DNA of 64,000 bases, taken from positions 1-64,000 of the forward strand of contig JAOPYK010000199.1 in NCBI GenBank assembly GCA_025964695.1. Reading direction: 5' to 3'. Positions 1-64,000 of this stretch are shown one piece after another. Below the pieces are notes generated by a model, which saw nothing but the letters and a program-made list of their open reading frames with translations, was not told the DNA's origin and made no database searches. Source of the DNA: Streptosporangiaceae bacterium (GTDB taxonomy: Bacteria; Actinomycetota; Actinomycetes; Streptosporangiales; Streptosporangiaceae). Made by a program: the position numbers and the translations under genes. Position 1 is the first letter of the stretch. Each line of letters starts with the position of its first letter.

Positions 1-2
1 GC

Positions 3-143
3 CCCATCGCCGCCACCGCCCTGTTCACCGGCCCCCTCGGCACAGCCGGCGCACCCCTGCTCCTCGGCGCCGCCCTCGCCATCGGCTACGACCTCACCAT
101 CTGGCGCACCTACCGCTCCACACCCCTGGCCACCGACACCTGA
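3..143 (+). CDS. C-terminal end of a membrane transporter (MFS-like), partial
   Basis: An open frame enters from the left edge and stops with TGA at 141-143, leaving 46 residues. The visible part is a hydrophobic Gly/Ala/Leu-rich stretch of about 28 residues (one or two membrane helices) followed by a short basic and polar tail (WRTYRSTP). This is the typical ending of a 12-helix major facilitator, with a cytoplasmic C-terminus. The family is inferred from the profile only; any polytopic membrane protein could end this way. Confidence 0.5.
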   Translation, partial: PIAATALFTGPLGTAGAPLLLGAALAIGYDLTIWRTYRSTPLATDT

Positions 144-214
144 CCCCACCCCCCACATCACCCACCCACATCGGCCTTAGCCATGGCCGCCCGGCGATCG
201 GCTCCTTCGGCGGC

Positions 215-982
215 TCAGCCCGTGGCACCCCAGTGGGCGGCGACGTCGCGGGACAGCGCCCGGGCCGCGGTGACGACCGCCGGTGCCAGCCGGCGCGGGT
301 CGGCCCTGCTGTTGCGGGCGACGATCGACAGCGCGGCGGCGACCCGCTGGTCGGCGTCACGGACGGGGGCGGCCACCGAGCAGGATCCGAGTGTCATCTC
401 CTCCCGGGTGACCGCGAACCCGCTGCGGCGGATCTCGAGCAGATTGGCGCGCAGCCGCCCGGCGTCGGTGATGGTGTGCGTGGTGTGCGCGACCAGCCCT
501 TCGGCGATGGCCTTCTCCGCGACCTCCTCGGGGGCGAAGGCCAGCAGCACCTTGCCGACACCGGTGGCGTGCAGGGACAGCTCGGCGCCCACCCGGGTCA
601 CGATGGGCACTGACCGAGGTCCCCGCAGGCGTTCGAGGTAGAGGGCCTTGCCGTCCCGGAGCAGCGCGAGCTGCACGTTCTCGTGGGTGGCCTCGTACAG
701 GTCCTCCATGTGCGGCAGGGCGAGCTCGCGCAGGCCGGCGGCGGCCGAGGCCTGGGCGCCGATCCGCCACAGCCGGATACCGATCTCGTAGGTGCCGTCG
801 GCCCGGCGCCGCAGGAAACCTCCGCCGGTGAGCTCACCGACGAGCCGGTGACCCGTCGCCGGCGGCAGCTCGGCGTGCCGGCAGATCTCGGTCAGGGTGA
901 GGCCGAGATCGCCGGGCGCGAAGGCGTCCAGGATCGCCATGACCTTGCCGGTCACGCTCCGGGGCCGCTCCATGACTGCCAT
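215..982 (-). CDS. IclR family transcriptional regulator
   Basis: A 255-residue regulator of usual IclR length. Residues about 8-65 form the winged helix (LTLTEICRHAELPPATGHRLV), and residues about 75-250 form the IclR effector-binding domain, with the family patterns LHATGVGKVLLAF and GFAVTREEMTLGSCSVAAPV. IclR proteins bind small aromatic or carboxylic metabolites and repress or activate nearby catabolic genes. The start at 982 has a purine-rich AAGGGG about five bases upstream; an in-frame ATG at 973 is an alternative. It lies 95 bp downstream of the sensor kinase gene on the same strand, with no obvious catabolic partner in view, so its target is unknown. Confidence 0.9.
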   Translation of the reverse strand: MAVMERPRSVTGKVMAILDAFAPGDLGLTLTEICRHAELPPATGHRLVGELTGGGFLRRRADGTYEIGIRLWRIGAQASAAAGLRELALPHMEDLYEATHENVQLALLRDGKALYLERLRGPRSVPIVTRVGAELSLHATGVGKVLLAFAPEEVAEKAIAEGLVAHTTHTITDAGRLRANLLEIRRSGFAVTREEMTLGSCSVAAPVRDADQRVAAALSIVARNSRADPRRLAPAVVTAARALSRDVAAHWGATG

Positions 983-1077
983 GATGGCCCCTTTTTGGAC
1001 ACAACTCCAGATGGCTGTCCCGGATACCGGGCGACCGCCACCAGGCCCGGAACCGGCCCTCCGGTTCGCCTGATCGG

Positions 1078-2547
1078 TTACGGGCCGTCCGGGGCGAGCG
1101 GGAGCACCACCCGGAAACTGGTGTCACCCGGGGTGGACTCCACCCGGATGTCCCCGTGATGCTTGTTGACCACGATGCGATAGGAGATGTCCAGACCCAG
1201 GCCGGTGCCCTCACCGACCGGCTTGGTGGTGAAGAACGGCTCGAAGATCCGTGGCCGGATCTCCGGCGCGATGCCGGATCCGGTGTCGTGTACCTCGACG
1301 ACGAGCCTGTCGTGATCGCGTTCGGTGCGCAGGGTGAGGGTCCCGGTCCCACCCATCGCCCCGACCGCGTTGTCGATGAGGTTGGTCCAGACCTGGTTGA
1401 GCTCCGCGGCGTAGGCCGGGATGGGCGGCAGCGTCCGGTCGTAGTCCTTGACCGTCCGTATCCGGGCGGGGATCTTCGCCTGCAGCATCACCAGCGTGGC
1501 GTCGAGCAGGTCGTGCACATTGACGGTCTGGTGCGGGGCACGGTCGAGCTGAGAGTACTGCTTGGCGGCCCCGACCAGCGTGGAGATGCGGGTCACCGCG
1601 TCGTCGATCTCCCCCATGAGCAGCTCGGTGTCGATCGTGTAGGTGAGCCATCGGACGGCCGACTCGAGATTGTCCTCCCCGACCGCGCCGGCGATCCGCT
1701 CCAGCCAGGGCGCGTCGATGCCGCCGGCGACGAGGATAGGGGCGAGGTCCCAACCGCCCACGACGTGGTGGTCGTCCAGCCAGTCGCCGAGCACGTCCTC
1801 GGCGTCGGAGGTCGCCATCGCCGACAGGGGCGCTGCGGCGGCGATCCGCTTGACGGCCGCGTCCTGCAGCTCCACCAGGTCGTGCAGCCGGGTGCCGTCG
1901 AGCCTGCCGTCGGCGATCATGGCGAGCTTGTGGCGCATGCCTGCGACCCGCTCGCGCAGCACGGCGGTGGCCCGTACGGCGGCGGCCGCCGGGTTGTTCA
2001 GCTCGTGGGTCAGCCCGGCCGACAGCGAGCCGAGCGCGATCAGCCGTTCCCGCTCCCCGATGATCGTCTGGTTGTTGCGCATGCTGAGGAACAGGCCCTC
2101 CAGCAGATGCATGGCCATCGGGAACCACTTGCGGATCGTGCCCGCGAACAGATCGGCGGGCAGCTGGAACAGCTCCACGTCGGTCACCGCGTGCATGGTG
2201 TTGGGGTAGACCTGCTCGTCGTGCTCGGCCCGGTCGACGAGGTACGCCTGGGTGATGCCTGCGTAGGCTCCCCGCTGCTCGGTGCGGACGATCTCGACCT
2301 CGTCGCCATGGATGCGCTTGCTGAGCGCGACGGCACCGCTGAGCAGCACGAAGAAACAGGTCGCCGGGTCCCCCTCGCGGAAGACCTCGGTGCCTCCCGC
2401 CCAGCGTTCCACCCGGCCGTGCTCGGCCAGCACCTCCAGCTGGTCGCCGGTGAGCGACTCGAACAGGAAGAGCGTGCGCAGCTCCTGCGGGGTCAGCCGT
2501 TCCTCCGCGGGAGGCGGTGTGGCCTGCTGTTCACTCGTGCCGGTCAT
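1078..2547 (-). CDS. Soluble histidine kinase with N-terminal cyclic-nucleotide-binding-like domain
   Basis: A 489-residue protein without membrane segments. Residues about 28-150 look like a Crp-type cNMP-binding beta roll ([16 protein letters not shown]). An H-box follows with His181 ([11 protein letters not shown]), then a long dimerisation helix. Residues about 375-485 are a HATPase_c domain with N-box ([10 protein letters not shown]), G1 box (DTGSGI), F box (FEPFFTT) and G2 box (GTGLGL). It should autophosphorylate in the cytoplasm in response to a ligand or redox cue bound by the N-domain. The gene follows the receiver-reductase fusion by 18 bp, so the two are almost certainly co-transcribed and partners. 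Whether the beta roll still binds a nucleotide is not decidable here. Confidence 0.88.
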
Positions 2548-2565
2548 GCCGCCACCTTCGTCCGG

Positions 2566-4224
2566 TCATTGCGCCTCCAGATAGCGGTGTGCCAGCGATA
2601 CCGCCATCGCGCCCTCACCGACGGCGGACGCGACGCGCTTGACCGAGTCGGCCCGCACGTCGCCGGCGGCGAAGACGCCCGGCATGCTGCACTCCAGGTG
2701 GTAGGGATCACGCGGCAGCGGCCACCCCGCGGGGCGCCGCCCCTCCGTCACCAGGTCGGGCCCGGTCAGCACGAAGCCGCGCCCATCGCGGGCCACCACC
2801 CCGTCGAGCCAGTCGGTCTGCGGCTCGGCGCCGATGAAGACGAACAACCACGAGGTGTCGGCCGTGCGGGTCTCCCCCGAACGCGGGTCGCGCAGTATCA
2901 GCCGTTCCAGATGCTCCTCGCCCTCGGCGCCGGCCACCTCGGTGTAGGGGTACACCTCGATGTTGTCGATGCCCTCGATCTGCTCGATCAGGTAGTGCGA
3001 CATCGACCGGTGCAGGTCGCCGCTCCGGATGAGGATGTGCACGCGCCGGGCGTAGCGGGCGAAGTGCACCGCCGCCTGTCCCGCGGAGTTGGCGCCTCCG
3101 ACTACGTAGACCTCCTGGCCGGCGCAGCCGGGCGCCTCGGTCGAGGCCGACCCGTAGAACACGCCACGGCCGGTCAGGTCCGACAGGCCGGGGGCGTTCA
3201 GCAGGCGGTAGGACACGCCTGTCGCCAGCACCACCACGTGGGAAGCGATCTCGGCACCCCCGGCGAACCGAAGCAGCCGGGCCGATCCCGCGCACTCGAG
3301 ACCGACGACCTCACGGGCGCTGAGAAGTTCCGCGCCGAACTTCAGCGCCTGCCGGCGGGCGCGCTCGGTGAGCTGGGACCCGGACACCCCGTCCGGGAAG
3401 CCCAGGTAGTTTTCGATCCGGGAGCTCTGACCGGCCTGCCCGCCGGTCGCGCGCTGCTCGACCAGAACCGTCCGCAGCCCTTCCGAGGCCCCGTAGACCG
3501 CCGCCCCGAGACCCGCGGGGCCGGCTCCGACGACCACGAGGTCGTAGAAGTCCGCGCCGGGGGTGGTGGTGAGACCGACGTGCCGGGCGAGATCCGCCTC
3601 GGAGGGGTTGGTCAGCGACTTGCCGTCGGAGGTGACGACCAGCGGCACGTCGTCGGGCGTCAGCCCCGCGGCGGCCAGCAGGCGTCCTCCTTCGGGCTCG
3701 TCGGCCAGCAGCCACCGGAAGGGCACCAGGTTGCGGGCCAGGAAGTCGCGTACCGCGAACGACGGGGCGGACCAGCGGTGCCCGACGACCCGGGTCTCGG
3801 TGATCGCGGGGTCGGAGGTGGTGAGCCAGACCTCCAGCAGCGCGTCGACCACCGGGTAGAGGTTCTCCTCCGGCGGGTTCCAGGGCTTGAGCAGATAGTG
3901 GTCGAGGTCGACGACGTTGATCGCGTCGATGGCCGCCTCGGTGTCGGCGTACGCCGTCAGCAGCACCCGGCGGGCCAGCGGGAAGAGGTCCATCGCGGCT
4001 TCGAGGAACTGGATGCCGTTCATCTGCGGCATCCGGTAGTCGGCGAGCATCAGGGCGACCTGCTCACCGCGGAGTTTGATCTCCCGCAGCGCCTCCAGCG
4101 CGGCCTGCCCGGAATCCGCGCGGACCACCCGGTAGCGCTCACCGTAACGGCGCCGGACGTCACGGGCCACCGCCCGGGAGACGGCCGGATCATCGTCGAT
4201 GGTCAGGATCGCCGGGTTCGCCAT
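2566..4224 (-). CDS. Response-regulator receiver fused to thioredoxin-reductase-like FAD oxidoreductase
   Basis: A 552-residue fusion. Residues 1-125 form a CheY-like receiver with the acidic cluster (TIDDDP), phospho-acceptor Asp62 (LADYRMP) and Lys113 (LLKPW). Residues about 150-222 look like a cysteine-free glutaredoxin/thioredoxin-like domain. Residues about 227-552 are a pyridine nucleotide-disulfide oxidoreductase of thioredoxin-reductase type, with the FAD motif GAGPAG at 233-238, NAD(P)H motif VVGGANSAGQAA near 374-385 and the C-terminal FAD motif VFAAGDVR. Where thioredoxin reductases carry CxxC, this protein has SAST (about 359-362), so it cannot do classic dithiol exchange. It is probably a phosphorylation-controlled NAD(P)H/FAD switch driven by the kinase encoded just downstream. 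The fusion type is known in actinobacteria; its reaction is not established. Confidence 0.88.
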   Translation of the reverse strand: MANPAILTIDDDPAVSRAVARDVRRRYGERYRVVRADSGQAALEALREIKLRGEQVALMLADYRMPQMNGIQFLEAAMDLFPLARRVLLTAYADTEAAIDAINVVDLDHYLLKPWNPPEENLYPVVDALLEVWLTTSDPAITETRVVGHRWSAPSFAVRDFLARNLVPFRWLLADEPEGGRLLAAAGLTPDDVPLVVTSDGKSLTNPSEADLARHVGLTTTPGADFYDLVVVGAGPAGLGAAVYGASEGLRTVLVEQRATGGQAGQSSRIENYLGFPDGVSGSQLTERARRQALKFGAELLSAREVVGLECAGSARLLRFAGGAEIASHVVVLATGVSYRLLNAPGLSDLTGRGVFYGSASTEAPGCAGQEVYVVGGANSAGQAAVHFARYARRVHILIRSGDLHRSMSHYLIEQIEGIDNIEVYPYTEVAGAEGEEHLERLILRDPRSGETRTADTSWLFVFIGAEPQTDWLDGVVARDGRGFVLTGPDLVTEGRRPAGWPLPRDPYHLECSMPGVFAAGDVRADSVKRVASAVGEGAMAVSLAHRYLEAQ

Positions 4225-4449
4225 AAGTCAATCAAAACATGTTCCGCGCACCGCCCGATCCGGCGCGGCGACCGGACTTCAGGGGCCCCGCCTTCGGTGT
4301 CCGGTGCCCCCGCGCGGCCGGAGCCGTGATCACGGCGAGGACCGCAGTGGCCCGCCCGGAGCGGTCCCGGCGGCACGCGTGATCCGCCCCGGCGGCCGGA
4401 GGAACGGCGGGCACGACCCCGCAAGGGAACAGGCCGGCGCCGCCTGCGC

Positions 4450-4478
4450 TGGACAGCCGGGCAATGGATATGAATACT
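4450..4478 (+). promoter_or_regulatory. Leaderless promoter of the FHA gene
   Basis: TGGACA at 4450-4455 and AATACT at 4473-4478 are separated by exactly 17 bp. The ATG lies seven bases after the -10 box, and no Shine-Dalgarno sequence is present between them. This is the expected geometry of a leaderless sigma-70-type promoter; it has not been tested. Confidence 0.5.
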
Positions 4479-4485
4479 CGCAGTC

Positions 4486-5025
4486 ATGGACGGCCAGCAC
4501 TCGTATCCGCTGCGGGCCTCCGACGTCGAACGCGATCATGCTCTCGAGGTCCTGCGCGATCGCGTGGCCGAGGGACGCATGTCGACCGACACCTTCGAGC
4601 GCCGTGTCGATCAGGTCCTGCGGGCGCGCAGCCAGGTCGAACTGGCCGACATCGTGCACGACCTGCCGCCGCGCAGCCGCATCGTCAACCGGCTGACCGG
4701 GCTGGTGTCCTCGTTCTCCTCGGTGACCGCCCGGGTCGAGTCGGCATGGCGGGCACCGCGGCTTCCCCGGTTCGCGCTGCCACCGGCCGGGCTGAGCCGT
4801 ATCCTCATCGGCCGCGCCCCCGGCTGCCAGTTCGTGCTGACCGATCTGACCGTCTCCAGGTTCCACGCGGAGCTCTACCGCGGTGAGAACGGCTGGATGA
4901 TCTCCGATCTGGGTTCGATGAACGGCACCCGGGTGAACGGCTGGCGGCTCACCGGCCCGGCGGCGGTCCGCCCGGGCGACGAGATCGGCTTCGGAAACCT
5001 CACCTTCATCGTGGCGGCACACTGA
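4486..5025 (+). CDS. DUF1707 and FHA domain protein
   Basis: A 179-residue cytoplasmic protein. Residues 5-60 match the DUF1707 (SHOCT-like) pattern, beginning LRASDVERDHALEVLRD and continuing GRMSTDTFERRVDQVLRARS. Residues about 98-175 form a forkhead-associated domain with its binding residues in ILIGRAPGC, VSRFHAEL and SMNGTRVNG. FHA domains bind phosphothreonine peptides, so the protein probably reports Ser/Thr kinase activity. No kinase gene is adjacent. The gene is divergent from the receiver-reductase gene and has its own leaderless promoter. Confidence 0.9.
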   Translation: MDGQHSYPLRASDVERDHALEVLRDRVAEGRMSTDTFERRVDQVLRARSQVELADIVHDLPPRSRIVNRLTGLVSSFSSVTARVESAWRAPRLPRFALPPAGLSRILIGRAPGCQFVLTDLTVSRFHAELYRGENGWMISDLGSMNGTRVNGWRLTGPAAVRPGDEIGFGNLTFIVAAH

Positions 5026-5082
5026 CATCGCCCGCGCGGCCCCCCGGCACTCCGGCGGCGGTCGGCGCGGGCACCCTGGGCC

Positions 5083-5196
5083 CAGCTGCTGGTCGTCGAC
5101 GCGCCCCCGGTCCTGGGAGCGGCCCTGCTGGGCCTGCACCATGTCGGTGCCCCACCGGAGGCCTACGCCGCCGTCCGCGCCGCCTACCGGCCCTGA
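5083..5196 (+). pseudogene. Possible C-terminal relic of a BadF/NagK-type sugar kinase
   Basis: About 37 codons end at TGA 5194-5196 and read VVDAPPVLGAALLGL followed by HHVGAPPEAYAAVRAAY. This resembles the last helices of actinobacterial BadF/BadG-type N-acetylglucosamine kinases, where PPV-GAALLALD-GAP recurs. The stretch has no start codon: upstream in the same frame is simply the stop of the FHA gene. I read it as the remnant of a deleted gene; the family assignment is by eye and tentative. Confidence 0.35.
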
Positions 5197-5294
5197 GCGC
5201 CCACCACCCGCGATCACGCGATGGCTCCCGGGCACCGCAACGACGAATGACGAACGTGGTCATCGGAGGCGGTTCCCGGGACGTCCGGGACCGC

Positions 5295-5323
5295 CCACCG
5301 TGACACCGGGTGCGTCACGGTGG
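5295..5323. terminator. Intergenic hairpin, 10-bp perfect stem
   Basis: CCACCGTGAC at 5295-5304 pairs perfectly with GTCACGGTGG at 5314-5323 across a nine-base loop. It lies between the kinase relic and the next plus-strand gene. There is no T tract, so it is either a GC-type terminator or a protein-binding dyad. Nothing else is recognisable in 5197-5470. Confidence 0.4.
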
Positions 5324-5492
5324 CGCCCACCTGCTGCCACGGGCCGGCCGGCCCGGCCACGCCGGCAGGTGTTTTCCGCGTCGATGCCACGCCGACCCGC
5401 ACGGTCCTGGTTGGATGGGGCGAGCCGTGAGTGTTTTACCGCACGTCTCGCGAACACGAAAACTCCCAACGTGAGCAGGGAAAACGGAGCGC

Positions 5493-5705
5493 ATGTCGGA
5501 TCGGGCTGACACCTCATGCCAGGACGCGATTCACCACGGCTCGGGACTGTGCCTGGTGTGCGAGTGGCCGGCCGGCCACGACGGCGACCACGGCAGCGAC
5601 GGCTACCAGTGGGACGACAACGGTTTCGTCTGGCACATGCAGAGCCCGGGGATCACTCCCGAGGGGTTCACCCGCAGCTACGGCTGGGCCCGTACCCCGG
5701 TCTGA
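5493..5705 (+). CDS. Small Cys/His-rich hypothetical protein
   Basis: A 70-residue acidic protein. Cys and His residues are spaced as if for metal binding (C9, H14, H15, then CLVC, then HDGDH). It also contains aromatic repeats YQWDDNGFVWH and RSYGWARTP. A GGAG element sits six to seven bases before the ATG. The last 28 bp overlap the end of the convergent MFS gene. I do not recognise the family; zinc binding is an inference from residue spacing. Confidence 0.6.
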   Translation: MSDRADTSCQDAIHHGSGLCLVCEWPAGHDGDHGSDGYQWDDNGFVWHMQSPGITPEGFTRSYGWARTPV

Positions 5706-6964
5706 GACGGCGGGACCGGCAGCGCCACCACCGGACCCCGCCCGATGGACAGGGACATGCCCGCGGCGAACAGGCAGATGACGCCGGCGCCCCACCACGC
5801 CAGGGTGTAGGTGCCGAGCGAGGTGCGGATCACCCCCGCGGCGGCCGCCGCCGCGGCCGCGCCGAGCTGGTGCGCGGCGAAGATCCAGCCGAAGACGATC
5901 GTGCCCTGCGCCGGTCCGAACACCTCCCGGGCGAGCGCCACGGTGGGCGGCACCGTGGCGACCCAGTCGAGCCCGTAGAAGATGATGAAGACGAGCATGC
6001 TCGGGTGCGGTGAGGCGGCGAACAGCATCGGCAGCGCCAGCAGTGACAGTCCCCTGAGCGCGTAGTACCAGCCGAGCAGCCGGCGGCTGTCCACCCGGTC
6101 GGTGAGCCAGCCCGAGGCGATGGTGCCCACGACGTCGAAGAGCCCCACCAGGGCGAGCAGACCGGCGGCGGTCGTCTCGGGCATCCCGTGATCGTGCGCG
6201 GCCGGGATGAAATGGGTGCCGACCAGCCCGTTGGTGCTGGCCCCGCAGATGAAGAAACCGCCCGCCAGCAGCCAGAACTCCTTTGTCCTGGCCGCCGCGC
6301 GCAGCGCCCGCAGCGCCACCCTGGCCGCGTCCCCGCCTGGCGGGGCCGGCGGCGGCGCGGCGGTCGCGCCGTAGGGAAGCAGCCCGACGTCGGCGGGGCG
6401 CTCCCGCAGCAGCAGGACGACCAGCGGCACCACCGCGAGGGCGGCGGCCGAGACCACCAGTGCCGCGCTGCGCCAGCCGTGCTGCGCGGCGAGCCATGCC
6501 ACCAGCGGCAGGAACACCAGCTGGCCGGCGGCGCCCCCCGCGGTGAGCACCCCGATGACCAGTCCGCGGTGCCGGACGAACCAGCGGCCCACCACGGTAG
6601 CGGCGAAGACCATCGCCATCGAGCCGGTACCGAGCCCGACGAGCACTCCCCAGCAGAGCACCAGCTGCCAGCTGGCGGTCATGAAGACGGTCAGCCCGCT
6701 GCCCGCCGCGACCAAGACGAGTGCCGAGGCGGTGACCCGGCGGATGCCGAAGCGGTCCATCAGCGCGGCGGCGAACGGCGCCGTCAGCCCGAACAGCACC
6801 AGGTTGACCGAGACGGCGAACGAGGTCGTCGCCCGTGACCAGCCGAACTCGTCCTGCAGCGGCACCATCAGCACGCCCGGGGTGGCGCGGAAGCCCGCGG
6901 CGCCGACGAGGGCCACGAACGCCACCGCCGCGACGATCCAGGCGCGGTGCGGCCGACGGGTCAT
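5678..6964 (-). CDS. Major facilitator superfamily transporter
   Basis: About 428 residues with some twelve hydrophobic helices. The loop after helix 2 has the MFS-type basic pattern ALMDRFGIRRVTASAL, and a second copy is GWLTDRVDSRRLLGW. The resemblance is to the monocarboxylate/oxalate-formate group, but no substrate can be named. The start at 6964 is chosen because GGGAG lies seven bases upstream; an earlier in-frame ATG at 7024 would add twenty residues with no membrane or domain content. It is divergent from a GlxA-type regulator with a palindrome in the shared 101-bp gap, suggesting control by that regulator. Confidence 0.88.
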   Translation of the reverse strand: MTRRPHRAWIVAAVAFVALVGAAGFRATPGVLMVPLQDEFGWSRATTSFAVSVNLVLFGLTAPFAAALMDRFGIRRVTASALVLVAAGSGLTVFMTASWQLVLCWGVLVGLGTGSMAMVFAATVVGRWFVRHRGLVIGVLTAGGAAGQLVFLPLVAWLAAQHGWRSAALVVSAAALAVVPLVVLLLRERPADVGLLPYGATAAPPPAPPGGDAARVALRALRAAARTKEFWLLAGGFFICGASTNGLVGTHFIPAAHDHGMPETTAAGLLALVGLFDVVGTIASGWLTDRVDSRRLLGWYYALRGLSLLALPMLFAASPHPSMLVFIIFYGLDWVATVPPTVALAREVFGPAQGTIVFGWIFAAHQLGAAAAAAAAGVIRTSLGTYTLAWWGAGVICLFAAGMSLSIGRGPVVALPVPPSQTGVRAQP

Positions 6965-7028
6965 GAAGCACTCCCTGTTCGAGGACGGGACGGCCTGGCC
7001 ACTTTGCCGGATGACGGCGATCATGCGA

Positions 7029-7048
7029 CAGTGGCAGAAATGCCATTG
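7029..7048. promoter_or_regulatory. Inverted repeat between the MFS and GlxA-type genes
   Basis: TGGCA (7032-7036), GAAA, TGCCA (7041-7045) is a perfect dyad, and the flanking CA/TG also pair. It sits 18 bp before the ribosome-binding site of the regulator and 65 bp before the MFS start. It is a good candidate operator for autoregulation and for control of the transporter. Confidence 0.5.
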
Positions 7049-7065
7049 TTCCGGAGGATCTGGCC

Positions 7066-8046
7066 ATGACGTCCGCTGTTCATCGGGTCGCGGTGCTGGC
7101 CGTACCGCCCGTCGTGGGGTTCGACCTCACCATCCCGGGGCTGGTGCTGGGCACGGCCGAACGGGCCGGGCGGCCGCTCTACGAGGTGCGGGTGTGCTCG
7201 GCCACGCCCGGACCGGTCGAGACCAGCGGCGACCTGGCGCTGCTGGTCTCCCGCGGCCTGGACGAGCTGGCCTGGGCGGACACTGTGATCGTGCCGGGCA
7301 CCCATGCCCGGGACGGCATCGACCCCCGGGTGCCGGCGGCGCTGCGGGGCGCCGCCGCGGACGGCCGCCGACTGGTCTCGATCTGCACCGGGGCGTTCGT
7401 GCTGGGGGCCGCCGGGCTGCTGGACGGACGCCCGGCCACCACCCACTGGAAGCGCGCGGACGACTTCGCCAGGCGTTACCCCGCCGTACGGCTCGATCCG
7501 CGGGTCCTGTACGTCGACGACGGGCAGGTGCTGAGCTCGGCGGGGCTGGCCGCGGGCATCGACCTGTGCCTGCACCTCATCCGGCGGGACTTCGGGGCCG
7601 CCGTCGCCAACGAGGTCGCCCGCCATGTCGTGGTCTCCCCGGTCCGGCCCGGCGGGCAGGCGCAGTTCATCGACACCCCGTTGCCGCAGGCCGGCGGCGA
7701 GTCGCTGGAGGGCGCCCGGGCCTGGACGCTGCAGCGCCTGGACCGGCCGGTCACCCTGGACGAGCTGGCCCGGCAGGCCCAGGTCAGCGTCCGCACCCTG
7801 AGCCGGCGGTTCCGCGCCGAGACCGGGCTGAGCCCGTTGCAGTGGCTGCTGCACCAGCGGGTCGAGCGGGCCCGTGAGCTGCTGGAGTCGACGTCGCTCT
7901 CGGTCGACGAGGTCGCCCGGTCCAGCGGGCTGGGCACCGCCGACTCGCTGCGCACCCATCTGCTCCGCAGGGTGGGGCTCACCCCCACCGCCTACCGCAC
8001 CGCCTTCACCCGGCGCCCGCTCCCGGGCCGTGCGGGCTCCCGCTGA
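7066..8046 (+). CDS. GlxA family transcriptional regulator (DJ-1/PfpI plus AraC helix-turn-helix)
   Basis: A 326-residue protein. Residues about 5-185 form a class I glutamine-amidotransferase/DJ-1-like sensor domain with the nucleophile-elbow cysteine in SICTGAFVLGAAGLLDG and the following TTHW. Residues about 220-315 form two AraC-type helix-turn-helix motifs (TLDELARQAQVSVRTLSRRF, and SVDEVARSSGLGTADSLRTHL). GlxA-type proteins sense a small molecule through the first domain. GGAGG lies eight bases before the ATG. The divergent MFS gene is the likely target. Confidence 0.93.
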   Translation: MTSAVHRVAVLAVPPVVGFDLTIPGLVLGTAERAGRPLYEVRVCSATPGPVETSGDLALLVSRGLDELAWADTVIVPGTHARDGIDPRVPAALRGAAADGRRLVSICTGAFVLGAAGLLDGRPATTHWKRADDFARRYPAVRLDPRVLYVDDGQVLSSAGLAAGIDLCLHLIRRDFGAAVANEVARHVVVSPVRPGGQAQFIDTPLPQAGGESLEGARAWTLQRLDRPVTLDELARQAQVSVRTLSRRFRAETGLSPLQWLLHQRVERARELLESTSLSVDEVARSSGLGTADSLRTHLLRRVGLTPTAYRTAFTRRPLPGRAGSR

Positions 8047-8065
8047 GCGCCGGAACGGCTGGTGC

Positions 8066-8104
8066 CGCCGCCGGCGGAGGGGCTGTCCACCCCCACCGGC
8101 GGCG
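8066..8104. terminator. Bidirectional terminator hairpin between convergent genes
   Basis: CGCCGCCGG (8066-8074) pairs with CCGGCGGCG (8096-8104), and an inner GGGG/CCCC pair extends the stem. It lies in the 81-bp gap between the GlxA-type gene and the end of the ngc operon, where both transcripts should stop. Confidence 0.5.
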
Positions 8105-8127
8105 AGATCATCAGGGGCCGGGGCGGC

Positions 8128-9048
8128 CTACTTGACGGCGCCCGCGGTGAGGCCGGACTGGATCTGCCGCTGGAAGATGATATAGACGATGACCACGGGG
8201 ATGATCGCCATGCTCAGCGCGGCGAACAGGCCGGGCCAGTCCGCGTCGTAGCCCGCGCTGGTCGAGATGCCCGCGACCCCCTGGGTGATCACCCACTTGT
8301 CCTGGGCATCGCCCGGAAGCAGCACGATCGGCAGCAGGTACTGGTTCCACTGGCCGATCACATTGAAGATCGTGATCGAGACCAGGCCCGGCTTGGCCAT
8401 CGGCAGCATGATCCGGAAGAAGGTCCGGGCATGGCCGCAGCCATCGATCGCCGCCGCCTCCGCCACCGAGCTGGGCAGCGTCTTGAAGAACGCGGCCAGG
8501 AAGAAGATGGTGAACGGCAGCGAGTAGGCGATGTACACCAGGATCATGCCCTGGTAGGTGCCGAGCATGCCGAGGTTCTTGACGATGAAGAACAGCGGCA
8601 CCAGGGCCAGGAAGACCGGGAACGTCATCCCCGAGATGAACATCAGGTAGATGAACCGGTTGCCGGGGAACTTGTAGCGGGCCAGGACGTAGGCGGCCAT
8701 CGAGCCGAGCAGCATGGTGCCGAAGGTGCTGACGCCCACGATGAAGATCGTGTTCAGCATGTACCGGCCGATGCGGGCTTTCTGCCAGGCCCTGCCCCAG
8801 CTGGCGACCCCCCAGTGGTGCGGCAGCGTCCAGGGGTCGCTGAAGATCTCACTGTTGGTCTTGAACGACGCCAGCAGCGTCCAGGCGATCGGGATGATCA
8901 CCAGTAGCGCCCAGACCACGAGTGCGAGGTGGGAGAGCCCGATGAACGGGTTCGGCCGGGGGCGCTTTCTCTTGCCCCGGGATGTGGCGTCGGTGCCCTT
9001 GGTCCGGGAGGCGCCCACACGCCTGATGGTGTCCAGGTGGCTTGTCAT
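8128..9048 (-). CDS. ngcG: Carbohydrate ABC transporter permease, NgcG-like (MalG type)
   Basis: A 306-residue inner-membrane permease with a polar basic N-terminus of about 35 residues, then six predicted helices. The binding-protein-dependent transport (EAA) loop is visible as VAEAAAIDGCGHARTFFRIMLP. It should pair with NgcF to form the channel for N-acetylglucosamine or chitobiose. It lies 10 bp after ngcF and ends the operon. The gene name rests on the strong NgcE similarity of the binding protein; the permeases themselves are generic MalG/MalF types. Confidence 0.8.
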   Translation of the reverse strand: MTSHLDTIRRVGASRTKGTDATSRGKRKRPRPNPFIGLSHLALVVWALLVIIPIAWTLLASFKTNSEIFSDPWTLPHHWGVASWGRAWQKARIGRYMLNTIFIVGVSTFGTMLLGSMAAYVLARYKFPGNRFIYLMFISGMTFPVFLALVPLFFIVKNLGMLGTYQGMILVYIAYSLPFTIFFLAAFFKTLPSSVAEAAAIDGCGHARTFFRIMLPMAKPGLVSITIFNVIGQWNQYLLPIVLLPGDAQDKWVITQGVAGISTSAGYDADWPGLFAALSMAIIPVVIVYIIFQRQIQSGLTAGAVK

Positions 9049-9058
9049 GTCTCCGGTC

Positions 9059-9970
9059 CTAGAACTCGATGCTCTCGCGACGCCGGGTGATGCGCAGGGT
9101 CAGGGCGGCGAAGGTGATGGTCATGAAGAACAGGGCCACCCCCATCGCCGACGCGTAGCCCCACTTCCCGTACCTGAATGCGTTCCGGTAGGTCTCCATC
9201 GCCAGCACGGTGGTGGAGGTGTCCTGCTCGTAGTTGTTCGACGTCAGCACCTGAACGATCGCGAAGCCGTCGAAGGCGGCGATCCCCAGGTAGACCCAGC
9301 CGACCTGCAGCGTGTCCCACAGCAGCGGGAGCGTGACCCTGAAGAAGAGGGTGAACCGGCCGGCGCCGTCCAGCGCCGCCGCCTCGAACAGGTCCTTGGG
9401 AATCGACGACATGCCGGCCGAGAACAGCACGACATAGAAGCCCACGGCCTGCCAGACCATCACGGCGATGACCGAGTAGAGGGCGATCGAGGGATTGGTC
9501 AGCCAGCCGACCGGCGCGACGCCGAACTTGTCGAGCAACCCGTTGATCATGCCGCTCTTGTTCGGCCGGTAGACGGTCTGGAACAGCACGGCGACGATGG
9601 CGACGGCCAGGACCTGAGGCAGGAAGAAAATGACCTTGTAGAAGCTCGATCCGCGGACGCCGGACATCTGCCCGCCCCGCCCCTTCCCGCCCACGTTGAG
9701 CAGGAAGGAGAACAGCAGCGCGAGGACGATCGTGGCCAGCGGCAGGACAAGCAGGATCACCAGGTGATTTCTCACCGCTGCCCAAAAGACGTCGTCCTTG
9801 AACAGCTGCTTGAAATTGTCCAGCCCGGTGTACTGGGCGGGCGAGAACCCGTGCCAGTTGGTCAACGCGATCTGGAAGGCCTGTACGTACGGTCCGATCA
9901 CGAAGACCGCGTAAAGGATCACCGGGGCTGCCAGGAACCCCACGATGAAGCGATACTTGCCCTGCCGCAT
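9059..9970 (-). CDS. ngcF: Carbohydrate ABC transporter permease, NgcF-like (MalF type)
   Basis: A 303-residue permease with six predicted helices and an EAA loop (LFEAAALDGAGRFTLFFRVTLP) that contacts the ATPase. GAGGAG precedes the ATG by eight to nine bases. It lies 36 bp after ngcE and 10 bp before ngcG. No ATPase gene is in this operon, so the complex probably borrows an MsiK-type ATPase, for example the one at 17757-18998. Confidence 0.8.
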   Translation of the reverse strand: MRQGKYRFIVGFLAAPVILYAVFVIGPYVQAFQIALTNWHGFSPAQYTGLDNFKQLFKDDVFWAAVRNHLVILLVLPLATIVLALLFSFLLNVGGKGRGGQMSGVRGSSFYKVIFFLPQVLAVAIVAVLFQTVYRPNKSGMINGLLDKFGVAPVGWLTNPSIALYSVIAVMVWQAVGFYVVLFSAGMSSIPKDLFEAAALDGAGRFTLFFRVTLPLLWDTLQVGWVYLGIAAFDGFAIVQVLTSNNYEQDTSTTVLAMETYRNAFRYGKWGYASAMGVALFFMTITFAALTLRITRRRESIEF

Positions 9971-10006
9971 GGTCAGTTGCTCCTCGGCTGCTTGTCGAGC
10001 CGACCC

Positions 10007-11458
10007 TCAGGCGGTGCGGGTCTGCTTGGTGATGGACGAGTCGGCCTTGATCTTGTCCGCGGCCTTCTGCATGTTGGCGCAGAACTGGTCAGCGCTGCCA
10101 CCGTCGAACATCAGGGTGTTGGTCTCCTTGAAGCAGGCGTCGGCGAGCGCCTTGTACCAGTCCGGGAAGAAGCTGTCGGCGACGATGTTGTCACCGGCGA
10201 CCTTCTGGGCGGCGACCGTGCTCTTGGCGCCCGGGCTGAGGTCCACGCCCTCGAGCGAGTTCTTCACCACCGTCATGCTGCCGGACTTCTGATAGAAGCC
10301 CTTCGCGCCCTCCTTGGAGAGCATGATGCGGAAGTACTCCAGGCCACCGGCCACGTTCGCGGCCTTGGCGGAGACGAAGTATCCCTCACCCGCGGCCACC
10401 CGGATGGAACCGTAGGGCATCTTGTCCGCGGCGGTGATGCTCGGGTTCGGAGCCAGAGCGTACTCGAAGCTCGCCGGGGTGGACTTCTTCTGCTCGTTCT
10501 CCAGCCAGGAGCCCGACGGGTAGAAGGCGACCTTGTCCTTGTTCTGCATGGTCTGGACCTCGGTGTGGATGAGGCCCTTGAAGCTCTTGTCCGAGTACTT
10601 GGCGCCGATCTCGGCCCAGGCCGCCGCGGCCTGCTTGACCGCCGGGTTGTTCCAGGCGCCGGCGGCCAGGTTGTCGATGTCGATCAGCACCTGCTTGCCA
10701 CCGAGCTGCGCAGCGGAGATCAGGATCGAGGCGTACTGGTAGTACGCCGCGTTCTTGCCCGCGTAGGCGAACGGTGTGATGCCGGCGGCCTTGATCTTGT
10801 CGCAGAGGGCCTTGAGCTCGTCGAAGGTCTTCGGCGCGGTCCAGCCGTTCTTCGCGAACAGCTTGGCGTTGTACCACAGACCGTAGGACGAGGAGACGTA
10901 CTTCATCAGATACGGCTTGCCGCTGATGTAGCCGGCCTCGGGGGCACCGGCGATGACGGTGTCCCGGACCTTCTTGCTCGGGTCGTCGATCGAGGGAGCG
11001 TCCCACAACTGGGTCAGGTCCTGCAGCTGGCCGCCCTGGGCCAGCGAGGCGCTGTCCATGATGTCGGCGCCGGAGTTCGCGACGACGTCCGGAATGTTGG
11101 AGCCACCCGAGAAGCGCGGCTGCAGCGTCTTGTTGATCTCGACGATGCCCTCGTGCTTCAGCTTCGCCTGCGGGAACTTCTTCACGTACGCCGGCTCGTG
11201 CACCTGGGTGGCGTAGTCGTCGCCGAGGCCGCCCTTGAAGATGACGATGTCGATCGGGGCGTCGGCCTTGACCCCGAACGGGTTGACCGAACCGCCGTTG
11301 GCCTTGACGGTCTGCTTGGGTGTGGAGTTGCCGCTGCCGCTGGTGGCACAGGCGCTCAGCATCGAGATGCCCGGGCCTGCGATCAGGGCGGTGAGGCCGA
11401 TGCGCTGCAGCATCTGCCGGCGGTCGATTCCCTTGGCCGGGACGGAAATCTCTGACAT
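10007..11458 (-). CDS. ngcE: NgcE-like N-acetylglucosamine/chitobiose-binding lipoprotein
   Basis: A 483-residue solute-binding protein. The N-terminus has a twin-arginine-like stretch (DRRQMLQRIG), a hydrophobic helix and a lipobox ending at Cys37 (MLSAC). The mature part carries signatures I associate with NgcE of Streptomyces: VIFKGGLGDDYA, TLQPRF, NSGADIMD, and APSIDDPSKKVRDT. NgcE is the high-affinity GlcNAc and N,N'-diacetylchitobiose receptor. The start at 11458 has GAGAGGA about seven bases upstream. The gene follows the ROK regulator by 44 bp on the same strand, so a four-gene operon is likely. Confidence 0.85.
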   Translation of the reverse strand: MSEISVPAKGIDRRQMLQRIGLTALIAGPGISMLSACATSGSGNSTPKQTVKANGGSVNPFGVKADAPIDIVIFKGGLGDDYATQVHEPAYVKKFPQAKLKHEGIVEINKTLQPRFSGGSNIPDVVANSGADIMDSASLAQGGQLQDLTQLWDAPSIDDPSKKVRDTVIAGAPEAGYISGKPYLMKYVSSSYGLWYNAKLFAKNGWTAPKTFDELKALCDKIKAAGITPFAYAGKNAAYYQYASILISAAQLGGKQVLIDIDNLAAGAWNNPAVKQAAAAWAEIGAKYSDKSFKGLIHTEVQTMQNKDKVAFYPSGSWLENEQKKSTPASFEYALAPNPSITAADKMPYGSIRVAAGEGYFVSAKAANVAGGLEYFRIMLSKEGAKGFYQKSGSMTVVKNSLEGVDLSPGAKSTVAAQKVAGDNIVADSFFPDWYKALADACFKETNTLMFDGGSADQFCANMQKAADKIKADSSITKQTRTA

Positions 11459-11502
11459 GGGTGTTCCTCTCGGGGATAGAGGTAGAGCGGTTTCGGTTGT
11501 GT

Positions 11503-12717
11503 TCAGTGGGTGAGCGCTGAGTCGAGCAGCTCCTCGCGGGTCGCGTTGAGAGCGTGCTCGAGGGCACCGGCGAGGACGGGATTGCCCTCGACGGCCGACA
11601 TCCGGAGCCGGGGCTGCGGAATGGTCAAGGTGTGGAGTTCGGTTTCGACCAGCCCCCGTAGCTCGTCGCCGCCGGCCAGGAGTACCTCGCCGGTGAGCAC
11701 GACGACCTCGGGGTCGATGAGGGCGGTGATGGCGGCCAGCCCGGTGGCGACGCGCGCCGCCACCTCCTGGAGCGCGTCCTTCGCGCGGGCCGCCGCCGCC
11801 GGATCGTCGCCGGTGCGCGCGAGCACCGCGGTGTGCAGCGCGCCGCCGGCGGTGGTGCCCCGGAAGCCGTGCGAGCGCAGCACCGAGTGCAGCGCCCGGC
11901 CGCCGGCCAGGGCCTGGAGACCGTGGATGGCGTAACGCCCGGCCTCCCGGGCGGTGGGAACGCCGGGCATCGGCATGTAGCCGACCTCGCCCGCGCCGCC
12001 GGTGGCGCCGCGGTGCAGCCGGCCGCCGAGCATCAGCGCCACCCCGAGGCCCCGGCCGCCCCACAGCAGCACGAAGTCCTGGTGACCGCGGGCGGCGCCG
12101 CGTACGTGCTCGGCCAGCGCGACCAGGTTGACGTCGTTCTCGACCTCGACCGTCACGCCGAGACCCGCTTCGAGGGCTCCGATGAGGTCGGGGATCTGCC
12201 AGCCGCGGATGTGCGCCGCGTACCAGAGCCGGCGGGTGCCGGGGTCGATGGCCCCCTGGATCCCGACGGTGACCCGGCTGAGCTCGCCCGGCGAGATGCC
12301 GGCGGCCGCGCAGGCGCCGGCCACGGCGGCCCGGACCCGCGAAACGGCGTCGCCACCGGACCGGCCCGGCGTCGGGAGCAGGAACTTCCCCATCACCTCG
12401 CCGGTGATCCCGGAGACCAGGGCCTCGATCCGGGCGCCGGTGACATCCAGGGCGCAGATGAGGGCCAGCCTGGGGTTGATGCGGTAGGTCTCGGCGGTAC
12501 GGCCGGGCAGCCCCTCGCGGCGGCCGTCCAGAATGACCAGCCCGGCGTCCTTGAGCCGGCCCAGCAGCTGCGACGCGGTCGGCTTGGACAGACCCGTGAG
12601 GCCCGATAGCTCCGGCCGGGTGATCGGGCCGTGCTGGAGGAGCGCCTGCAGCGCGGCGCGGTCGTTGATGGCCCGCATCAGGCTCGGTGTGCCCGGTACG
12701 GGCTGTGTGACCGGCAT
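11503..12717 (-). CDS. ROK family transcriptional regulator
   Basis: About 404 residues. Residues 15-70 form a winged helix (ITRPELSGLTGLSKPTASQLLGRL). Residues about 85-395 form a ROK sugar-kinase-like domain with the DVTGARIEA, GIQGAIDP and GGAGEVGYMP patterns. The CxCGxxGC zinc motif of many ROK proteins is not present. GGAGGAGGGG immediately precedes the ATG at 12717; an in-frame ATG at 12765 lacks a ribosome-binding site. As first gene of the ngc operon it probably represses the importer until an amino-sugar ligand binds. Confidence 0.9.
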   Translation of the reverse strand: MPVTQPVPGTPSLMRAINDRAALQALLQHGPITRPELSGLTGLSKPTASQLLGRLKDAGLVILDGRREGLPGRTAETYRINPRLALICALDVTGARIEALVSGITGEVMGKFLLPTPGRSGGDAVSRVRAAVAGACAAAGISPGELSRVTVGIQGAIDPGTRRLWYAAHIRGWQIPDLIGALEAGLGVTVEVENDVNLVALAEHVRGAARGHQDFVLLWGGRGLGVALMLGGRLHRGATGGAGEVGYMPMPGVPTAREAGRYAIHGLQALAGGRALHSVLRSHGFRGTTAGGALHTAVLARTGDDPAAAARAKDALQEVAARVATGLAAITALIDPEVVVLTGEVLLAGGDELRGLVETELHTLTIPQPRLRMSAVEGNPVLAGALEHALNATREELLDSALTH

Positions 12718-12768
12718 GACCCCTCCTCCCGGTGTCTCGGCGATCGTGCGGCGACGTGCGGTCAACTA

Positions 12769-12785
12769 TTAAGAAACTGTCCTAA
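12769..12785. promoter_or_regulatory. Candidate ROK operator
   Basis: A 17-bp imperfect dyad, TTAAGAAACTGTCCTAA, with six of eight base pairs symmetric, 51 bp upstream of the ROK gene start. AT-rich TTA...TAA ends in this GC-rich setting and the position make it the likely operator-promoter of the ROK-ngcEFG operon. Confidence 0.55.
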
Positions 12786-12943
12786 TTAATGCCGGAATCT
12801 AGAAACCAGACCCCCCGCCCGTCAACCCCGCTTCAGGCCTTCGCAACCAACCCGTGACCGGGAATTACCTTCCGCACACGGGGAACCACTCCAGATCACC
12901 CCATGTCGCGGCCTAGACCAACCCTCCTGACCTGGGAAGACAT

Positions 12944-12982
12944 AAAAAAGGTACGTCCCGCATGCAAATGCGGGACGTACCT
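12944..12982 (-). terminator. Rho-independent terminator
   Basis: A perfect 15-bp stem (12949-12963 with 12968-12982) with a four-base loop GCAA. On the minus strand it is followed directly by TTTTTT (12949-12944). It terminates the minus-strand gene ending at 13042. It is the only classic stem-plus-U-tract terminator I found in the window. Confidence 0.9.
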
Positions 12983-13041
12983 GGCCAGGGCGGTGGAGCG
13001 ACCGGCGGACCGGCGGTGGACTACGGGTGGGCTACCGGCGG

Positions 13042-13860
13042 CTAGGAGTCCCGGAACGAACGGCGGGTCAGCCGTCCGGTGACCGCCGGGCCACCCAGCC
13101 GCGCGGAGCCGACGAGTTCGTCGTCCTGGTCCTCGCGATCCGGCCGCTCAGCGACCACGGAGGGCCGCTGATCCGCGTCACCGCGCTCGCGGTGCTCGGG
13201 CTCCCGCGGTGTGTCCTCGGTGCCGCGCGGCCGGTCCCTCAGCCGGTCGGCCGCCTTGCGCAGCGCCCGCTCACCCACCAGCCGGCACAGCTCCAGGCCG
13301 AAGCAGTCGAGCTTGTCGGCGTCGGTCAGGTCGTCGCGGGAGCCGAGGTCGGCGGCGAGCTCGCCCAGCCGCTGCGCCTCGGGCAGCTCGAACCGCTGCA
13401 GTGCGTGACAGCACAGCTCGGCCAGCGCCGCGTGGTCCCGGACGAAGGACAGCCCGGCGAGGTCGTTGTGGGAGAGCCGGCTCAGCGCCCGCTTGCGCTC
13501 CAGCGCCCCGTCAGCGATCTTGAGCATGCCGTGCAGCAGCAGGATCGGGCCGAGGCTGATCCCCTTGTCCTGCGCGAGCGTGAACGAGGTACGGAACAGC
13601 GCCGCCGCCCCGATTCCGGCCACCATCACCTGCACGACGTACCCGCTGACCGCCGGCGCGCCGACGGGCAGGCCGAACTGCCAGCCCGCCGCCTCGATCG
13701 CCACCAGCGCGATCACCGAGGCGGTCGCGTTGACGAAAACGTAGAGCAGACCGGAGGGGGACAGCACCGCGGAGGCCGGCTTGTCGCGGTAGCGGGCCAC
13801 CAGCTCGGCGCCCCCGATCCCGCCGCCCAGCAGCGCGGCGAAGAGAAGTTGGATGATCAT
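13042..13860 (-). CDS. Hypothetical membrane protein with charged C-terminal tail
   Basis: A 272-residue protein. The first 110 residues hold three hydrophobic segments (MIIQLLFAALLGGGIGGAEL, a second beginning LLYVFVNATASVIALVAIEA, and a third after GYVVQVMVAGIGAAALF). A helical middle part has CCHALQRF, and the last 70 residues are Arg/Asp/Glu-rich and probably disordered. I do not recognise the family. Its ATG comes directly after the TAG of the upstream 89-codon gene, so translation is probably coupled. A strong terminator follows it, making a closed two-gene unit. Confidence 0.75.
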   Translation of the reverse strand: MIIQLLFAALLGGGIGGAELVARYRDKPASAVLSPSGLLYVFVNATASVIALVAIEAAGWQFGLPVGAPAVSGYVVQVMVAGIGAAALFRTSFTLAQDKGISLGPILLLHGMLKIADGALERKRALSRLSHNDLAGLSFVRDHAALAELCCHALQRFELPEAQRLGELAADLGSRDDLTDADKLDCFGLELCRLVGERALRKAADRLRDRPRGTEDTPREPEHRERGDADQRPSVVAERPDREDQDDELVGSARLGGPAVTGRLTRRSFRDS

Positions 13861-14130
13861 CTATGCTCCCTGCACAGCGAAACGGTCCAGTAGAACCCCC
13901 TCGGACTCGGACAGTGCCTGCGCCGGAAAGGGCAGGCCGGACTGTGCCTGCGCGCTGCGGCGCATGGTGGAGGCGGTGGCGCAGGCGGCGTCGAGGAACA
14001 CCAGCAGCCACTCGGCGGGACCCGCCGCGAGCCCGGTCCGGGCCCGGGGCGGCACGTCACGCGCCTGGAGGAAGACCAGCAGCCATTCGGCGGGCCCGGA
14101 GGCCTCACCACGTTGAACTCGCGAACCCAT
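13861..14130 (-). CDS. Small hypothetical protein with duplicated GPAEWLLVFL motif
   Basis: An 89-residue protein starting at ATG 14130, with AAGG eight bases upstream. The ten-residue motif GPAEWLLVFL occurs twice, 27 residues apart, each preceded by a small residue and followed by Q/D-A. The two DNA copies differ at synonymous positions while the peptide is identical, so selection keeps it. The motif is amphipathic and could be a membrane- or protein-contact helix. The stop codon abuts the start of the membrane protein at 13860, so the two products likely act together. Family unknown. Confidence 0.6.
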   Translation of the reverse strand: MGSRVQRGEASGPAEWLLVFLQARDVPPRARTGLAAGPAEWLLVFLDAACATASTMRRSAQAQSGLPFPAQALSESEGVLLDRFAVQGA

Positions 14131-14263
14131 GCAGGGACCTTCTGGCGACGGGATCCGGAAGTCAATCGTGGCCCGCCGGGAACCTGGCGTACCCGCTCCC
14201 ACCAGGGGCGGAGCGGCTTCCAGGCGAGTCCCCATCAGAGCGGGCGTTTATCCGCCGAAGCGG

Positions 14264-14932
14264 TCAGGCGGCACCGGCGCGGTAGACGACGAAGGAGACC
14301 GCGATGTACTGCAGGACGTACGCGGCGACCGTGAGCGCGTGGAAGACCTCGTGGAACCCGAACCACCGGGGCGAGGGGTCGGGCCTGCGCAACCCGTAGA
14401 CGAGCCCCCCTGCGCTGTAGAGCACGCCGCCCATGATCGCCAGTACGGCGACCACCACCCCGGTGCCCTTCAGGAATTGCGGGATGAACAGCGTCGCGAC
14501 CCAGCCGAGCCCGAGGTACAGGGCGGTGTAGAGCCAGCGTGGCGCGTGCAGCCACAGCACCCGGAACGCCACCCCGGCGATCGCCCCGGTCCAGACGACC
14601 GACAGCACCAGGATCCGCACATCGCCCCGCAGGATGAGCAGCGCGAACGGCGTGTACGTACCCGCGATGATCAAGTAGATGTTGGCGTGGTCGAACCGCC
14701 GGAGCACGCCGTCCGCACGGGGCGACCAGTGCCCGCGATGGTAGGCCCCCGACACCCCGAACAGCAGAGCCGAGGTCAGCGCGTACACCGCGGCCGACAG
14801 CCGGGCCGCGAGCGTGGGGCCGAACGCGACGAGCACCGTGCCCGCGACCAGCGCCGGCGGGAACGTCCCCGCGTGCAGCCAGCCTCGCAGCCTCGGCTTC
14901 ACCACCTGGGCCAGCTCACCGGCGCGCCCCAC
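14264..14932 (-). CDS. Hemolysin III/TrhA family membrane protein (PAQR)
   Basis: About 222 residues with seven predicted helices and the family's metal-site residues: SGAYHRGHW with RFDHANIYLIIAGTYTPF, and the C-terminal FHEVFHALTVAA. PAQR-type bacterial proteins influence membrane lipid state; a true haemolysin role is not implied. The GTG at 14932 is preferred because GAGAGAGG lies five bases upstream and gives the usual length. Extending to 15106 would add a non-conserved tail overlapping the divergent gene. Confidence 0.88.
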   Translation of the reverse strand: MGRAGELAQVVKPRLRGWLHAGTFPPALVAGTVLVAFGPTLAARLSAAVYALTSALLFGVSGAYHRGHWSPRADGVLRRFDHANIYLIIAGTYTPFALLILRGDVRILVLSVVWTGAIAGVAFRVLWLHAPRWLYTALYLGLGWVATLFIPQFLKGTGVVVAVLAIMGGVLYSAGGLVYGLRRPDPSPRWFGFHEVFHALTVAAYVLQYIAVSFVVYRAGAA

Positions 14933-15077
14933 CGCTGCCTCTCTCAATCTCGCCCCCTCGACCTCGTCCCCTGGACCTCGTCCCCGGCTTCCGCTGCGGA
15001 TGCCGCCAGGGTAGCCGCCCGGCGGTTCCGGCTTCGCCTCATCGTGATCAGCCGTCCCAGTGGGTAGGGTCGGGCAG

Positions 15078-16007
15078 GTGAAGATCGGATTCGCGGTCCC
15101 GGACACGGGATCCTGGGCGACGCCCGCCCATCAGCTCCACGTCGCCGGACGGGCCGAGGATCTCGGCTACCACTCGCTTTGGACCCTGCAGCGCCTGCTC
15201 AACCCCGCGGACTCGTCCGACGAGACCTATCGCAACGTGCCCGACCCGCTGATCACGCTGGCCTACCTGGCGGGCCGGACCAGCCGGATCCGGCTCGGCG
15301 TGGCGGTCCTCAACCTACCCTTCTTCTCCCCGCCGCTGCTCGCCAAGCAGGCCACCACCCTCGACCACGTCTCGGGCGGGCGGCTGGACCTCGGGCTGGG
15401 GCTGGGCTGGATGCCCGAGGAGTTCGCCGCGGTCGGCGTGCCCTACGAACGCCGGGGTGCCCGCGCCGAGGAGTTCGTGCGGGCCCTGCGGGTGCTGTGG
15501 ACCGAGGAGGTCGGCGAGTTCCACGGTGAGTTCTTCGACTTCCCGCCCGTGCGGATGGATCCCAAGCCGCTGCAGTCACCGCACCCGCCGCTGCTGCTGG
15601 GCGGCATGTCCGAGCCCGCGCTGCGCCGCGCCGGCCGGCTGGCCGACGGCTGGGTGAGCTCCAGCAGGGCCGACCTCGCCCGCATCGGCGAGTCGATCAC
15701 GCTGATCAAGACGGTCGCGGCCGAGGCGGGCCGCGATCCGGAGGCGCTGCGCTTCATCTGCCGCGGAGTCGTACGGGTGCGGGAGACCGGCGCCGCCGCG
15801 GCGGGGTCACCGGACGGCCAGGGGCCCCTCACCGGGTCGTACGAGAAGATCCGGAGCGATCTGCGGGCCCTCGCGGAACAGGGCATGACGGAGACCTTCA
15901 TCGACCTCAACTTCGACCCGGAGGTCGGCGGCCCGCGCGCCGACCCCGCCGCGTCGATGCGCCGAGCCGAAGCCGCCCTGGAGGCCTTCGCCCCCTCCCC
16001 CTCATGA
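15078..16007 (+). CDS. F420-dependent LLM-class oxidoreductase
   Basis: A 309-residue TIM-barrel protein of the luciferase-like monooxygenase family. It starts KIGFAVPDTGSWATP and has the barrel motifs RLGVAVLNLPFFSPPLLAKQ, LDHVSGGRLDLGLGLGW and PLQSPHPPLLLGG. The sequence style matches the F420-using group rather than FMN luciferases; the substrate is unknown. The GTG at 15078 is chosen because a -10-like TAGGGT (15065-15070) ends seven bases before it, indicating leaderless expression. Confidence 0.88.
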   Translation: MKIGFAVPDTGSWATPAHQLHVAGRAEDLGYHSLWTLQRLLNPADSSDETYRNVPDPLITLAYLAGRTSRIRLGVAVLNLPFFSPPLLAKQATTLDHVSGGRLDLGLGLGWMPEEFAAVGVPYERRGARAEEFVRALRVLWTEEVGEFHGEFFDFPPVRMDPKPLQSPHPPLLLGGMSEPALRRAGRLADGWVSSSRADLARIGESITLIKTVAAEAGRDPEALRFICRGVVRVRETGAAAAGSPDGQGPLTGSYEKIRSDLRALAEQGMTETFIDLNFDPEVGGPRADPAASMRRAEAALEAFAPSPS

Positions 16008-16024
16008 CCCGGTGACCAGGCCGC

Positions 16025-16465
16025 TCACAGTCGCGGGGCGCGGCCCTCGTAGGGCGTGCTCAGCACGACGGTCGTACGGGTGGAGACGTTGGCCGCGGTC
16101 CGGATCTGCTGCAGCAGATTCTCCAGCGCGCCCGGTGAGGCGACGCGTACCTTGAGGATGTAGTTCTCCTCGCCGGCCACCGAGTGGCAGGCCTCGATCT
16201 CCTGCAGATGCGCGAGGCGGTCCGGGCAGTCGTCGGGCGCCGACGGATCGATCGGCTTGATCGAGATGAAGGCGGTCATCGGCAGGCCGATCTCCTCCGG
16301 ATCCAGCAGCGCGGCGAAACCCCGGATCACCCCGCGCTTCTGCAGCCGGCGCACCCGCTGGTGCACGGCCGATACGGACAGGCCCGTCTCCTTGGCCAGA
16401 TCGGTGAAGCTCATGCGGCCGTCACGGGCCAGCAATGCCATGATCTGGCGATCTATCTCCTCCAC
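16025..16465 (-). CDS. Lrp/AsnC family transcriptional regulator
   Basis: A 146-residue regulator. Residues 1-55 form a helix-turn-helix (SFTDLAKETGLSVSAVHQRV) and residues about 65-140 a RAM/AsnC effector domain (IEACHSVAGEENYILKVRV). These proteins form octamers that bind amino acids. The GTG start at 16465 has -10-like TAAGTT (16474-16479) eight bases upstream and no clear ribosome-binding site. It converges on the F420 oxidoreductase and follows the LacI gene by 11 bp. Confidence 0.9.
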   Translation of the reverse strand: MEEIDRQIMALLARDGRMSFTDLAKETGLSVSAVHQRVRRLQKRGVIRGFAALLDPEEIGLPMTAFISIKPIDPSAPDDCPDRLAHLQEIEACHSVAGEENYILKVRVASPGALENLLQQIRTAANVSTRTTVVLSTPYEGRAPRL

Positions 16466-16476
16466 AAGGGGTGAAC

Positions 16477-17535
16477 TTACCGTGTACGGGACGATCGCGC
16501 GGAGCTACCGGGCATTCCGGCCGGGGGACCACAACTACCGCGGACGACCAGTTCGGTGGGGAGCACGACCGGCCGGCCGCGTTCCCTGCGGGCGGGGTCG
16601 CGCAGCAGCAGTTCGGCGGCGCGATATCCCAGGTCATGGGCCGGACGGGCCACCACCGTCAGCGGCGGCTCGCACAGCTCCGCCCAGGGCACGTCGTCCA
16701 CCATCGCGATCGACACGTCGGCCGGTACCCGGAGCGTCAGTTCCCGGGCCGCCAGCACCGCTGCCTCGCCGAGCAGATGACCGGCCGCCAGCACCGCCGT
16801 CACGTCGGAGCGGCGCTGGAAGAGGCTCGCCGCGGCGGCGTAGGCGCTGTCGGCCGTGGGCCGGGCACGGACGATGAGATCCTCCTCCACCGGCACCCCG
16901 AGGTCGGTGAGAGTGCCGCGGAAGGCCTCCTCGCGGTCCCGGCCGGTGGTCACCGACAGCCGGCCGCCAAGGAACCCGATGCGGCGGTGACCGAGCCCTA
17001 CGAGGTACTCCACGACCGAGCGCACCCCGGCGCGCTCGTCGGCGACGACCGAGGGGACACCGGACAGTCCCTCGACGGTGCGGCCGGCGAAGACCGCGGC
17101 GACCCCGATCCGGGCGACCGCCTCCCAGGTCGCGATGTCCCCGCTTCCGGGAATGGCGATGATCCCGTCGACCCGCTGCTCGACGAACCGGTCGATGATC
17201 TCCGCCTCGCGCGCGGGGTCGTCGTGGGCCACGTCGATGATGACGTGCTCGCCCAGGGTCCGCGCGCAGTCGAGCACCCCCGCGGTGAGCTCGGCGCAGA
17301 ACGGGTCGGTGATGTCGGGGATCAGCAGCCCGATGCTGCCGGTCCGCTGCAGCTTGAGACTGCGGCCCAGGGCGCTGGGACGGTAGTCGAGTTCCCGGGC
17401 GGCGGTGAGGACGCGCTCCCGGGTGGACGCGCTGACCGACCCGCTCCCCGACAGCACTCGTGAGACGGTCGCGATCCCGACTCCGGCGGTGGCCGCGACG
17501 TCCTTGATGGTCACCGCGCGGCGGCTGATCGGCAC
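16477..17535 (-). CDS. LacI family transcriptional regulator
   Basis: A 352-residue repressor. Residues 8-60 carry the LacI helix-turn-helix and hinge (TIKDVAATAGVGIATVSRVLSG), followed by a periplasmic-binding-like sugar domain (SIGLLIPDITDPFCAEL, GHRRIGFLGG, VSIAMVDDVPWAELCEPPLT). The GTG start has GGGAGGTGA nine bases upstream. A perfect 18-bp LacI-type palindrome lies 47 bp upstream, and a degenerate copy lies in front of the divergent MsiK-like ATPase gene. It therefore probably controls itself and that ATPase. Confidence 0.93.
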   Translation of the reverse strand: MPISRRAVTIKDVAATAGVGIATVSRVLSGSGSVSASTRERVLTAARELDYRPSALGRSLKLQRTGSIGLLIPDITDPFCAELTAGVLDCARTLGEHVIIDVAHDDPAREAEIIDRFVEQRVDGIIAIPGSGDIATWEAVARIGVAAVFAGRTVEGLSGVPSVVADERAGVRSVVEYLVGLGHRRIGFLGGRLSVTTGRDREEAFRGTLTDLGVPVEEDLIVRARPTADSAYAAAASLFQRRSDVTAVLAAGHLLGEAAVLAARELTLRVPADVSIAMVDDVPWAELCEPPLTVVARPAHDLGYRAAELLLRDPARRERGRPVVLPTELVVRGSCGPPAGMPGSSARSSRTR

Positions 17536-17581
17536 TGCTCACCTCCCCCTCTGATGGGATCATCTTCCCAGGTGATCCCGG

Positions 17582-17599
17582 TATGGAAACGTTTCCATA
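17582..17599. promoter_or_regulatory. LacI-type operator
   Basis: TATGGAAACGTTTCCATA is a perfect 18-bp palindrome with the central CG typical of LacI-family operators. It lies in the divergent region, 47 bp from the LacI start. Confidence 0.8.
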
Positions 17600-17693
17600 A
17601 TGCACCCGTCCCGCTACGCTCCCGGCCCGGCGCGACCTGCGTGCCCAGGGCTGCGGCCTGCGCGGTCGTTCCAGCAGACTGACAGATCGCCTC

Positions 17694-17740
17694 TTGACAG
17701 GACATAGTGCGCCTGATGAAGTTCGTTGGAAACGTATTCA
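17694..17740 (+). promoter_or_regulatory. Promoter and second LacI-like half-operator of the MsiK-like gene
   Basis: A perfect -35 TTGACA occurs at 17694-17699, with only weak -10 candidates near 17715-17722. TGGAAACGTATTCA at 17727-17740 repeats the left half of the upstream palindrome (TGGAAACG) and keeps six of eight bases of the right half, and would overlap the transcription start. Repression by the adjacent LacI protein is inferred. Confidence 0.45.
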
Positions 17741-17756
17741 TGGAGGGGGTTTTCCG

Positions 17757-18998
<1,242 letters not shown>

Positions 18999-19010
18999 TC
19001 CCTGCTGCGT

Positions 19011-19054
19011 GACAGGTGCCCCTGCCGGCCGTCCGCCGGCGGGGGCACCTTGTC
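19011..19054 (+). terminator. Terminator hairpin after the MsiK-like gene
   Basis: A 19-bp stem (19011-19029 with 19035-19054) with one mismatch, one bulge and a five-base loop, 12 bp after the stop codon. No T tract follows, as is common in high-GC actinomycetes. Confidence 0.7.
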
Positions 19055-19180
19055 ATCCCCCGGACGGGGCACGGCGGCGACCTTCACCCAGGGAGCCTGT
19101 GGGAAACCGTCCCGTATGAGGCTTGGTACGACCCGGTGTCCGGTGCCGGGATGGGCGAGATGCACAAGTCACCCACAGTG

Positions 19181-19189
19181 TTATCCACA
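19181..19189 (+). other. DnaA-box-like sequence
   Basis: TTATCCACA matches the bacterial DnaA-box consensus exactly. An inverted CTGTGGAC follows two bases later, making the dyad CCACAG-G-CTGTGG. It lies in the non-coding gap between the MsiK-like gene and the second sugar importer. One isolated box is not an origin; it may titrate DnaA or be chance. Confidence 0.45.
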
Positions 19190-19265
19190 GGCTGTGGACG
19201 GCACCGCCGTCCACGATCTTGCGGCTGGTGCGGGTGCCGGCGCGAGATCACGGGGACCGCGAGGT

Positions 19266-20192
19266 TCATTTGACGGAGCCGGCGAGGACTCCCTGGACGA
19301 AGTAGCGCTGGAAGGCGAAGAAGACGATGAGGGGGACGATCAGGGATAGGAAGGAACCGGGGGCGATGATGTCGAGGTTGGTGCCGAACTGGCGGGTCTG
19401 CTGCTGGATCGCCACGGTCAGCGGCTGCGAGCTGCGGTTGGCGAAGATCAGCGCGACCAGCAGATCGTTCCATACCCACAGGAACTGGAAGATGCCCAGG
19501 GAAGCGATCGCGGGGCCGCCGAGCGGCATGATGACCTTGCGGAAGATGGTCCATTCGGTGCCGCCGTCCATGCGCGCGGCTTCGAGCAGGTCGCGCGGGA
19601 TGCCGGCGAAGTAGTTGCGGAGCAGGAAGATCGCGAACGGCAGGCCGAACGCGGTGTGGAACAGCACGACGCCCGGGATACCGAACAGGTGCAGTGCCCC
19701 GTACAGCTTCGCGACCGGGATCAGGCCGATCTGCACCGGGACCACCAGCAGCCCGACGACGATCAGGAACAGCCAGTCCCGGCCGGGGAACTCGATCCAC
19801 GCGAAGGCGTAGGCCGCCAGGGACGCCACGACCACCACCAGGATCGTGGTGGGCACCGTGATCAGGACGGTGTTCACGAACCCCTGGGTCATGGTGCTGT
19901 TGTGCAGCAGCGTGTCGTAGTTCTTGAAGGTCAGCTGGGCGGGCTTGGTGAACACCGTCCACCAGCCGCTGCCCGAGTTGTCGGTGGAACTGCGCAGCGA
20001 GGCGATGAACAACCCGATGCTGGGCACCAGCCAGATCAACGCGACCACGATCAGGAGTACCTGTGAGGCCCCGCCGCCGAGGCGGTTGACCAGCCGTGAC
20101 GCCACTCCCCTGTGCGGCGCGCCCATACCGGTCGCGTGCTCCTTCGCGGCCGGGTCCGCCGCGGCCACGTCGCTCACCGCGTGCTCGCTCAT
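19266..20192 (-). CDS. Sugar ABC transporter permease (MalG/AglG type)
   Basis: A 308-residue permease. About 30 polar residues precede six predicted helices; the EAA loop reads LLEAARMDGGTEWTIFRKVIMPL. Its ATG overlaps the stop of the upstream permease (ATGA), so the pair is translationally coupled. It is the last gene of the operon ATPase, binding protein, permease F, permease G. Alpha-glucoside specificity is suggested only by the binding protein. Confidence 0.9.
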   Translation of the reverse strand: MSEHAVSDVAAADPAAKEHATGMGAPHRGVASRLVNRLGGGASQVLLIVVALIWLVPSIGLFIASLRSSTDNSGSGWWTVFTKPAQLTFKNYDTLLHNSTMTQGFVNTVLITVPTTILVVVVASLAAYAFAWIEFPGRDWLFLIVVGLLVVPVQIGLIPVAKLYGALHLFGIPGVVLFHTAFGLPFAIFLLRNYFAGIPRDLLEAARMDGGTEWTIFRKVIMPLGGPAIASLGIFQFLWVWNDLLVALIFANRSSQPLTVAIQQQTRQFGTNLDIIAPGSFLSLIVPLIVFFAFQRYFVQGVLAGSVK

Positions 20193-21601
20193 GCCTGCTC
20201 CTGCCGGAATCGCCGGATGTTGAAGATCATCGCGGGCAGGACGAGCAGGAACAGCACGATCGCGATCGCGCTGCCCAGCCCCTGGTCGCTGTTGCCGCCG
20301 GTGAAGGACTTGAGATACATCTGCAGCGCCAACACGTTCGCGTCCTGCTGCGAGGACCCCGGCGCGATGATGTAGACCAGATCGAAGATCTTCAGCACGT
20401 TGATGATCAGAGTGACGAGCACCACCATCAGGACCGGGGCCAGCAGCGGGATCGTGACCCGCCGGAACACCTGCCACTCGGTCGCCCCGTCGACACGGGC
20501 CGCCTCCAGCGCGTCACGCGGGATCGCCGCCAGGCCCGCACCGATCAGCACCATCGCGAACCCCGCCCACATCCAGATGTAGGCGACGATGATCGCGGGG
20601 GTGACCAGCGACGGTCCCAGCCACGTCACGCCACCGTAGGGGGGTGCGAAGTTGGAGGCCGCCAGCCGCACCGTGTACGACCCGGCGGACAGGTTCTTGA
20701 ACGCGAACGTGCCGTCGGCCCCGGACGTCGCCCGGGCGGCCACCTTGCCGCCCGAGACCGCTTCGACCCGCAGCTTGGGCAGCGCCTTCTCGGTGGCGTC
20801 GATCTGGTTCGGTGTGCCCTTCCCGCCGGGCGCGAAGTCCAGCCACACCGTGCCCGTGATCGTGCCCGGCCGTGCCGCCGCGGTCCCCGCGCGCCCCAGC
20901 TTCGACTGTTTCTCCGGTGGCACCGCGACCAGGGGCAGCAGCACGCTCTGGCCCGGCTGCACCTGGGCGCCGGTCTCGAAGGCCCCGCCCGGCGCGGTCT
21001 TGAGCGGGCCGCCGTCGCGGGGATGCGCGCCTGGGTAGGCCGAGGGCTCGCTGAAGGAGTCGTGTACCCCGACCACGACCGCGTTCAGCACTCCCTGGTT
21101 CGGGTCATGGTCGTAGACCAGGGTGAAGATCACACCAGCGGCGACCATCGAAATCGCCATCGGCATGAACACCACCAGCTTGAACGCGACCGCCCACCGC
21201 ACCCGTTCGGTCACCACCGCGAAGATCAACCCCAGGGCGGTGATCAGCGCGGGGGCGACCACCACCCAGATCACATTGTTCTTGATCGCGGTGAACGTCG
21301 CCGAGTCGGTGAACATGGTGACGTAGTTGTCCAGGCCGACGAAGCCAGACCCGCTCGCGTCGTACAGGCTCCGCCACAGCGTGTAGCAGATCGGGTAGAC
21401 CACCAGCAGGCCCAGCAGCACCAGAGCGGGCAGGAGAAAACCCACCGACAACGTCGGCGAGGGGCCCAGCCGCCCGCTCCCGCCCTCCAGGGCCGGTGCG
21501 AGGGGCGGCTGGGCCGGGGCATCGGCCCCGACGGCGACGGCGCCACCGGCGGTGGGGCCGGGGGTGGGCTCGTCCGGGGGTGGTTCGGGGTTCGATGCCA
21601 T
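20189..21601 (-). CDS. Sugar ABC transporter permease (MalF/AglF type) with extracytoplasmic beta-sandwich insertion
   Basis: A 470-residue permease, about 170 residues longer than the MalF core. Residues 1-45 are Pro/Gly-rich. Helices begin near residue 50. Between an early helix pair and the SLVTPAIIVAYIWMW helix lies an insertion of about 165 residues. Its residues 246-325 look like a prealbumin/Cna-B-type domain (GTVWLDFAPGG, KALPKLRVEAV, SGADGTFAFKNLSAGSYTVRL). The EAA loop follows normally near 366-387 (EAARVDGATEWQVFRR). The insertion should face the outside and may dock the binding protein or cell wall. It overlaps permease G by four bases. Confidence 0.9.
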   Translation of the reverse strand: MASNPEPPPDEPTPGPTAGGAVAVGADAPAQPPLAPALEGGSGRLGPSPTLSVGFLLPALVLLGLLVVYPICYTLWRSLYDASGSGFVGLDNYVTMFTDSATFTAIKNNVIWVVVAPALITALGLIFAVVTERVRWAVAFKLVVFMPMAISMVAAGVIFTLVYDHDPNQGVLNAVVVGVHDSFSEPSAYPGAHPRDGGPLKTAPGGAFETGAQVQPGQSVLLPLVAVPPEKQSKLGRAGTAAARPGTITGTVWLDFAPGGKGTPNQIDATEKALPKLRVEAVSGGKVAARATSGADGTFAFKNLSAGSYTVRLAASNFAPPYGGVTWLGPSLVTPAIIVAYIWMWAGFAMVLIGAGLAAIPRDALEAARVDGATEWQVFRRVTIPLLAPVLMVVLVTLIINVLKIFDLVYIIAPGSSQQDANVLALQMYLKSFTGGNSDQGLGSAIAIVLFLLVLPAMIFNIRRFRQEQA

Positions 21602-21612
21602 GAGTTCTCCGG

Positions 21613-22926
21613 TCAGCTCTTGAAGGCCTTCGCCGCGTCGGCCTCGAGCTTGGCCGCCGCGCCGTCGACGTCGGAGGGGGTCTTCAGGAAGTCCTGCAGG
21701 TCCTTCCACTCACCCGCGCCCTTGGTGCCGCCGAACGCGGCCGGCGCCAGGTCCGACATGTCGAACCGGAACCCGTCTCCGACGTCCACCAGGGCCTTGG
21801 CGATCGTGCGCTGCGTGTCGTCAGGGTAGGAGGCCACGTCCACGCTCTTGTTCGGGGAGGTGAAGCCGCCCGCCTTCGCCTCGATGGTCGCCGCTTCCGG
21901 GGAGGCGAGATAGGCCACCAGCTGCTGCGCGCCGGGTGAGTCCTTCAGCACCGCGGCTGCGTCGCCACCGCCCACCACCGGGGGCTGTGCCCCGACCGTC
22001 GGGAACGGGAACACCTTCGCGTCGGTGCCGACCTTGGCCTTGGTGTCCTTGGCGATGTTGACCGCCACGAAGTCACCCTCGTAGACCATGGCCGCCTTGG
22101 GGGCGTCACCGAAGGTGCGGGTCACCGAGGTGGGGAAGTCATCGGCCAGCGCCCCGGCGGCACCACCTGCGAGGTAGTTGGGCTTGCCCCAGATTTCGGC
22201 GAGCGTCTTGAGCGCCGTCTTCACCGTCGGGTCGGTCCACTTGATCTGGTGCTTGGACAGCTTGTCGTAGTTGGCGGCACCGGCCTGCGAGAGGTACACG
22301 TTCTCGAACCAGTCGGTCAGCGTCCACCCGTCACCACCGCCGACCGCGATCGGAGCCGTGCCCGAGTCCGCCAGCGTGCCGGCGGCCTTCACGAAGTCCG
22401 GCCAGGTCGCGGGGGGCGTGGTGATGCCGGCGTCGGCGAAGGCCTTCGTCCGGTACCACACCGTGGACTTGTTGGCGGCCTTGAAGTACACCCCGTAGAG
22501 CTTGCCGTCCACGGTGCCGAGGTCCTGCCAGATCTTGGAGTAGTTCTGCCCGATCGCCTGCTGCGCCTCGGCGCCCAGCGGCTTGACCCAGCCCTTCTTG
22601 GCGTACTCGACCAGCACGCCCTGCTGCGGGATCATCGCGACGTCCGGCGCCTGACCGCCCGCGATCTTCGATCCCAGCACCGTGGCGAGGTTGTCGCCCG
22701 TCGAGGTGAACCGCACCGTCGCACCGGTCTTGGCGTGGAAGGCGGCCAGCACCTTCTGGAAGTTGGCCTGCTCCTGCCCGCTCCACACCGCGTACACGTC
22801 CAGAGTGACGCCCTTGAGGGCGCCGCCCCCGGACGGTCCCGACGTGCTCTTCTTGCCACTGCCGCAGCCGGTGGCCGCCACCAGCAGCGCGGCACCGACG
22901 GCGGTCCATTTCAGGTGATGACGCAT
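21613..22926 (-). CDS. Sugar-binding lipoprotein of ABC importer (alpha-glucoside-like)
   Basis: A 437-residue solute-binding protein with signal peptide and lipobox ending at Cys21 (VAATGC), then a Ser/Gly linker. The mature domain has VYAVWSGQEQANFQKVL, APDVAMIPQQGVLVEYAKKG and GWTLTDWFENVYL, which I associate with the family-1 alpha-glucoside binding proteins (AglE type). It lies 2 bp after the ATPase gene and 11 bp before permease F, completing the importer. Substrate is an inference from family resemblance. Confidence 0.88.
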   Translation of the reverse strand: MRHHLKWTAVGAALLVAATGCGSGKKSTSGPSGGGALKGVTLDVYAVWSGQEQANFQKVLAAFHAKTGATVRFTSTGDNLATVLGSKIAGGQAPDVAMIPQQGVLVEYAKKGWVKPLGAEAQQAIGQNYSKIWQDLGTVDGKLYGVYFKAANKSTVWYRTKAFADAGITTPPATWPDFVKAAGTLADSGTAPIAVGGGDGWTLTDWFENVYLSQAGAANYDKLSKHQIKWTDPTVKTALKTLAEIWGKPNYLAGGAAGALADDFPTSVTRTFGDAPKAAMVYEGDFVAVNIAKDTKAKVGTDAKVFPFPTVGAQPPVVGGGDAAAVLKDSPGAQQLVAYLASPEAATIEAKAGGFTSPNKSVDVASYPDDTQRTIAKALVDVGDGFRFDMSDLAPAAFGGTKGAGEWKDLQDFLKTPSDVDGAAAKLEADAAKAFKS

Positions 22927-22928
22927 CT

Positions 22929-24158
22929 CTAGCCTTCCTGTCCTGCCGGTGCCGCGACCTGGGAGGAACCCCAGATCGACGCGCCGGACTCGAGATCGAA
23001 GAAATGCAGGCGCCCGGTGTCGACGTGCGCCTTCACCGGATCGCCCACCTTCACGCGGGTGCGTGGGCTGAACCGCGCGACCATGTCCGTGCGGGAGGCC
23101 TCCAGGGCCCCCAGCACGTCCGTGCCCGCGTCACGGGCAAGCTCTTTGGTGTCCTCGGTCACGACCTGCGCGGCGTCCACTCCGAAGTGGACGAGCACGT
23201 CGGAGCCCATCGCCTCGACCAGGTCCGCGGTGGAGGTGAGCAGGGCCCCGTCGCGTACCTCGACCAGCGCGGTGTCCTCCATGTCCTCGGGGCGGATGCC
23301 CACGATGACGTCGCGTCCCAGATACGACTCCAGCGCGGGCCGGGACTCCAGCACGGCACCGGGCAGGCTGAGGGTCTGGCCGCCGATCTCGACCCGAAGT
23401 TCCCCTGCGGTCCCGGTCAGCGTGCCCTGCAGCAGGTTCATCGCGGGCGAGCCGATGAACCCGGCCACGAACAGGTTCGCGGGCCGCTCGTACAGTTCCT
23501 GCGGCGGCGCGACCTGCTGCAGCTCGCCCTTCTTCATCACCGCGACCCGGTCGCCCAGCGTCATCGCCTCGGTCTGGTCGTGCGTGACGTAGATCGTGGT
23601 CACCCCGAGATCCCGCTGGATGCGGGCGATCTCCGCGCGCATCTGCACCCGCAGCTTGGCGTCCAGGTTCGACAGCGGCTCGTCCATCAGGAAGGCCTGC
23701 GGGTCGCGGACGATGGCGCGGCCCATCGCGACCCGCTGCCGCTGGCCGCCCGACAGGTTCCGCGGCTTGCGATCCAGGTGATCGCCCAGACCGAGGATCT
23801 CCGCCACCTCGTCGACCTTGGTGCGGATCTGCGTCTTGGCCACCTTGCGCAGCGACAGCCCGAAGCCGATGTTGTCGCGCACCGACAGGTGCGGGTACAG
23901 GGCGTAGCTCTGGAAGACCATAGCCACGTCCCGGTCACGCGACGGCACCCGGTTCACCACGCGCCCGCCGATGCTCACCACGCCCTCGGAGATGTCCTCC
24001 AGGCCCGCGACCATCCGCAACGCCGTCGTCTTCCCACATCCCGAGGGACCCACCAGGACCAGGAACTCACCATCGGCGATACGCAGGTTCAGGTCGGTCA
24101 CGGCCCGGGTGCCATCGAGATAGACCTTGCCCACACCCTCAAGCACTACCTCAGCCAC
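22929..24158 (-). CDS. Sugar ABC transporter ATPase (UgpC/AglK type)
   Basis: A 409-residue ATPase with Walker A GPSGCGKTT, Q-loop FQSYALYPHLS, signature LSGGQRQRV, Walker [11 protein letters not shown] and H-loop [13 protein letters not shown]. These are followed by a C-terminal regulatory OB-type domain. The GTG start at 24158 (AEVVLEGVGKVY) has GAGGAG about six bases upstream; longer in-frame starts lack it. It is first in its operon, so this importer has a dedicated ATPase, unlike ngcEFG. Confidence 0.92.
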   Translation of the reverse strand: MAEVVLEGVGKVYLDGTRAVTDLNLRIADGEFLVLVGPSGCGKTTALRMVAGLEDISEGVVSIGGRVVNRVPSRDRDVAMVFQSYALYPHLSVRDNIGFGLSLRKVAKTQIRTKVDEVAEILGLGDHLDRKPRNLSGGQRQRVAMGRAIVRDPQAFLMDEPLSNLDAKLRVQMRAEIARIQRDLGVTTIYVTHDQTEAMTLGDRVAVMKKGELQQVAPPQELYERPANLFVAGFIGSPAMNLLQGTLTGTAGELRVEIGGQTLSLPGAVLESRPALESYLGRDVIVGIRPEDMEDTALVEVRDGALLTSTADLVEAMGSDVLVHFGVDAAQVVTEDTKELARDAGTDVLGALEASRTDMVARFSPRTRVKVGDPVKAHVDTGRLHFFDLESGASIWGSSQVAAPAGQEG

Positions 24159-24290
24159 GGCATCTCCTCGATCTACGGGCACATCGGTAATCCCGAGGCA
24201 ACCTGACGGCAATCCGGGGGACACGAACTCCCGTCGTACTGCCCAAGCGCTCCATCATGCAACGCCTGGCGCACGGTTCGTGAAGAGATC

Positions 24291-24300
24291 GTTACGTAAC
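24291..24300. promoter_or_regulatory. Palindrome upstream of the sugar importer operon
   Basis: GTTACGTAAC is a perfect 10-bp palindrome with a central CG, 133 bp upstream of the first gene of the importer. It could be a LacI-family operator but differs from the LacI palindrome at 17582. Nothing else in 24159-24330 is clear. Confidence 0.3.
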
Positions 24301-24332
24301 CGCCCAATGGGAGATATGCACGTACATGACAA

Positions 24333-24389
24333 ATCCCCGCCGTGACCGTGCGTCTGAAACGATCCAAACGACGGGAAAACGGCGGGGAT
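24333..24389 (-). terminator. Hairpin downstream of the Xaa-Pro peptidase gene
   Basis: ATCCCCGCCGT (24333-24343) and ACGGCGGGGAT (24379-24389) form an 11-bp perfect stem with a 35-base loop. On the minus strand TTT follows. It lies 62 bp past the peptidase stop codon and probably ends that transcript. Confidence 0.5.
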
Positions 24390-24450
24390 CACGGACAGGT
24401 CGCGAGCGGATCCCGGTGGGGCGTCGGCCGGGAACGCCCCGCCGGCGGGC

Positions 24451-25575
24451 TCAGTCCCCGACGATCACCAGGCCGCGGTCGACGAGGTTCATCCGCTCGT
24501 GGCCGTCCTCGGTGCACACCACGATGTCCTCGATCCGGGCGCCGTGCGCGCCGGGGTAGATCCCCGGCTCGATGGAGAACGCCATGCCCGGTTCGAGGGG
24601 CTCGGTGTTGCCCGTGACGATGTACGGTTCCTCGTGCGTCTCCAGCCCGATGCCGTGCCCGGTGCGGTGCACGAAGAACTCGCCGTATCCGGCCTGGGCG
24701 ATGAGGTCGCGGGCGGCGGCGTCCACGGCCTGCGGGGTCACGCCGGGCCGTACGCTGTCGCATGCGGCCTGCTGGGCGTCGCGCAGCACCTCGTAGTAGG
24801 ACAGGAAGTCCGGTGGCGGGGCGCCCACGGAGTACATCCGGGTCTCGTCCGAGCAGTAGCCGCTGGGCATGGTCCCGCCGATGTCCACCACGACCGGGTC
24901 GCCGGCTTCGATGGCCCGGTCCGACAGCTCGTGGTGCGGGCTGGCGCCGTTGGGCCCGGAGGCGACGATCACGAAGTCCACCACGGCATGTCCTTCGGCG
25001 ACGATCGCCTCGGCGATGTCCCTGCCGACCTCACGTTCAGTGCGGCCGGGCCGCAGGAGCGCCGGGACCATCCGGTGGACGCGGTCGATGGCGCCACCCG
25101 CCTCCCGCAGCGCCGCCACCTCGGCCGTGCTCTTGCGCATCCGCAGCCGGCGCAGCACCCGGCCGGCCGGCACCTGGATGGCGGCCGGCAGCGCGTCCCG
25201 GAACCGCAGGGCCATGACGGCCCACATCCGGTCGGCGACGCCCACCTGGGCGAGTTGGCGGGGCAGCCGGGAGGCCACGAGCGCGAACGGGTCGTCGGTC
25301 TCGTCCCACGGTACGAGCTCGATGCCGAGCGCTCCCGCCGGGGAGGCCTGCGCCGCGGGCAGCTCCAGTCTGGGCACCACCAGGAACGGATCACCGGCCG
25401 CGGGCACCACCAGGCACGTCAGCCGCTCCAGCTGGATCGCGTCGTACCCCGTGGTGTACCGCAGGTCGGGCCCGGGAGTCAGCAGGACCGCGCCGAGCCC
25501 GTGCTCCGCGGTGGCCTTCTGGACCAGGGCGAGCCGCCCGGGTGGATACAACTCCGTCGTCACATCCGAGTTCAC
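24451..25575 (-). CDS. Xaa-Pro peptidase (M24 family)
   Basis: A 374-residue creatinase-fold metallopeptidase. The N-terminal creatinase domain ends near residue 150. The catalytic domain keeps all five metal ligands in order: Asp in VVVDIGG, Asp in SDETR, His in GHGIGLETH, Glu in SIEPGIY and Glu in RIEDIVV. It removes or splits residues before proline in small peptides, probably in the cytoplasm. The GTG at 25575 is preferred because -10-like TAGATT (25583-25588) ends seven bases before it; this also gives family-typical length. Confidence 0.9.
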   Translation of the reverse strand: MNSDVTTELYPPGRLALVQKATAEHGLGAVLLTPGPDLRYTTGYDAIQLERLTCLVVPAAGDPFLVVPRLELPAAQASPAGALGIELVPWDETDDPFALVASRLPRQLAQVGVADRMWAVMALRFRDALPAAIQVPAGRVLRRLRMRKSTAEVAALREAGGAIDRVHRMVPALLRPGRTEREVGRDIAEAIVAEGHAVVDFVIVASGPNGASPHHELSDRAIEAGDPVVVDIGGTMPSGYCSDETRMYSVGAPPPDFLSYYEVLRDAQQAACDSVRPGVTPQAVDAAARDLIAQAGYGEFFVHRTGHGIGLETHEEPYIVTGNTEPLEPGMAFSIEPGIYPGAHGARIEDIVVCTEDGHERMNLVDRGLVIVGD

Positions 25576-25695
25576 AGTCGTCAATCTAACCTCACCGGCA
25601 TGGACCGGACGGCGGCCGCACCCCAGATGCGGCCGGCGGGCGCCCGAGGGCACCGCGTCCTGGCGGTACGAACGCCTTGGTGCGACGATGAGCCC

Positions 25696-26601
25696 GTGCC
25701 TGGATTGATGCTGCTGGATACCCCGTCGCTGTACTTCCGTGCCTTCTACGGCGTACCCGAGTCGGTGAAGGCCCCGGACGGGACGCCGGTCAACGCCGTG
25801 CGCGGCCTGATCGACATGATCGCCCGTCTGGTGAGGGACCGCTCCCCCGAGCGCCTGGTCGCCACCATGGACGCCGACTGGCGGCCGGCGTTCCGGGTGG
25901 CGGCACTGGCGTCGTACAAGACGCACCGGGTCGCGGCGGACGGCGGTGACCAGGTCCCGTCCTCGCTGGACGCGCAGCTGCCCGTCATCGAGGCCGTGCT
26001 GGACGCCCTGGGGCTGGCCCGCCTGGGAGCGCCCGGGTACGAGGCGGACGACGTGATCGGCACGCTGGCGGTCCGGGCCGAGGGGCCGGTGGACATCGTC
26101 ACCGGCGACCGCGACCTCTTCCAGCTGGTCGATGAGGACGGCCCCGTCCAGGTGCTGTACATCGCACGCGGGATCAGGAACCTCGAGGTGCTCGGCGAGA
26201 AGGAGGTCGCCGCCAAATACGGCATCCCCGGGCGCGGTTACGCGGACTTCGCGACGCTGCGAGGAGATCCCAGCGACGGGCTTCCGGGAGTGCCGGGGGT
26301 CGGGGACAAAACGGCGGCCGCCCTGGTGACCCGGTTCGGCTCCGTGGCGGGGATCCTGGCGGCCCTGGATTCCGGGACCACCGAGGGTTTCCCGGCCGGC
26401 AGCCGGTTCAAGCTCGCCGCCGCCCTGGACTACCTCGCCGCGGCGCAGACCGTGGTCCAGGTGGTGACCGACATCGACCTCCCGCAGGTCGACGACCTGC
26501 TTCCGCGCACGCCGCGCGATCCGGAACGGCTGGTGGAACTGGCCGACCGGTGGAATCTCGGCAGCCCGGTGAACCGCCTCCTGGCGGCGCTCGCCCCCTG
26601 A
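25696..26601 (+). CDS. 5'-3' exonuclease (PolA N-domain/FEN-like)
   Basis: A 301-residue FEN-superfamily nuclease. Conserved acidic residues are in LLDTPSLYFRAF, ATMDADWRPAFR, APGYEADDVIGTLA and VTGDRDLFQLV. The helix-hairpin-helix is LPGVPGVGDKTAAALV. The family removes 5' flaps and RNA primers on DNA; a stand-alone copy supports repair. The GTG at 25696 is six bases after -10-like GACGAT (25684-25689). Divergent from the peptidase with 120 bp between. Confidence 0.9.
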   Translation: MPGLMLLDTPSLYFRAFYGVPESVKAPDGTPVNAVRGLIDMIARLVRDRSPERLVATMDADWRPAFRVAALASYKTHRVAADGGDQVPSSLDAQLPVIEAVLDALGLARLGAPGYEADDVIGTLAVRAEGPVDIVTGDRDLFQLVDEDGPVQVLYIARGIRNLEVLGEKEVAAKYGIPGRGYADFATLRGDPSDGLPGVPGVGDKTAAALVTRFGSVAGILAALDSGTTEGFPAGSRFKLAAALDYLAAAQTVVQVVTDIDLPQVDDLLPRTPRDPERLVELADRWNLGSPVNRLLAALAP

Positions 26602-26611
26602 TCGGCGGCTA

Positions 26612-26627
26612 TGTGTCAGCTGACACA
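26612..26627. promoter_or_regulatory. 16-bp perfect palindrome
   Basis: TGTGTCAGCTGACACA is fully self-complementary. It begins 10 bp after the exonuclease stop and lies 93 bp upstream of the next gene. The TGTCA/TGACA arms look like a dimeric repressor site rather than a terminator, since it has no loop. Confidence 0.5.
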
Positions 26628-26719
26628 GTTAACCCGCCCGGCGTACCCCAGCATTTCGATCTATGGCGGGTTTCCATCAGGACGCGAGGCGCGCGGTACC
26701 CGCACCGCCGGAGTTCATC

Positions 26720-27100
26720 GTGCCTGTCCACGGCGGTTTCGAGCCCGGCGCCCGGTGGGACGAACCCGTCCCCGCCCTGGCCGCGGTCCTGACCGCGCTT
26801 CAGCGGTCCAACCATGCCACCGCCTTCGCCTCGTGGACGGTGACGACCATCGGCCTCGGGCTGATCTTTCAGGCCCGCACGGTCTGGGCGGCCGGTTCGG
26901 TCTCGATCGTGCTGCTCCCGGTGCTCGCCATGACCACACGCGTGACCGTGCTACTGATCATGGCGGGGGGTGCGGGTGCGCGGACGGCCGTCGGCGGCGC
27001 GTGGCGGGATGAGCACGACCCGTCCACGGGGGCCGCCGCCGACGAGCCGCCTGCGGCCGGACCGGCCGCCTCGCTCGGCCTGATCACCGCGGGGGGTTGA
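26720..27100 (+). CDS. Small hypothetical membrane protein
   Basis: A 126-residue protein starting at GTG 26720, with GGAG six bases upstream; an in-frame ATG at 26663 has no ribosome-binding site. After about 30 polar residues there are two hydrophobic segments (about 35-52 and 58-85, including SIVLLPVLAMTTRVTVLLIM), then an acidic, Ala/Pro-rich tail. It has strong GC3 bias, as expected of a coding frame here. No family recognised. Confidence 0.5.
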   Translation: MPVHGGFEPGARWDEPVPALAAVLTALQRSNHATAFASWTVTTIGLGLIFQARTVWAAGSVSIVLLPVLAMTTRVTVLLIMAGGAGARTAVGGAWRDEHDPSTGAAADEPPAAGPAASLGLITAGG

Positions 27101-27211
27101 TCGCCGGCATCCGTGACACCGGGTTCAGCGCCCCGCTCCCCCTCTGTCCCGGATGCCGGTCTCCTGCTCCCTGATGTCAGGGGTTGTCAGGACCGCCACG
27201 GGAGGTGTGAA

Positions 27212-28054
27212 TTGGAGCCTACCGACCCCCGCACCCCCGTCGTCCGGACGGGGCCGCACGGAAACGGATCCTCGGTGCTCGAAGGGACCGCTCACCAGCC
27301 ATTCATCCGCCGCCGCTTCTGGAACGATCTGACCGAGGCCGAACGCAGCACCCTGCGCGCCTACGGCCGTCCCCGCGCCTACGCCCCGAAGATGGCGCTC
27401 TGCTCGCAGGGGGACGGCTCAGATCATGTGGTCATCATCATGACGGGCTGGGTGAAGGTGACCTCCTCCACCACTGAGGGCCACGACGTGTTCCTGGCCG
27501 TGCGGGGCCCCAGCGATCTGGTCTGCGAAGGGGCCATGTTCCGGGAAAGGAACCGCTCGGCGACGGTCACCTCGCTGGGCCCGCTGAACGCCCTGGTGGT
27601 GCCCTCGGGCCGGTTCACCACGTTCCTGGACGGTAATCCCCGGGTCTCCCGGATGGTCACCGGGACCGTAGTCAACCGCCTCGACGACGCCGACCGGCGG
27701 GCGCAGGCCCACGCCACGGGCGGCGGCGCGCTGCGGATCGCGGATCTGCTGATCTATCTGGCCGAGCTCTCCGAGCACTACGAGCACTACGACCCGCCGG
27801 GCGCCGACGGCGGCATCCTGATCCGCCCGCAGCTGTCCCAGGCGGAGCTGGGCAGCTGGGTGGACGCCTCGCGGGAGACCGCGGCCCGGGCCTTCAAGGA
27901 CCTGCGCGACCTCGGCCTGGTGCGGACCGGCCGGCGAAGGATCACCGTCGTGGACCTGCCGGGTCTTCAGGCCCACGCGGACCGGCTCAGAGCGGAACGC
28001 GGAGCCGAGCCGGGCGACGACGGAGGCGGACCGCCCACCGGCCACCGGAGGTGA
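27212..28054 (+). CDS. Crp/Fnr family transcriptional regulator
   Basis: A 280-residue regulator. Residues about 45-155 form a cNMP-binding-type beta roll (ALCSQGDGSDHVVIIMTGWVKV). A dimer helix follows, then a C-terminal winged helix (LSQAELGSWVDASRETAARAFKDLRDLGLV). No cysteine cluster for Fe-S is seen, so it is more Crp- than Fnr-like. The TTG start at 27212 is chosen because GGAGG lies six bases upstream; no ATG or GTG in this frame is better placed. Confidence 0.88.
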   Translation: MEPTDPRTPVVRTGPHGNGSSVLEGTAHQPFIRRRFWNDLTEAERSTLRAYGRPRAYAPKMALCSQGDGSDHVVIIMTGWVKVTSSTTEGHDVFLAVRGPSDLVCEGAMFRERNRSATVTSLGPLNALVVPSGRFTTFLDGNPRVSRMVTGTVVNRLDDADRRAQAHATGGGALRIADLLIYLAELSEHYEHYDPPGADGGILIRPQLSQAELGSWVDASRETAARAFKDLRDLGLVRTGRRRITVVDLPGLQAHADRLRAERGAEPGDDGGGPPTGHRR

Positions 28055-28164
28055 CCGGCGAGCCCTTCCGCGAAGAAGGGTGGTCCCCGCGCCCGGCACG
28101 GTCTTCTGGTGATCCCGCGATCGGGGGCAGGGCGATCGCGTGATCACGTGCGGATCGCCACGGG

Positions 28165-28362
28165 TCAGCGGCGTGCGCGGGCACGGCCGCGGGACCAGCC
28201 GCCGCGCCAGTTGGTGCTGGTGCCGAACCCGGCCAGGTGCAGGGCCACGAAGAACAGGCCGAGCAGCGTCAGGGTTCCGTTGTTGAACAGGTCGGACGAA
28301 ATATTCGCCAGATCGGCCAGAAGGCCGATGGCGAAGACGATTGCCGCGATAAGTGCGAACAT
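28165..28362 (-). CDS. Small two-helix membrane protein
   Basis: A 65-residue protein with two hydrophobic helices (FALIAAIVFAIGLLADLA, and LTLLGLFFVALHLAGFG) and a basic RGRARARR tail, so both ends are probably cytoplasmic. GGAGG lies eight bases before the ATG. No family can be named; such proteins are common in Streptomyces relatives. Confidence 0.7.
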   Translation of the reverse strand: MFALIAAIVFAIGLLADLANISSDLFNNGTLTLLGLFFVALHLAGFGTSTNWRGGWSRGRARARR

Positions 28363-28383
28363 CGTTCTTACCTCCGGATCAGT

Positions 28384-28410
28384 TGTGCGCGCCACCTTGT
28401 GGCGCGTACA
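28384..28410 (-). terminator. Hairpin between carbonic anhydrase and small membrane protein genes
   Basis: A 12-bp stem with one G-T pair and a CTT loop (TGTGCGCGCCAC with GTGGCGCGTACA). It lies 98 bp past the carbonic anhydrase stop and 22 bp before the next start, so it either ends the first transcript or folds in the second leader. Confidence 0.4.
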
Positions 28411-28507
28411 GGAAATCTCCGGAGATCAACGGTTCAAACAGCGGATACCAAAAGGACGCGCCCTTTACATTGTAAGTCGAGGCCTGAACTCACCGGACGA
28501 GGGCTGA

Positions 28508-29002
28508 TCAGGGCTTGATCTCCCGCAGCCGGCCGGTTTCGACCTCGTAGACGAATCCCCGGACCGATCCCTTGAGCGGGATGAAGGGGTCGGCTTGGAT
28601 CCGGGCGATCGACTGCCGGACGTCCTCCTCGACGTCGTCGAACGCCTCGGCCGACCAGTCCGGCTTGAGACCGGTCTCCTGCTGGATCTGCGCCTTGAAC
28701 GCGTCGTCGGTGAAGGTGAGCATCCCGCAGTCGGTGTGATGGATCAGAATTATCTCCTGGGTGCCGAGCAGCCGCTGGCTGATGGCCAGGCTGCGCCGCT
28801 CGTCCGCCGTGACGACCCCGCCCGCGTTGCGGATGACGTGCGCGTCGCCCTCGGTGAGCCCGAGGAGGCCGTACGGGTTGAGCCGAGCGTCCATGCAGGC
28901 CAGCACGGCCACGCGCTTGCCGGGAGGCAACGGCAGGTCGCCCTTGTCGAAGCTCGCCGCGTACCGCTCGGCGTTGGCCAGCAGTTCGTCCGTCACGCTC
29001 AT
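28508..29002 (-). CDS. Beta-class carbonic anhydrase
   Basis: A 164-residue enzyme of the short beta group. Zinc ligands Cys36, His89 and Cys92 are visible (ACMDARL, and IHHTDCGM), with the catalytic Asp38-Arg40 dyad. It interconverts CO2 and bicarbonate in the cytoplasm. GAGAGGG lies about six bases before the ATG at 29002, which is preferred to the longer frame starting at 29044. Confidence 0.95.
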   Translation of the reverse strand: MSVTDELLANAERYAASFDKGDLPLPPGKRVAVLACMDARLNPYGLLGLTEGDAHVIRNAGGVVTADERRSLAISQRLLGTQEIILIHHTDCGMLTFTDDAFKAQIQQETGLKPDWSAEAFDDVEEDVRQSIARIQADPFIPLKGSVRGFVYEVETGRLREIKP

Positions 29003-29136
29003 GGAGATCCCTCTCAGTGTCGCCGGGGCGGGCACTCCCCACAATTGCCCGGTTTCCCTACCGGGTCAATAGGTCATTACGGAAGGTGGCGTACGCCCGG
29101 CACGCCGCGGGCCACCTCGCCCGCCCGCCGACGGGC

Positions 29137-31890
29137 TCAGGCCACCGAGGAGTAGGCGATGATGCCCCGGCGCATGGCGTCCATCGCCTGGCCCGCGGTG
29201 CGGCGGATCCGGCTGTCCCTGGGGGCCGCGTCGGCGACCTGGCCGAGCAGGTCCAGAAGCTGCTTGACGGCCCGGACGAAGTCACCGGCGGTCATGCCGG
29301 TCTCGCTGAGGACGGTGTCGAGCTGGTGGCCCTTGGCCCACCGGAAGGCCGCCCACGCGAAGCCCAGATCGGGTTCCCGCAGGAACGAGACCCGGTTGTC
29401 CTTTTCGACCTCGTCGAGCTCACCCCAGATCCGGATCATCGCTCCGAGCGCCTCCTGGACCCGGCCGGACGGGGTCTTGGGCGGGGTCGCGTCGTCGGGC
29501 TGGCGGGACTCGAAGACCAGCGCCGACACGCACGCCGCGAGCTCGGGGGGCGAAAGCTCCTCCCAGATCCCGGCGCGCAGGGACTCCGCGGTCAGCAGGT
29601 CGAGCTCGTTGTAGATGCGGCCGAGCAGGCGTCCCTCCTCGGTGACGGTGTCCCCCTGGAGGTAGCCGAGCTGCTCCAGCACCGCGCAGACCCGGTCGAA
29701 GGTGCGCGCGATGACCTGGGAGCGGCTCTCCACCCGTCGCCGCAGCCCGGCGGTCTCGCGTTCCAGCCGGTGGTAGCGCTCCGCCCAGCGGGCATGGTCC
29801 TCGCGCTTGTCACAGCCGTGGCTGGGGTGCTGGCGGATCTCCTTGCGGAGGCGGGCGATCTCGGTGTCCTCGTGCTGGCCGCCGCCGTCCCGGCCGCGTT
29901 TGGGAGCGTGGCCGTCCTCGCCGTACTTGTCGCGCAGGTTGGCGGCGAGGTCGCGGCGGTGCTGCGGGGTCCGGGCGCTGAACCACTTGGGAATGCGGAT
30001 CCGCTCGACCGGCTCGACCGGTGCGGGGAAGTCCAGGATCGTCAGCCGCTTGACCTGACCGTTGACGCTGAGCACCAGCGGGGCGGGGCCGTCCGACCGC
30101 TTGGCCAGACCGGGGTCGATCACCACGCCGACGCCGGTCCGGCGCCCGGCGGGCACCACGATGACGTCCCCGGGGCGCAGCCGCTCCAGCGACCTGGCGG
30201 CCTCGGCGCGGCGGGCGAAGGAACGTTCCCGCGACAGCTGGGATTCCCGGTCCGACAGGGCCCGGCGCAGCGCGGAGTATTCCATGAAGTCGCCGAGGTG
30301 GCAGGTGGCGGCCGCGGCGTAGCCGTCGAGGGCCTCTTCGTTCTTGTGCACCTGGCGGGCCAGCCCGACCACCGCACGGTCGGCCTGGAACTGCGCGAAC
30401 GACTCCTCCAGGAGGGTACGGGCACGTTCGACGCCGACCGCGCCGACCAGGTTCACGGCCATGTTGTAGGACGGGCTGAAGCTGGAGTTGAGCGGATAGG
30501 TCCGGGTGGAGGCGAGGCCCGCGACCGAGCCGGGATCGACGCCCGGGGACCACAGCACGACTGCATGCCCCTCGATGTCGATGCCGCGCCGTCCGGCCCG
30601 CCCGATGAGCTGGGTGTACTCGCCCGGGGTGAGGTCGGTGTGCGCCTCACCGTTCCACTTGTCGAGCTTTTCGATCACCACTGAGCGGGCCGGCATGTTG
30701 ATGCCCAGGGCGAGGGTCTCGGTGGCGAAGACCGCCTTGATCAGCCCCCGGACGAACAGGTCCTCGACGATCTCCTTGAAGCTCGGCAGCATGCCCGCGT
30801 GGTGCGCGGCGAGGCCGCGCTCCAGCCCGGCCAGCCACTCGTCATAGCCGAGGATCCGCAGGTCCTCTTCGGCGATGTCGGCGGTCCGCTGCTCGACGTA
30901 GGCGCGGATCTCCTCGGCCTCCTCCTTGGAGGTGAGCCGGATCCCGGCGTACAGGCACTGGCTGACCGCGGCGTCACAGGCCGCCCGGCTGAAGATGAAC
31001 GTGATCGCGGGCAGCAGCCCCGCCCGGTCGAGCCGCTCGATCACCTCGGACCGGGCCGGCGGCCGGAAGCGGGTGGGCCGGCTCTGCCGCCGGTGACCGG
31101 TGCGCCTGCCCTGGTTGACCTTGACCCGGCGGACCTCGTCCAGGGCGATGCGCCGCAACTCGGGGTTGACCTTGGCGTGGTCGTCGTCGACGAACAGGTC
31201 GTACAGCCGGGTGCCGACCAGCATGTGCTGCCAGAGCGGCACCGGCCGGTCCTCATCGACGATCACGGTCGTGTCGTTGCCGGTGTCGCCGCCCCGGACC
31301 GTCCTCAGCCACTCGCCGAACTCCTCGGCGTTGCTGACGGTGGCCGACAACGCGACGATGCGCACGCTGTCCGGGACGTGGATGATGACCTCTTCCCAGA
31401 CCGCGCCGCGGAACCGGTCGGCGAGATAGTGCACCTCGTCCATGACCACGTAGGCCAGCCCGCTGAGGGTCGGCGAGCCCGCGTAGAGCATGTTGCGCAG
31501 CACCTCGGTCGTCATGACGACGATCGGGGCCTCACCGTTGACGCTGTTGTCCCCGGTGAGCAGCCCGACCTTGTCCGCGCCGTAGCGGCGCACCAGGTCG
31601 GCGTACTTCTGGTTGGACAGCGCCTTGATCGGCGTCGTGTAGAAGCATTTCTGCCCGCGGGCGAGCGCCAGGTGGACGGCGAACTCCCCCACCACCGTCT
31701 TGCCCGAGCCGGTGGGGGCGGCGACGAGGACACCGTCCCCGGCTTCGAGAGCCCGGCAGGCGTCGATCTGGAACGGGTCCAGCTCGAAGTCGTACAGGCC
31801 CTCGAAGTCGAGCAACGCCGATCCGGTGCCTTCGGTCCGCCTGCGATGGGCGGCGTACCGCTCGGCCGGCGTGATCCCAGGGGAGCTCAT
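29137..31890 (-). CDS. helY: HelY, SKI2/MTR4-like DEVH-box helicase
   Basis: A 917-residue helicase. Walker A is APTGSGKT (58-65), motif II DEVHYL, motif III SATVSN and motif VI QLIGRAGRRGID. The C-terminal third holds the DSHCT-type helical domain of Ski2-like RNA helicases (FMEYSALRRALSDRE and onward). Actinobacterial HelY is probably an RNA helicase. The gene follows tatC by 49 bp, as in the conserved paf-tat-helY neighbourhood. It also has its own -10-like TAGGCT (31897-31902) six bases before the ATG, so it can be transcribed leaderlessly on its own. Confidence 0.93.
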   Translation of the reverse strand: MSSPGITPAERYAAHRRRTEGTGSALLDFEGLYDFELDPFQIDACRALEAGDGVLVAAPTGSGKTVVGEFAVHLALARGQKCFYTTPIKALSNQKYADLVRRYGADKVGLLTGDNSVNGEAPIVVMTTEVLRNMLYAGSPTLSGLAYVVMDEVHYLADRFRGAVWEEVIIHVPDSVRIVALSATVSNAEEFGEWLRTVRGGDTGNDTTVIVDEDRPVPLWQHMLVGTRLYDLFVDDDHAKVNPELRRIALDEVRRVKVNQGRRTGHRRQSRPTRFRPPARSEVIERLDRAGLLPAITFIFSRAACDAAVSQCLYAGIRLTSKEEAEEIRAYVEQRTADIAEEDLRILGYDEWLAGLERGLAAHHAGMLPSFKEIVEDLFVRGLIKAVFATETLALGINMPARSVVIEKLDKWNGEAHTDLTPGEYTQLIGRAGRRGIDIEGHAVVLWSPGVDPGSVAGLASTRTYPLNSSFSPSYNMAVNLVGAVGVERARTLLEESFAQFQADRAVVGLARQVHKNEEALDGYAAAATCHLGDFMEYSALRRALSDRESQLSRERSFARRAEAARSLERLRPGDVIVVPAGRRTGVGVVIDPGLAKRSDGPAPLVLSVNGQVKRLTILDFPAPVEPVERIRIPKWFSARTPQHRRDLAANLRDKYGEDGHAPKRGRDGGGQHEDTEIARLRKEIRQHPSHGCDKREDHARWAERYHRLERETAGLRRRVESRSQVIARTFDRVCAVLEQLGYLQGDTVTEEGRLLGRIYNELDLLTAESLRAGIWEELSPPELAACVSALVFESRQPDDATPPKTPSGRVQEALGAMIRIWGELDEVEKDNRVSFLREPDLGFAWAAFRWAKGHQLDTVLSETGMTAGDFVRAVKQLLDLLGQVADAAPRDSRIRRTAGQAMDAMRRGIIAYSSVA

Positions 31891-31896
31891 GAAACG

Positions 31897-31902
31897 AGCC
31901 TA
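31897..31902 (-). promoter_or_regulatory. -10 element, leaderless helY
   Basis: TAGGCT on the minus strand ends six bases before the helY ATG, without a ribosome-binding site. The same hexamer stands before dop and pafA. Confidence 0.4.
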
Positions 31903-31939
31903 CGGTTTGGTACCGACCGATTCCTACTCGGATACCCGG

Positions 31940-32818
31940 TCAGCGGGTCTCGATCCCGTTCTTCTCGACCGCCGGGCCCTCCAGCTCGGTCTCTTCCAGG
32001 TCCAGCGGAGAGGCCTCGTCGTCATCGAGTCCGGCGTACGGGTCCGGGCGCGCGGCCAGTCTCTTGTCGTGGATCCAGGCGATGAGCTCGGCCACTTCGA
32101 ACAGGATGACCGTGGGGATCGCCAGGGCCAGCATGGTGAAGGGATCCTGGCTGGGGGTCGCGACCGCGGCGAACACGAAGATGCCGAAGATCAGCGACCG
32201 GCGGAACTTCTTGATCCGCTCATGGGTCAGCACGCCGGCCATGTTGAGGATGATGACGAACAGCGGCAGCTCGAACGTCAGCCCGAAGATCATCAGCATG
32301 GCGGTCGCGTAGCCGAGGTAGTCCTGGACCCCGACCAGCACCGTCGTGTCGCCCGGAGCCAGCCCGACGAAGATCTGCAGGCCCTTGTCGAGGGTGAAGT
32401 AGGCCAGGGCGCCGCCGGCGCAGAACAACGGCACCGCCGCACTCAGGAAGACGTAGGTCCAGCGCCGTTCCCTGCGGTACAGCCCGGGGGCCACGAACGC
32501 CCAGAGCTGGTAGAGCCAGATCGGAGACGAAAGCAACGCCCCGATGATGAAGGCGATCTTGATGTGGACGAAGAAGCCGTCGAAGATCCCGTGCACGACC
32601 AGATTGCACACGCCGCCCAGGCAGTGCTTAGGGTTCAGCCGGTTGTAAGGCTTCTGCAGGACGTTCCAGACGGGATCGAAGAAGATCCATCCGACGACCA
32701 TGCCGAGAAGCAGGCCAAGCGCAGCCCGCAGGACCCGTCTGCGAAGTTCCCGGATGTGCTCCATCAGCGGCATGCGGCCGTCGGCATCGGCGGCCGGGCG
32801 CGGGCTCGTGACCTTCAT
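31940..32818 (-). CDS. tatC: Twin-arginine translocase subunit TatC
   Basis: A 292-residue protein with six predicted membrane helices and the TatC core pattern MPLMEHIRELRRRVLRA, whose Glu is needed for signal-peptide binding. The C-terminal tail is longer than in E. coli and acidic. With TatA it exports folded proteins; NgcE has a twin-arginine-like signal. It follows tatA by 29 bp. Confidence 0.96.
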   Translation of the reverse strand: MKVTSPRPAADADGRMPLMEHIRELRRRVLRAALGLLLGMVVGWIFFDPVWNVLQKPYNRLNPKHCLGGVCNLVVHGIFDGFFVHIKIAFIIGALLSSPIWLYQLWAFVAPGLYRRERRWTYVFLSAAVPLFCAGGALAYFTLDKGLQIFVGLAPGDTTVLVGVQDYLGYATAMLMIFGLTFELPLFVIILNMAGVLTHERIKKFRRSLIFGIFVFAAVATPSQDPFTMLALAIPTVILFEVAELIAWIHDKRLAARPDPYAGLDDDEASPLDLEETELEGPAVEKNGIETR

Positions 32819-32847
32819 CGTCGGCGTGTCCGGGGGGATCGTCGGGC

Positions 32848-33186
32848 TCAGGAAGTCCTGTTGGCCTGGTCGGCCTTCGACAGTGGCACGCCGTTGAGGG
32901 TCGCGCCCTCACCGGCCGGCAATCCTTGCGGGCTCGGTGCCTGCGAGGCCTGAGCCTGCGCCTCGAGCGCGGCCGCCTGCTCGCGCAGCTTCGCGGCTTC
33001 GTCGCGGAGCTTGGCCTCGTGGGCGGCCTTCGGCTGGTCGTCATCCATCAGGCCCTTGGTCTCGGACTTGAAGATGCGCAGCGAGCGGCCCAGGGAACGG
33101 GCGGAGTCCGGAAGCTTCTTGGAGCCGAACAGCACCAGAACCACCACGGCAATGATCAGGATTTCCCAAACGCCAAGATCAGGCAT
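32848..33186 (-). CDS. tatA: Twin-arginine translocase subunit TatA
   Basis: A 112-residue protein. One N-terminal helix ([19 protein letters not shown]) has the FGSKKLP hinge, then an amphipathic helix ([14 protein letters not shown]) and a coiled, Ala/Gln-rich tail. It forms the Tat pore with TatC. No tatB gene is in this cluster. Confidence 0.95.
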
Positions 33187-33246
33187 AACGGTCCTCTTCA
33201 GCAGGAGAGCTATTCAGCTCGATGGTACGCCTCACGAGCATATGCC

Positions 33247-33444
33247 CTAGTCGCGGATCCGTTGAAGGGCCTGGAGTTCATCCGCCAGCGCCGCTTGTTT
33301 CGGCTCGAGCCGCCGGCGCGTGCGTTCCAGTTCACGTCCGAGGCGCGTCACGGCGACGAACACCCGGAACGTGCAGAACGCGAGCACCAGCAGCCCGGCG
33401 AAGGCGATGCCCACCGATGCCAGAACCCAGTCCACCCTCACCAC
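33247..33444 (-). CDS. Small single-helix membrane protein between tatA and pafC
   Basis: A 65-residue protein with one N-terminal helix (ASVGIAFAGLLVLAFCTFRVFVAV) followed by a basic coiled-coil-like tail (RELERTRRRLEPKQAAL). The start is one of several GTG codons at 33435-33444. Its position in the pafB-pafC-tatA-tatC run suggests co-expression; function unknown. Confidence 0.65.
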   Translation of the reverse strand: MVRVDWVLASVGIAFAGLLVLAFCTFRVFVAVTRLGRELERTRRRLEPKQAALADELQALQRIRD

Positions 33445-33467
33445 GTTAGCGGACCGGGCGGCTCACC

Positions 33468-34439
33468 TCACCCACGGCTCTCAACCGATTCGTAAAGGGC
33501 CAGGGCCCGCCCGGCGTCGGAACGGATCTCCGCCGCCAGACCGGGCGGATCCGTCACCCGTCCCTGGTCGCCCAGCCGCAGCGCCAGCCCGCGCAGCCAG
33601 CGGGTGTCGGGGGTCCGCAGCACCACCCGCAGCCGCCCCTCCCCCAGTTCCTCGACGCTCTCGCACGGGTAGTGGTCGGAGACCCAGCGGCCGGCCGGAG
33701 TCAGCTCCACGGTGACCCGGACGTCCTGCGGCGACGGCCGGAACAACCCGCCGTCGACGTCGACGGGCTCGGCATCGTCGGGCACCTGCGCGGCCACGTC
33801 CAGGATCGCCAGATCCACGATCCGGTCCAGCCGGAAGACCCGGACGGCCTCGGCCCGCCGGCACCAGCCCTCCAGATAGGCCTGCCCGTCGACGAACAGC
33901 AGCCGCATCGGGTCGACATCGCGTTCGGTGTTCTCGTCGCGGCCCGGCACGTAGTAGGTCAGGTGCAGCCGCCGCTGCAGGGTGAGCGCCTCCTGTACCC
34001 TCGCCAGCGCGTCGCCACGGGCGTCCACCTGCACCGAGACCTGGCTGCTGACCGCGGCAACGGCGGTCCCCGCCGCGTTCTCCAGCTTGGCGATCACCCT
34101 GCTGAGGGCGTCCCGGTCCTGGAGGTCGGGAATCTCGGCCAGCATCCGCAACGCCACCAGCAGCGCGCTGGCCTCGTCCACCCCCAGCCGCAGGGGCCGC
34201 GCGATCGACTCGGCCTCGGTGACGGTGATCTCCCCGCCCTCGTAGGAAAGATCGATCGGGCAGTACGGGTCGGGCGCGCGCAGTTCCACGCACCACAGCA
34301 GGTTGAGATCGTCGATCAGCTGCTTCTCGCTGATCCGGAAGGCCGCGGCGGCCTCGGCCAGCCCCACCGACTCGCGGCTCACCACGTACGGGACCAGGGC
34401 GAGCAGCCGCGACAGCCGATCGGTCGAGGTGGAACTCAT
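33468..34439 (-). CDS. pafC: PafC, WYL-domain transcriptional regulator
   Basis: A 323-residue protein: N-terminal winged helix (VGLAEAAAAFRISEKQLIDDL), central WYL domain (RRLHLTYYVPGRDENTE and onward to EGWCRRAEAVRVFRLDRI) and a C-terminal WCX extension. PafB and PafC act together in mycobacteria to activate the LexA-independent DNA-damage response. It overlaps pafB by four bases, implying coupled synthesis of the pair. Confidence 0.93.
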   Translation of the reverse strand: MSSTSTDRLSRLLALVPYVVSRESVGLAEAAAAFRISEKQLIDDLNLLWCVELRAPDPYCPIDLSYEGGEITVTEAESIARPLRLGVDEASALLVALRMLAEIPDLQDRDALSRVIAKLENAAGTAVAAVSSQVSVQVDARGDALARVQEALTLQRRLHLTYYVPGRDENTERDVDPMRLLFVDGQAYLEGWCRRAEAVRVFRLDRIVDLAILDVAAQVPDDAEPVDVDGGLFRPSPQDVRVTVELTPAGRWVSDHYPCESVEELGEGRLRVVLRTPDTRWLRGLALRLGDQGRVTDPPGLAAEIRSDAGRALALYESVESRG

Positions 34440-35389
34440 GCCAGAACCCGCTTCAGCTGCTGGATGACGGCCTCCCGGAGATCAGGCGGCCCGAGCACGA
34501 TCACGTCGTCGGCGAACCGCGCGAGGTAGGGGGCGAACCAGTCCACGTCGCTGAACGACAGCTCGGCGCCCTCCCAGGTCGCGTCGATGGACCGCAGGTC
34601 GCCGGCCCAGCGCCGCAGCCCGTGCGCGGCGCCCCGGCGCAGCCGTACCGAGGCGGTCCGGGGCTCGGCTGGCGGCTCCCCCCAGTCGAAGGCGATCGCC
34701 CGGACGTCGATGCCCTCCGGCACGATGACCGTGCCGGCCGGGCCGTCGACGACGACGTCGCCGATGATCCGGCTGAGCCGGAAGACCCGCACCGCGTCAC
34801 GGTCGCGGTCATGGCCGACGACGTACCAGCGGCCCCGCCGGCTCACCACTCCCCACGGCTCCAGGTGACGCCTGGACGCCCCGGTCCGGCCCACGGCCTG
34901 GTAACCGAAGGCGACCGGCCGGTGGTCGCGTACAGCCTTCCACAACGCAGGGAAGGCGGGGTCGTCGGCGTCCACCCGCGGCTCGATGCCCACCGCCGCC
35001 CCCTGGTCGCGGGCGTCGGTGTCCACACCCGCCGCACTCAGCTTGAGCAGCGCACCGGAGGCGGCCTCGGCCAGGCTGGCCTGCTGCCAGACTCGGGCCG
35101 CCAGCCCCAGCACCGCGGCCTCGTCCGGCGTCAGATGAAGTTCGGGCAGCTCGTAGGCCTGCCTGGGGATGCGGTACCCCGGCTCGTCGTCCTCGTCCGC
35201 GCCGATCTCCAGCGGGATTCCGAGCTCGCGCAGCTCTTCCTTGTCGCGCTCGAACATCCGCTTGAACGCCTCGTCGGACCCCGGATACCCGGGCACCGCG
35301 TAGCGGATCTGCCCGGCCGTGAGATAACGCCGGGTCGCGAGCAGGCAGACCACCAGATTCAGCAGCCTCTCGGTCTTGCGCCGCGACAC
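34436..35389 (-). CDS. pafB: PafB, WYL-domain transcriptional regulator
   Basis: A 317-residue protein with helix-turn-helix (RRYLTAGQIRYAVPGY), WYL domain (VAFGYQAVGRTGASRRHLEPWG, with RWYVVGHDRDRDAVRVFRLSRI) and a C-terminal WCX domain. It is the partner of PafC. The GTG start has GGAGAGG upstream. The pafBC-proteasome association is conserved although the products regulate DNA repair genes. Confidence 0.93.
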   Translation of the reverse strand: MSRRKTERLLNLVVCLLATRRYLTAGQIRYAVPGYPGSDEAFKRMFERDKEELRELGIPLEIGADEDDEPGYRIPRQAYELPELHLTPDEAAVLGLAARVWQQASLAEAASGALLKLSAAGVDTDARDQGAAVGIEPRVDADDPAFPALWKAVRDHRPVAFGYQAVGRTGASRRHLEPWGVVSRRGRWYVVGHDRDRDAVRVFRLSRIIGDVVVDGPAGTVIVPEGIDVRAIAFDWGEPPAEPRTASVRLRRGAAHGLRRWAGDLRSIDATWEGAELSFSDVDWFAPYLARFADDVIVLGPPDLREAVIQQLKRVLA

Positions 35390-35465
35390 GACGCCACCAC
35401 CTCTCCTTCGGAAGGGATGAGAGGAGCTCCGCCGATCCTCCCCGCCACGACGCTACCGTTATCGG

Positions 35466-36548
35466 GTGATCCGATGGCGCAAAGGCAGCGTAGAAGGCGT
35501 CCGCCGTGAGTGGCCAGGGGCGGTCGAGCTCAATGTCGTGATCGACGGTTCCCCGGCCAGGGCGCTGGCCTACCCGGCGCTCGTCGGCCGTCCGGAGCCG
35601 GGCGACACCGTGCTGCTCAACACCACCGCACTGGCGATGGGCCTGGGCACCGGCGGGTACGCCATGGTCGTGGCGGTGCCGGACCGGCTGCCGCCCGACC
35701 CGTCCGGGCCCGGCCACCTGGTCAAGGCCCGCTACACCCCGCTGCAGGCCACCGTGCTCGGCGCCGACGAACAGGGCTCACCGCACCACGCCCTGCTGGC
35801 CGACGCCGACTCCCTGGACGGCCTGCCCGTCATCGTCGCCGATCTGCACTCGGCGCTGCCGCCCATCCTGGCCGGGCTGCTCGCCGCCCGCCCCGGCACC
35901 CGGGTGGTCTACGTCATGCCCGACGGCGGAGCGCTGCCGGCCTGGTTCTCCATGTCGATCGCCCAGCTCACCGCCGCCGGCGTGCTGGCCGCCACGGTGA
36001 CCACGGGCCAGGCGTTCGGCGGTGACCTCGAGACGGTGACCGTGCACACCGGGCTGCTGGCGGCCCGGCTGGTACTGGACGCCGAGGTGGTGGTGCTCGC
36101 CCAGGGACCGGGCAACCTCGGGACCGGCACCCGGTGGGGGTTCTCGGGGGTGTCGGCGGGTGAGGCCGTCAACGCGGCCGCCGTGCTGGCCGGCCGGCCG
36201 GTCGCGTCCCTGCGCGTCAGCGAGGGCGACCTGCGCGAACGTCACGTGGGCGTCTCCCATCACAGCCTGACCGCCTACGGCAGGGTCGCGCTGGCCCGCG
36301 CCGACGTGGTGGTGCCCGGGCTGCCCGGCCCGTTCGGCGACCGGGTCCGCGAGCAGTCAGCCGCCCTCGGCGACCGCCACCGGCTGGTACGGGTCCCGGT
36401 GGACGGCCTCCAGGACACGCTCAGGGACGCCGAGAAGGAGTGGGGGGTCCGGCTGTCCACCATGGGACGCGGGCTCGAGCAGGATCTGCCCTACTTCCTC
36501 ACCGCTGCGGCCGCCGGACGGCACACGGCCGCCCTGCTCGGCCGGTAG
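35466..36548 (+). CDS. DUF3866 family protein
   Basis: A 360-residue protein. It starts with a beta-rich domain of about 110 residues, including ALAYPALVGRPEPGDTVLLNTTA, and continues with an alpha/beta domain (VVYVMPDGGALPAWFS, LAQGPGNLGTGTRWGFSG, ERHVGVSHHSLTAYGRVAL). The pattern is the uncharacterised DUF3866 family that accompanies pafBC in actinobacteria. The GTG start is six bases after -10-like TACCGT (35454-35459). It diverges from pafB by 76 bp. Confidence 0.85.
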   Translation: MIRWRKGSVEGVRREWPGAVELNVVIDGSPARALAYPALVGRPEPGDTVLLNTTALAMGLGTGGYAMVVAVPDRLPPDPSGPGHLVKARYTPLQATVLGADEQGSPHHALLADADSLDGLPVIVADLHSALPPILAGLLAARPGTRVVYVMPDGGALPAWFSMSIAQLTAAGVLAATVTTGQAFGGDLETVTVHTGLLAARLVLDAEVVVLAQGPGNLGTGTRWGFSGVSAGEAVNAAAVLAGRPVASLRVSEGDLRERHVGVSHHSLTAYGRVALARADVVVPGLPGPFGDRVREQSAALGDRHRLVRVPVDGLQDTLRDAEKEWGVRLSTMGRGLEQDLPYFLTAAAAGRHTAALLGR

Positions 36549-36571
36549 GCGCCCGGCCGGTACCGCCCCGG

Positions 36572-37513
36572 TCAGTAGGCGCCGAGGATGTCGACGACGT
36601 AGACGAGGGTGTCGTCGCCCTTGATGCCGGACTGCTTGAGGCCCTTCGGCCCGTAACCCTGCGCCGGCGGCACGACGAGCAGCAGGCGGCTGCCCACCTT
36701 CTGCCCGAGGAGGCCCTGGTCCCAGCCCGGCATGACCTGCTTGGCCCCGATCACGGTCGAGAACGGGTGCCCGGCGGTGTAGGAGGAGTCGAATGCCCTG
36801 CCGTCACGCCAGAGATAGCCGGCGTACTGGAGGGCCAGGATCTGACCGCCCTTCACCGGCGCGCCGGCGCCCGTGATCAGTGTCCGCACCTGCAGGGTCT
36901 TGGGCGGGGCGGCCTTCGGCACCGTCACCGGCGGGGCCTGACCCGGCTGCGCGGCGCCCACGCGGGGCAGCCGGGCGTCGGTCAGCGGCTGAGCCGCCCC
37001 CTTGGCCCCCGACTCCTTCGGGAACCTGGCGACCACGTCCAGGACGTACACCAGCGAGTCCTGGCCGGTGATCTGCAGCTGCGGGGCGCCCTTGTCGCCG
37101 TAACCGTCCTTCGGCGGGATGACCGTGACCAGCCGGCTGCCGACCTTCGCGCCGACCATGGCCTTCTCCAGCCCCGGGATCAGTTGCCAGGACGGGAACG
37201 CCGCCGGGGTGTCCCCGCCGGCGAAGCTCGAGGCGATCAGCTTGTTGGCCGAGTCGTTCCAGGCGTAGCCGGCGTAGTCGGCGATCACCAGATCACCCTT
37301 GCGCACCTGCGCGCCCTTGCCCTTGATCACGGTCCGGGAGGCGAACTTCCCGTCCGGCTTGGTCGAGGGGATGGTGACGGTCGGCCGCAGGCCGAACGCC
37401 CCCTCCACCTTGACGCCGGACCCGCCACCACCACCGCCGCCGCACGCCGTCGGCAGCAACAGCAGCGGCGTGCACAGCACGGCGGCCAGACGGGACGCGG
37501 CGGCTCTGCGCAT
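36572..37513 (-). CDS. Lipoprotein with two FKBP-type peptidyl-prolyl isomerase domains
   Basis: A 313-residue exported protein. A signal peptide ends in a lipobox (LLPTAC), followed by a poly-Gly linker. Two FKBP domains follow, about residues 60-160 and 200-313, each with the pattern SRL-V-PP-GYG and a VYV(L/V)D end strand. The second domain keeps more of the family's active-site pattern (GRAFDSSY, VMPGWDQGLLG). It should help folding outside the membrane. It converges on the DUF3866 gene and follows pafA by 77 bp, as in other actinobacteria. Confidence 0.9.
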   Translation of the reverse strand: MRRAAASRLAAVLCTPLLLLPTACGGGGGGGSGVKVEGAFGLRPTVTIPSTKPDGKFASRTVIKGKGAQVRKGDLVIADYAGYAWNDSANKLIASSFAGGDTPAAFPSWQLIPGLEKAMVGAKVGSRLVTVIPPKDGYGDKGAPQLQITGQDSLVYVLDVVARFPKESGAKGAAQPLTDARLPRVGAAQPGQAPPVTVPKAAPPKTLQVRTLITGAGAPVKGGQILALQYAGYLWRDGRAFDSSYTAGHPFSTVIGAKQVMPGWDQGLLGQKVGSRLLLVVPPAQGYGPKGLKQSGIKGDDTLVYVVDILGAY

Positions 37514-37590
37514 GATGGATCCCCCCGGGGGCGGCTGGTGGGCGCGGAGCGCTCACACTACCGCCTGGTGGGCTCCCGGACGTTCCCGGA

Positions 37591-38949
37591 TCACATCCCG
37601 GCGATGAGCTTGTCCACCCTCTCGTCCACCGACTTGAACGGGTCCTTGCACAGCACCGTCCGCTGCGCCTGGTCGTTGAGCTTCAGATGCACCCAGTCGA
37701 CGGTGAAGTCGCGCCGCTTCTCCTGCGCCTTGCGGATGAACTCCCCGCGCAGCCTGGCCCGCGTGGTCTGCGGCGGCACCGACTTGGCCTCGAAGATGTC
37801 GAGATCGCGCGAGACGCGTTCGACCGCCCCGCGCTTCTCCAGCAGGTAGTACAGCCCGCGCCCGCGGTGCACGTCGTGATAGGCCAGGTCCAGCTGGGCC
37901 ACTCGGGGCGAGCTCAGCGGCAGGTCGTACTTACGCCGGTACCGCTCGATGACCTGGTACTTCGTCACCCAGTCGATCTCGCGGGCGACCATGTCCAGAT
38001 CACCGGTCTCCACCGCGCGCAGGGTCCGCTCCCACAGGTCCAGCACCCGCTTGACGGTCGCGTCCCCGCCGTTCTTGTCAACGAAGTCCTTGGCCTTGGA
38101 GAAGTACTCCCGCTGGATGTCCAGCGAGCTCGCCTCCCGGCCGTTGGCCAGCCGCACCTTCCGCCGGCCGGTCATGTCGTGGCTGACCTCGCGGATGGCC
38201 CGGATCGGGTTCTCCAGGGTCAGGTCCCGCATGACCACACCCGCCTCGATCATGCGCAGCACCAGGTCGGTGGCGCCGACCTTGAGCAGCATCGTCGTCT
38301 CGCTCATGTTCGAGTCGCCGACGATGACGTGCAGCCTCCGGAAGCGCTCCGCGTCCGCGTGCGGCTCGTCCCGGGTGTTGATGATGGGCCTGCTGCGGGT
38401 GGTGGCGCTGGAGACGCCCTCCCAGATGTGCTCGGCCCGCTGCGACACGCAGTAGACCGCCCCGCGCGGAGTCTGCAGCACCTTGCCGGCCCCGCAGATG
38501 ATCTGCCGGGTCACCAGGTACGGGATGAGCACGTCCGCCAGCCGGCCGAACTCGCCGTGCCGCCCCACGAGATAGTTCTCGTGACAGCCGTAGGAGTTCC
38601 CGGCCGAGTCTGTGTTGTTCTTGAACAGATAGATGTCACCGGCGATGCCCTCCTCCCGGAGCCGCCGCTCGGCGTCGACGAGCAGACCCTCGAGGATCCG
38701 CTCCCCCGCCTTGTCGTGCGTCACCAGATCCACGACGCTGTCGCACTCCGGCGTCGCGTACTCCGGATGGCTCCCCACGTCGAGGTAGAGCCGTGCGCCG
38801 TTTCGAAGGAACACATTGCTGGAACGACCCCACGAGACCACCCTGCGGAACAGATAGCGGGCCACCTCATCCGGTGACAACCGCCGCTGACCGCGGAAGG
38901 TGCATGTCACGCCGTACTCGTTCTCCAACCCGAAGATGCGCCTGTCCAC
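37591..38949 (-). CDS. pafA: PafA, Pup-protein ligase
   Basis: A 452-residue carboxylate-amine ligase of the glutamine-synthetase fold. The ATP/Mg site begins FGLENEYG (Glu9) and the catalytic Asp57 lies in [16 protein letters not shown]. It joins deamidated Pup to lysines of target proteins. The GTG start is six bases after -10-like TAGGCT (38956-38961), so it seems leaderless and independent of prcA. Paralogue of dop at 44102-45616. Confidence 0.97.
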
Positions 38950-38955
38950 ACCGTG

Positions 38956-38961
38956 AGCCTA
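38956..38961 (-). promoter_or_regulatory. -10 element, leaderless pafA
   Basis: TAGGCT ends six bases before the GTG of pafA. No convincing -35 box is seen. Confidence 0.4.
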
Positions 38962-39144
38962 TGCGGCCGCACCGTGTCATGGCACTGTCTGAGCCGCCCG
39001 GGTTCCCTGTGACGCGCGAGACCGGCCCCTCACCTGCACGATCTTGCTCGAACGGCCGGGTCTTCCGCCGCGTGCGAAGAGTCCCCCGCGGCCCCCGCGC
39101 ATCGCGTGAACCGTACGGCCGCGGCCGCGGCCGCGGCCGGGAAC

Positions 39145-39180
39145 GGCGATGGCCCCGTTCCACCGAACAGGGCCATCGCC
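39145..39180. terminator. Hairpin between prcA and pafA
   Basis: GGCGATGGCCC/GGGCCATCGCC is a perfect 11-bp stem, extended by GTTC/GAAC after one mismatch, with a CACC loop. It lies 64 bp past the prcA stop and probably ends the prcBA transcript. A (GCGGCC)n-like run lies at 39117-39139, and 39181-39240 is markedly AT-rich for this genome. Confidence 0.6.
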
Positions 39181-39244
39181 TTTACGTTGTAGATCACAAC
39201 TCGTTTTATGATCATTTCCAGCTCATCATGATCAGGCCGGAAGT

Positions 39245-39997
39245 TCAGGCGCCGCCGTCCTCCTCGGCCGGCGCCTCGACGTCCACGTCCGCCGCCGCGG
39301 CCCCGTTGGCGGCCTCACCCAGCAACTGGTCGATCCGGGCCGGGGGCAGCCGCCGGAACAGCCGGTGCACCCGGTTGCGGTCCAGCACCGCGGCCTCCAG
39401 CGACTTCGCCTCCAGATGCCGGTCCGCGTCCTGCTGCTCCAGCGCGTGCACAGCCGCCTTCAGCGCCGCCGCGAGAGACATGTCCTCCGCGTAGGCCTCC
39501 TTCAGCGACGCCGCCACCGCCTCCGCCTTGCCGCCCATCGCCACGAACCCGTGCTCGTCGGCCACCGAGCCGTCGAAAGTCAGCCGGTACATCTGATCAG
39601 TCGCAGCGTCCTCACCCACCTGCGCGACCACGAGCTCCACCTCGTACGGCTTGTACTGCTCGGTGAAGATCGTGCCCAGCGTCTGGGCGTAGGCGTTGGC
39701 CAGCCCCCGAGCCGTCACGTCCTGGCGGTCGTACTGATAACCGGTCACGTCGGCGTACCGGACCCCCGCCAGCCGCAGGTTCTCGAACTCGTTGTACTTC
39801 CCGACCGCGGCGAACGCGATCCGGTCGTAGATCTCACTGATCTTGTGCAGTGCCCGCGACGGGTTGTCCGCCACGAACAGGATGCCCTGGTCGTACTGCA
39901 GCACGACCACACTCCGGCCCCGCGCGATGCCCTTACGCGCGTAGTCCGCCTTGTCCTTGGCCTGCTGCTCGGGAGCCACATAGAACGGCATGGACAT
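39245..39997 (-). CDS. prcA: Proteasome alpha subunit PrcA
   Basis: A 250-residue alpha-type 20S subunit. The N-terminal helix region that closes the gate is [20 protein letters not shown]; the core has [20 protein letters not shown] and [19 protein letters not shown]. The tail is acidic. Alpha rings gate the core and bind the Arc ATPase. AAGGGGG lies eight bases before the ATG. It follows prcB by 15 bp. Confidence 0.97.
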
Positions 39998-40012
39998 CGG
40001 TCGATCCCCCTT

Positions 40013-40858
40013 CTACCGCAGCGGGGCGGCGGGACCGCCCGGAGCGTTGTAACGCCCATCGACGACAGCCTGCGCGAGCGCGCCGACCTGCTCGTCCGCG
40101 AGCCTCCGGTAACCGTCGGCCGTCACCGACGACACCACTGGGAAGATCCGCCGGATCAGATCCGGGCCCCCCGTCGCGGAATCGTCGTCAGCGGCGTCGT
40201 AGAGCGCGTGCACGCACACCAGCGCCGCGTCCTCCTCCGACAGTCCCTCGCGGTACAGCTTCTTCAGCGAGCCCCGGGCGAACACCGATCCCGAGCCGAT
40301 CGAGTGATGATCGTGCTCCTCGTACTTCCCGCCCGCCGCGTCATAACTGAAGATCCGGCCGGCCCCGCGGTCCTCGTCGAAACCCGCGAACAACGGCACG
40401 ACCACCAGGCCCTGCATCGCCATCCCCAGATTGCCGCGGATCATCGTCGCCAGCCGGTTGGCCTTGCCCTCGAGGGAGAGCGTGCGGCCCTCCATCTTTT
40501 CGTAGTGCTCGAGCTCCACTTGGAACAGCCGCACCAGCTCCAGTCCCAGCCCGGCGGTGCCCGCGATGGAGATCGCCGAGAACTCGTCGGCGCGGAAGAC
40601 CTTCTCGATGTCCCGCTGCGCGATCACGTTGCCCGCGGTCGCCCGCCGGTCGCCGGCCATCACGACGCCGTCCGGGAACGTGACCGCCACGATGGTCGTG
40701 CCATGCGGGAGCTCGTCCCCCACCGGCGAGGCCGGCGGCGTACGCCGTGCGGGCAACAGGTCAGGGGAGTACGACGACAGGAAATCCGTGAAAGACGACG
40801 ACCCGGGGTCCATGAAGATCCCTGGGAGACGCCCGTAATGCGAATCGTGGGACGCCAC
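40013..40858 (-). CDS. prcB: Proteasome beta subunit PrcB
   Basis: A 281-residue beta subunit with a 53-residue propeptide ([17 protein letters not shown] region) removed before the catalytic threonine (Thr54) in [11 protein letters not shown]. The core motifs [16 protein letters not shown] and [19 protein letters not shown] follow. The GTG at 40858 is preferred because a GGAGGGAAGGAG tract lies just upstream and the propeptide then has the usual length; a GTG at 40876 would add six residues. In typical loci pup lies directly upstream; here 2.7 kb intervenes. Confidence 0.95.
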
Positions 40859-41079
40859 GCGACTCCTTCCCTCCACTCACGCGGCCGGACCGCCCGGAAC
40901 ACGCTGGCCGGCCCGACGTGACCATGAAATCTTCTTAGACCCTACTGTCCCGGCAACGCGCATGGGCGGCTGCGTGATCCCGAGCCGAATCCGCCCAGGG
41001 CGAACCCGCCAGCCATTACCGGACCATCTGAAACGCACACGCACTGGTCGGTACGGCCACTCTCTCACCGCCCGAGCAC

Positions 41080-41085
41080 TACGAT
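41080..41085 (+). promoter_or_regulatory. -10 element of the gene at 41092
   Basis: TACGAT ends six bases before the GTG start, again without a ribosome-binding site. Confidence 0.35.
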
Positions 41086-41091
41086 GACGAC

Positions 41092-42732
41092 GTGGTGTGG
41101 GGACCTCCAGGCCGCCCGGGACCGCCCCCGGGACCGCCCCCGGGCGCGACGCCAGGGCCGGGCCGGCCCCCAGGACCGGGCTGGCCGAACCCGCACGCCC
41201 AGCGCAGCTGGCCGGGCACCCCTCTACCGCCGCAGTACACCCCCTCGCCACCCGGACCACCGGCCTCCGACCGCGATCCCTCCACCGACCCTTTCACCGA
41301 CCCCTTCCAGCAGGCCGAACACGACACCCGCGCCACCGTCGCCGCACCCTGGTGGTCACTGGCCGCCCCCGTCCACCGCCAGCAGGCCCTCGCTCCCCGC
41401 CTGCTCGGCCTCCCCGACCACACCTGGTGGATGTACGGCGCCTGGGCGCACTGGTACCGCCGGCACCCCGCCGACGGCCGCTGGTTCCCCTGCCCGCCCC
41501 CAAAGGCCACCCCCACCCGGCGCAGTGCCTTCTCCCCCCACCAGGGCCTCGTCCCACCCGGCGTCCCCCCGGAACTGCTGCCCACCGGACCCGATTTCAC
41601 CCACGACCTCGGCATCCCCCTGGCAGTCGCCGGCACCCCCGTCTCAGGTGCGGCCGTCTACCGGCTCCGCCAGATCATCACCGAGGCCGCCCTCGCGCCG
41701 CCCGCGGACCACCCGCTCGGCTGGAGCCACTTCCTGCACGGCACCCCCAGCACTGTCGCCGCCACCTGGAGCACCATGCTCTGGTGCGCCGCCGTGCCGC
41801 TGTTCGACCCCGACGTCGACGCCCCCCTGCTCGACCTCTGGGAGCCCTACCTCGCCCAGTCCTTCACCGACAACGGCAGGCTGCGCTGGCTGGTCTCACC
41901 CCTGCTGCGCACCATCATCGGGCTCTACGCCGAACGCCTGCACGCGGGCCGGCCCGACGCCGCCGGGCAGATCGCCCGCTGCATGGCGATGACCGCCCAG
42001 GCCCTGCGCGACGACCCCCGCTTCCAGGTACGCGCCACCGCCCTGCTGGCCATGCTCGAGCCCATCCAGCTCAATCCCGCCGTCGACCACCATGCCCTCG
42101 GCTACGGCGAGCAGGCCGTCGAACGCCAATGGATCAAACGCTGCCCCGCCCCGCTGCTGTCGGCCGTCTTCGGCGACATCGCACCCGGCGAATGCTTCCA
42201 GTTCGCCTTCTACGACCTGGCGGTCGCCGTCGCGCCCCTGTGCGGCGAACCCGACAGCACCACCTTCCTGGAACCCCGGCACGCCGCGATCGCGCTGATC
42301 GCCGCGGACATGGCCGGCTACCGCCCCGACCTGGCCGGACTGGTCGGCACCTGGCTCGACCCGGAACTGCGCGGCCTGCTGCTGTCGGTGCTGGAACAGC
42401 CGGGCCATCCGCTGCGCGGGCTGTGGCCGGTGCGAGGCAAGATGCCGGAGCCCTTCCGGCCCGCGAGCGCCTCGGCCGCACTGGACGTACTCAGCGCCGC
42501 CGCCGCGCTGGACTTCGCCTGGTGCCGGCTGGCGAAGGGCATTCCCATCCCCCCGGATGGCTTCAAGGTCCCCGAGGCCTTTGCCGCCGTCCTCGACGAG
42601 CCCCCGGCACCGGCACCCGCGCGCGCCCAGGCGGAGTCTTCCGCCGAGTCCGTGCCGGGAGACGATGAGGGCCCCTTGGCCCCGGCCCGGGAGACCGGCC
42701 GCCCCGACACCGGACCCATCAAGATCTCCTGA
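41092..42732 (+). CDS. Large hypothetical protein with Pro/Gly-rich N-terminus, inserted in the proteasome locus
   Basis: A 546-residue protein I do not recognise. Residues 1-75 are Pro/Gly-rich and encoded by short tandem DNA repeats (12-bp unit near 41110-41140). Then comes a Trp-rich block (PWWSLAAPVH, and HTWWMYGAWAHWYRRHP). A long, mostly helical Ala/Leu-rich part without membrane segments extends to about 490. The tail is acidic, with Pro/Ala. No nucleotide-binding or catalytic motif is evident. It lies on the plus strand between prcB and pup and is followed by an SRPBCC gene. Confidence 0.8.
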   Translation: MVWGPPGRPGPPPGPPPGATPGPGRPPGPGWPNPHAQRSWPGTPLPPQYTPSPPGPPASDRDPSTDPFTDPFQQAEHDTRATVAAPWWSLAAPVHRQQALAPRLLGLPDHTWWMYGAWAHWYRRHPADGRWFPCPPPKATPTRRSAFSPHQGLVPPGVPPELLPTGPDFTHDLGIPLAVAGTPVSGAAVYRLRQIITEAALAPPADHPLGWSHFLHGTPSTVAATWSTMLWCAAVPLFDPDVDAPLLDLWEPYLAQSFTDNGRLRWLVSPLLRTIIGLYAERLHAGRPDAAGQIARCMAMTAQALRDDPRFQVRATALLAMLEPIQLNPAVDHHALGYGEQAVERQWIKRCPAPLLSAVFGDIAPGECFQFAFYDLAVAVAPLCGEPDSTTFLEPRHAAIALIAADMAGYRPDLAGLVGTWLDPELRGLLLSVLEQPGHPLRGLWPVRGKMPEPFRPASASAALDVLSAAAALDFAWCRLAKGIPIPPDGFKVPEAFAAVLDEPPAPAPARAQAESSAESVPGDDEGPLAPARETGRPDTGPIKIS

Positions 42733-42834
42733 ACACCGGCACCTGGCGCCCAGAGCCCGCGGCATGGGCACGTCCGACCCGAGGTCTGGGGGCGCCCGGG
42801 GTGTTCCGCACCCGACCGCAGAGAAGGAGAATCG

Positions 42835-43302
42835 ATGACTCCCATGACGCACGAGCAGGCCGTCGTCCGGCTGCACCGCACGATCCCCGCCCCGCCCGAG
42901 CGGGTGTACCGCGCGTGGCTGGAACCCGAACTGCTGCGCCGCTGGCTCACGCCCGGCCTGGAGGTCACGCGGGTGGAGGTCGACGAGCGGATAGGCGGCC
43001 ACTATCGCATCTGGCAGGGCGGCGCCGACGGCGAGGCCGGCGGCTTCGAATGCGAACTGCTCGAGCTCGTCCCGGCCCAGCGGATCGTGTTCCGCTGGGG
43101 GTTCGTCGGGCCCGAGCGCCTCGCCGGTCCCGCGTATGACTCCCTGCTGACGATCACGCTCCGCGAGGAGCAGAACGGGACCACGGCGCTGACGCTGGTC
43201 CACGAGCGTCTCGGCGACCTGTACGCCGCGATGCCCTACGTGGCCGAGAACGTCGGACCGGGGTGGGAGATGGTCCTCGGCCGGCTCGCCGCGATCATCT
43301 AG
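42835..43302 (+). CDS. SRPBCC/AHSA1 family protein
   Basis: A 155-residue START-like (Bet v1 fold) protein with the AHSA1 pattern: VVRLHRTIPAPPERVYRAW, LRRWLTPG, and a C-terminal end beginning GPGWEMVLGRLAAI. Members bind hydrophobic ligands or act as stress proteins; the ligand is unknown. AAGGAGA precedes the ATG by four to five bases. A strong hairpin follows. Confidence 0.9.
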   Translation: MTPMTHEQAVVRLHRTIPAPPERVYRAWLEPELLRRWLTPGLEVTRVEVDERIGGHYRIWQGGADGEAGGFECELLELVPAQRIVFRWGFVGPERLAGPAYDSLLTITLREEQNGTTALTLVHERLGDLYAAMPYVAENVGPGWEMVLGRLAAII

Positions 43303-43336
43303 GAAGTGTGACGGCACCACATGGCCGAGGCGACAG

Positions 43337-43365
43337 CGGGGAGCCGACGTTTCGTCGGCTCCCCG
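43337..43365. terminator. Terminator hairpin after the SRPBCC gene
   Basis: CGGGGAGCCGACG and CGTCGGCTCCCCG form a perfect 13-bp stem with a TTT loop, 34 bp past the stop. It lies between two convergent genes and may serve both. Confidence 0.75.
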
Positions 43366-43540
43366 AGTCGCGCACGACGAGCGGCACGTAAGGCCGCCCG
43401 GACCCCCATCGGCCTGCGTACCGGCCTGCCCTGCCTTGCCCAGCGTTCGCGTGGCCGGCCCTGGAGCGCGATCGCGCGGTCCGAATGAATTGATCGGCGA
43501 ACAGCCCTGACCGTCTAGCCAGGGGTGATATCCGATCTAT

Positions 43541-43750
43541 TCACTGGCCTCCCTTTTGCACGTAGCTGCGCACGAACTCCTCGGCGTTCTCTTCGAGCAC
43601 TTCATCGATTTCGTCCAGAATTGCATCGACATCGTCGCTGAGCTTCTCCTGGCGCTCCTGGACGTCCTCGCCGGTCGCGGTCTGGGTCTCGTCGACCTCA
43701 CCGGTCCGCCTGTTGGTCTGCTTCTGTCCGCCGGTGTCCTTGGTGGCCAT
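43541..43750 (-). CDS. pup: Pup, prokaryotic ubiquitin-like protein
   Basis: A 69-residue, mostly disordered acidic protein with the Pup features: polar N-terminus (KDTGGQKQTNRRTG), central coiled-coil helix that docks on Arc (VQERQEKLSDDVDAILDEID) and C-terminal VRSYVQKGGQ. The terminal Gln must be deamidated by Dop before PafA can attach it. GGAGG lies five bases before the ATG. It is not next to prcB; convergent genes on the other strand separate them. Confidence 0.98.
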   Translation of the reverse strand: MATKDTGGQKQTNRRTGEVDETQTATGEDVQERQEKLSDDVDAILDEIDEVLEENAEEFVRSYVQKGGQ

Positions 43751-44101
43751 GTCATCCTCCACACTCGTGCTGGGTACCCCCGACCCTACCGTCAGTGACT
43801 CGAAACCAGCGGAAGCCATGATCTCTTCCGCCCGCCGCCGACGGTCTGGGGCCCTGCCGGGGTTATCGCCCGTGCGCCAACCCCTGAAACGGGCAAACCG
43901 GTCACAGATGTTCGGTGATCCCAGTCGACCCGGTACCGGGACCATCACGGCGGCCTGTAGCCAGCCGGTGACGGTCGGGGGCGGCCACCCGCACCCGGAA
44001 GTCCGGCAGCGCCGCAGACGGCCCGCAGAACGCCTACAGGGCCGGGCAGAGGGGAACGCCGTCACCGGGCGGTGACACAGAGCCGGGATCAGGAGCCGGG
44101 A
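43751..44101 (-). other. Gap between pup and dop
   Basis: These 351 bases hold no gene I can support. A small GTCACC-GGGC-GGTGAC hairpin is at 44061-44076, just past the dop stop. A 13-bp tandem repeat straddles that stop. The pup ribosome-binding site is near 43756-43760; the pup promoter is not obvious. Confidence 0.5.
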
Positions 44102-44112
44102 TCAGGAGCCGG
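44081..44112. repeat. 13-bp tandem repeat at the dop stop codon
   Basis: AGCCGGGATCAGG occurs at 44081-44093 and again at 44094-44106, then a partial third copy AGCCGG. The second copy contains the dop stop codon. This looks like a slipped-strand duplication. Confidence 0.7.
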
Positions 44113-45616
44113 TGAGCGCGGCCACGAGCTCGGCGGCGGTGCGGCAGCGGTCGAAGAGGTCGCCCACGTGCTCCTTGGTGCCGCGCAGCGGTTCCAGCGT
44201 CGGCACACGCTGCAGCGACTCCCGGCCCGGGACGTCGAAAATGACCGAGTCCCAGGAGGCCGCGGCGACCGAGTCCGCGTACTGCCGCAGGCACCGGCCG
44301 CGGAAGTAGGCACGGGTGTCCTCGGGCGGGTCCTCGACGGCCGCCTGCACCTCGGCCTCGGTGACGACACGCTCGACCCGGCCCCTGGACTCCAGCCGGT
44401 TGTAGAGCCCGCGGTCGGGCCGCACGTCGGTGTACTGCAGGTCGACCAGCTGCAGCCGCGGGTGGGACCAGTCGAGGGAGTCGCGGGTGCGGTAGCCCTC
44501 GAGCAGTTCGAGCTTGGCGACCCAGTCGAGCTCACGCGACAGCTGCATGGGATCGTCGCCGAGCCGGTGCAGCACCGACTCCCAGCGGTTGAGCACGTCC
44601 TTGGTGTCCTCGTCGACGTCGGCGCCGTAGCGGTCCTCGACGTACTTGCGGGACTGCTCCAGGTATTCCATCTGCAACTGCACGGCGGTCATCTTGCGGC
44701 CGTCCCGCAGGGTGAGCAGGTGCTTGCAGCCGGGGTCGTGCGAGACGGCCCGCAACCCCGCCACGGGCATCTCGACCGACAGGTCGACGGTGAGGAAGGA
44801 GTCCTCGATCATGGCGAGCACGAGGGCGGTGGTGCCGAGCTTGAGATAGGTGGAGACCTCGCTCATGTTGGCGTCACCGACGATGACGTGCAGCCGGCGG
44901 TACTTCTCCGGGTCCGCGTGCGGTTCGTCGCGGGTGTTGATGATGGGCCGCTTCAACGTGGTCTCCAGGCCCACTTCGACCTCGAAGAAGTCGGCGCGCT
45001 GGCTGATCTGGAAGCCGTCGCCGCGGCCGTCGACGCCGATGCCGACCCGGCCGGCCCCGCAGACGACCTGGCGGGAGACGAAGAAGGGCGTCAGGTGCCG
45101 GACGATGTCGGCGAACGGCGTCTCCCGCTTCATCAGGTAGTTCTCGTGGCAGCCGTAGGAGGCGCCCTTGTTGTCGGTGTTGTTCTTGTAGAGCTGGATC
45201 GGCTGGGTGCCGGGCACCATGGCGGCGCGGCGGGCCGCGTCGGCCATGACCCGCTCCCCTGCCTTGTCCCAGATGACGGCGTCGCGGGGGTTGGTGCATT
45301 CGGGGGCGGAGTACTCGGGGTGGGCGTGGTCGACGTAGAGCCTGGCACCGTTGGTGAGGATGACGTTGGCCAGGCCGAGGTCCTCGTCGGTGAGCTGGCT
45401 GGAATCGGCCACCTCTCTGGCCAGGTCGAAGCCGCGCGCGTCGCGCAGCGGGTTCTCCTCTTCGAAGTCCCACCGGGCCCGCCTGGCCCGCGCCGCGGAC
45501 GCCGCGAGGTACGCGTTCACGACCTGTGAGGAGGTCACCATCGCGTTGGCCCCCGGCTGACCTGGTACGGAGATTCCGTACTCGGTCTCGATCCCCATCA
45601 CCCGCCGAACACTCAT
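44102..45616 (-). CDS. dop: Dop, Pup deamidase/depupylase
   Basis: A 504-residue PafA-fold enzyme. The nucleotide site begins MGIETEYG, and the catalytic Asp (about residue 96) lies in [15 protein letters not shown]. It converts the C-terminal Gln of Pup to Glu and also removes Pup from proteins. The ATG at 45616 is seven bases after TAGGCT (45624-45629), suggesting a leaderless transcript. It is transcribed in the same direction as arc, 383 bp downstream. Confidence 0.97.
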
Positions 45617-45940
45617 ACGGCCGAGCCTAGTGCGCTTTCGTCGATGTCCCGAGAGGCACGACGTGATCGTGACAGGAATGCCCCCGGCCGGGCTGGTTCC
45701 GGCGGGCGGGGAGCGGGGTCCGGCGGCCCGGGGAGGGCCGCGGGGACCTGGCTGGTCCGCGCTGGTCAGCGTGGTGGCCGGGGTGGGGTGGCGGGGGTGG
45801 CGGAACGGGAGGCGGTGGATTTCGGGCGGGGCGGGCGGGGACACCGACCGGCAGGGGAAAAATTGTCCGAAATCGATGGCCGGGGAGTGAGGGGCCGTTG
45901 CCGCTGGGTGACCGCGGCGGGGGGGCGGTACGGGCTCGCA
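45617..45940. other. Gap between arc and dop, strongly G-rich on the plus strand
   Basis: No gene is supported. The plus strand from about 45690 to 45860 is G-rich. At 45824-45840, GGG-C-GGGG-C-GGG-C-GGGG is a textbook G-quadruplex motif with single-base loops, about 210 bp upstream of dop. The -10 of dop is at 45624-45629. Confidence 0.5.
45624..45629 (-). promoter_or_regulatory. -10 element, leaderless dop
   Basis: TAGGCT ends seven bases before the dop ATG, the same hexamer as before pafA and helY. Confidence 0.4.
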
Positions 45941-45990
45941 GCACGCGAAACGGCGGCCGCCCGGAGAGGGTGGCCGCCGCCTTCGCGTGC
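45941..45990 (-). terminator. Terminator hairpin after arc
   Basis: GCACGCGAAACGGCGGCCGCC pairs with GGCCGCCGCCTTCGCGTGC over about 20 bp, with a small bulge and G-T pairs. It starts 10 bp past the arc stop. No U tract is present. Confidence 0.75.
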
Positions 45991-45999
45991 GTGGTGATG

Positions 46000-47763
46000 C
46001 TAGAGGTACTGGCCGGTGTTGGCGACGGTGTCGATCGACCGGCCCGCCTCGGTGCCCTGCTTGCCGGAGACGAGCGTGCGGATGTAGACGATCCGCTCGC
46101 CCTTCTTACCGGAGATGCGGGCCCAGTCGTCGGGATTCGTGGTGTTGGGCAGGTCCTCGTTCTCGTGGAACTCGTCCACGCAGGCGGCCATGAGATGGGC
46201 GACCCGCAGGCCTTTCTGCCCGGTGTCGAGGAACTGCTTGATGGCCATCTTCTTGGCCCGGTCGACGATGTTCTGGATCATCGCGCCGGAGTTGAAGTCC
46301 TTGAAGTAGAGGACTTCCTTGTCGCCGTTGGCGTAGGTCACCTCGAGGAAGCGGTTCTCCTCGGTCTCGGTGTACATGCGCTCGACGACCCGCTGGATCA
46401 TCGCGTCCACGGTGGCCTCGGTCGAGTTGCCGTGTTCCTTCATGTCGTCCGGGTGGAGCGGCAGTCCGGTGAGGATGTACTTGGAGAAGATGTCCCTGGC
46501 AGCCTCGGCGTCCGGCCGCTCGATCTTGATCTTCACGTCCAGCCGGCCGGGCCGGAGGATCGCGGGGTCGATCATGTCCTCGCGGTTGGAGGCGCCGATG
46601 ACGATGACGTTCTCCAGGCCCTCGACGCCGTCGATCTCCGACAGGAGCTGCGGGACGATGGTGTTCTCCACGTCGGAGGAGACACCGGACCCGCGGGTCC
46701 TGAAGATCGAGTCCATCTCGTCGAAGAACACGATGACCGGGGTGCCGGCCGTGGCCTTCTCCCGGGCTCGCTGGAACACCAGCCGGATGTGCCGCTCGGT
46801 CTCACCGACGTACTTGTTGAGCAGCTCCGGGCCCTTGATGTTGAGGAAGAAGCTCTTCCCCTCCTTGCCGGTCTTCTCGGCCACCTTCTTGGCGAGCGAG
46901 TTGGCGACCGCCTTGGCGATGAGGGTCTTGCCGCAGCCTGGCGGGCCGTACAGCAGGACGCCCTTGGGCGGGCGGAGCTGGTGCTCGCGGAACAGGTCCG
47001 CGTGGAGGTAGGGGAGCTCGACGGCGTCGCGGATCATCTCGATCTGGGACGACAGGCCGCCGATCTCCTCGTAGGAGATGTCGGGGACCTCTTCGAGGAC
47101 CAGTTCCTCCACTTCGGCCTTGTGGATCTTTTCGTAGGCGTAACCGGAGCGGGGCTCGAGCAGCAGTGAGTCGCCTGGCCGCAGCGGGACGCCCCGCAGC
47201 GGTTCGGCGAGCCTGATGACCCGTTCCTCGTCGGCGTGCGCGATGACCAGGGCGCGCTCGCCGTCGGCGAACACCTCCTTGAGTCCCACGACTTCGCCCT
47301 GCTCTTCGAAGTCGAGTGCCGCGACGACGTTGAGCGCCTCGTTGAGCATGACCTCCTGGCCACGCTGGAGGTCCTCCACTTCGATGGCCGGGCTGACGTT
47401 CACCCGCAGTTTGCGGCCGCCGGTGAAGATATCGACCGTTCCATCGTCTCGGGCCTCGAGGAAGACGCCGAATCCTGATGGCGGTTGCGCCAGCCGGTCG
47501 ACTTCTTCCTTGAGCGCGATGATCTGCTCTCGCGCCTCCTTGAGCGTCGCCACGAGACGCTCGTTCTGGCCCGTCACGGCGGCCAGGTTGGCTTGTACCT
47601 CTTGGATGCGCTCTTCGAGCACACGTGCTTGTCGTGGGGATTCCGCGAGCTTTCTGCGCAGCACCGAGATCTCTTCCTCCAGGAAAGAGAGCTGCGTTTG
47701 GAGGTCACGAACCTCTTTGTCGTGCTGCGCCTTACGCGCCCCAGCATCGTCACGAGCGGCCAC
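46000..47763 (-). CDS. arc: Arc/Mpa, proteasomal AAA ATPase
   Basis: A 587-residue ring ATPase. Residues about 15-92 form the coiled coil that binds Pup, then a tandem OB inter-domain (about 97-205). The AAA domain has Walker A GPPGCGKT (273-280), Walker [10 protein letters not shown] and arginine-finger region [12 protein letters not shown]. It ends in GQYL, whose penultimate Tyr docks on the proteasome alpha ring. It unfolds pupylated proteins. GGGAGGTGA precedes the GTG start. Confidence 0.98.
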
Positions 47764-48094
47764 GCCCCGTCACCTCCCACTGAAGAAGCCGACGACCTAC
47801 TCAGACCCTACCTATCCCGAGCGGTTCCGTAACCTGCCTGATCGGTACTCATGTGGTGGCGGTGTGATCATAGGGTGTGGCGGATGTCACCCTCCTGAAG
47901 GAACAACCTCCGTCAGGGAAGCGCAAAGACCGCGAAAAAGGCGGCATCGAGCCGATGATCGCGCAGATCCTTCACGTTCCAGCCCCGCTGCGGTGCCGCT
48001 TCGGGCCGTTGGTGGCATTTGTGAATTTGGTGTAAATCACGTCACCGCCCGTAACGCAGTGACCTACAGCACACTTGGTGTCCGCGCGTGCCGT
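47764..48094. other. Gap between trmI and arc
   Basis: These 331 bases hold no supported gene. They are less GC-rich than the neighbours. A minus-strand TATGAT at 47869-47874, about 95 bp before arc, is the best -10 candidate, but no matching -35 is evident. No terminator hairpin for trmI was recognised. Confidence 0.4.
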
Positions 48095-49105
48095 TCACCC
48101 TGCGTGGTCGGCCCCCTGGTCCCGCCCGCCGGCGGGCAGCGCCGCGGCGCCCTCTGCGCCGTGCTCCGCGCTCTGCGTCCCGGTCCGGTCCTCGGCCCGA
48201 TCCTCGGCCTGGCGCCCGGTCTGGCCCCCGGTCTGGCCCTCGGGGTAGGCGCCCTTGGCCGGGCGGCGGCGGCGCCGGGGCGGCTCAACCCCGTCGGCCA
48301 TCCGCCGGGCGGTCACCAGGAAGCCGGTGTGACCGACCATCCGGTGGTCTGGGCGGACCGCCAGCCCCTCGACGTGCCAGGAGCGGACGAGCGTCTCGAA
48401 GGCGTACGGTTCGGCGAAGGCGCCGTGCCCGCGCAGTTCCTCGACCACCCGCGACATCTGGGTGGTGGTGGCCACGTAGGCACAGACCAGCCCGCCCGGG
48501 ATGAGAGCCTTGGCGACCGCGTCGACGCACTCCCAGGGGGCGAGCATGTCGAGGATGACGCGGTCCACCTCGGTCTCGCTGATGGCGTCCTCGAGGGAGC
48601 CGACGGTGAGCCGCCACGAGGGATGCGGCCCCCCGAAGATCCTTTCGACGTTGGTCCTGGCGATCTCGGCGAAGTCCGCGCGGCGTTCGTAGGAGGACAC
48701 GGTTCCGTGTTCGCCCACCGCGCGCAGCAGGAAGCAGGTGAGCGCGCCGGACCCGGCCCCCGCCTCGACCACCCGGGCGCCGGGAAAGATGTCGGCCATG
48801 GCGACGATCTGCCCGGCGTCCTTGGGGTAGACGACGGCGGCGCCGCGGGGCATCCGCAGCGTGTGGTCGTGCAGGAGCGGCCGGAACGCCAGGAAGTCGA
48901 TCCCGCCGGAGGAGCGCAGCACGATCCCTTCGGGCCGGCCGATGATCTCGTCGTGCTCGACCCAGCCCTTGTGGCTGTGGAACTGCTTGCCCGGCTGGAG
49001 GGTGATGGTGTTGATGCGGCCCTTGGGGTCGGTGAGCTGAACCTGGTCACCGGCCCGGAACGGGCCGTGCGGGGTTCTGATGGTGACGTCGGTGGGTTCG
49101 CTCAT
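48095..49105 (-). CDS. trmI: TrmI, tRNA (adenine-N1)-methyltransferase
   Basis: A 336-residue class I methyltransferase. An N-terminal beta domain (FRAGDQVQLTDPKGR) precedes the SAM motif VVEAGAGSGALTCFLLRAVG, and the TrmI motif IVLRSSGGIDFLAFRPL is present. It makes m1A58 in the T-loop of tRNA. The last 60 residues are a low-complexity charged tail rich in Gly/Gln/Arg/Glu, not needed in the family. The ATG at 49105 is seven bases after TAGCCT (49113-49118), a leaderless arrangement. Confidence 0.93.
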   Translation of the reverse strand: MSEPTDVTIRTPHGPFRAGDQVQLTDPKGRINTITLQPGKQFHSHKGWVEHDEIIGRPEGIVLRSSGGIDFLAFRPLLHDHTLRMPRGAAVVYPKDAGQIVAMADIFPGARVVEAGAGSGALTCFLLRAVGEHGTVSSYERRADFAEIARTNVERIFGGPHPSWRLTVGSLEDAISETEVDRVILDMLAPWECVDAVAKALIPGGLVCAYVATTTQMSRVVEELRGHGAFAEPYAFETLVRSWHVEGLAVRPDHRMVGHTGFLVTARRMADGVEPPRRRRRPAKGAYPEGQTGGQTGRQAEDRAEDRTGTQSAEHGAEGAAALPAGGRDQGADHAG

Positions 49106-49160
49106 GCCCGCAAGGCTATCGGCCGCGGGGGGCTGCCCCGGGCGGCCGGGTGAAGGGCGC

Positions 49161-50327
49161 TCAGATGCCGGCGAAGGCCCGGTTGACGTCGTCCGCGGCG
49201 AGCACGCCGTACACCTGGCCCGTCGGCTCGACGAGCAGGTACTCGCTGGCGGGAGCCTGCCGGACGGCGGTGACGAGTTCCTCACCGACGAGGTCGGCGG
49301 AGAGCGTGAGGTCACTGTCCAGGCCCCGGGACAGGTCTCCGACCTCGATCCAGGGCCGCCGGTTCTGCGGGGTGGCGAGCACCGCCCGTTCGTTGACCAG
49401 CCCGGTCGGGCGGCCTTCGTAGTCGACGATGACGATGGCGCCCGATCCGTCCTGGTTGGCGCGCCGTACGGCCTCGGCCAGGGGGACGTTCGCGGTGACC
49501 AGGGTGGCGGGCCGGGCGAGCAGCCGGGCCTGCAGTAGCGGGATCCGGTCGCGGATCCGCACGTCCCGCAGGGTCTGGGTGGCGCCGACCCACATGAACG
49601 AGGAGATCAGCGCGGCCCACAGCACCATGAGCCAGCCGTCGGCGCCGATGCCGCCGGTGCGGTGGCTGGCGGCGAACGTGCCGGCGACCAGGAGGAGGAC
49701 GGCGACGACGCGGCCGAACCAGGCGACGACGACGGTGCCGGTCCGTGGCCGGCCGGTCATCTTCCAGATGAGGGCGCGGACCAGGCGTCCGCCGTCGAGC
49801 GGGGTGCCGGGGAGCAGGTTGAACACGCCGACGGCGAGGTTGGCGAAGGTCAGCGCCTGCAGCAGCAGGTCACCGACGGGCGGCAGCGGCACGAGGAGAC
49901 CGATGAGGACTCCCAGCCCGGCCAGCACGAGGTTGACGAACGGGCCCGCGAAGGCGATGAGGAACTCCCGGCCCGGGGTGGCCGGCTCCTGCTCGATCGC
50001 GGTCTCCCCGCCGAGGATGTGCAGGGTGACGGATCTGACCGGCAGCTGGAACGAGCGGGCGACCAGGGCGTGGCTGAGCTCGTGGACGAACACCGAGCCG
50101 TACAGCAGCACCGCGTAGACGAAGGCCACCAGGTAGCTCATCGGCGGGGCGGCGATGTGCCCGGGGATCTGGCCGCCGAACCAGAAGGTGATGATGATCG
50201 CGACGACGAACCAGGACGGCGACACGTACACCGGGATGCCGAACGGCCGGCCCATGAGGAGTCCCGGGGGATTCTGCCGGGCCTGTTCGTGCTTGGTCTG
50301 TCGGGTGCGGGGTGCGCTGTCTGCCAC
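49161..50327 (-). CDS. Site-2 protease family (M50) membrane metalloprotease with CBS region
   Basis: A 388-residue polytopic protein. The zinc motif HELSH is at residues 82-86 (VHELSHALVA), and the third ligand Asp lies in NLLPGTPLDGGRLVRAL. The C-terminal 110 residues resemble a CBS pair (LAEAVRRANQDGSGAIVIVD). Such proteases cut within membranes, often anti-sigma factors, with CBS sensing nucleotides. The GTG start is six bases after TACGAT (50334-50339). It follows the divergent nuclease gene by 103 bp. Confidence 0.92.
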   Translation of the reverse strand: MADSAPRTRQTKHEQARQNPPGLLMGRPFGIPVYVSPSWFVVAIIITFWFGGQIPGHIAAPPMSYLVAFVYAVLLYGSVFVHELSHALVARSFQLPVRSVTLHILGGETAIEQEPATPGREFLIAFAGPFVNLVLAGLGVLIGLLVPLPPVGDLLLQALTFANLAVGVFNLLPGTPLDGGRLVRALIWKMTGRPRTGTVVVAWFGRVVAVLLLVAGTFAASHRTGGIGADGWLMVLWAALISSFMWVGATQTLRDVRIRDRIPLLQARLLARPATLVTANVPLAEAVRRANQDGSGAIVIVDYEGRPTGLVNERAVLATPQNRRPWIEVGDLSRGLDSDLTLSADLVGEELVTAVRQAPASEYLLVEPTGQVYGVLAADDVNRAFAGI

Positions 50328-50333
50328 GTCCTG

Positions 50334-50339
50334 ATCGTA
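50334..50339 (-). promoter_or_regulatory. -10 element, leaderless M50 protease gene
   Basis: TACGAT on the minus strand ends six bases before the GTG. It fixes the start choice. Confidence 0.4.
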
Positions 50340-50417
50340 TGCGCCCCGGAGGCGGCCGCCGGCATGCCCGCCCAGCGCGGCAGGCGGGATACCGTGATTT
50401 CCGTCGGGGGCGTCGCC

Positions 50418-50423
50418 TACGCT
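50418..50423 (+). promoter_or_regulatory. -10 element, leaderless RecB-like gene
   Basis: TACGCT ends seven bases before the ATG at 50431; no ribosome-binding site is present. Confidence 0.4.
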
Positions 50424-50430
50424 GCTCGGC

Positions 50431-51345
50431 ATGACGACGACCGAGGCCGCCGCGGACTCCCCCACCTCGATCCCGGTGATCGGTTCTCTTTCGCCCTCGC
50501 GGGCCGGTGACTTCATGACGTGCCCGCTGCTGTACCGCTTCCGGGTGATCGACCGGATCCCTGAGCGGCCGAGTCCGGCGGCGGTGCGCGGCACGCTGGT
50601 CCACGCGGTGCTGGAGCGCCTGTTCGACCTGCCGGCGGCGGGACGGACGGTGCCGGCGGCGCTGGATCTGCTCGGCCCGCAGTGGGAGCGGCTGCTGGGT
50701 GACGAGCCCGCGCTGGCCACCATGTTCGAGGAGGCCGGGCAGGGTGCGGGCGGGCAGGCTGCGGGCGGGCAGGGCGAGGCGGAGTGGCTCGGGCAGGCCC
50801 GGGAGATGGTCGAGCGGTATTTCACCCTGGAGGATCCGCGGCGGCTGGAACCGGCCGACCGTGAGCTGTTCGTCGAGACCGTGCTGGAGTCGGGGCTGAA
50901 GCTGCGCGGTTACATCGACCGGCTGGACGTGGCTCCCAGCGGTGACGTCCGGGTGGTGGACTACAAGACGGGCATGGCGCCGCGGGCCGATTTCGAGGCG
51001 CGGGCGCTGTTCCAGATGAAGTTCTACGCCCTGGTGCTGTGGCGGCTGCACGGCCGGGTGCCGCGGTTGCTGCAGCTGATGTACCTCGGCAACGGGGAGA
51101 TCCTGCGCTATGCCCCCGACGAGGCGGACCTGCTCGCGACGGAGCGCAAGGTGGAGGCGTTGTGGCGGGCGATCCGCCGGGCGATGGACACCGGCGACTG
51201 GCGGCCCCGCAAGAGCCGGCTGTGCGACTGGTGCGACCACAAGGAGCGGTGCCCGTCGTTCGGCGGCACGCCGCCGCCGCTGCCGGAGGTCCTCGCGCCG
51301 GGGAAGGGGCCCGTTCCGCGCCCGGACTTCTCCGACGACGTGTGA
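50431..51345 (+). CDS. RecB-like PD-(D/E)XK nuclease with Fe-S cysteine cluster
   Basis: A 304-residue nuclease of the Cas4/AddB-like PDDEXK_1 group. The His motif region is RGTLVHAVLERLF, and the metal and catalytic residues are in VRVVDYKTGM. Four cysteines could hold a 4Fe-4S cluster: one near the N-terminus (TCPLLYRF) and three in CDWCDHKERCPSF. No CRISPR array is nearby, so a DNA-repair role is more likely than adaptation. Confidence 0.9.
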   Translation: MTTTEAAADSPTSIPVIGSLSPSRAGDFMTCPLLYRFRVIDRIPERPSPAAVRGTLVHAVLERLFDLPAAGRTVPAALDLLGPQWERLLGDEPALATMFEEAGQGAGGQAAGGQGEAEWLGQAREMVERYFTLEDPRRLEPADRELFVETVLESGLKLRGYIDRLDVAPSGDVRVVDYKTGMAPRADFEARALFQMKFYALVLWRLHGRVPRLLQLMYLGNGEILRYAPDEADLLATERKVEALWRAIRRAMDTGDWRPRKSRLCDWCDHKERCPSFGGTPPPLPEVLAPGKGPVPRPDFSDDV

Positions 51346-51362
51346 GGCCCTGGGAAAACCGG

Positions 51363-51391
51363 GTGACCAGGGCGGGGGCGGCCGGTAGCGT
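51363..51391 (+). promoter_or_regulatory. Leaderless promoter of the DEDDh exonuclease gene
   Basis: GTGACC (51363-51368) and TAGCGT (51386-51391) are spaced by 17 bp. The ATG follows eight bases after the -10 box. Confidence 0.45.
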
Positions 51392-51399
51392 GCCGGGAC

Positions 51400-51999
51400 A
51401 TGTCCTCCGCCGACGTCTACTTCTCCTGTGACATCGAGGCCGACGGGCCGATACCGGGCCCGTACTCCATGGTCAGCTTCGGGCTCTCGGTGGCGGGCAC
51501 CTATGACGGGCGGACGTTCGAGCCGCACCATCCGTTCGCGCGGACGTACTACGCGGAGCTGAGGCCGATCAGCGACGAGTACGTGCCGGAGGCGCTCGCG
51601 GTGTCCGGGCTGGACCGGGAGCGGCTGGTGCGGGACGGCCAGGACCCGGCTGCCGCGATGACGGCCGCCGCCGGGTGGATCCGGGAGGTGGCGCGGGAGG
51701 AGAAGGGCTCGGCGGTCTTCGCCGCCTATCCGCTGGGCTTCGACTGGATGTTCATGTACTGGTACTTCGTGCGTTTCGCCGAGGGCGGTTCGCCGTTCGG
51801 GCACTCCCGGTGCATCGACATGAAGACGCTGTACGCGGCGCGAGCGCGGGCGCAGATCCGCCGGTCGACGAAGGGCCAGATGCCGCGGCAGCTGCTGTCG
51901 AGGCGGCGGCACACCCACAACGCGCTGGACGACGCGGTCGAGCAGGCGGAGCTGTTCCAGAATCTGATGCGCTGGCCCGGTCCCGGTACGGGCGCGTAG
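51400..51999 (+). CDS. DEDDh 3'-5' exonuclease-like protein
   Basis: A 199-residue RNase H-fold exonuclease. Asp11 and Glu13 are in SCDIEADG. A second Asp is in PLGFDWMFMYWY, and the terminal HxxxxD motif is in HTHNALDDAVEQAELF. The members trim single-stranded DNA or RNA 3' ends; which one here is unknown. It comes 54 bp after the RecB-like nuclease but has its own leaderless promoter. Confidence 0.85.
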   Translation: MSSADVYFSCDIEADGPIPGPYSMVSFGLSVAGTYDGRTFEPHHPFARTYYAELRPISDEYVPEALAVSGLDRERLVRDGQDPAAAMTAAAGWIREVAREEKGSAVFAAYPLGFDWMFMYWYFVRFAEGGSPFGHSRCIDMKTLYAARARAQIRRSTKGQMPRQLLSRRRHTHNALDDAVEQAELFQNLMRWPGPGTGA

Positions 52000-52099
52000 A
52001 GTCCACCCGTTCGGCGGGTGACCACATCCTTCGCAGGGAGGAGAGCGGATCACCGTCGCGGAGGGGCAACGACCAGGGATGACGCCGTACTTTGAAGGT

Positions 52100-53299
52100 G
52101 TGTCACCCCGCATCGCGCACCTGCACTGCTGGTCCAAGAGCCACCCCACCGTCATGGACGGCCTGGTGGCCATGGTGCTCTTCGTGGCGGCGCTGCCGCA
52201 GTTGCTGTCGGCCCGTTCCCCCGGAAGAGGCTTCGCGAAGCCCGATCTGATCAATCTTGTGATCGTGGCCGTGATCATGGTGGCGCTGGCCTTCCGGCAG
52301 CGGTACCCGTTCGCCGTGCTGGTCGTCGCGGCCGGCGGCAACGCCGTGCTCGCCGCGCTGCACTACAGCCCGTCGGTGGCCGAGGTGCTGGCGTTCGTGA
52401 TCGCGGTCTTCACCGTCGCGGCACACCGGGCCCTGGCGGTCAGTTCGGTCGGCGGCGCCCTGGCTCTGGTCGCGTTCATGGTGATGGAGCTGGCCACCCC
52501 CGGTGAGATGAGCTACGTCGGGGTGGTCACCAACACGGCGCTGATCGCGGGGGTGTGGTGGCTGGGGCGGAGCCTGCGGCTGCGGCGGGCCTACCTCGCC
52601 GAGCTGGAATACCGGGCGGAGCGGCTGGAACGGGCGCGTGACTCCGACGCGCGGACGGCGCGGGTCGAGGAGCGGTCCAGGATCGCCCGTGAGCTGCACG
52701 ATGTGGTCGCCCACCACGTGAGCGTGATGACCGTGCAGGCCGGAGCCGCGCGCCGGATCATGGACAAGGACCCGGGCACTGCCAGAGAGGCGATGGTCAC
52801 GATCGAGGACGTCGGCCGGACGACCCTCGACGAGATGCGCCGGATCGTCGGGGTGCTGCGGACCGAGCGTGACACGGCGGCCGTGGGGCCCGAGCTCTCA
52901 CCTCAGCCGGGCGTCCAGGAGGTCGGCGCCCTGGTCGACCACGTGCGGGAGACGGGCCTGTCGGTCCAGCTCTGGATGGAGGGCGAACCCCGGCCGTTGT
53001 CGACCGGGGTGAACCTGGCCGCCTACCGTCTCATCCAGGAGGCGCTGACCAACTCGCTCAAGCACGCCGGGCCGCAGGCACGCGCGTGGGTCCGGATCCA
53101 CTACAGCCCCCGGGAGCTGATGGTGGAGATCGAGGACGACGGCCGCGGGGTCGCGGCGGCGCTGGCCGAAAACGGCGACAGCCCGGGTCATGGGCTGGTG
53201 GGCATGCGTGAGCGGGTTGCCCTCTATGGTGGCGAGCTGAGGATCGGTCCCCGTAGCGGCGGTGGTTTCGAAGTCCGCGCCCGTTTCCCTTTGGACTAG
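52100..53299 (+). CDS. Sensor histidine kinase (HisKA_3/NarL-type partner)
   Basis: A 399-residue kinase. Four to five N-terminal helices (about residues 20-155) form the sensor. A HisKA_3 domain has His200 in RIARELHDVVAHHVSVM, and the ATPase ends EDDGRGVAAAL, then GHGLVGMRERVALYGG. The GTG at 52100 is six bases after TACTTT (52088-52093); an in-frame ATG at 52079 is the alternative. The response regulator gene starts 16 bp downstream. Confidence 0.92.
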   Translation: MSPRIAHLHCWSKSHPTVMDGLVAMVLFVAALPQLLSARSPGRGFAKPDLINLVIVAVIMVALAFRQRYPFAVLVVAAGGNAVLAALHYSPSVAEVLAFVIAVFTVAAHRALAVSSVGGALALVAFMVMELATPGEMSYVGVVTNTALIAGVWWLGRSLRLRRAYLAELEYRAERLERARDSDARTARVEERSRIARELHDVVAHHVSVMTVQAGAARRIMDKDPGTAREAMVTIEDVGRTTLDEMRRIVGVLRTERDTAAVGPELSPQPGVQEVGALVDHVRETGLSVQLWMEGEPRPLSTGVNLAAYRLIQEALTNSLKHAGPQARAWVRIHYSPRELMVEIEDDGRGVAAALAENGDSPGHGLVGMRERVALYGGELRIGPRSGGGFEVRARFPLD

Positions 53300-53315
53300 A
53301 ACGATGGAGCTCGGT

Positions 53316-53993
53316 GTGACTGTCAGGGTCTTGCTCGTGGACGACCAGCCGCTGTTGCGGACCGGGTTCAAGCTGATCCTGGAGGCCGAAGCCGACTTCA
53401 CGGTGGTGGGCGAGGCCGGGGACGGGGCGGCGGCGGTGGAGATGACCCGTTCGCTGATGCCCGACGTGGTGCTCATGGACATCCGGATGCCGGGCATGGA
53501 CGGCATCGAGGCCACCCGGCGGATCGTGCGGGAGCAGGCCGCCACGCACGATCCCCGGGTCCTGATCCTCACGACCTTCGACCTCGACGAGTACGTGATC
53601 GAAGCGGTCCGGGCCGGGGCGAGCGGGTTCCTGCTGAAGGATTCCCCGCCGGAGGAGCTGGTCACCGCCATCCGCATCGTGGCGGGCGGCGACGCGATCG
53701 TGGCGCCCAGCGTGACCCGCCGGCTGCTGGACCGGTTCGCCACCCGGTTGCCGGCCGTGCGGAATGTGGGTCCCCCACCGGGGCTGGAGACGCTGACCGC
53801 GCGGGAGCGCGAGGTGCTCAGCCATGTGGCGCGGGGGCTGTCCAACGCGGAGATCGCGGCGGAGCTGGTCGTCAGTGAGACGACCATCAAGACCCATGTC
53901 GGGAACGTGCTGGCGAAGCTGGGGCTGCGGGACCGGGTGCAGGCCGTCGTGTACGCCTACGAGACCGGTATGTCGCAACCTGGTCAGGGCTGA
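53316..53993 (+). CDS. NarL/FixJ-type response regulator
   Basis: A 225-residue regulator. The receiver has phospho-acceptor Asp55 (VVLMDIRMPGMDG) and KD (LLKDSPPEE), and the LuxR helix-turn-helix near 155-215 reads LTAREREVLSHVARGLSNAEIA. It is the cognate partner of the kinase upstream. GGAG lies six bases before the GTG at 53316; ATG 53304 is also in frame. The usual target, an adjacent ABC exporter, seems to have been lost (see the relic at 54017). Confidence 0.92.
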   Translation: MTVRVLLVDDQPLLRTGFKLILEAEADFTVVGEAGDGAAAVEMTRSLMPDVVLMDIRMPGMDGIEATRRIVREQAATHDPRVLILTTFDLDEYVIEAVRAGASGFLLKDSPPEELVTAIRIVAGGDAIVAPSVTRRLLDRFATRLPAVRNVGPPPGLETLTAREREVLSHVARGLSNAEIAAELVVSETTIKTHVGNVLAKLGLRDRVQAVVYAYETGMSQPGQG

Positions 53994-54016
53994 CCTCCTG
54001 GTGGCCCCTACTCCGG

Positions 54017-54148
54017 AAGGAGTTCCAGTCGTTCAACCTGGTGCCGACGCTGACCACGCTGGAGAACATCACGCTGCCCATCGACATCTCCGGCCGCAAG
54101 CCGGACCAGCAGTGGCTCGACGTCCTCAAGGCCATCGGCAGCCAGTGA
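54017..54148 (+). pseudogene. Relic of a MacB/LolD-type ABC transporter ATPase
   Basis: The 43 codons read FQSFNLVPTLTTLENITLP and GRKPDQQWLDVL, the Q-loop and following helix of exporter ATPases, then run into a stop. Walker A before it and the signature, Walker B and H-loop after it are absent, and there is no start codon. It lies 23 bp after the response regulator, where two-component systems of this kind usually have their ABC exporter, so an internal deletion of that locus is likely. Confidence 0.75.
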
Positions 54149-54164
54149 CACCCGCCTGAGCGGC

Positions 54165-54207
54165 GCGATAGGCCCCGTACGGTCCTGGACCGTACGGGGC
54201 GTATCGC
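54165..54207 (+). terminator. Long terminator hairpin
   Basis: GCCCCGTACGGTC/GACCGTACGGGGC is a 13-bp perfect stem with a CTG loop, extended by GCGATA/TATCGC after one mismatch. It ends the two-component system transcript. No T tract is present. Confidence 0.75.
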
Positions 54208-54309
54208 CGTCCGGGCCAGCTGTGCGCCGGGCGGCCGGACCCGCGGGCCGGCCGGGACCGATGCCGCCGGTCGAAGCCAGGGGCAGAGGCCTTGACCCCG
54301 GGAAAGACC

Positions 54310-54349
54310 GGACCCCGCCGCCCCGGTTGTGGCCGGGGCGGCGGGGTCC
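54310..54349 (-). terminator. Terminator hairpin after the oligopeptide importer operon
   Basis: A perfect 17-bp GC stem (54310-54326 with 54333-54349) with a six-base loop, 16 bp past the last gene of the operon. Confidence 0.75.
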
Positions 54350-54365
54350 CGCGCGGGAGGCGCGC

Positions 54366-55502
54366 TCAGGCCTGGGCGACCAGGCCGGAGGTGTCGGGCG
54401 GCGGGGCATTCTCCGGGAAGTGGCACGCCGCCGCGTGGCCGGGCTTGAGCTCGATCATCGGCGGCTCGACCGTCTTGCAGATCTCCTGGGCCTTCCAGCA
54501 GCGGGTGTGAAAGCGGCAGGCCGGCGGCGGGTTGAGCGGGCTGGGCACGTCGCCCTGCAGCCGGATACGCTCGCGGCCCTTGCGCTTGGCCGGGTCCGGG
54601 ATGGGCACCGCCGACAGCAGCGCGTGGGTGTACGGGTGCATCGGCGACTCGTAGAGACTGGTCCGCTCGGCCACCTCCACCATCTTGCCGAGGTACATCA
54701 CCGCGACCCGGTCGGCGATGTGCCGTACCACCGACAGGTCGTGCGCGATCACCACGTAGGTGAGGTCGAGCTCGTCCTGCAGGTCCTCCAGCAGGTTGAT
54801 GACCTGTGCCTGGATGGAGACGTCCAGCGCCGAGACGGGCTCGTCGGCGACGATCAGCTTCGGCCGGAGGGCGAGGGTCCGGGCCACCCCGATGCGCTGC
54901 CGCTGGCCGCCGGAGAACTCGTGCGGATAGCGGTTGTAGTGCTCGGGGTTGAGGCCGACCAGCTCCAGCAGGTCCTGGACGGCCCGCTTGACGCCGTTCT
55001 CCGTCTGGACCTTCTGCAGCCGGTAGGCGGCACCGATGATGGCGCCGACCGTCTTGCGCGGGTTCAGCGACGAGTACGGATCCTGAAAGATCATCTGGAT
55101 GTCACGGCGGAGCGGCCGCATCTGCCCCTGGGACATCTTGGTGATCTCGTGCCCCTCGAAGACGATCTTCCCCGAGGTCGGCTGCAGCAGATGCATGATC
55201 ATCCGGCCGGTGGTGGTCTTGCCGCAGCCCGACTCCCCCACCAGGCCCAGGGTCTCGCCCTTGCGCACCGAGAAGGACACTCCGTCCACGGCCTTCACGG
55301 CGCCGATCTGCCGCTTGAACAGGATCCCGGAGGTCACCGGGAAGTGCTTGCGCAGATCCGTGACCTCCAGCAGCGGCTCCCCGGCGGGCGCGGGCGGAGC
55401 GGCGACCGCCCCCGCCCGCGTCTCCTCGGCCGCCTGACCGGACACGGTGTCCTCCGGCCCGGCGGTGCTCTCCGACGTACTCACGTTCTCCCCCAGGTTC
55501 AC
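54366..55502 (-). CDS. oppF: Oligopeptide ABC transporter ATPase OppF-like
   Basis: A 378-residue ATPase. Walker A is [12 protein letters not shown], signature [19 protein letters not shown], Walker [14 protein letters not shown] and H-loop [14 protein letters not shown]. The C-terminal oligo_HPY extension has Cys residues (RCWKAQEIC), which in the family can hold an Fe-S cluster. An Ala/Pro-rich N-terminal 40 residues is extra. The GTG start overlaps the oppD-like stop by four bases. Confidence 0.92.
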
Positions 55503-56590
55503 AGCTTCGGCAGGATCTCGGATTCCCAGATCTCCCGGCGCTGGTCCACCGGCAGATGACAGGCCACCTTGTGCCCGGCAGCGGTCTCCCGCAGCTCCGG
55601 CCGCTCGGTCAGGCTCTTGCCCCCCGTGAGCTCGCAGTAGGCGCAGCGGGGGTTGAAGGCACAGCCGGACGGGATGTTGATCAGGCTGGGCGGCGTGCCC
55701 TTGATCGGCATCAGCCGCTCGGTGCGCTCACGATCCAGCCGCGGCATCGAGCCGAGCAGGCCCCAGGTGTAGGGGTGCTCGGGCCGGTGGAATACATCGT
55801 CGACGGAGCCGTACTCCGCGCACCGGCCGCCGTACATCACCAGGATGTCGTCGGACAGCTCGGCCACGACACCCAGGTCGTGCGTGATCATGATGATCGC
55901 GGAGTTGAACTCCTCCTGCAGGTCCCGGAGCAGGTCCAGGATCTGCGCCTGCACGGTGACGTCGAGCGCGGTGGTGGGCTCGTCGGCGATGAGCAGCTCG
56001 GGATCGCACGACAGAGCCATGGCGATCATGGCCCGCTGCCGCATACCGCCGGAGAACTCGTGCGGGTAGGAGTCGATGCGCCTGTCGGGCTGCGGGATGC
56101 CGACCCGGCCCAGCATGTCGATCGCGTGCTTGCGGGCCACCTTCCGGGAGACGTCGTTGTGGATCCGGTACGCCTCGACGATCTGGTTGCCGACCGTGTA
56201 GAACGGGTGCATCGAGGACAGCGGATCCTGGAAGATCATCGCCATGTCGCGGCCGCGCAGCCGACGGACCTGGTGCTCCGAGGCGCCGACCAGTTCCTGG
56301 CCGTCGAGCCAGATCTCCCCGGACACATTCGCGTTCTTGCGGTTGTGCAGGCCGAGGATGCCCAGGCTGGTCACGCTCTTACCGGAGCCCGACTCGCCGA
56401 CGATGCCGAGCGTCCGGCCGCGCTCCAGCTGGAACGACAGGCCGTCGACGGACTTCACCAGCCCGTCGTCGGTCGGGAAGTGGATGCGCAGGTCGCGCAC
56501 CTCCAGGAACGCCGTCGGCGGAGGCGAGCCCTCGGCCGCCGTGGACGGCGAACCGCCGATCTCCTCGGCGCGGTTCCACATGCGCCCCAT
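55499..56590 (-). CDS. oppD: Oligopeptide ABC transporter ATPase OppD-like
   Basis: A 363-residue ATPase. Walker A is [11 protein letters not shown], signature [19 protein letters not shown], Walker [13 protein letters not shown] and H-loop [14 protein letters not shown]. The C-terminal HPY region has the cysteine group [10 protein letters not shown]. It pairs with the OppF-like ATPase. Its ATG overlaps the permease stop by one base (TGATG). Confidence 0.92.
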
Positions 56591-57606
56591 CAGCTGAGCC
56601 TCACCCTCGGGTCGATGACTGCGTAGAGAATGTCGACGACCAGGTTGGCGAACACGATGAAGATCGCCGCCAGCAGGGTCACGCCCAGGACCACGGGGAG
56701 GTCATTGCTGTCGATGGACTGGATCGCCAGCTGGCCGAGGCCCGGAATGCTGAAGGTCGACTCGGTGAGGACGGCGCCGCCCACCAGCAGCCCGAGGTCG
56801 AGTCCGAAGATGGTGAGGATCGGGGTGAGGGCGGCGCGCAGCGCGTGCTTGGTGATGACCGTGCGCTCCGGCAGGCCCTTGGCCCGCGCGGTGCGGATGT
56901 AGTCCTCGTTGAGGGTGTCCAGCATGCCCGCCCGGGTGAGCCGCGCGTACAACGCGGCGTACAGGAAGGCCAGGGTGATCCACGGCAGCACCAGTGACTG
57001 GAACCAGAGCCCCGGGTCCTCGGTGATCCCCTTGTACTGGCCGCCGCCCGCCGCCTCCCAGCCCAGCCCGTAGGCGATGAGCGCGAGGGAGACCAGGCCG
57101 GTGAAGTAGATGGGCAGTGACACACCCGCCAGCGCCACGGACATGAACGTCCGGTCGAGCACGCTGCCACGGCGCAACGCCGATATGACACCGATGCCCA
57201 CACCGGAGACCAGCCAGATCACCGACGCGCCCGCCGCCAGCGAGAGGGTCGCCGGTGCCCGGTCGAGCAGTTGCCCGAGCACGGGCTGACTGTTCTTGAA
57301 GGAGTAGCCCAGACACGGGGCCGGGCACCACTCCTTGGACGGGCCGTTGTCGAAGCTGTGGCCCGCCACGATGCCCGTGAGGAAGTTGCCGTACTGCACG
57401 ATGACCGGTTTGTCGAGGCCGAGCCGCACCTTGGTGTCCTTGATGGACTCCGGTGTCGGTGCCTTACCCACATACGAGGCCGCGACCTGATCGGTCGTCT
57501 GGCCGGCCAGCCTGGGGACCTCGAAGAAGATCCCGAAGGTCACGGCACTGACGACCAGCAGCAACAGCACGGCCCCGATGACGCGCCGAATGATGTATGC
57601 GACCAA
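56590..57606 (-). CDS. oppB: Oligopeptide ABC transporter permease OppB-like
   Basis: A 338-residue permease with an N-terminal helix (YIIRRVIGAVLLLLVVSAVTF), a long extracytoplasmic loop of about 85 residues and the BPD core. The ATPase-contact loop reads DYIRTARAKGLPERTVITKHALR. The TTG start at 57606 is the best in frame, though the ribosome-binding site is weak. Confidence 0.9.
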   Translation of the reverse strand: MVAYIIRRVIGAVLLLLVVSAVTFGIFFEVPRLAGQTTDQVAASYVGKAPTPESIKDTKVRLGLDKPVIVQYGNFLTGIVAGHSFDNGPSKEWCPAPCLGYSFKNSQPVLGQLLDRAPATLSLAAGASVIWLVSGVGIGVISALRRGSVLDRTFMSVALAGVSLPIYFTGLVSLALIAYGLGWEAAGGGQYKGITEDPGLWFQSLVLPWITLAFLYAALYARLTRAGMLDTLNEDYIRTARAKGLPERTVITKHALRAALTPILTIFGLDLGLLVGGAVLTESTFSIPGLGQLAIQSIDSNDLPVVLGVTLLAAIFIVFANLVVDILYAVIDPRVRLS

Positions 57607-57673
57607 AACGTACGGCCCCGGCCGCCGGCCATCGCCTTCACCTGCCTTCTGATGAACTAACGGGGGTGACGGA

Positions 57674-59434
57674 CTACTTCACGCCCATGTTGAGGTAGTC
57701 GTACATGCCGCCGTAGCCGAACGTGATGCCGACGTTCTTGACGTTCGGCGGCCGGTAGAGGACGGCCTTGGCATAGATCAGCGGGACGTTCACGGCGTCC
57801 TTCATGACCATCTCGTCGATGTCGCCCCACGCCTTGGTGCGGGCGGCGTCGTCGGTGTTGCCGATGCCGGCGTCGAAGGCGGCGTTGATCGCCGGGTTGT
57901 TCTCCTCCGACAGGTTGTTGCCGCCGGAGGGCTTGATTGCCCGGCCGTCGACGATCTGCTGGAGGAAACCGAAGCCGGTCGGCCAGTCGGCCGCCCACGC
58001 CATCAGCATGAGGCCGATGCCGTTGTCGTGCACGTACTTGGGCGCGCCGACGTACTTGTTGAAGTAGTCACCGGCGGGGAAGGTCTTGATCTCGGTCTTG
58101 ATGCCGACCTTGGCCAGTCCCTGCTGGATGCCCTGCGCCTCCGCGACTTCCTTCGGCCGGTCGGAACGGGCCGTCAGCTTGGTCGAGAAACCGTTGGGCT
58201 GGCCGCAGGCCGCGAGTTCCTGCTTGGCCTTGGCGAGGTCGCCGTGGCCGTCCGCACCGCTCGGGTACAGGTCGAACTTCCGGTAACCGTTGACGGTCGG
58301 CGGGATCATCGTGGTGGCGATGTCACCGCCGGCGATCGGGCCACCGTAGGCGGCCTGCGCGGCGACCTTGTCGGTGGCGTACTGGACCGCCATGCGGCAG
58401 TGGACGTTGTCGAACGGCTTCACGTGGACGTTGATCGACATGAAGCGCAGGAAGCCCTGGATCGGGTTGTCGGCGTTCTTCTTCCTCGCCGTGTCCCCGA
58501 GGACCTTGCCCTGCGTGCCGCTCTGGACACCGACACCGGTGATGTCCATGTCGAGCGCGCCGGACAGCAGCCGGTTGTCGATGTCGTCCGCGTTCTGCTT
58601 GAGCTGGAGCTCGATGCGGTCCGGCAGCGCCTTGCGGATCGGGTCGGTCGCCGGGTCCCAGTTGGGGTTGCGGCTCAGCGTCATCGACTTGCCCTGGCTG
58701 TACGAATCGATCTTGTACGGGCCGGAGGAGACGATGCTGTTGGCGTACTTCAGGCCCGTGTCCTTGGCCTGGGGCACCGGAGCCGTCTCCGACATCTGGA
58801 CCAGGTAGTTGAAGTCGGCGAACTTCTGGTTCAGGTGGAAGACGATGGTGTTGTCGTCCGGGGTCTCGATGGACTTCAGGCCTTGCGGGCTCTTGTCCTT
58901 GTACGGACCCTTGTAGGCCGGCTTGTTGTCGACCAGGAAGGTCTTGAAGTACTTCGGACCCAGCTGCAGCTCATCGGAGAAGTTGCTGCGCTCGACGGCG
59001 TACTTCACGTCCTTCGACGTGACGACCGTGCCGTCGTCGTACTTGACGCCCTTGCGGATCTTGAACGTCCAGGTCTTGCCGCCGTCGGGCGAGGTGCCCA
59101 GCTGCTCGGCGAGGTCCGGGACCACCGTCAGGCTGTCCTTGCCCGCGGCAGGCTTGAAGGTCGTCAGCGACCGGGAGTAGAGACGGTCGAAGTTCTGTAC
59201 CCAAGCGTAGTAGGTGTTGCCCGGGTCCGGCGAGTCGAAGTCGTCGGAATCGGCCAGGCGGAGCGTGCCGCCCTTGGTGCTCGATACGTCGATGACGTTG
59301 TCGATCGCCGCACCATAGCCGGCACCGCCACCTCCACCACTGGAGGTGCTCTTCGAACTGCCGCCACAGGCGGCGAGCCCGGTGCTCAGCGCCACGCCCA
59401 GGGCGAGGATCGCAAGCGGTTTGGTCTTCTTCAT
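57674..59434 (-). CDS. Oligopeptide/dipeptide-binding lipoprotein (SBP family 5)
   Basis: A 586-residue solute-binding protein. The signal peptide ends in a lipobox with Cys23 (TGLAAC), then a Ser/Gly linker. The family-5 pattern includes RSLTTFKPA, VVPDLAEQLGTSPDGGKTWTFKIRKGVKYDDG and the later DEMVMKDAVNVPLIY. The ATG at 59434 has GAAGGAG eleven bases upstream; a GTG at 59446 overlaps that element. It lies between the two permease genes, an unusual order. Confidence 0.92.
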   Translation of the reverse strand: MKKTKPLAILALGVALSTGLAACGGSSKSTSSGGGGGAGYGAAIDNVIDVSSTKGGTLRLADSDDFDSPDPGNTYYAWVQNFDRLYSRSLTTFKPAAGKDSLTVVPDLAEQLGTSPDGGKTWTFKIRKGVKYDDGTVVTSKDVKYAVERSNFSDELQLGPKYFKTFLVDNKPAYKGPYKDKSPQGLKSIETPDDNTIVFHLNQKFADFNYLVQMSETAPVPQAKDTGLKYANSIVSSGPYKIDSYSQGKSMTLSRNPNWDPATDPIRKALPDRIELQLKQNADDIDNRLLSGALDMDITGVGVQSGTQGKVLGDTARKKNADNPIQGFLRFMSINVHVKPFDNVHCRMAVQYATDKVAAQAAYGGPIAGGDIATTMIPPTVNGYRKFDLYPSGADGHGDLAKAKQELAACGQPNGFSTKLTARSDRPKEVAEAQGIQQGLAKVGIKTEIKTFPAGDYFNKYVGAPKYVHDNGIGLMLMAWAADWPTGFGFLQQIVDGRAIKPSGGNNLSEENNPAINAAFDAGIGNTDDAARTKAWGDIDEMVMKDAVNVPLIYAKAVLYRPPNVKNVGITFGYGGMYDYLNMGVK

Positions 59435-59485
59435 GTGCTGGCGCACTCCTTCATATGTGGGGGGCTGATCGTCCGAGACGGAGGA

Positions 59486-60478
59486 TCATCTCGCTCGGGG
59501 GTCGAGGGCGTCACGCAGCCCGTCGCCGAGCAGGTTGAAAGCCATGACGGTGACGAAGATGGCCATGCCAGGAACGATCATGTACATCGGGTCGGACTGG
59601 TAGATCGGGACCGCCAGTGTGAGCATCGCTCCCCACGATGGCTCCGGCGGATTGACACCCACACCCAGGAAGGAGAGCGCGGCCTCGAACAGGATGTTGG
59701 TCGGGATCAGCAGCGTCGAGTAGACCAGGATCGGCGCGACCAGGTTCGGCAGCAGCTCCTTGAACAGGATGTACGGGCTGCGCGCGCCCAGGCTGCGGGC
59801 CGCGTCGACGAACTCACGCTCCCGCAGCGACAAGGTCTGCCCGCGGATGATCCGGGCGATGTAGGGCCAGCTGAAGAAGCCGATCACGAAGATCAGGATC
59901 AGCTGGCGCAGCCCGTTGCCCTGCAGGCCGAACGCGTGGTCCGGCACGACACCGACCAGGGCGATGGCGAAGAGCAGCAGGGGGAAGGCGAGGAACACGT
60001 CCATCGCCCGGCTCAGCAGCGTGTCGACCCAGCCGCCGAAATAACCGGCGATGACACCGAGGAAGGTCCCGATGACCACCGACAGCAACGTCGCTGCGAA
60101 GGCGATCAGCAGGGAGACGCGGGCACCTTTGACGATCCGGGCCAGCATGTCCCGGCCCGAGCCCGGTTCGACCCCCAGCGGGTGCGCGGCGCTGATGCCG
60201 GTGTGCCAGACGCCGCCCTTGGGCCGGTTGAAGGTCGGGTCGATCAGGTCCAGGTGGTATTCGTACGGCGACGGCAGCACGATCGGGCCGAAGATCGCGA
60301 TAAGGATCAGGAGGATGATGATGATCCCGCCGCTCAAGGCGATCTTGTCACGCTTGAGCCGCAGCCAGGCGATCTGCCCGAGCGAGCGGCCCTCGATCGC
60401 CTTCCGGTCCACGCCCGCGAGGACGGCTTCCGGTTGTGCCTCGGCATCAGAGCCGGACACCTCGATGGGCGCGGTCAC
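59486..60478 (-). CDS. oppC: Oligopeptide ABC transporter permease OppC-like
   Basis: A 330-residue permease with cytoplasmic N-terminal region, then about six helices. The contact loop is REFVDAARSLGARSPYILFKELLPN. The OppC_N region (SLGQIAWLRLKRDKIALSGGIII) identifies the C-type partner. The GTG at 60478 has GGGAGG about eight bases upstream; the longer frame to 60541 has none. It is the first gene of the operon C-binding protein-B-D-F. Confidence 0.9.
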   Translation of the reverse strand: MTAPIEVSGSDAEAQPEAVLAGVDRKAIEGRSLGQIAWLRLKRDKIALSGGIIIILLILIAIFGPIVLPSPYEYHLDLIDPTFNRPKGGVWHTGISAAHPLGVEPGSGRDMLARIVKGARVSLLIAFAATLLSVVIGTFLGVIAGYFGGWVDTLLSRAMDVFLAFPLLLFAIALVGVVPDHAFGLQGNGLRQLILIFVIGFFSWPYIARIIRGQTLSLREREFVDAARSLGARSPYILFKELLPNLVAPILVYSTLLIPTNILFEAALSFLGVGVNPPEPSWGAMLTLAVPIYQSDPMYMIVPGMAIFVTVMAFNLLGDGLRDALDPRAR

Positions 60479-61001
60479 GCCACATACCTCCCAATCGGCC
60501 ACGCTGCCTGGAGGCGCGAGGGCCGGCCGCGACCAGCGCACGCGCTGACCCGGAGCCCCCTACACCCACCTCTACTGAAAGGGAGACTTACTCTCCAGTC
60601 AGGACTGTCCTGCGTGAGCCAAGATCGCGCTAGCCCTCGTGGCCGGATTGTGACCCTGCCGTGTCCATGGGCATACGCGAGCTTGACGTCACCGTTGACG
60701 AATCGCCCAGAACATACTTTGCGGACACCCCTGCTGTGCAAGTCCTGAACGCGGATTCACGGGAAGCTTTACCGTTCCGAGTCTTTTTTGAGACCGATTG
60801 TCCGCTAACGGAGCGAAAGGACCGCAGATTATCCCAATGACCACTAGGTCATGGCCACCCTGCGACCCCGGCGAGGAGGCCACGCGGCGATCGCCTGCCG
60901 CAAAGTTTACAAACTGGATACACCACTTGGGCCATGACGGCGGCGACCGCGGCGCCACGTCCCCGGCCGGGATGACGGGGACCGGGGCCGGGACGGCCGG
61001 G
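60479..61001. other. Non-coding region upstream of the oligopeptide importer
   Basis: These 523 bases contain no supported gene on either strand and are relatively AT-rich between 60700 and 60860. A minus-strand GATAAT (60828-60833) could be a -10 about 350 bp before oppC. ATGACC-ACTA-GGTCAT at 60837-60852 is an inverted repeat just upstream of it, a candidate operator. A long leader is therefore possible; no known riboswitch was recognised. Confidence 0.4.
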
Positions 61002-61412
61002 TCAGCTGATCCCGCGATTGCGCAGGATCGCCTCGATGTCGGCGAGATCCGGGTCGGCGCCGGCCGCGGCACCGCCCTGCTCGACGGCCCGTCCGGGCTT
61101 GGCCTTCTTGCCGGCCGGAACGGCCGCCCGGCCCTCGGCACCGGCCACGCCGCGGCGCAGCATCACGCCCGAGGTGACGTACAGCAGGGCGGCCACCCCC
61201 GCCAGGACCAGGCCGGCCCACTTGACCGGGCTCAGCACCAGGTCGGTCATCCACTTGGTGAGGCCGGTGAGGTAGGCGGCCAGCGGCACCAGCGACCACG
61301 CGGTGCCGCGCATGCCCGAGGCCAGGCCCCTGCGCTGGTAGGCCGTCCAGCTGCCGGCCAGGCCCAGCCCGGTGATCGCCAAACTGAGCACGAAGAGAAA
61401 GACGTCGCTCAT
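61002..61412 (-). CDS. Hypothetical membrane protein
   Basis: A 136-residue protein with three to four hydrophobic helices (MSDVFLFVLSLAITGLGLAG, SLVPLAAYLTGLTKW, VKWAGLVLAGVAALLYVTSG). It ends in a basic, Ala-rich tail, GADPDLADIEAILRNRGIS. The conserved-looking tail suggests protein contact. A GGGGG run precedes the ATG at 61412. It probably shares a transcript with the HAD and metH genes upstream on the minus strand. Family not recognised. Confidence 0.75.
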   Translation of the reverse strand: MSDVFLFVLSLAITGLGLAGSWTAYQRRGLASGMRGTAWSLVPLAAYLTGLTKWMTDLVLSPVKWAGLVLAGVAALLYVTSGVMLRRGVAGAEGRAAVPAGKKAKPGRAVEQGGAAAGADPDLADIEAILRNRGIS

Positions 61413-61643
61413 ACCGGCCCCCAAAGCCCTGTCACGTACGACTTCTGCCATCGTCGCACGCCGCACCGGAAGAACGACTCATCCAGGCGAACGGTTCCGT
61501 ACGCCCGCGCCTCATCCCCGGGCCGTAGGCCTTCCGTTCACCGAGTATCAATGAGGCAGTGCTCACAGTCGTAGAGGCGGACGTGCAGCGGCAGTTTGGC
61601 TTTCACCGCGGGATCTTTCCCTGGGGGTCGCCCAGGACGAACC

Positions 61644-62297
61644 CTAGGGGATCAGCCGCCGAAGCCAAGGCAGATCGATCTCGGTCAGCGAGCTCACGAC
61701 GGTGCGCCCGGCCGCCGGCGGGACCGCGACGACGCTCGGCACCGCCACCGTGACGCAGCCCGCGGCCTCGGCGGCGGCGACGCCGGCCGGGGAATCCTCC
61801 AGCACCACACAGCGCCGCGGAGTGACCTCCAGCAGCCGCGCGGCGGTGAGGTACGGGTCGGGGGCAGGCTTGGTCCGGGTCACCTCGTCACCGGCCACGG
61901 TGACGGTGAAGAACTCCCGGCCGATGCCGTCCAGGGCGTGCTCAAGGAGACGGCGGTGGGTCGAGGTGACCAGCGCGGCGGGCAGCCCGGCGCCCTGGAC
62001 CTGGGTCAGCAGGTCCTTGGCGCCGGGCATCAGCGGCACATGGGCGCTCAGCAGCTCCGCCATGCCGTCCAGCAGCCACCGGCCGACCTGCGCCGGCGGC
62101 GCGGCCGGACCGCTGAGCTCGAGCAGGTACGCCACCGTACGTTCCAGTGAGCCCCCTACCATGGCCGCCTGGTGCACCGGCCCCCACTCGACACCCAGCC
62201 GGCCGGCCACGTCGTACTCGACCTCCAGCCAGAGCCGCTCGGAGTCGACCAGCAGGCCGTCCATGTCGAAGAAGACGGCTTGCAGTCCGCGTGCCAC
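61644..62297 (-). CDS. HAD-superfamily hydrolase (beta-phosphoglucomutase-like)
   Basis: A 217-residue phosphatase or mutase. Motif I is FFDMDGLLVDSE with nucleophile Asp11 and acid Asp13. Motif II Thr/Ser is in LVTSTHRR, Lys is in TKPAPDPY, and the acidic motif is LEDSPAG. The helical cap of subfamily I lies between residues about 20 and 85. The substrate is unknown. GAGAGG lies before the GTG. It follows metH by 80 bp. Confidence 0.9.
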   Translation of the reverse strand: MARGLQAVFFDMDGLLVDSERLWLEVEYDVAGRLGVEWGPVHQAAMVGGSLERTVAYLLELSGPAAPPAQVGRWLLDGMAELLSAHVPLMPGAKDLLTQVQGAGLPAALVTSTHRRLLEHALDGIGREFFTVTVAGDEVTRTKPAPDPYLTAARLLEVTPRRCVVLEDSPAGVAAAEAAGCVTVAVPSVVAVPPAAGRTVVSSLTEIDLPWLRRLIP

Positions 62298-62377
62298 GTC
62301 AACCTCTCGATCTCAGGAACACCACAATGGCGGCGCGGGCGGCACCGCGTGCTCCCGTGCCCGCGCCAACGCGATGA

Positions 62378-64000
62378 TCAGGTGTTGAAGTACTTGGCCT
62401 CTGGGTGATGGATCACGATCGCGTCCGTGGACTGCTCGGGGGCGAGCTGGAACTCTTCGGAGAGCTCGACACCGATCCGGTCCGGCTTGAGCAACCCGAC
62501 GATCTTCGCGCGGTCCTCCAGGTCGGGGCAGGCGCCGTACCCGAGCGAGAAGCGGGCTCCCCGGTAGCCGAGCTTGAAGAAGTCCTCGACGTCGTCGGAG
62601 TCCTCGGCGCCGAAGCCGAGCTCCGAGCGGATCCGGGTGTGCCAGTACTCCGCCAGCGCCTCGGCGAGCTGAACCGACAGGCCGTGCAACTCCAGGTAGT
62701 CGCGGTAGGAGTTGTTCGCGAACAGCTCGGCGGTGACCTTGCTGATCTTGGATCCGACGGTGACGAGCTGGAATCCGACCACGTCGAGCTCGCCCGACTC
62801 CCGCGGCCGGAAGAAGTCGGCCAGGCACAGGTGCCGGTCACGGCGCTGGCGCGGGAAGGTGAACCTGGTGCGTTCCGAGCCGTCCTCATGCAGGACGACC
62901 AGATCGTCGCCCTCGCTCACCGCGGGGAAGTAACCGTAGACGACCCCGGCCTCCAGGAGCCCCTCCGCCTGGATCCGCTCCAGCCACATGCGCATCCGCG
63001 GCAGGCCCTCCGTCTCGACGAGCTCCTCGTAGGACGGCCCGTCACCGCCGCGTGAGGGCTTGAGCCCCCACTGCCCCATGAAGGTGGCCCGCTCGTCCAG
63101 GAAGGCGGTGTAGTCGGCCATGGGGATGCCCTTCACGACCCGGTCCCCGAAGAAGGGCGGGCCGGGCACCTTGTTGTCCATGGCGACGTCGGACCGGGCC
63201 GGCATGTCCTCGGGTTCGGTGACCTTGAGCTGCGCGCCGCCCTTCCTGACCCGGCGCTCGCGCAGCGGCGGCAGCTGGGCGCCCTTCTCGCCGCGTTTGA
63301 CGGCCATGAAGGCGTCCATGAGCCGCAGGCCCTCGAAGGCGTCCCGGGCGTAGCGCACCTCGCCCTGGTAGAGCTCGGCGAGATCCTGCTCGACGTAGGC
63401 GCGGGTCAGCGCGGCGCCGCCGAGGACCACCGGCCACTTGCCAGCGAGCCCGCGGGAGTTGAGCTCCTCGAGGTTCTCCTTCATGATCACGGTCGACTTG
63501 ACGAGCAGCCCGGACATGCCGATCACGTCGGCGCGCTGCTCCTTGGCCGCTTCGAGGATCGCCGACATCGGCTGCTTGATGCCGAGGTTGACGACCTCGT
63601 AGCCGTTGTTGGACAGGATGATGTCGACGAGGTTCTTGCCGATGTCGTGGACGTCGCCCTTCACGGTGGCGAGCACGATCGTGCCGCGCTGCTGACCCTC
63701 GACCCGTTCCATGAATTTCTCGAGATGCGCCACCGCGGCTTTCATCGTCTCGGCCGATTGCAGCACGAAGGGCAGCTGCATCTTGCCCGAGCCGAACAAA
63801 TCGCCGACCACCTTCATCCCGTCGAGCAGGAACGTGTTGATGAGGTCGAGCGGCTTGTAGCTCTTCATCGCGAGGTCGAGATCCTCGACCAGCCCCTGCT
63901 TGTCCCCGTCGATGATGCGGTTCTTGAGCCGCTCTTCGACCGCGTCCGCGCGCTTCTTCTTGGCCGTCTCGGCGGTGGTCCGGTTCTGGAATAGCGCCAG
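62378..64000 (-). CDS. metH: MetH, cobalamin-dependent methionine synthase, C-terminal part
   Basis: An open minus-strand frame entering from the right edge gives 540 residues, the C-terminal half of the roughly 1,150-residue enzyme. Present are the helical cap (VVGDLFGSGKMQLPFVLQSAETMKAA read in parts), the B12-binding domain with GDVHDIGKN, whose His is the lower cobalt ligand, and the AdoMet activation domain with RGARFSLGYGACPDLED. The homocysteine and methyl-THF domains lie outside the window. It makes methionine from homocysteine in the cytoplasm. Confidence 0.97.
   Translation of the reverse strand: MALFQNRTTAETAKKKRADAVEERLKNRIIDGDKQGLVEDLDLAMKSYKPLDLINTFLLDGMKVVGDLFGSGKMQLPFVLQSAETMKAAVAHLEKFMERVEGQQRGTIVLATVKGDVHDIGKNLVDIILSNNGYEVVNLGIKQPMSAILEAAKEQRADVIGMSGLLVKSTVIMKENLEELNSRGLAGKWPVVLGGAALTRAYVEQDLAELYQGEVRYARDAFEGLRLMDAFMAVKRGEKGAQLPPLRERRVRKGGAQLKVTEPEDMPARSDVAMDNKVPGPPFFGDRVVKGIPMADYTAFLDERATFMGQWGLKPSRGGDGPSYEELVETEGLPRMRMWLERIQAEGLLEAGVVYGYFPAVSEGDDLVVLHEDGSERTRFTFPRQRRDRHLCLADFFRPRESGELDVVGFQLVTVGSKISKVTAELFANNSYRDYLELHGLSVQLAEALAEYWHTRIRSELGFGAEDSDDVEDFFKLGYRGARFSLGYGACPDLEDRAKIVGLLKPDRIGVELSEEFQLAPEQSTDAIVIHHPEAKYFNT

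Follow-up and report, generated by a model that had tools for sequence, protein, structure and literature searches.

A histidine kinase and a receiver-thioredoxin reductase fusion lacking CxxC centres: a candidate two-component pair with enzymatic output

The closest described relatives of the locus studied here are a catalogued Streptomyces gene pair and a metagenomic reductase. SCO7298 of Streptomyces coelicolor is a TrxB-class regulator in P2CS/P2RP beside the kinase SCO7297, and is only listed as such in PMC9739842; in the accessible text of PMC9952706 it is called trxB3, a thioredoxin reductase, and is induced by polysulfide, also in the absence of AdpA. The gene is further upregulated after acid shock (PMC2631018). 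Our search of the literature on SCO7298 found no enzyme assay or phosphorylation test of the protein, and a search pairing "fused response regulator" with "thioredoxin-disulfide reductase" returned nothing. To our knowledge, few response regulators have a metabolic redox enzyme as their output. The second relative, ATII-TrxR, belongs to a CNBD-bearing type of the same reductase. According to the available part of the report, it reduces DTNB and thioredoxin with both NADPH and NADH (kcat of 28.4 per s for thioredoxin), it is 87% identical to a Cupriavidus metallidurans protein, and its redox centres are Cys206-Cys223 and Cys376-Cys467 (PMC6544261).

We analysed a window of 64,000 nucleotides from a Streptosporangiaceae bacterium (contig JAOPYK010000199.1). 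It holds a gene pair whose members, together with the features of the first one, are located as follows:

2566..4224, minus strand: gene for a receiver / glutaredoxin-like / TrxR-fold flavoprotein (the receiver-reductase), 552 aa, first of the pair
1078..2547, minus strand: gene for a soluble histidine kinase with a CNBD-like N-terminal domain, 489 aa, second of the pair
3835..4212, minus strand: receiver domain (aa 5-130), from Pfam and the structure model
4039..4041, minus strand: codon of Asp62, the predicted phospho-acceptor; D10/D11, T90 and K113 are also conserved in kinase-linked members
3577..3795, minus strand: glutaredoxin-like domain without cysteines (aa 144-216), with RWSAPS against WC(S/P)DC in the relatives L159 and L160
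2572..3549, minus strand: TrxR-fold FAD/NAD(P)H domain (aa 226-551), from Pfam and a fold match
3139..3153, minus strand: GSAST (aa 358-362) replacing the TrxR CxxC and followed by the conserved acid E363, from the alignment
3124..3126, minus strand: codon of Cys367, the sole conserved cysteine, from the alignment

The receiver-reductase gene lies upstream, 18 bp from the kinase gene, and both this gap and the gene positions agree with the preliminary description of the locus. Neither protein contains a transmembrane stretch (maximum 19-residue hydropathy of 1.3 and 1.5). Opposite both genes, a 1057-codon open frame runs on the plus strand (1156-4329). Its first codon positions face the third positions of the true genes, which are rich in GC, and it failed the codon-composition filter; we therefore treat this frame as an artefact of the GC-rich codon pattern. 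Structure models of both proteins were modest, with a mean pLDDT of 78 and 76 and values below 50 in the flavin loop 259-281. The pair shares with SCO7298/SCO7297 the combination of a receiver and a TrxR-type domain, the adjoining histidine kinase gene and the RR-HK order. SCO7298 is likely an orthologue of the receiver-reductase, on the basis of its P2CS listing and of a syntenic universal stress protein gene (SCO7299 in S. coelicolor, found also in S. fungicidicus). All the Streptomyces homologues that we read lack the CxxC.

Pfam matched Response_reg at residues 6-118 of the receiver-reductase (2.3e-13) and Pyr_redox_2 at residues 227-538 (1.2e-28). With D10/D11, D62, T90 and K113 all present, the protein falls in the P2CS TrxB class, in which a receiver with a phospho-acceptor pocket is fused to a TrxR-type Pyr_redox domain. 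In the structure model the middle domain has the order of the glutaredoxin fold, beta-alpha-beta-alpha-beta-beta-alpha, and the corresponding part of L159 and L160 matched Pfam Glutaredoxin. Glutaredoxins and mycoredoxins are recognised by a CxxC or CxxS where helix 1 begins, a place taken here by the cysteine-free RWSAPS. The only cysteines of the whole protein are residues 311, 367 and 512, so that the glutaredoxin-like part has none and SAST (359-362) stands at the CxxC site of the reductase domain. The register against thioredoxin reductases is uncertain by one residue, the CxxC starting at G358 when aligned from the left and ending at T362 when aligned from the right. The architecture put forward in the preliminary description, a receiver with Asp62, a cysteine-free thioredoxin-like part and an FAD/NAD(P)H domain in which SAST replaces the active CxxC, was therefore confirmed within this register.

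The loss of the redox centres extends to the family. None of 121 receiver-type members has a CxxC in its TrxR domain; most have G(S/A)xx(T/S) there, and nearly all have (R/Q)(W)(S/A)xx(S/T) at the glutaredoxin site. Cys367 is kept in 118 of the 121, in three of four members of the CNBD branch and in one of 14 pseudo-receiver members. An alternative conserved Cys pair, which the preliminary description had named as a finding that would overturn its view, was looked for in the alignment of these 121 relatives and was not found; because Cys367 is the only widely conserved cysteine, the candidate second pair was rejected as the redox centre. An acid (E/D) occupies position 363 in 120 of the 121 and aligns with the Asp that follows the CxxC of TrxR, a catalytic acid in the E. 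coli enzyme. The FAD GxGxxG and NAD(P)H GGxNSA, GDV and KR motifs are invariant or nearly so in the receiver and pseudo-receiver branches, and R(G/A/S)...MSxYL stands in place of HRRxxxR, the NADPH motif found in the thioredoxin reductase of the window genome. L159 and L160 carry a CxxC both in the glutaredoxin domain (WCSDC and WCPDC) and in the TrxR domain (CATC). On a tree rooted on the thioredoxin reductase of the window genome, they branch outside the CxxC-less clade, which contains the CNBD, pseudo-receiver and receiver branches (node support 0.77). Both thiol centres were thus likely lost once, jointly, from a Grx-TrxR ancestor.

Low-Mr thioredoxin reductases (TIGR01292) have the same fold, the same FAD/NAD(P)H motifs (GxGxxG and GGxxxA, invariant or nearly so in the receiver-reductases) and about 30% identity, but the receiver-reductase lacks their redox-active CxxC and HRRxxxR, and its score of 197.4 bits lies below the family cut-off of 343.45. 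AhpF, the best multi-domain fold match, likewise has an N-terminal Trx-type domain before a TrxR core and relays electrons via two CxxC centres, whereas the receiver-reductase has no such centre, carries an additional receiver and scores 156.2 bits against a TIGR03140 cut-off of 502.9. YumC-type TrxR-like ferredoxin/flavodoxin-NADP reductases work without a CxxC and pass electrons from the flavin directly to the partner; the present sequence matches TrxR (3e-44) much better than FNR chains (about 1e-12) and has Grx and receiver domains added. That the cofactor sites are kept across phyla argues for an active NAD(P)H flavoenzyme, which we consider probable, with electrons leaving without a dithiol relay.

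The CNBD-type "thioredoxin-disulfide reductases" are a closer comparison. They share the Grx-like domain and the CxxC-less TrxR core at 45-50% identity, the MSxYL motif and a linkage to zf-UBP genes described below, but carry the CNBD in cis where the window pair has a receiver and a kinase. Actinobacterial members of this type keep a GEL...R-like cassette and can adjoin clpB and thioredoxin. The homologue of C. metallidurans CH34 is likely the Cupriavidus protein to which ATII-TrxR was matched; it reads GVYYWASPVEAKLC at the site, where WASP replaces the CxxC. With a numbering offset of 28, the ATII cysteines 206, 223 and 376 named in the accessible text correspond to CH34 cysteines 234, 251 and 404, Cys467 being unmatched, and CH34 Cys404 is the equivalent of Cys367. 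Going by this homologue, ATII-TrxR itself is probably CxxC-less. The earlier statement that the output cannot be classic disulfide reduction was right in that the CxxC dithiol relay is gone, but it was too strong, because a relative that probably lacks the CxxC is reported to reduce thioredoxin and DTNB.

The receiver-reductase could thus still be a thiol, disulfide or persulfide reductase, as the name trxB3 says, using direct hydride transfer from the flavin or the single Cys367. The activities reported for ATII-TrxR with NADPH or NADH would fit, although the available text of PMC6544261 leaves the missing CxxC undiscussed and carry-over of the host TrxR is possible in that work. Similarly, the accessible text of PMC9952706 describes induction of SCO7298 by polysulfide but does not place it among the genes overexpressed for H2S release. 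The 87%-identical homologue combines WASP with a retained Cys367 equivalent, the position on which ATII Cys376 falls after the 28-residue offset, and the CNBD branch can share an operon with thioredoxin; on the other hand, the Grx and TrxR cysteines disappeared together, no second conserved cysteine exists in the whole protein, and Cys367 is itself missing from 13 of the 14 pseudo-receiver relatives. On balance we regard such an activity as rather unlikely.

The second gene of the pair encodes the kinase, with the following features:

2128..2490, minus strand: CNBD-like domain (aa 20-140), Pfam cNMP_binding, canonical phosphate-binding cassette not conserved
2005..2007, minus strand: codon of His181, inside the invariant HELNNP
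1678..1902, minus strand: conserved helical insertion in the DHp hairpin (aa 216-290), from the alignment and the model
1093..1407, minus strand: HATPase_c domain (aa 381-485), catalytic boxes all present

Pfam matched cNMP_binding at residues 48-137 (1.5e-11) and HATPase_c at residues 381-485 (1e-25), and the H-box, N, G1, F and G2 boxes expected of a histidine kinase were all found (invariant HELNNP, NLIDNA region, DTGx). Together with residue checks and hydropathy, this bears out the earlier picture of a soluble kinase with a CNBD-like roll, His181 and a full HATPase. The match of the N-terminal domain to cNMP_binding is at fold level only: instead of the GEL...R cassette, with the conserved Glu and Arg of CNBDs that bind cAMP or cGMP, it has G-x-Y-x-G-A. 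Therefore cAMP should not be assumed as ligand; classic cNMP sensing, implied by the first reading of the locus, is not supported, and classic cAMP sensing was rejected as the default. Homology links the CNBD of the kinase to the one that the sister reductase carries as a fusion (hhalign probability 98.8), and thus one and the same core would be controlled either in cis, by an attached CNBD, or in trans, by a kinase that bears one. We also observed that the DHp hairpin of the kinase is broken by the conserved helical insertion, of ~75 residues (aa about 216-290).

To examine the pairing we took the nearest 80 full-length orthologues of the receiver-reductase, which are 67-83% identical and come from named genomes. 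The kinase lies downstream on the same strand in all 80 and is directly adjacent in 79; the exception, L071 in a Pseudonocardia MAG, has it 3.8 kb away. Adjacency was decided by tblastn, automatic gene calls including some antisense kinase ORFs. Because each of the 80 full-length orthologues comes with a kinase, chance is excluded as the source of this observation. Among 118 Actinomycete genomes, the kinase is present in 38, and every one of these also has the receiver-reductase. The pair was also present on plasmids from outside the actinobacteria (Deinococcus aetherius, Gloeothece, Nostoc, Caballeronia and Paraburkholderia), the Paraburkholderia kinase being identified by tblastn in an unannotated record. 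The earlier remark that such fusions are annotated in actinobacteria is accurate for that group and too narrow overall, since Deinococcus, cyanobacteria and Burkholderiaceae have them as well; judging by these sequences, the pair is ancient and not actinobacteria-specific.

We then scored the pocket residues D10/D11, D62, T90 and K113 against kinase presence in 140 family members. An intact pocket was found with a kinase in 115 and without one in three, and a non-intact pocket without a kinase in 20 and with one in two. Two of the three intact-pocket loci without a kinase (L043 and L062) sit on contigs that end inside a partial kinase, and the third, L094 on a Nostoc plasmid, has a transposase gene after the reductase. 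The two non-intact receivers with a kinase (L198 and L199) are genes cut by contig ends; with these set aside, no degenerate receiver has a kinase. The 20 members lacking both comprise 14 degenerate receivers and six receiverless proteins (four of the CNBD branch and two Grx-TrxR). Response_reg was matched in none of the six degenerate receivers, of the 14, that were scanned with Pfam. On the tree, 13 of the degenerate receivers share one clade, and L181, in which K113 is changed to Met, stands alone. With degenerate receivers confined to these two lineages, only about two independent losses underlie the coupling between receiver integrity and the kinase.

The pairing and the decay of the receiver wherever the kinase is missing make kinase-to-Asp62 phosphotransfer the best inference. 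The kinase and the receiver-reductase are almost certainly a dedicated pair. Given HELNNP and the ATP-binding boxes, the simplest reading is a transfer from His181 to Asp62, which is strongly implied, and control of the receiver-reductase by phosphorylation is very probable. The phosphorelay proposed in the preliminary description is supported as regards the dedicated pair, and its Asp62 step is strongly implied by adjacency, co-occurrence and the loss of the acid pocket in members without a kinase.

The signal may also run in the opposite direction, the flavoprotein being the input: its receiver would read the flavin/NAD(P)H redox state and tune the kinase, or would act as a phosphate sink, so that the kinase addresses another regulator in step with the redox state of the cell. 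The receiver-reductase carries no DNA-binding output, which would suit such a role, but no second response regulator was consistently linked in the neighbourhoods examined. Loss of both CxxC centres with retention of the cofactor sites is what a sensor with no need of fast turnover could show, yet the acid kept at 363 suggests chemistry. Some family members have a pseudo-receiver and no kinase; the CNBD-TrxR sister, however, places a sensor domain before the same core, as fits a core that is controlled. We find an input role unlikely, and it is fairly likely that the reductase is the output rather than the sensor.

UBP zinc fingers are best known as eukaryotic ubiquitin-tail readers, and a literature search on a bacterial role or partner of zf-UBP found nothing. 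In Tsukamurella and Streptomyces records, a UBP-type zinc-finger gene overlaps the kinase stop, and a chaperone operon of S. angustmyceticus has the order dnaJ, cbpM, clpB, trxA, zf-UBP, CNBD-TrxR. Over the 118 genomes, 22 of 101 zf-UBP genes lie at most 5 kb from a family reductase, where a rough uniform model with 5 Mb genomes predicts about 0.3; thirteen of the linked reductase loci have a receiver and eight belong to the CNBD branch. A zf-UBP gene is present in 37 of 38 pair-bearing genomes versus 31 of 80 others, a difference that is significant too among genomes of at least 5 Mb. Of the four zf-UBP genes in the window genome, none lies close to the pair, which counts against the model given below; the one at L110 (4814-5230) shares 64% identity with the operonic type. 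Since the linkage tracks the reductase core and not the input domain, zf-UBP is the best candidate partner. Neither this linkage nor the sister family with a CNBD in cis figured in the preliminary description.

Other neighbours of the pair (universal stress protein, CBS, AlkB and others) each recur in single lineages only. A divergent second NAD kinase paralogue, which adjoins the pair in some lineages, was found in 16 of the 118 genomes, 15 of them pair-bearing (p 5e-8); the association weakens to p 0.04 at genomes of at least 5 Mb and 0.12 at 6 Mb or more. As first and second copies were sorted by eye from E-values, this is a lead only.

The strong linkage to a small binding-type domain and the loss of both redox centres would also be compatible with a pseudo-enzyme, whose TrxR fold, dependent on FAD/NAD(P), would act only as a scaffold or dimeriser and would bind a partner such as zf-UBP upon phosphorylation. 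Yet the FAD, NAD(P)H and acid positions vary little or not at all from phylum to phylum, beyond the needs of binding alone, and we judge a pseudo-enzyme very improbable.

As overall explanation we lean, with some reserve, towards a dedicated two-component pair whose output is enzymatic. A signal at the CNBD-like domain, whose ligand is probably not plain cAMP, would set autophosphorylation of the kinase at His181, and the phosphoryl group would pass to Asp62 of the receiver. The phosphorylated receiver would then rearrange the attached Grx-like / TrxR-fold flavoenzyme, predicted to keep FAD and NAD(P)H binding with no passage of electrons through a CxxC. Electrons would instead exit directly from the flavin, past the small-residue pocket (GSAxT) and the acid Glu363, to a non-CxxC acceptor. 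Either a small oxidant (polysulfide/persulfide, disulfide, quinone or oxygen) or a partner protein may fill this role, and for the latter the UBP zinc-finger protein would be the best genomic candidate. Both the switching by phosphorylation and the direct flavin chemistry are what we infer from the conserved features.

The pair itself is already known, being catalogued as the P2CS TrxB class and as SCO7297/7298. Within the searchable literature, the joint loss of the thiol centres, the coupling between receiver integrity and the kinase, and the zf-UBP linkage appear to be new. The annotation "thioredoxin reductase" (trxB3) is unsafe for these proteins, and the linkage of the reductase to zf-UBP gives a handle on both. 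Tentatively, and with more doubt than belief, one may see in the pair one input version of a bacterial redox module not recognised before, in which a CxxC-less Grx-TrxR flavoenzyme works with a small, cysteine-rich zf-UBP partner: switched by a phosphorelay (receiver and CNBD kinase) or directly by a fused CNBD, it would act with NAD(P)H on zf-UBP or its ligand, and would give the cell a stress output that bypasses transcription.

The DHp hairpin of the soluble CNBD kinase holds a conserved insertion, which was delineated in the kinase family alignment and found across the whole aligned family:

1678-1902, minus strand of the window: tryptophan-rich helical insertion

At two loci of relatives the pair is accompanied by a second CNBD kinase-like gene, which may provide an additional kinase for the same receiver:

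L091 (Deinococcus), 2924-4321: upstream, separated from the pair by a few kb
L093 (Caballeronia), 5376-6806: directly upstream of the pair

Two plus-strand features were considered at the window locus itself:

1156-4329, plus strand: open frame of 1057 codons, antisense to both pair genes
4486-5025, plus strand: divergent gene upstream of the pair, FHA-domain-like with a DUF1707-like N-terminus (assigned by eye)

We took the first for a spurious ORF because its codon position 1 faces codon position 3, which is GC-rich, in the genuine pair genes. The product of the second is possibly a neighbour in phospho-threonine signalling. The window genome also contains four UBP-type zinc-finger genes, none of which is near the pair:

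L110, 4814-5230, minus strand
L111, 4657-4911, minus strand
L112, 4380-4742: LysR-type regulator gene close by
L113, 4132-4707: LysR-type regulator gene close by

In relatives, a divergent second NAD kinase gene adjoins the pair at loci L035, L038, L048, L050, L052, L082, L088, L089 and L178. Within the set of 118 Actinomycete genomes, 15 of the 16 having a second NAD kinase copy also carry the pair, a co-occurrence due in part to genome size. The cyanobacterial pairs (L092, L094, L097) are plasmid-borne and adjoin glgX and an AGE epimerase gene, with genes for low-temperature-requirement protein A or glucose dehydrogenase in addition at the Nostoc loci; these plasmid surroundings look like a stress island.

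Reductase relatives were found in three further forms. Those of loci L150-L157 and L181-L186 are devoid of the CxxC, their receivers are degenerate (pseudo-receivers) and no kinase lies nearby. The others are:

L009 (C236, window genome), 3651-5417, minus strand: paralogue with CNBD in cis, glutaredoxin-like domain and CxxC-less TrxR core
L159, 4098-5318, and L160, 4333-5583, minus strand: relatives with a redox-active CxxC in each of two domains, one glutaredoxin/mycoredoxin-like and the other the TrxR domain

The core of the L009 paralogue reads AATLSEA, and the paralogue's gene is immediately preceded by a zinc-type thioredoxin gene, clpB and a dnaK-type chaperone cluster. The L159 and L160 proteins are candidates for a living link to the ancestral enzyme.
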